From: Xanthobacteraceae bacterium | GTDB lineage: Bacteria; Pseudomonadota; Alphaproteobacteria; Rhizobiales; Xanthobacteraceae | Direction: 5' to 3' | DNA length: 13,869 nucleotides | Assembly (NCBI GenBank): GCA_030037105.1 | Contig: JASHRY010000031.1 | Coordinates: forward strand, 1 to 13,869 | In this document: one piece after another, positions 1-13,869 of the stretch | Layout of the letters: the number at the start of each line of letters is the position of its first letter | Position numbering within the stretch: the first letter of the stretch is position 1 | Translations under genes and position numbers: made by a program | The notes under the pieces: model-generated | Databases searched by the model: none | Told to the model about the DNA's origin: nothing | The model's input: the letters and a program-made list of their open reading frames with translations, nothing else

Positions 1-1
1 T

Positions 2-475
2 CCCAGGCGGCAGATCGCGGCACTGACCGCACTCTGCCGCAGCGTTCAGACCCGCTACGCCATCCTTCCGGTTCGGGTGCTGGCGCATTCCGATGTCGCG
101 CCCGCGCGCAAGCAGGATCCGGGCGAAAAATTTCCCTGGCGCACGCTGCACGATTCAGGAGTGGGCCACTGGGTCAAACCGGCGCCGATCACCGAGGGCG
201 GCCTTCTGCTGGCGCTGGGTGATCGCGGCGATCATGTCGCTGGGATTCAAGAGTCGCTCGCCAAGTATGGTTACAGCGTGACCATCAATGGCAATTACGA
301 TTCCGCGACTCACGACGCGGTGGCGGCCTTCCAGCGCCATTTCCGCCCGGCGCGGGTCGACGGCGCCAGCGATGAATCGACGCGCATTACGTTGCGGGAT
401 CTGCTGGCTCACCGCGGCCGGGCGAGAACGATCGCCGCGCGGGCCCGCGATGTGGCGCAACTCGCCGCCACTTGA
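2..475 (+). CDS. N-acetylmuramoyl-L-alanine amidase, C-terminal part (5' end outside window)
   Basis: The protein cleaves the amide bond between N-acetylmuramic acid and the stem peptide of peptidoglycan (Amidase_2 / AmpD-AmiD family) and probably acts in the envelope. The reading frame is open from base 2, so the start and first zinc ligand lie upstream; 157 residues are visible. The motif HSDVAPARKQDPG, followed by FPW, matches the AmpD active site: zinc-ligand His, catalytic-type Lys eight residues on, and zinc-ligand Asp ten residues on. The second half (from about base 215) is a PG_binding_1 domain, with the pattern LGDRGDHVAGIQ, a YDSATHDAVAAFQ block and a closing TRITLRDLL. That domain anchors the enzyme to murein. 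The GTG at 77 is internal, not a start, because the conserved sequence continues upstream of it. rnpB follows 31 bases after the stop. Sure of family; cannot tell a cytosolic recycling enzyme from an exported one without the N-terminus. Confidence 0.93.
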   Translation, partial: PRRQIAALTALCRSVQTRYAILPVRVLAHSDVAPARKQDPGEKFPWRTLHDSGVGHWVKPAPITEGGLLLALGDRGDHVAGIQESLAKYGYSVTINGNYDSATHDAVAAFQRHFRPARVDGASDESTRITLRDLLAHRGRARTIAARARDVAQLAAT

Positions 476-506
476 CGGCGACGGCCAAGGACCCCATCCC
501 TGTTCC

Positions 507-980
507 TGTCAGTCGGCCGGACGGCCGCTCCGGCGGCCCCACACTTCCCGTATAAGCGGGGGAAAAGGGTTGCCGGAGAGGAAAGTCCGGGCTCCATGGA
601 CAAAACGGTGCCGGATAACATCCGGCGGGCGCGAGCCCAGGGACAGTGCCACAGAGAACAGACCGCCGTCCTTGCCCGATCCTCTTCTACTTGCGGTGGA
701 GGCACGGGAGCGGACGGCAAGGGTGAAACGGTGCGGTAAGAGCGCACCGCACCGGCGGCAACGCCGGCGGCAGGGCAAACCCCACCGGGAGCAAGACCGA
801 ATAGGGGCGGCGCGAAGCTCGCGCACGAAAGTGCGAGGAGCGTCGGGATCAATGTCCAGATCCGGCCGTCCGGGTAGGTTGCTGGAGACGCCGGGCAACC
901 GGCGTCCAAGAGGAATGGTCGTCACGCATGCGGAGCGCCTCCGCATGCCATCCAGAACCCGGCTTACAGGCTGACTGACG
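507..980 (+). ncRNA. rnpB: RNase P RNA, bacterial class A
   Basis: Catalytic RNA of ribonuclease P, which removes 5' leaders from pre-tRNAs. The conserved cores appear in the right order: GAGGAAAGTCCGGGCTCC at about 577-594 (5' strand of P4), GACAGTGCCACAGAGAACAG at about 642-661, GGGTGAAACGGTGCGGTAAG at 721-740, GCAAACCCCACCGGGAGC at 775-792, the GGGTAGGTTGCTGGAG segment, and AGAACCCGGCTTACAGG near the 3' end. Ends were set by the P1 helix: GTCAGTC at 508-514 pairs with GACTGAC at 973-979, extended by G-U and G-C pairs. A perfect 10-bp hairpin (arms 926-935 and 939-948) lies just before the last conserved block, at a site that is variable between species. Length, about 474 nt, is on the long side of normal. 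Ends are good to a few bases. Confidence 0.97.
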
Positions 981-991
981 CCGAAACTCAA

Positions 992-1022
992 GGGCGCCCG
1001 ACGGAGAATCCGCCGGGCGCCC
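992..1022 (+). terminator. Likely transcription terminator of rnpB
   Basis: GGGCGCCCG (992-1000) pairs perfectly with CGGGCGCCC (1014-1022). Inside it, after one mismatch, CGGA (1002-1005) pairs with TCCG (1009-1012) over a GAA loop, giving a very stable stem 12 bases after the end of rnpB. No T-tract follows, so termination may be inefficient, or the hairpin may mainly protect the RNA's 3' end. Confidence 0.5.
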
Positions 1023-1154
1023 GCCAGATTCCTGGGTCTCAGTTTGTAATTTTGGGCACCGTTGTAGTTGGAAGCAGGTTGGGTTCAGGAACTTGGACAA
1101 GCCGCTCAAAAATGGGGGTGCTATCCGAGAATACCTCACCACTCCCATGGACGA

Positions 1155-1331
1155 TCATGGACGCCCGAGGAATCTGAAGTAGAACGCTGCGAACACCAAG
1201 ACAATGCCAATATTCACTATCAGCCGTATCAGCCGTTCCCAGAATCGGTTTCTGAAAAATACGAAATCTACACCGATGATAACGGCTGCCATTGCCACCA
1301 CGTAAAGCACGACAGCAACCTGTCTGCCCAT
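1155..1331 (-). CDS. Small two-helix membrane protein of unknown function
   Basis: A 58-residue protein made almost entirely of two hydrophobic helices: AVVLYVVAMAAVIIGVDFVFF (about residues 5-25) and LIVNIGIVLVFAAFYFRFL (about 38-56). They are separated by a short basic loop, RNRFWERLIR, and the protein ends in RP. I do not recognise a named family. The start at 1331 was chosen because GAAGG lies nine bases upstream of the ATG and the hydrophobic segment starts right after it. The same frame stays open to 1409, but that extension overlaps the tail of a transposase remnant and is very Arg-rich. The gene stands alone on the minus strand, pointing at rnpB. Codon choice and hydrophobic pattern make it a real gene rather than a chance frame; function unknown. 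Confidence 0.7.
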   Translation of the reverse strand: MGRQVAVVLYVVAMAAVIIGVDFVFFRNRFWERLIRLIVNIGIVLVFAAFYFRFLGRP

Positions 1332-1353
1332 TTTCAATACCCTTCGGCTGCGC

Positions 1354-1532
1354 CGCTTGCCGCCTCTTGTACGGACCCCGTGGTCCCGGTTTCGACAGAG
1401 TGCTGTCAATCATCTCCACTAGATCGGTCATTGACCAGAGCGTGTTGCCGATCCCGGCATAGCCGACGAGAGACCCTTACGGCTCCTGTGCTGCTTCACG
1501 CAGTTGAACCAAACCGAATACGGCCAGATTCC
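1354..1532 (-). pseudogene. Frameshifted C-terminal remnant of an IS1-like transposase
   Basis: On the minus strand, one frame from about 1532 reads a segment including VKQHRSRKGLSSAM. After a small deletion the reading moves to a second frame with AGIGNTLWSMTDLVEMID, then KPGPRGPYKRR at about 1392-1360. Together these match the C-terminal region of IS1-like transposases of alphaproteobacteria as I know it: YNF-x-x-x-H-x-x-x-x-x-x-PAMAAG-x-x-x-x-LW, then an acidic helix and a KPGPRGPYK tail. The break falls between AM and AGIG, where one base net of a codon is missing. The first frame then stops at TGA, and the second frame has a TAA just upstream of the motif, so neither can make a transposase. 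No N-terminal catalytic part and no terminal inverted repeats are visible. The family is assigned from motif recall. Confidence 0.6.
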
Positions 1533-1729
1533 TTGGCCCCCGCCGGTTGGCATGCCGCTTGAATGAAGCGCGTGGCTCGGCGAGTCCGAGTGCGTGCGTT
1601 CCGGACTGCTTTTTGGACGAATTTTCTACGATTATGCCATCATATGCCTGTTTATTCTAAGTTTATGGAGGGACATTGCATACAAAGGGACAAAATTCTA
1701 TTGGGTCGCTCAAGCTAAGGGTTTCCCAA

Positions 1730-3187
1730 ATGAATCGCGCTCCGATCGAAGTTCAGGCAGCCCGCATGGGCGCTCTGTCGCGACTGCCCGCATTTTTCGC
1801 GCTTGAGAACAAGCGCGCGGTTGTCGTCGGCGGCAGCCGAGCCGCTGCCTGGAAGGCCGAACTCTTATCGGCGGCAGGCGCGCACGTAGACGTCATCGCA
1901 CCGCAGCCCAGTGAAGAGATGTTGGCGCTTGCCGTCGCGGCGCCGGTTGGTCCCGTAGCGGTGCACGAACGGCGCTGGGCGAGCGATGATCTCGCCGGCG
2001 CCGCGATTGCGGTGGCCGATTGTGCCGACGACGCCGAGGCCGGGCAGTTTGCCGCTGCCGCGCGCGCAGCAGGCGTGCCGGTCAACGTCATCGACCGGCC
2101 GGCCTTTTGCGATTTCGCCTTCGGTGCCATCGTCAATCGTTCGCCCTTGGTCATTGGCATTTCGACCGATGGCGCCGCTCCGGTTTTCGGCCAGGCGATC
2201 CGCGCCAAAATCGAGGCGTTGATCCCGCAAGGCTTTGCGCGTTGGGCGGAGGCCGCGCGGGCTTGGCGCCCGCGCGTGCAAGCGCTCGCGCTGCCGTTCC
2301 GCGACCGCCGCAATTTCTGGGAAAGATTCACCGATCGCGCCGTCGCCGCGCCCGACAAGGCGCCGACCAGAGCCGACCTCGAAACATTGCTCAAGCCGAC
2401 CGAAGCGCCGGAAGCCGGATCCATCATCCTCGTCGGCGCCGGCCCCGGCGACCCGGAACTGTTGACGCTGCGCGCATTGCGCGCGCTGCAATCGGCCGAC
2501 GTGATCCTGTTCGACAATCTCGTATCACCAGCCGTCCTCGATTTTGCGCGGCGCGAAGCGAGGAAAATGCTGGTCGGCAAGGCTGGCCGCGCACCTTCGT
2601 GCCGCCAAGACGAGATCAACGCGTTGATGATCTCGCTCGCCAAAGCGGGTCGGCGCGTGGTGCGGCTCAAAGGCGGCGATCCGATGATCTTCGGTCGCGC
2701 CGATGAGGAGATCGCCGCGTGTCGCGCGGCCGGGATTGCGGTCGCCGTCGTGCCCGGCGTGACGGCGGCGCAGGGCGTCGCGAGCCGCCTCACGGTGTCG
2801 CTGACGCGACGCGCCGAGGCGCGCCGCGTGCAATACATCACCGGCCATGACCGGAACGGCCAGCTGCCGGACGACGTCGATTGGGCGAGTATCGTCGACC
2901 CGGCGGTGACGACAATCGTGTACATGCCGACGAAGACGCTGCCTGACCTCGTCGGCAAAGCGCTTGCGGCGGGACTTGATCCGGCCATGCCCGCCGTTGC
3001 GGTCGCCAGCGCCACGCGCAACGACGAACGCGTGATCGCCGGGAGCATCGTCGATCTTCCCGGGCGGCTCGCGGCCGAAGCCCCCTCGGGACCGGTCGTC
3101 GTGATGATCGGGCGCGTGTTCGCGGAGTACGCCGCCGGTAGAGCTCATGCGGCGATCGAGGCCGGCTTGGCTCGCGCGCGGGCCTGA
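1730..3187 (+). CDS. cysG: Siroheme synthase (precorrin-2 dehydrogenase / ferrochelatase / uroporphyrinogen-III methyltransferase)
   Basis: Makes siroheme, the cofactor of assimilatory sulfite and nitrite reductases, from uroporphyrinogen III: two SAM-dependent methylations, NAD-dependent oxidation, then iron insertion. The 485-residue product has both halves. Residues 29-58 form an NAD-binding Rossmann segment (VVVGGSRAAA, slightly unusual for the normal GGG pattern). Asp122 in VNVIDRP matches the catalytic Asp of CysG, and residues 138-166 are the conserved RSPLVIGISTDGAAPVF region. The methyltransferase half starts at 232 with VGAGPGDPELLTLRAL, then VRLKGGDPMIFGRADEE (311-327) and VVPGVTAAQGVAS (340-352). 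ATG 1730 was chosen because AAGG sits nine bases upstream; a TTG at 1676 has a GGAGG only three bases away and adds an unconserved leader. Met13 is another possible start. No sulfite reductase gene follows, which is not the commonest arrangement. The reductase gene downstream, 88 bp away, may be cotranscribed. Confidence 0.95.
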   Translation: MNRAPIEVQAARMGALSRLPAFFALENKRAVVVGGSRAAAWKAELLSAAGAHVDVIAPQPSEEMLALAVAAPVGPVAVHERRWASDDLAGAAIAVADCADDAEAGQFAAAARAAGVPVNVIDRPAFCDFAFGAIVNRSPLVIGISTDGAAPVFGQAIRAKIEALIPQGFARWAEAARAWRPRVQALALPFRDRRNFWERFTDRAVAAPDKAPTRADLETLLKPTEAPEAGSIILVGAGPGDPELLTLRALRALQSADVILFDNLVSPAVLDFARREARKMLVGKAGRAPSCRQDEINALMISLAKAGRRVVRLKGGDPMIFGRADEEIAACRAAGIAVAVVPGVTAAQGVASRLTVSLTRRAEARRVQYITGHDRNGQLPDDVDWASIVDPAVTTIVYMPTKTLPDLVGKALAAGLDPAMPAVAVASATRNDERVIAGSIVDLPGRLAAEAPSGPVVVMIGRVFAEYAAGRAHAAIEAGLARARA

Positions 3188-3275
3188 CAGCGCGGGCGCG
3201 GGTCATTTCACGAAACCGATTCCCGCCGGCAGGAACGTGTTGCACAACCCCCTCGCTCCCGCCTATCTAGCCCGC

Positions 3276-4292
3276 ATGGATACGCTGATTGCATCCTCAC
3301 CTGCCGCGGGGACGCCTGTGCCCGAAGCCGCCGCGGCGAAGGGGTTGATCGAGATGCGGCTCATCGATATCGCGGTCGTCGCCCGCGATACGAACGTCTA
3401 TACGTTCCGCCGTCCCGACGGCGGCCGGTTGCCGCCCTACAAGCCGGGCGCTCATCTCGATATCCATTTGCCGAACGGCATCAGCCGGCAATTTTCATTG
3501 CTCAACCCCGACCCCGATCCCGAAAGCTACGCCGTCGCCATCAAGCTCGACCCCGCGAGCCGCGGCGGCTCGCGCTACATTTTCGACCATTTGCGCGTCG
3601 GGCACGCGGTTACGATCGGCGCGCCGCGCAACAATTTCCCGCTCGTTGAAAATGCCGAGCACGTCGTTCTCTTTGCCGGCGGCATCGGCATCACGCCGAT
3701 CTGGTGCATGGTGCAGGAGCTCGCCGCCAACAACCGATCGTGGCAGCTCTATTATGCGTGCCGATCGCGCGCCGACATGGCCTTTCTCGAAACCCTGCAA
3801 AAATTCGCGCCGCAATCCGTTCACCTGCATTTCGACGATGAGGCGGCGGGCAAGCTCCTCGACCTCGCCGCCGTGGTCGGCGCGGCGCCGCAGAACGCGC
3901 ACTTCTATTGCTGCGGTCCCAATCCCATGCTGGCGGCGTTCGAGGCGGCGACCGCCGGTCGGCCGCGCAGTCAGGTCCACGTCGAGTATTTCACGCCGAA
4001 AGAGGAGGCGTCGGCGGCGAAATTGGGCGGCTTCTGGGTCGAACTCGCGCGCTCCGGCGAGGAATATTTCATCCCCGAGGGCAAAAAGATCCTCGAAGTG
4101 CTCTATGAGGCCGGCGTCGATGTCGACTATTCCTGCGAGCTCGGCATCTGCGGGGAATGCGTGACGCGCGTCATCTCCGGCATTCCCGAGCACCACGATT
4201 CGGTGCTCAGCGAGGAGGAGCAGTCGTCCAACGAGAAGGTCATGATCTGCTGCGCCGGCTGCAAGAGCGAGCGCCTGGTTCTGGACATGTAG
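3276..4292 (+). CDS. PDR/VanB-type NAD(P)H:ferredoxin oxidoreductase (flavin plus 2Fe-2S)
   Basis: A one-protein electron-transfer chain, as in phthalate dioxygenase reductase and vanillate demethylase VanB: NAD(P)H to flavin to a plant-type 2Fe-2S centre, then to a partner enzyme. In the 338-residue product, RQFSLLN (71-77) is the flavin-binding strand and GGIGITP (135-141) with CCGPNPML (212-219) is the nicotinamide/ADP-binding domain. C-ELGI-C-GE-C (Cys287, 292, 295) plus Cys325 or Cys326 ligate the iron-sulfur cluster in the family's C-terminal position. About 28 residues precede the flavin domain. The start is uncertain: ATG 3276 lacks a good Shine-Dalgarno, and GTG 3237 in the same frame has AGGA just ahead. 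No Rieske oxygenase lies nearby, so the partner is unknown. Its place behind cysG could hint at a siroheme enzyme as acceptor, but that is inference only. Confidence 0.9.
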   Translation: MDTLIASSPAAGTPVPEAAAAKGLIEMRLIDIAVVARDTNVYTFRRPDGGRLPPYKPGAHLDIHLPNGISRQFSLLNPDPDPESYAVAIKLDPASRGGSRYIFDHLRVGHAVTIGAPRNNFPLVENAEHVVLFAGGIGITPIWCMVQELAANNRSWQLYYACRSRADMAFLETLQKFAPQSVHLHFDDEAAGKLLDLAAVVGAAPQNAHFYCCGPNPMLAAFEAATAGRPRSQVHVEYFTPKEEASAAKLGGFWVELARSGEEYFIPEGKKILEVLYEAGVDVDYSCELGICGECVTRVISGIPEHHDSVLSEEEQSSNEKVMICCAGCKSERLVLDM

Positions 4293-4360
4293 TTTCCGCG
4301 TTGCTCTGCGCGCGCAGTTGGGCTAATCCCGCGGCCGAAGGACAAGAGTGGAGGGACACG

Positions 4361-4513
4361 ATGGCCGATCATGGTGAGATCCAATACGCGACTGCGACGG
4401 GCAACGATTATCCCGCCCATGAGCAGACCTACCGTTCATTCGTGACGCTGGTGCGGGCCGTTCTCGCGACGATCGTCGTCATTCTGATCCTGTTGGCGTA
4501 CTTCATCGGCTGA
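4361..4513 (+). CDS. aa3-type cytochrome c oxidase subunit IV (small bacterial form)
   Basis: A 50-residue protein of the COX4_pro_2 type: a polar start, the family signature YATATGNDYPAHEQTY (residues 9-24), then one transmembrane helix of about 22 residues (VLATIVVILILLAYFIG at the C-terminus). In aa3 oxidases of Paracoccus and its relatives this subunit packs beside subunits I and III and is dispensable for catalysis. The start is firm: GGAGGG at 4350-4355 lies five bases before the ATG. The genes for subunits I-III are not in the window, so this is an orphan copy, as is often seen in Hyphomicrobiales. It starts 68 bases after the reductase gene. Confidence 0.92.
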   Translation: MADHGEIQYATATGNDYPAHEQTYRSFVTLVRAVLATIVVILILLAYFIG

Positions 4514-4564
4514 AGCATAATTATTCGGTCACATTGAATCGGGTTGCGCTCCGGCTTTTTGGTG

Positions 4565-4613
4565 GAGCATGATCTTTTCGGAAAACCGGTTCCCAGCTTT
4601 CCGAATCATGCTC
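4565..4613. repeat. Palindromic intergenic repeat of the Hyphomicrobiales type
   Basis: GAGCATGAT (4565-4573) and ATCATGCTC (4605-4613) are perfect inverted arms. Inside them TCGGAAA (4578-4584) pairs with TTTCCGA (4598-4604), and the centre is AACCGGTTCCCAGC. The whole unit folds as one 49-base hairpin. I know closely similar sequences (GAGCATGAT, then TTTCGG, then ACCGGTTCCCA, ending ATCATGCTC) as abundant intergenic repeats in Bradyrhizobium, Rhodopseudomonas and relatives. It lies between the oxidase subunit gene and the next hypothetical gene, where it could end transcription. Confidence 0.75.
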
Positions 4614-4732
4614 TAAGGCCGGCGCGGATGGCACCGGAAGATTCACCGCTTAAGCCCGGGGTTTCGAGCCGTTCCGCGCGCTGGGCCGCCCCGACCGCCC
4701 CGAGATCGCCACCGGGCGGACCACGTCATTTG

Positions 4733-5113
4733 ATGTTCCGGCTGATCGGCATTCCGGTGCTCGCCGTTGCCGGGGTGTTGATCTACAGGGGGCTGCGCGA
4801 CCATTTCGTCCTGCCGGAATGCGATTCGGCGCGCGCCAAGCACACGCTGTCCGATGTTCTCTCCCAGCTCAAGTTCGAGCCGTTGCGCAACGCCTCGATC
4901 AAGACGATTGCAAGCGGCAAGGACGAAGTCGTTTGTAGTGCGGTCTTGGCTTTGCCGGGCGGCGCCAAGCTGAACGTCGAGTACAGCTTTTTCTGGCAGG
5001 GTGCCGCGGCGAAGATGAGATATTCGATATCGCGTCAGCCGTTGCACAACTCGGACAGCGACCCGCGGCGTGGAGGCGTGCGGGCGCTTTATGACTTGGC
5101 CGGCGCGCGATAG
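4733..5113 (+). CDS. Small membrane-anchored or exported hypothetical protein
   Basis: A 126-residue protein starting with a hydrophobic anchor or uncleaved signal (MFRLIGIPVLAVAGVLIY), then a periplasmic-looking domain. That domain has the features PECDSARAKHTLSDVLSQL, SGKDEVVCSAVLAL and VEYSFFWQGAAAKMRYSISR. The paired cysteines in the ECDS and VVCSA segments could form a disulfide. Similar conserved hypothetical proteins (ECDS near the start, VEYSFFW near the end) occur in Bradyrhizobium-like genomes; no function is known to me. The start at 4733 was chosen because it places the hydrophobic segment at the N-terminus. An in-frame ATG at 4628 has AAGG at a good distance but adds 35 low-complexity residues right next to the palindromic repeat. 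The gene converges with tetR, and their last 25 bases overlap. Confidence 0.72.
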   Translation: MFRLIGIPVLAVAGVLIYRGLRDHFVLPECDSARAKHTLSDVLSQLKFEPLRNASIKTIASGKDEVVCSAVLALPGGAKLNVEYSFFWQGAAAKMRYSISRQPLHNSDSDPRRGGVRALYDLAGAR

Positions 5114-5742
5114 GCGGCGAGGAAGGCTTTGACCGCAATCCGCACCCCGCGCTCGATCTGCTCCGGACTTGGCGCCGAAGCGAAGTTGAACACGATCGGC
5201 TTGAACAATGCGGCGTGAGTCGATTCCATGAACTGCGCCGCGGTGATTTCGCAATCCTCGATGGCCAGCACGCCGGCCGCGACCTGCGCGGCGAGATAAG
5301 CGGCGAGCCGGGCGATGCCGGTCGCTGGGCCGGCCTCGTAGAATTTTCGTCCGACTTCCGGCATGCGGTCGGCGATGGCGATCACGGTGCGGATCGCCGA
5401 CGCCTTCTCCGGCCGGCACAAAAACTTGACGTAGACGATGCCGAGCCGTGTGAGCGCGGCCTCCACGTCGTGATCGTCTGGGTCGAGATCGAAGATGCCT
5501 TCCGCCTGCGCATCGCATTCCTGCTCGACGATGGCTTCGAACAATTGCTCCTTGTTGGCGAAATAGACGTAGAGCGTCCCTTTGGAGACGCCGGCCGCCC
5601 GCGCGATATCGTTCATGCTTGCCGCATCGAAGCCTTGCGCCAGGAACATGGCGCGGGCGCCGTCGATGATCTGGCGCCGCTTGGCGCTGTCTTCGTCGCC
5701 GTCCGCAGGGAGAGGCCGATCCAATATCGTTGGTTCGCTCAT
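5089..5742 (-). CDS. TetR/AcrR-family repressor of the adjacent efflux operon
   Basis: A 217-residue regulator. Residues 20-66 form the TetR DNA-binding domain: RRQIIDGARAMFLAQGF, then the helix-turn-helix SMNDIARAAGVSKGTLYVYF and the closing NKEQLFEAIV. The remaining 150 residues are the helical ligand-binding and dimerisation domain of the AefR-like type. The ATG is preceded by AGGG eight bases upstream. It diverges from the emrA-emrB pair, and the shared spacer holds two identical palindromes, one inside its own promoter. That is the classic layout of a repressor controlling itself and a drug pump. The inducing ligand cannot be read from sequence. Its 3' end overlaps the convergent hypothetical gene by 25 bases. 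Confidence 0.93.
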   Translation of the reverse strand: MSEPTILDRPLPADGDEDSAKRRQIIDGARAMFLAQGFDAASMNDIARAAGVSKGTLYVYFANKEQLFEAIVEQECDAQAEGIFDLDPDDHDVEAALTRLGIVYVKFLCRPEKASAIRTVIAIADRMPEVGRKFYEAGPATGIARLAAYLAAQVAAGVLAIEDCEITAAQFMESTHAALFKPIVFNFASAPSPEQIERGVRIAVKAFLAAYRAPAKS

Positions 5743-5822
5743 GTCTTAGGCCCTTTTGGTTCCCCGACGGCGCTTCCAGGTCGTTAACTGCCCGTAACCA
5801 TTCGGCAAATCATTCAAACACA

Positions 5823-5851
5823 AATATATGATGACCGAACCGTTCGGTCAA
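5823..5851 (-). promoter_or_regulatory. Predicted tetR promoter overlapping operator 1
   Basis: On the minus strand TTGACC (5851-5846) and TATATT (5828-5823) are separated by exactly 17 bases, a near-consensus sigma-70 promoter. The palindrome at 5832-5850 fills the spacer and part of the -35 box, so bound repressor would block RNA polymerase. The 5' leader to the ATG at 5742 would be about 75 bases. Confidence 0.6.
5832..5850. promoter_or_regulatory. Operator 1, 19-bp perfect palindrome
   Basis: TGACCGAACCGTTCGGTCA: nine-base arms around a single central base. An identical copy lies 51 bp away centre to centre. The shared flank AATAT-(T/C)-GA extends the repeat to 26 bp with one mismatch. 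Presumed site for the TetR-family protein encoded next door; TetR-family sites are usually palindromes of this size. Confidence 0.85.
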
Positions 5852-5853
5852 TA

Positions 5854-5882
5854 TTGACTCCTGCTCTCTCCGCAATTATTGG
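5854..5882 (+). promoter_or_regulatory. Predicted promoter of the emrA-emrB operon
   Basis: TTGACT (5854-5859) matches five of six consensus -35 bases. It is followed after 17 bases by TATTGG (5877-5882), a weak -10. It sits between the two operators, so transcription would start at about 5889, within operator 2. The weak -10 is the main doubt. Confidence 0.45.
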
Positions 5883-5901
5883 TGACCGAACCGTTCGGTC
5901 A
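5883..5901. promoter_or_regulatory. Operator 2, identical 19-bp palindrome at the emrA transcription start
   Basis: Second exact copy of TGACCGAACCGTTCGGTCA, placed just after the predicted emrA -10 and six bases before the GAGGGAG ribosome binding site. The 51-bp distance to operator 1 is near five helical turns, so two repressor dimers could sit on about the same face of the DNA. Confidence 0.85.
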
Positions 5902-5919
5902 ATATCGAGGGAGTGCATT

Positions 5920-7233
5920 GTGTATCACAAAAAACAACTGGATAGCGCCCAATCCCGCTTTCAAATCGTCTCGACCGAAGATCAGGAAGCCGCCGAGGCA
6001 ACCGAGGCAACCGCGTCAACCGACGATCATGACAAGCCGGCCCAAGGGCATTCGTCGGGCCAACAACAGGCGGCAGAGGCATTTTTGCCGGCTCCAGCAC
6101 AACCGACCCCCGCCGGGACCGGGCCGGCTGTGCCGGTCGGCAAAGAAAAACTGCACCGACGGACTGGCCGCAACCTTGCCTTCGGCGCGCTGCTCCTGCT
6201 TGTCGTCGGCGCGGCAGGTTGGTTCGGGTACGGCTGGTGGACGGTCGGCCGCTTCACGGTCTCGACCGACGACGCCTACGTCCAGGCCTACAACACCACG
6301 CTCGCGGCGAAAGTGCCCGGCTATATCGCCAACGTCGCGGTCACGGATAATGAGCGCGTCCATGCCGGCGATGTGATCGCTGCGCTCGATGACGGCGATT
6401 ACCGGCTCGCGGTCGACTCGGCGCGTGGAAAAGTTGCGACCCAAGAGGCGACCATTGCCCGGATCGGCCATCAGATCGTCGCCCAGGAGGCCGCAGTCGA
6501 AGAGGCCAAGGCGCAGCTCGCCTCGGCGCAAGCCGCGGTCACGCGCACGCAATTGGAGCTTGACCGCCAGAATTTCCTGGTCGCGCGCGATGCCTCGAGC
6601 CGCCAATTGCTCGAGCAGGCGCAGGCGAACCGCGATCAGGCGGTCGCCGCCGTGCACAGCGCGCAAGCCGCGATCGATTCGGCGGCGGCGAACGTTGACG
6701 TGCTCAAGGGCCAACAGCGGGAGGCGATCAGCACCCTCGACGAACTTAAGACCGCGCTCGCCAAGGCCGAGCGCGATTTGTCGTTCACCGTCATCCGCGC
6801 GCCGATCGACGGTGTGATCGGAAACCGCGCGATGCAGACCGGCGACTACGTGCAGACCGGTCAGCGGCTGGCGAGCCTGGTCCCGCTCGACGAGGTCTAC
6901 GTCAACGCCAACTTCAAGGAAACGCAATTGGCCCGGCTGCGCCCTGGCCAGCCGGCCGCGATCGCGGTCGACGCGCTGCCTGAGCACGCGATCCAGGGCA
7001 CGGTCGAGAGCGTTTCTCCCGCCTCCGGCGCGGTGTTTTCGCTCTTGCCGCCGGACAACGCGACCGGAAACTTCACCAAGATCGTGCAGCGGCTGCCGGT
7101 GCGTATCCGCGTGCCGTCCGCCGTCGCCAGCCAAGGCTTGTTGCGCCCCGGCATGTCCGTGGTGGTGAGCGTGAATACCAAAGCGGGCGCGTCGGCCGGA
7201 AACGGCGCGGCAATGCAGAGCGCGGCGCGCTGA
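5920..7233 (+). CDS. EmrA/HlyD-family membrane fusion protein of an MFS efflux pump
   Basis: The periplasmic adaptor that links an inner-membrane MFS exporter to an outer-membrane channel. The 437-residue product has a long polar cytoplasmic N-terminus (1-80, Ala/Gln/Pro-rich) and one transmembrane helix at about 86-108. The lipoyl/barrel-sandwich half-motif follows (STDDAYVQAYNTTLAAKVPG, then RVHAGDVIAALDD). Next comes an alpha-helical hairpin of about 120 residues rich in Ala, Gln and Glu, then the second half-motif (VIRAPIDGVIGNRAMQTGDY) and a beta-barrel with FKETQLARLRPGQPA, ending in LLRPGMSVVVSV. The GTG at 5920 was chosen because GAGGGAG (5907-5913) lies six bases before it and because any earlier start would fall upstream of the predicted transcription start. 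It is cotranscribed with the transporter gene 19 bases downstream and under TetR control. Confidence 0.93.
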   Translation: MYHKKQLDSAQSRFQIVSTEDQEAAEATEATASTDDHDKPAQGHSSGQQQAAEAFLPAPAQPTPAGTGPAVPVGKEKLHRRTGRNLAFGALLLLVVGAAGWFGYGWWTVGRFTVSTDDAYVQAYNTTLAAKVPGYIANVAVTDNERVHAGDVIAALDDGDYRLAVDSARGKVATQEATIARIGHQIVAQEAAVEEAKAQLASAQAAVTRTQLELDRQNFLVARDASSRQLLEQAQANRDQAVAAVHSAQAAIDSAAANVDVLKGQQREAISTLDELKTALAKAERDLSFTVIRAPIDGVIGNRAMQTGDYVQTGQRLASLVPLDEVYVNANFKETQLARLRPGQPAAIAVDALPEHAIQGTVESVSPASGAVFSLLPPDNATGNFTKIVQRLPVRIRVPSAVASQGLLRPGMSVVVSVNTKAGASAGNGAAMQSAAR

Positions 7234-7252
7234 CGGCATCGAGGTCGACGCC

Positions 7253-8839
7253 ATGGCGCAAGGAGCGACAATCACCCTCTCCGGCGGCCCCGGCATGATT
7301 CCGGCCGCGGCCGAGCGCGTCGATCCCGCACGCGTCGTCGCCTTTCTGGCGATGTGCTTCGGGATGTTCATGGCGTTTCTCGACATCCAGGTCGTTTCCG
7401 CATCGCTGTCGGAAATCCAGGCCGGTCTCGCCGCTTCGAGCGACGAGATCACCTGGGTGCAAACCTCGTATTTGATGGCCGAGGTGGTCGCCATTCCATT
7501 GTCCGGCTTCCTGTCGCGTGCGCTGGGCACGCGCGCCATGTTCGCGACCGCGGCCGCCGGTTTCACCGTCGCCAGCCTGATGTGCGGGCTCACCTCGTCG
7601 ATGAATCAAATGATTTTCTGGCGCGCGGTACAAGGCTTCATCGGCGGCGGCATGGTGCCGACGGTGTACGCGGCGGCCTATACGATCTTTCCGCAGTCGC
7701 GCCGGTCGGTGATCGTGCCGATGATCGGGCTGGTGGCGACGCTGGCACCCACCATCGGCCCGACTGTGGGCGGCTATCTCACCGACATGCTGTCGTGGCA
7801 CTGGCTGTTCTTCATCAACATCGTGCCCGGCATCGTGGTGACCATCGCGGCGATAACCCTGATCGACTTCGACCGGCCGGATTTCTCGCTGTTCGATACG
7901 TTCGACTGGACGGGGTTGATCTTCATGGCGCTGTTCCTGGGAACGCTCGAATACGTGCTCGAAGACGGGCCGCGCTATGACTGGTTCGAGGATTCCACGA
8001 TCGCGCTCGCGGCGACGGTTTCGGCGGTTGCGGCGGTGGTCTTCCTCGTTCGCGTCCTCATGGCGCGCAATCCGATCGTCGACCTGAGGACGTTTCTCGA
8101 TCGCAATTTCGCGTTCGGCAGCCTGTTTTCGTTTGTGCTCGGCATCGGTCTCTACGGCCTGACCTATCTCTATCCGGTCTTTCTCGACGAGATCCGCGGC
8201 TATAACGCGTTGATGGTCGGCGAGACCATGTTCGTGTCCGGCGCCGCGATGTTTGTGAGCGCGCCGCTCGTCGGCCGGCTCATGGATCGGGCCGATCCCC
8301 GCCTCATGCTCACCGCCGGCTTTCTCATCGTCGCGCTCAGCAACTGGGAGATGACCTACGTCACCAAGGATTGGGATTTCTGGGAGCTGTTTGTGCCGCA
8401 GCTCCTACGCGGCTTCGGCATGATGCTGTCGATCGTGCCGATCACCAACGTGGCGCTCGGCACGCTCGCGCCCGAGCGGCTGAAGAACGCCTCCGGTCTG
8501 TTCAACCTCACGCGCAATCTCGGCGGCGCGGTCGGGCTCGCCGGCCTCAACACCGTGCTCGACAAGCGGATCGACCTGCACCTGGCGCGGCTGCACGACG
8601 CCGTCACCTGGGCGCGGCAGCCGGTGCTCGAAGCATTGAACGGTCTTGCCGCGCGCATCCCCGGTCCGGACGCGCAGAACATGGCGCTGAAGCAGCTCTA
8701 TCTGTTCGTCCGCCAACAGGGGATCGTGATGGCTTTCGCCGACGTCTTTCTGCTCTTGAGCCTGATGTTCGTGGCGTTTGCCGGGCTGACGGTGCTCATG
8801 CGCCGCCCGGCGCCGATGACCGCCGGCGCCGGACACTAG
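7253..8839 (+). CDS. EmrB/QacA-type (DHA2) MFS multidrug exporter, 14 transmembrane segments
   Basis: Proton-driven drug exporter of the inner membrane, working with the fusion protein encoded just upstream. The 528-residue product shows 14 hydrophobic segments. Family signatures are FLDIQVVSASLSEIQ in helix 1 (motif D1 region), RAVQGFIGGGMVPTVYAAAY in helix 4, and the antiporter motif LAPTIGPTVGGYLTD-x-x-SWHWLFFINIVPG across helices 5 and 6. The LDIQVVSASL version, rather than LDTTIVNVALP, belongs to a large proteobacterial EmrB subgroup. GAGG lies eight bases before the ATG. The substrate cannot be deduced; toxic hydrophobic compounds, plant phenolics or fatty acids are all possible. No outer-membrane TolC-like gene is present, so a channel encoded elsewhere is needed. 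Confidence 0.95.
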   Translation: MAQGATITLSGGPGMIPAAAERVDPARVVAFLAMCFGMFMAFLDIQVVSASLSEIQAGLAASSDEITWVQTSYLMAEVVAIPLSGFLSRALGTRAMFATAAAGFTVASLMCGLTSSMNQMIFWRAVQGFIGGGMVPTVYAAAYTIFPQSRRSVIVPMIGLVATLAPTIGPTVGGYLTDMLSWHWLFFINIVPGIVVTIAAITLIDFDRPDFSLFDTFDWTGLIFMALFLGTLEYVLEDGPRYDWFEDSTIALAATVSAVAAVVFLVRVLMARNPIVDLRTFLDRNFAFGSLFSFVLGIGLYGLTYLYPVFLDEIRGYNALMVGETMFVSGAAMFVSAPLVGRLMDRADPRLMLTAGFLIVALSNWEMTYVTKDWDFWELFVPQLLRGFGMMLSIVPITNVALGTLAPERLKNASGLFNLTRNLGGAVGLAGLNTVLDKRIDLHLARLHDAVTWARQPVLEALNGLAARIPGPDAQNMALKQLYLFVRQQGIVMAFADVFLLLSLMFVAFAGLTVLMRRPAPMTAGAGH

Positions 8840-9041
8840 GGCAGGTATTCATAAATGCGACAGACGCCGATACTGACACGAAAATTGTGTCCGCTGTTGG
8901 TGGCGAGCTCCGCTTGCCGTCATCGCACGTTCCCCTCCAAATGCCGATGTTGCAACGGCCGGAACTAAAAATCGAGGAATGCCATTAACCGGGCGGCAAA
9001 ATTGATTATGGGATGCTTGCTTGCACCGGGAGCGGATCAAT

Positions 9042-9407
9042 ATGCCTCACAGATCGTTCGGACAACGTTGCGATCCTAGCGACGGCGCGGCGGGAGCAAT
9101 CAAAGGTGTTTGGGAAAGCACGGGGGCGCGTCCGCCGCAGCATTACGTCGAGTCGCGCATACGACTCTCGGAAAAGCCGAAGTCCCCCCTGGTCGATGAT
9201 GATTTGCGCGAATGGAAGCGCGCGCAAAAGCCGAACTTCCGAAAAGCTCTATGGCGTCCGTTGTTGCTAATGGCAACATTGTGTTTTGGAATCGCCTCGT
9301 TTGTATTGCCGGATTCAGTGAACGATGCAGTAGATTGGCTGTTGTACGCTGTGACGGGAGCGAGCCTGTATTCATGGATCCGTAGCCGCCGGCGCGCTAA
9401 TATATAA
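9042..9407 (+). CDS. Conserved hypothetical two-helix membrane protein
   Basis: A 121-residue protein. The N-terminal 75 residues are polar and basic, with the segments HYVESRIRLSEKPKSPLVDD and DLREWKRAQKPNFRKALWRP. Two transmembrane helices follow (LLLMATLCFGIASFVLP and AVDWLLYAVTGASLYSWI), and the end is basic (RSRRRANI), giving a two-pass topology with both ends probably cytoplasmic. GGGAG lies nine bases before the ATG. Similar hypothetical proteins with the SPLVDDDLREWKRA and FVLPDSVNDAV motifs occur in Bradyrhizobium-like genomes as far as I can recall; function unknown. It stands alone, 202 bases after the efflux operon. Confidence 0.78.
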   Translation: MPHRSFGQRCDPSDGAAGAIKGVWESTGARPPQHYVESRIRLSEKPKSPLVDDDLREWKRAQKPNFRKALWRPLLLMATLCFGIASFVLPDSVNDAVDWLLYAVTGASLYSWIRSRRRANI

Positions 9408-9727
9408 TGCTGTATTGGCCCACTGTTCTCCGCACCAGCGCGCGATATTCCGATGCAGGAGGGATATACCTCTGAGGCCCTCTGACTAAACCATCCAAGC
9501 TTGTCCGGACACTATCCGGCTATAAACCAATGCGATCAAGTTGAGGATGCTTTGCTGCGCTGCATGCGTCCGGTCCTGTCTAGATTTTCGGATCGCGCGA
9601 CCATTGCCTCGGCGCGAAATTCTTGCAATCGCTCTTCTCGACGCGATCGGGGTTGAACCGGACATGCGCAAAATGCAGCAAGATCGCGCGAATGACCCGT
9701 CTGGGACATCGCAGCGACGTAGTTGAC
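9408..9727. other. About 320 bases without a recognisable gene
   Basis: Several short frames run through this stretch on both strands, but none has a ribosome binding site together with a recognisable protein pattern. A strong Shine-Dalgarno-like AGGAGGG (9457-9463) is followed by no start codon at a usable distance; with CCTCT nearby it forms a small hairpin instead. A self-complementary TGTCCGGACA occurs near 9503-9512. Base composition is less GC-rich than in the flanking operons. It may be a decayed region. Confidence 0.5.
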
Positions 9728-10129
9728 CTAATTTGGGAGGCGGATAAATACCCATCGCGCAGGCACGTCCGATATGACTTCAGTGCTATGCCCCTTGCCG
9801 GAGGTGTCGTCATGTAGCAAGCAATCGCCGGCGACGAATGTATGCGATTCACCGGAGCTTGCCGTCACGCGAGTGCGACCTGATAAACTGAACGCCATCA
9901 TTCGGGCTGGTGATGGGTGCGGTACTGCCCCTCCCCATTTAGCGCCAACCTCTAAGATGACGTAATTCTCAGCGGGCTGGGGATCGCTAACACGGAGTGG
10001 AGCCGCGGGGGGCGCGAACTCTTTGAGCACCATCGGCATTGTCGTGGTCTCAAATCGACTTTCTCCTAAGGCGTCTGCATAAAGCCTGAGAACCTTCATG
10101 CCGCCCGGTTCCGAGCGCTCATCCATCAT
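9728..10129 (-). CDS. Cupin-domain protein
   Basis: A 133-residue single-domain cupin (small beta-barrel). The pattern HPSPARMMAFSLSGRTRV is the first cupin motif, followed by SSGESHTFVAGDCLLHDDT and SGKGHSTEV for the second. This arrangement (x-P-x-R-x-x-x-x-x-LSG, then GD-x-LL-x-x-D-TSGKGH) is a common uncharacterised cupin group. The histidines in HPSP and KGHS are the likely metal ligands, but the classical HxH pair is absent. The start at 10129 is backed by GGAG seven bases upstream; the next ATG (10126) and Met11 (10099) are alternatives. The gene lies between non-coding stretches, downstream of the oxoprolinase on the same strand, about 210 bases away. The substrate is unknown. Confidence 0.85.
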   Translation of the reverse strand: MMDERSEPGGMKVLRLYADALGESRFETTTMPMVLKEFAPPAAPLRVSDPQPAENYVILEVGAKWGGAVPHPSPARMMAFSLSGRTRVTASSGESHTFVAGDCLLHDDTSGKGHSTEVISDVPARWVFIRLPN

Positions 10130-10302
10130 GCTGTTGCTCCGTTACAATCGGCAGTCCCAAGGCAACACGCGCGACCAATGAATCAGTACGCGCCAGGCTG
10201 GCGGTCGGCTACTGCCCTATTGGGTTGCCGCAGTCCTCAATCCAAGCGCCCGGGGCTCAATGTCGCTAACGGCACACGCGGACTTCGGGGAACTTCCGCG
10301 CT

Positions 10303-10331
10303 ATGTCGGCTTTCTGGCTCGAAACGGACAT
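10303..10331. repeat. Imperfect palindrome just past the oxoprolinase stop
   Basis: ATGTCGGCTTT (10303-10313) and AAACGGACAT (10322-10331) form an imperfect inverted repeat around TCTGGCTCG. It starts 11 bases after the oxoprolinase stop on the minus strand. ATGTCCG-type palindromes are widespread between genes in Bradyrhizobium relatives, and this looks like a worn copy. A hairpin here could act as the terminator of the oxoprolinase transcript. Confidence 0.45.
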
Positions 10332-10341
10332 CCGCCGGCGT

Positions 10342-13300
10342 TTATGAGAACTGGCCGCGGTTCGAATCCGGGATTCCGTATCCTCCCGCGGTCGGCGTCT
10401 TGATGATGATCGCCTCGCCGGCGTCGAGGACGGTGGCGTCGCAGCCGGCGAGCTGTTCCAGGCGCCCGTCCTTGCGCCGTACCCAGTTCTCTCCGACCTC
10501 GCCATCGCCGCCGCCAGCAAGCCCGAACGGCCGCACGCGGCGGTGCCCGGACAGGATGGTGCACTCCATCTTCTCCAGGAAGCGGATGGCGCGAATGACG
10601 CCGTCGCCGGCGCTCCAGCGGCCGCGGCCGCCGGAATTCTTGCGGATGTGGAAATCCTCAAGCAGTACGGGATAACGGAACTCGAGAACTTCCGGATCGG
10701 TGAGCCGGGTATTGGTCATGTGGGTGTGCACGGCGTCGGTGCCGGGAAAGTCCGGACCCGCCGGCGAGCCGGAACAGATGGTCTCGTAATACTGATAGCG
10801 CGCATCGCCGAAGTTGAGATTGTTCATGGTGCCCTGCGCCGCCGCCGTGGTGTCGAGCGCGCCGAACAGGCAATTGGTCACTTCCTGCGAGGTCTCGACG
10901 TTGCCGGCGACGACGGCCGCGGGAAATTGCGGCGACAGCATCGATTTTTTCGGAATGATGATGCGGATCGGGCGCAGGCAGCCGGCGTTCATCGGGATGT
11001 CATCGTCGACCATGACGCGGAAGACGTAGAGCACGGCGGCACGCGTGACCGGCTCCGGCGCGTTGAAGTTGGTCGGCTGCTGCGGGCTGGTGCCGGTGAA
11101 ATCGATCGTGGCCGCGCGCCGCGTCTTGTCGACGCTGATGCGCACCTTGATGACGGTGCCCTGGTCCATCTCGACGGCGAACGCGCTGTCGTGCAGCCGG
11201 TCGATCACGCGGCGCACGCTTTCGGCGGCATTGTCCTGTACGTGGCGCATATAGGCGCGCATCACGGGCAGCGTGAAGTGGCGCACCATCTTGCGCAGCT
11301 CCTGCACGCCTTTCTCGTTGGCGGCGATCTGCGCCTTAAGGTCGTTGACGTTCTGCAGCGGATTGCGCGCCGGGTATTCGCCGCCGGCGAGCAACGCCTG
11401 CAGCTCCTTCTCGCGGAAGCGGCCGCGCGCGACAAGCTTGAAATTGTCGATGTAGACGCCTTCCTGGGCGATCGTGGTGGCGTTCGGCGACATCGAGCCC
11501 GGCGAAATGCCGCCGACGTCGGCGTGATGGCCGCGCGAAGCGACCCAGAACAGGATTTTCCGCTCCCCGAACACCGGCGTGCAAACGGTGATGTCGGGCA
11601 GATGCGTGCCGCCGTTATAAGGCGCGTTGATGGCGTAGACGTCGCCGGGACGAATCTTTCCCTTGTTCTCCCGAATGATCGTTTCCACTGCGCGATCCAT
11701 CGAGCCGAGATGGACCGGCACGTGCTGGGCATTGGCGACGAGCGAGCCGTCGCCGTCGAACACCGCGCAGGAGAAATCGAGCCGCTCCTTGATGTTCACC
11801 GAATAGGCGGTGTTCTGCAGCGCGACGCCCATCTGCTCGGCGATCGACACAAACAGGTTGTTGAACACTTCGAGCATCACCGGATCGGCCTTGGTGCCCA
11901 CCGGACGCGAGCGCGTGAGTTTCGTGACCCGGCGCAGCAGCAAATGATTCTTAGCCGTGAGCTCGGCCTGCCAGCCCGCTTCGACGACCACGGTCTGATG
12001 CGGCTCGATGACGATGGCCGGCCCTTTGATCTTGTGTCCGGGCGCGAGCGTCTCGCGCGTGTAAACGCCCGCGCGCCGCCAGCGGCCTTGCGAGAAAAAT
12101 CGCGTCCGGCGGGCCGGTGCGGGAAGCGGCGCCCGCGTCGTCTTGCGCGGCTGCTCGCGAAAGCGCCCGCCGCCGCCGACCGCCTCGACCGAGACCGCTT
12201 CGATGACCAGCTCTTTGCTTCGGTCGATGAAGCCGAAGCGCGCTCTGTGCGCGCGCTCGAAGGCATGCTGCATTTGGTGGAGCGAGGCGAGCGGCTCCCC
12301 TCCGCCTTGTGGGGAGGGGTCGGGAGTGGAAGTCGGAAGGCGGCGCGCAGGGGAAGATCGACGTTTGCTCGCGCGTCTCATTCCGGATGCCGCCTCCCAA
12401 CCCCCCTCCCTGTCCTCCTCCAAAAGGGGGGAGGGATAAGAAATAGCACCCGCCGGGACGATCAGCGCCGTATCGGTGCCGGCGTAGCGGATATGCGCGC
12501 GCACGTAGAGCTTGATTTTCTCCGCGGCAACGCCCTGGCCGGCGACCTCCGCAACCGCGGCACGCGCCAGATCGCGTGCCACGCGCGCGATGCTCGCCCG
12601 CGCCTCCGCGCCGAACGGCTTCTCGATGGCCTCATGACGGACGCTGCGGATGGAGGCAAGCCCCATTCCGTAAGCGGAAAGGAGCGACGAGAGCGGATGG
12701 ATCAAAACGCCGGTCATGCCGAGCGCGTCGGCGACCAGGCAGGCGTGCTGACCGCCGGCGCCGCCGAAGCAGTTGAGCGCGTAGCGCGTCACGTCATAGC
12801 CGCGTTGCACCGAGATTTTTTTGATCGCGTTCGCCATGTTCTCGACCGCGATCTTGATGAAGCCGTCGGCGACCTCTTCGGCCGAACGGCCGTCGCCGAC
12901 CTCCTTGGCCAGCGCGGCGAAGGCCGCGCGCACCGCGTCGGCGTCGAGCGGCTCGTTCTGTCGCGGCCCGAATATTTTTGGGAAAAAGTCCGGGATAAGC
13001 TTGCCGACCATCACATTGGCGTCGGTGACGGCGAGCGGGCCGCCGCGGCGATAGCATTTCGGTCCCGGATTGGCGCCCGCCGAATCGGGTCCGACGCGGA
13101 AGCGGGCGCCGTCGAAGTGCAAGATGGAGCCGCCGCCGGCCGCGACCGAGTGAAGGAGCATCATCGGCGCGCGCATGCGCACGCCCGCGACTTCCGTCTC
13201 GTAGGTTCGCTCGTATTCGCCGGCAAAATGCGACACGTCCGTCGAGGTGCCGCCCATGTCGAAGCCGATGAGCCGCGAAAAGCCGGCCTCGCGCCCGGTC

Positions 13301-13869
13301 TCGGCCATGCCGACGACGCCGGCCGCCGGCCCCGACAGGATCGCGTCCTTGCCGCGAAACAGTTCGGCCGCGGTCAGCCCGCCCGACGACATCATGAACA
13401 TCAGGCGGGTCCTCTCCCCTCCCCCTTGCGGGGAGGGGGCGGGGGTGGGGGTCGGGAGGCTTTCCGCATACGTCGTCGTTTGCGCACTCCCTTCCGGCCC
13501 TCCTCCCTTGCCCTTCCCGACAAGAGGGGAGTGAGATGAGTGCAAGTCCTCCGCCACTTGCGCCACGTAGCGGCGCAGGATCGGCGACAGATAGCCGTCG
13601 ACGACGGTGGTGTCGCCGCGGCTTACGAGCTTGATGAGCGGAGACACTTCGTGGCTCGCCGACACCTGGGGAAAGCCGATGTCGCGCGCGAGCGCCGCGA
13701 CTTGCCGTTCGTGCTCGCTGTAACGGTAAGCGTGCATCAGCACGATGGCGACCGCTCGAATGCCGTCCGCGAGCGCGCGCTGCAGATCGACACGTACCGC
13801 GTCGAGATCCACGGCGCGCTCGACCGTGCCGTCGGCGCGCACGCGCTCGTCGATCTCGACCACGCGCTC
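10342..13869 (-). CDS. 5-oxoprolinase / hydantoinase (HyuA-HyuB fusion), 5' end outside window
   Basis: ATP-dependent enzyme of the 5-oxoprolinase family, which opens 5-oxo-L-proline to glutamate or hydrolyses related hydantoins; cytosolic. 1175 residues are visible and the frame runs off the right edge (the GTG at 13863 is internal, with ERVVEID reading through). The HyuA half shows the actin-like ATP-site motif GFDMGGTSTDVS (near 13230-13265), AAGGGSI, GANPGPKCYRRGG-P-AVTDAN, and NCFGGAGGQHA. The HyuB half begins at about 11890 with DPVMLEVFNNLFVSIAEQMG, then HVPVHLGSM, INAPYNGGTHLPDITV, SRGHHADVGG and the C-terminal GDGVIRAIRFLE. Without the two repeat insertions (44 and 50 codons), and allowing about 120 missing residues, the length fits the usual 1200 or so. 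No stop interrupts either insertion, so the gene looks functional. Oxoprolinase versus N-methylhydantoinase cannot be settled here. Confidence 0.93.
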   Translation of the reverse strand, partial: ERVVEIDERVRADGTVERAVDLDAVRVDLQRALADGIRAVAIVLMHAYRYSEHERQVAALARDIGFPQVSASHEVSPLIKLVSRGDTTVVDGYLSPILRRYVAQVAEDLHSSHSPLVGKGKGGGPEGSAQTTTYAESLPTPTPAPSPQGGGERTRLMFMMSSGGLTAAELFRGKDAILSGPAAGVVGMAETGREAGFSRLIGFDMGGTSTDVSHFAGEYERTYETEVAGVRMRAPMMLLHSVAAGGGSILHFDGARFRVGPDSAGANPGPKCYRRGGPLAVTDANVMVGKLIPDFFPKIFGPRQNEPLDADAVRAAFAALAKEVGDGRSAEEVADGFIKIAVENMANAIKKISVQRGYDVTRYALNCFGGAGGQHACLVADALGMTGVLIHPLSSLLSAYGMGLASIRSVRHEAIEKPFGAEARASIARVARDLARAAVAEVAGQGVAAEKIKLYVRAHIRYAGTDTALIVPAGAISYPSPLLEEDREGGWEAASGMRRASKRRSSPARRLPTSTPDPSPQGGGEPLASLHQMQHAFERAHRARFGFIDRSKELVIEAVSVEAVGGGGRFREQPRKTTRAPLPAPARRTRFFSQGRWRRAGVYTRETLAPGHKIKGPAIVIEPHQTVVVEAGWQAELTAKNHLLLRRVTKLTRSRPVGTKADPVMLEVFNNLFVSIAEQMGVALQNTAYSVNIKERLDFSCAVFDGDGSLVANAQHVPVHLGSMDRAVETIIRENKGKIRPGDVYAINAPYNGGTHLPDITVCTPVFGERKILFWVASRGHHADVGGISPGSMSPNATTIAQEGVYIDNFKLVARGRFREKELQALLAGGEYPARNPLQNVNDLKAQIAANEKGVQELRKMVRHFTLPVMRAYMRHVQDNAAESVRRVIDRLHDSAFAVEMDQGTVIKVRISVDKTRRAATIDFTGTSPQQPTNFNAPEPVTRAAVLYVFRVMVDDDIPMNAGCLRPIRIIIPKKSMLSPQFPAAVVAGNVETSQEVTNCLFGALDTTAAAQGTMNNLNFGDARYQYYETICSGSPAGPDFPGTDAVHTHMTNTRLTDPEVLEFRYPVLLEDFHIRKNSGGRGRWSAGDGVIRAIRFLEKMECTILSGHRRVRPFGLAGGGDGEVGENWVRRKDGRLEQLAGCDATVLDAGEAIIIKTPTAGGYGIPDSNRGQFS
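12292..12441. repeat. In-frame palindromic repeat, copy B, inside the oxoprolinase gene
   Basis: About 150 bp inserted between the conserved segments TALIVPAG and SLHQMQHAFERAHRARFGF. Its edges carry inverted CTCCCC (12295-12300) and GGGGAG (12428-12433). A hairpin, CCCCTCC (12297-12303) with GGAGGGG (12313-12319), opens it, and a second C-rich/G-rich hairpin closes it. Read in the gene's frame it gives 50 residues, including SPLLEEDREGGWE and LPTSTPDPSPQGGGE. It is clearly related to copy A, with more point changes. Confidence 0.85.
13411..13542. repeat. In-frame palindromic repeat, copy A, inside the oxoprolinase gene
   Basis: About 132 bp inserted between the conserved segments RRYVAQVAEDL and TRLMFMMSSGGLTAAELF, which normally are nearly adjacent. 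Edges carry inverted CTCCCCT (13414-13420) and AGGGGAG (13525-13531). CCCCTCCCC (13416-13424) pairs perfectly with GGGGAGGGG (13430-13438). Read in frame it gives 44 residues, including SPLVGKGKGGGPEGS and LPTPTPAPSPQGGGE. The first 40 bases align base for base with copy B with only a few substitutions. Confidence 0.88.

What the first reader, a model, noticed from the sequence alone, without database searches (positions are those of the whole stretch)
12292..12441. Second copy of the same repeat in the same gene, read in the same frame
Copy B shares the left 40 bp, the terminal inverted CTCCCC/GGGGAG and the second hairpin with copy A. It is in the same orientation and the same reading frame, so both give the SPL-(V/L) and LPT-x-TP-x-PSPQGGGE peptide ends. 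The element has six possible frames, so two independent insertions using the same one suggest that this frame is kept open, or that selection filters for it. Copy B has more substitutions than A, which points to two events of different age rather than one recent duplication. A protein-compatible mobile palindrome would be a notable system.
Basis: partly seen in the sequence, partly recalled or inferred. Interest (0 to 1): 0.75.

Follow-up and report, generated by a model that had tools for sequence, protein, structure and literature searches.

The report
Palindromic repeat tolerated in-frame inside proteins
A short, repeated hairpin-forming DNA element sits twice inside a soil bacterium's enzyme gene without breaking it; in related genes such inserts fill the same three places again and again, and in other genes the element is read about half the time in the same one of several possible frames.

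Summary
Copy B (12292-12441) and copy A (13407-13535) are related palindromic repeats read in the same frame of one intact HyuA-HyuB (hydantoinase/oxoprolinase) fusion gene. They belong to a dispersed family: 248 copies in 436 fetched loci plus the window. At least six other copies align better to each than A and B do to one another, so they are separate insertions, not an intragenic duplication. In 321 aligned HyuAB proteins all 244 scored inserts of 15 aa or more peak in three short regions, filled in different lineages by differently sequenced inserts. In copies not scored as in-frame genic, the readings are about equally open. Yet in 47 host-family/frame combinations from a frame-balanced query the window's reading accounts for 24, against 14% expected; a small DNA sample agrees (5 of 13). 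So the frame is favoured, not fixed. The 'different age' argument fails. No target motif and no adjacent Y1 transposase were found. Best reading: a non-autonomous palindromic element whose genic insertions survive at permissive places, preferably in one frame. It works like Rickettsia RPEs and intragenic REPs: a new member of a known kind.

The parts
10342..13869 (-). Host gene: fused HyuA-HyuB (hydantoinase/oxoprolinase), open to the window edge, 1175 aa
   Evidence: ORF; Pfam Hydantoinase_B 6.7e-198, Hydantoinase_A 1.5e-106, Hydant_A_N, Hydant_A_C; N-methylhydantoinase 7hk5, E 4.8e-119, with the insert-free homologue L024 as query
12292..12441 (-). Copy B of the palindromic element, about 50 extra residues, occupies insertion site 2
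12295..12341 (-). Copy B, arm at the 3' side in gene sense (LPTSTPDPSPQGGGE)
   Evidence: (family D3)
12392..12435 (-). Copy B, arm at the 5' side in gene sense (PSPLLEEDREGG)
   Evidence: (pair I1)
13407..13535 (-). Copy A of the element, about 38 extra residues, occupies insertion site 1
13414..13460 (-). Copy A, arm at the 3' side in gene sense (LPTPTPAPSPQGGGE)
13490..13531 (-). Copy A, arm at the 5' side in gene sense (SPLVGKGKGGG), ends approximate
11557..11568 (-). Insertion site 3, empty in the window (GERK between CTPVF and ILFW); filled by this element in 13 of 321 aligned homologues and by other inserts in others

Best explanation
The repeat is a non-autonomous palindromic element of about 110-150 bp, dispersed in Xanthobacteraceae and some other Hyphomicrobiales. 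Its two roughly 45-bp arms are near inverted repeats, each with a small CCCCTTGTGGGG hairpin, around a variable centre. No target motif was detected outside it. Copies that land in genes persist if the insert is a multiple of three, free of stops and at a place where the protein tolerates extra residues; among these, the reading PSPLVGEG...TPTPxPSPQGGGE is kept about three times as often as open frames alone would give. HyuAB has three such places, which different lineages fill, empty or refill. Copies A and B in the window are two such events. Shown: the in-frame copies, the recurring sites, the frame bias, the separateness of A and B. Inferred: mobility, neutrality of the peptide, loop position for site 1, and selection as the cause of the frame bias.
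For: Family and anatomy. Sites: 244 insert peaks in 142 of 321 HyuAB proteins, all at residues 104-124, 428-435 or 669-684 of L024, with at least four differently sequenced insert types at each site (types named from peptide patterns only). Loops: in the model, insert B (pLDDT 25-31) lies between a strand and a helix that are well predicted, and site 3 is a strand-turn-strand at pLDDT 82-85. Separate events: A-B alignment score 100; at least six other copies score 103-120 with B and six 113-132 with A; inserts in one protein are no more alike across sites than those of different proteins (0.267 against 0.290; 384 of 500 permutations as high). Frame bias: 24 of 47 host-family/frame combinations, p = 1.6e-9 against 13.9%; within one arm-spacing class 24:6:9 against 105:102:118, p = 4.6e-4; DNA sample 5 of 13, p = 0.025. 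Drift of B: 15 differences to L001 spread 6:5:4 over codon positions, flanks 93:28:23 with the third position highest.
Against: No exact empty/filled pair at nucleotide level was found for A or B; the nearest relative (L001, 95%) has both. Around insert A the model is poor for the whole stretch 75-180, so it says nothing about site 1. The average peptide properties of the favoured reading (hydropathy, disorder scale, Cys+Trp, hydrophobic share) hardly differ from those of the others, so the selective reason is not identified. The main frame count rests on the best 120 of 168 hits of one composite query; 34 of the 120 were not parsed and 25 of the 86 parsed were dropped before the strict count. 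The null copies come from genomes that need not be those of the protein hits. One search used the window protein as query and so favours the same reading in HyuAB. The DNA-level sample is small.
Confidence: 0.72

Rival explanations
1. Few old insertions, mostly vertical descent: each site was hit once in an ancestor and arm-to-arm gene conversion later swapped the centres, so the common frame is inherited, not selected.
For: Same-site inserts are more alike than different-site ones (0.396 against 0.290). Boundaries at site 3 are nearly constant among the main group of proteins. The window and L001 share both copies.
Against: On the HyuAB tree presence of this element changes at least 20, 22 and 11 times at sites 1, 2, 3, and neighbouring rows carry different insert types there (losses and gains cannot be told apart). 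Three sites in one frame are still three events, and the bias also appears in other genes.
Confidence: 0.25
2. Frame-directed integration: the insertion machinery recognises a target in a fixed codon phase or orientation, so the frame bias arises at integration rather than by selection.
For: Same reading at all three HyuAB sites in the main group, and 24 of 47 host-family/frame combinations elsewhere.
Against: No base preference outside the element in 431 arm ends of copies not scored as in-frame genic: at most 0.06 bit from position -17 outward, 0.10-0.25 bit at -16 to -13 next to the arm. Other readings occur in real genes.
Confidence: 0.1
3. The inserted peptides have a selected function, such as a flexible linker or a regulator of translation through the RNA hairpin.
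For: Strong folding; recurrent hosts in replication, repair and translation, which also recur for other palindromes in print (PMC3733652, passages).
Against: B differs from L001 evenly across codon positions (6:5:4), unlike the gene around it. Inserts come or go on the tree, and 175, 202 and 289 of 321 homologues are empty (excess under 8 residues) at sites 1, 2 and 3.
Confidence: 0.08
4. Annotation artefact: the gene is decaying and the open frame across the repeats is a high-GC coincidence.
For: High-GC DNA is open in many frames; the opposite strand also carries a 998-aa open frame here.
Against: Hydantoinase_A and Hydantoinase_B match over nearly their whole profiles. Hydant_A_C matches only in part (115-185 of 193), but three homologues without these two inserts match it no better (133-182, 133-185 and 134-184). 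Differences to L001 in the flanks fall 93:28:23 with the third codon position highest, and the inserts sit where homologues tolerate inserts.
Confidence: 0.03

Closest known systems
Rickettsia palindromic elements (RPE-1 to RPE-3 and others), with the Wolbachia equivalents (WPE)
   Same: Palindromes of about 100-150 bp inside protein genes without breaking the frame, in solvent-exposed areas, with a conserved encoded peptide; hot spots for inserts of different origin are discussed (PMC3767692 passages; PMC10969869 passages; PMC2229807 passages).
   Different: Different lineage. In-frame genic copies here are a minority (31 of 239 classified copies in a sample), whereas nearly half of the first reported RPEs were in ORFs. 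No sequence comparison with RPEs was made.
Intragenic REPs (GTAG and CGTC superfamilies; Di Nocera and co-workers 2013)
   Same: Small palindromes dispersed in many bacteria including Bradyrhizobium, sometimes inside genes; [quoted passage not shown] PMC3733652 passages) overlaps strikingly with ours.
   Different: The arms here carry no conserved GTAG or CGTC tag in the profile of 431 arm ends, the element is longer, and no Y1 transposase match lay next to a full copy.
Br-REP1 and Br-REP2 of Bradyrhizobium
   Same: Repeated palindromes in the same wider group of bacteria (PMC5082802 passages).
   Different: By eye, the printed consensus sequences do not match the arms here; they are reported from intergenic regions.
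Bru-RS elements of Brucella
   Same: Palindromic repeats of 103-105 bp in Hyphomicrobiales (PMC2267715 passages).
   Different: Our element gave no match (E up to 0.001) in the genomes of L041 Falsochrobactrum and L078 Paenochrobactrum (Brucellaceae by recall).

Membership tests
Protein-coding palindromic elements (RPE-like, functional class) | Repeated palindrome inserted in frame in genuine protein genes | tested here: met
   HyuAB and Pfam-matched hosts: glycyl-tRNA synthetase beta, DNA polymerase III alpha, UvrD, HrpB, QueA (Queuosine_synth), ATP-dependent DNA ligase, DNA polymerase I, class I tRNA synthetase, RluA-type, and others
Protein-coding palindromic elements (RPE-like, functional class) | Inserts at loops or surface | tested here: inconclusive
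   Model with mean pLDDT 66: site 2 and site 3 lie between well-predicted elements; around site 1 residues 75-180 are all poorly predicted; exposure was not computed
Protein-coding palindromic elements (RPE-like, functional class) | Conserved encoded peptide, i.e. preferred frame | tested here: met
   24 of 47 host-family/frame combinations in one reading; preferred, not exclusive
RPE/WPE by descent | Sequence homology to RPE or WPE | not tested
   No RPE sequence was fetched or compared
GTAG or CGTC REP | GTAG or CGTC tetranucleotide at one end of the hairpin | tested here: not met
   Base profile of 431 arm ends shows no such conserved tag
GTAG REP | Associated RAYT (Y1) transposase | tested here: not met
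   PF01797 matches in 3 of 6 genomes and none in element-rich G058 and G002; of the 4 loci with a match (3.1-3.3 kb each), 1 holds a lone arm seed with 3 mismatches near its edge and none a full element
MITE | Terminal inverted repeats plus target-site duplication and a related transposase | tested here: inconclusive
   Arms are inverted repeats; no exact empty site to show a duplication; no related transposase identified
Rfam family | Match above the family's gathering score | tested here: not met
   In 10300-13869 only five matches at E up to 1, all far below their gathering scores

The most novel reading that the evidence does not exclude
The element's reading frame has itself been shaped: copies able to enter genes are selected, or steered at integration, so that one of several readings gives a generic, harmless loop peptide. 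The family would thus be a mobile linker that repeatedly recolonises the same places of the same housekeeping proteins across Hyphomicrobiales, in parallel with unrelated palindromes elsewhere that use the same host genes.
Probability: 0.2. Interest if true: 0.75.

Novelty: new member of a known kind. Interest (0 to 1): 0.5.

Why it matters
Protein-coding palindromes are best known from Rickettsia and from intragenic REPs. Here the same phenomenon appears in high-GC Hyphomicrobiales, with enough cases to measure frame use against unselected copies and to show that differently sequenced inserts keep filling the same places of one enzyme. That makes two old questions testable: whether such inserts are merely tolerated, and whether a preferred frame is selected after insertion or built into it. 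It also warns annotators that PSPLVGEG...PSPQGGGE segments in proteins are repeat-derived.

Tried and rejected
Census of the window's own genome: not possible, no genome is held; relatives were used instead. A profile search with a single arm in nhmmer was too weak (80 hits, 7 below 1e-3) and was replaced by a mismatch scan. The paired-arm gapped pattern over 119 genomes found 0: too strict. Copy B against plasmids, distant mode, E up to 1e-5: no match (the low-complexity filter is on). Intragenic duplication of A into B: rejected. Age difference between A and B: rejected as unproven. Only one frame open by chance: rejected, the readings are about equally open in copies not scored as in-frame genic (LVG/PQG 105, CG/TRG 102, LWG/HKG 118, CG/PQG 85, LVG/HKG 79, LWG/PQG 75, LWG/TRG 71, CG/HKG 65, LVG/TRG 57 of 757). 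Target-phase explanation: no motif. Peptide composition as the reason for the bias: no clear difference. Partial Hydant_A_C match as a sign of damage by insert B: rejected, homologues without the insert match no better. Literature: four searches for palindromes in alphaproteobacterial genomes or genes (listings capped at 20, judged by title and start of abstract), one on hosts and hot spots (7 listed) and one for four core sequences (one unrelated cattle-virus paper) listed no paper that I could recognise as describing this element; two on RPEs gave the comparison papers. The 2002 RPE paper is not held.

Full report
What was checked. The window's minus strand holds a fused HyuA-HyuB gene (1175 aa to the window edge). 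Hydantoinase_A and Hydantoinase_B match over nearly their whole profiles; Hydant_A_N is cut by the window edge, and Hydant_A_C matches only positions 115-185 of 193, but three homologues without these inserts (L024, L004, L007) match that profile no better. Copies A (13407-13535) and B (12292-12441) are related palindromic repeats inside the gene, in one frame, adding about 38 and 52 residues relative to the homologue core. Both fold far better than shuffles. No Rfam family fits.

What the element is. No genome is held for the window. The nearest relative, L001 (a Xanthobacteraceae MAG, 95% identical HyuAB), has 25 matches to copy B in its genome at E up to 1 (the weakest are at chance level). 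Copies from this and other genomes show two arms of about 45 bp that are near inverted repeats of each other, each with a small CCCCTTGTGGGG hairpin, around a variable centre. A copy from G001 used as query matched 41 of 119 genomes of the family (E up to 1e-6) and 34 of 199 of the order (E up to 1e-5); only a few candidates per genome were scored. Among nine named relatives it matched 3: Mesorhizobium prunaredense, Salinarimonas rosea and, weakly, Afipia; not Falsochrobactrum, Paenochrobactrum, Rhizobium lusitanum, Azorhizobium oxalatiphilum, Stappia indica or Labrenzia alba (E up to 0.001). A scan for paired arms over 436 loci plus the window located 248 distinct copies. Of the 239 with enough flank, 31 lie open and in frame in what scores as one coding sequence, 17 in one coding frame with a stop, 70 between same-strand coding flanks in different frames, 59 with one coding flank, 44 with none and 18 between opposite strands. 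The loci were chosen because they matched the element or carry a HyuAB homologue, so this is a sample, not a census.

Same sites. In 321 aligned HyuAB proteins (240 database proteins, 80 loci, the window) 142 carry inserts of 15 residues or more, 244 in all, and every one peaks at residues 104-124, 428-435 or 669-684 of the homologue L024, 45 of 1073 positions (the first and last 8 residues of each row were not scored). A and B are sites 1 and 2; site 3 is empty in the window. Besides this element the sites carry other, differently sequenced inserts (for example a Mesorhizobium type, an AGGGS type, an LQGEG type, a TTDD type and an HPEVRA type). These labels are mine, from peptide patterns; except for the Mesorhizobium type (L049, whose arms the scan found) I did not check at DNA level that they are palindromes. 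On a FastTree tree from the protein core, presence of this element changes at least 20, 22 and 11 times at the three sites; the count does not separate gains from losses. In the structure model (mean pLDDT 66) insert B is unstructured between a well-predicted strand and helix, and site 3 is a strand-turn-strand at pLDDT 82-85; insert A lies in a stretch (75-180) that is poorly predicted throughout, so nothing follows for site 1. The model's best structural match is N-methylhydantoinase 9h03. One of the two protein lists behind this used the window protein as query and therefore favours proteins with the same inserts; the other used L024, which lacks them, and shows fewer inserts, among them other readings (P0019, P0080, P0082, P0086).

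Separate events. At least six other copies align better to A (scores 113-132) and at least six better to B (103-120) than A and B do to one another (100) (the best of many copies). Across 28 HyuAB proteins with two or more inserts of this type, inserts within one protein are no more alike than inserts from different proteins (0.267 against 0.290; 384 of 500 permutations reach the observed mean). So A did not give rise to B. Relative age cannot be told: A has 0 of 128 differences to L001 and B 15 of 146 plus 6 gap columns, but the flanks show the same gradient (0-4 per 150 bp around A, 10-14 around B).

Frame use. In copies not scored as in-frame genic all readings are about equally open (757 open readings, 57 to 118 for each of nine arm combinations). 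LVG, LWG and CG name the three readings of the first arm; PQG, HKG and TRG those of the second. Both window copies are LVG/PQG (the script labels L001's copy B differently because its arm is shorter; its peptide is the same reading). To test other genes I searched 5.8 billion proteins with a composite of six-frame translations of two copies, so that each reading of each arm was equally represented. Of the 120 listed (168 hits at E up to 10), 86 could be parsed: LVG/PQG 41, CG/TRG 15, LWG/HKG 14, CG/PQG 11, others 5. Keeping only inserts at least 25 residues from both ends of a protein with a Pfam domain or named function leaves 61, or 47 host-family/frame combinations: LVG/PQG 24, LWG/HKG 9, CG/PQG 7, CG/TRG 6, CG/HKG 1. 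Against the unselected 13.9% this is p = 1.6e-9; within the one arm-spacing class, 24:6:9 gives p = 4.6e-4. By eye 23 of the 24 also have the end order of the window copies (P0252 has the other). Three of the 47 are HyuA- or HyuB-family proteins; without them 23 of 44, p = 1.9e-9. A second spacing class gives 7:0:0 (CG/PQG, LVG/HKG, LWG/TRG), p = 8e-4. At DNA level, from the 31 in-frame copies I dropped the seven in HyuAB loci (L001 twice, L009, L049, L063, L243, the window), L096 (the insert may lie upstream of the true start) and six close to the ORF start (L201, L252, L296, L329, L384, L429). The remaining 17 make 13 host/frame combinations in Pfam-matched genes: LVG/PQG 5 (p = 0.025), or 6 of 14 with L096 (p = 0.008). 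So the reading is favoured about threefold, but GlyS, DNA polymerase I, DNA polymerase III alpha, an RluA-type enzyme, a class I tRNA synthetase, an enoyl-CoA hydratase, one DNA ligase group and three of four HrpB loci use different readings.

Mechanism. Outside the arms there is no base preference that would mark a target. A Y1 transposase match is absent from three of six genomes including element-rich G058, and in the others no full copy lies in the 3-kb locus around it. What moves the element is therefore unknown. I favour a simple filter: insertions that keep a gene's frame, carry no stop and hit a permissive place survive, and one reading survives best. Why that one is not shown; mean hydropathy, disorder score and Cys+Trp content of the readings differ little.

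Known relatives. Rickettsia RPEs are palindromes in frame in genes at solvent-exposed areas, and hot spots for inserts of different origin have been considered there (PMC3767692, passages; PMC10969869, passages; PMC2229807, passages). Intragenic REPs sit in UvrD, DNA polymerase I, DnaE2, DNA ligase, RNA helicases, tRNA synthetases and tRNA pseudouridine synthases (PMC3733652, passages), close to our host list. The Rickettsia proteins modelled with inserts include DNA polymerase III alpha and a tRNA ribosyltransferase-isomerase, which I take to be QueA; both kinds are hosts here (L091, L186). The element is not a GTAG or CGTC REP by its ends. It works like an RPE; descent from RPEs was not tested.

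Noticed in passing
window 5829-5857 and 5880-5908: Two 29-bp copies (93%) of a palindromic motif containing GACCGAACCGTTCGGTC between a divergent TetR-like gene (5089-5742, minus) and an efflux pair (HlyD-like 5854-7233, MFS-like 7253-8839): looks like a double operator. Gene names are from reading the sequence, not from a family search.
   Followed up: no
window 1676-3187: ORF that reads like a fused siroheme synthase (CysG-like); label recalled, not searched.
   Followed up: no
L143, L161, L186, L235, L254, L285, L292, L388, L403, L082, L221, L091: In-gene copies fall in replication, repair, RNA helicase, tRNA synthetase, QueA and pseudouridine synthase genes, a host spectrum close to the one that PMC3733652 and PMC3767692 report for other palindromes.
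   Followed up: partly
HyuAB homologues P0141, P0147, P0150, P0170, P0238, P0151 and others: Several other insert peptide types (AGGGS, LQGEG, TTDD, HPEVRA, IPGPS) use the same three sites; each may be a palindromic family of its own.
   Followed up: partly
L220, L274, L301, L143: HrpB helicase carries the element in four loci in a similar part of the protein, three in one reading (LWG/PQG) and one in another (LVG/PQG).
   Followed up: partly
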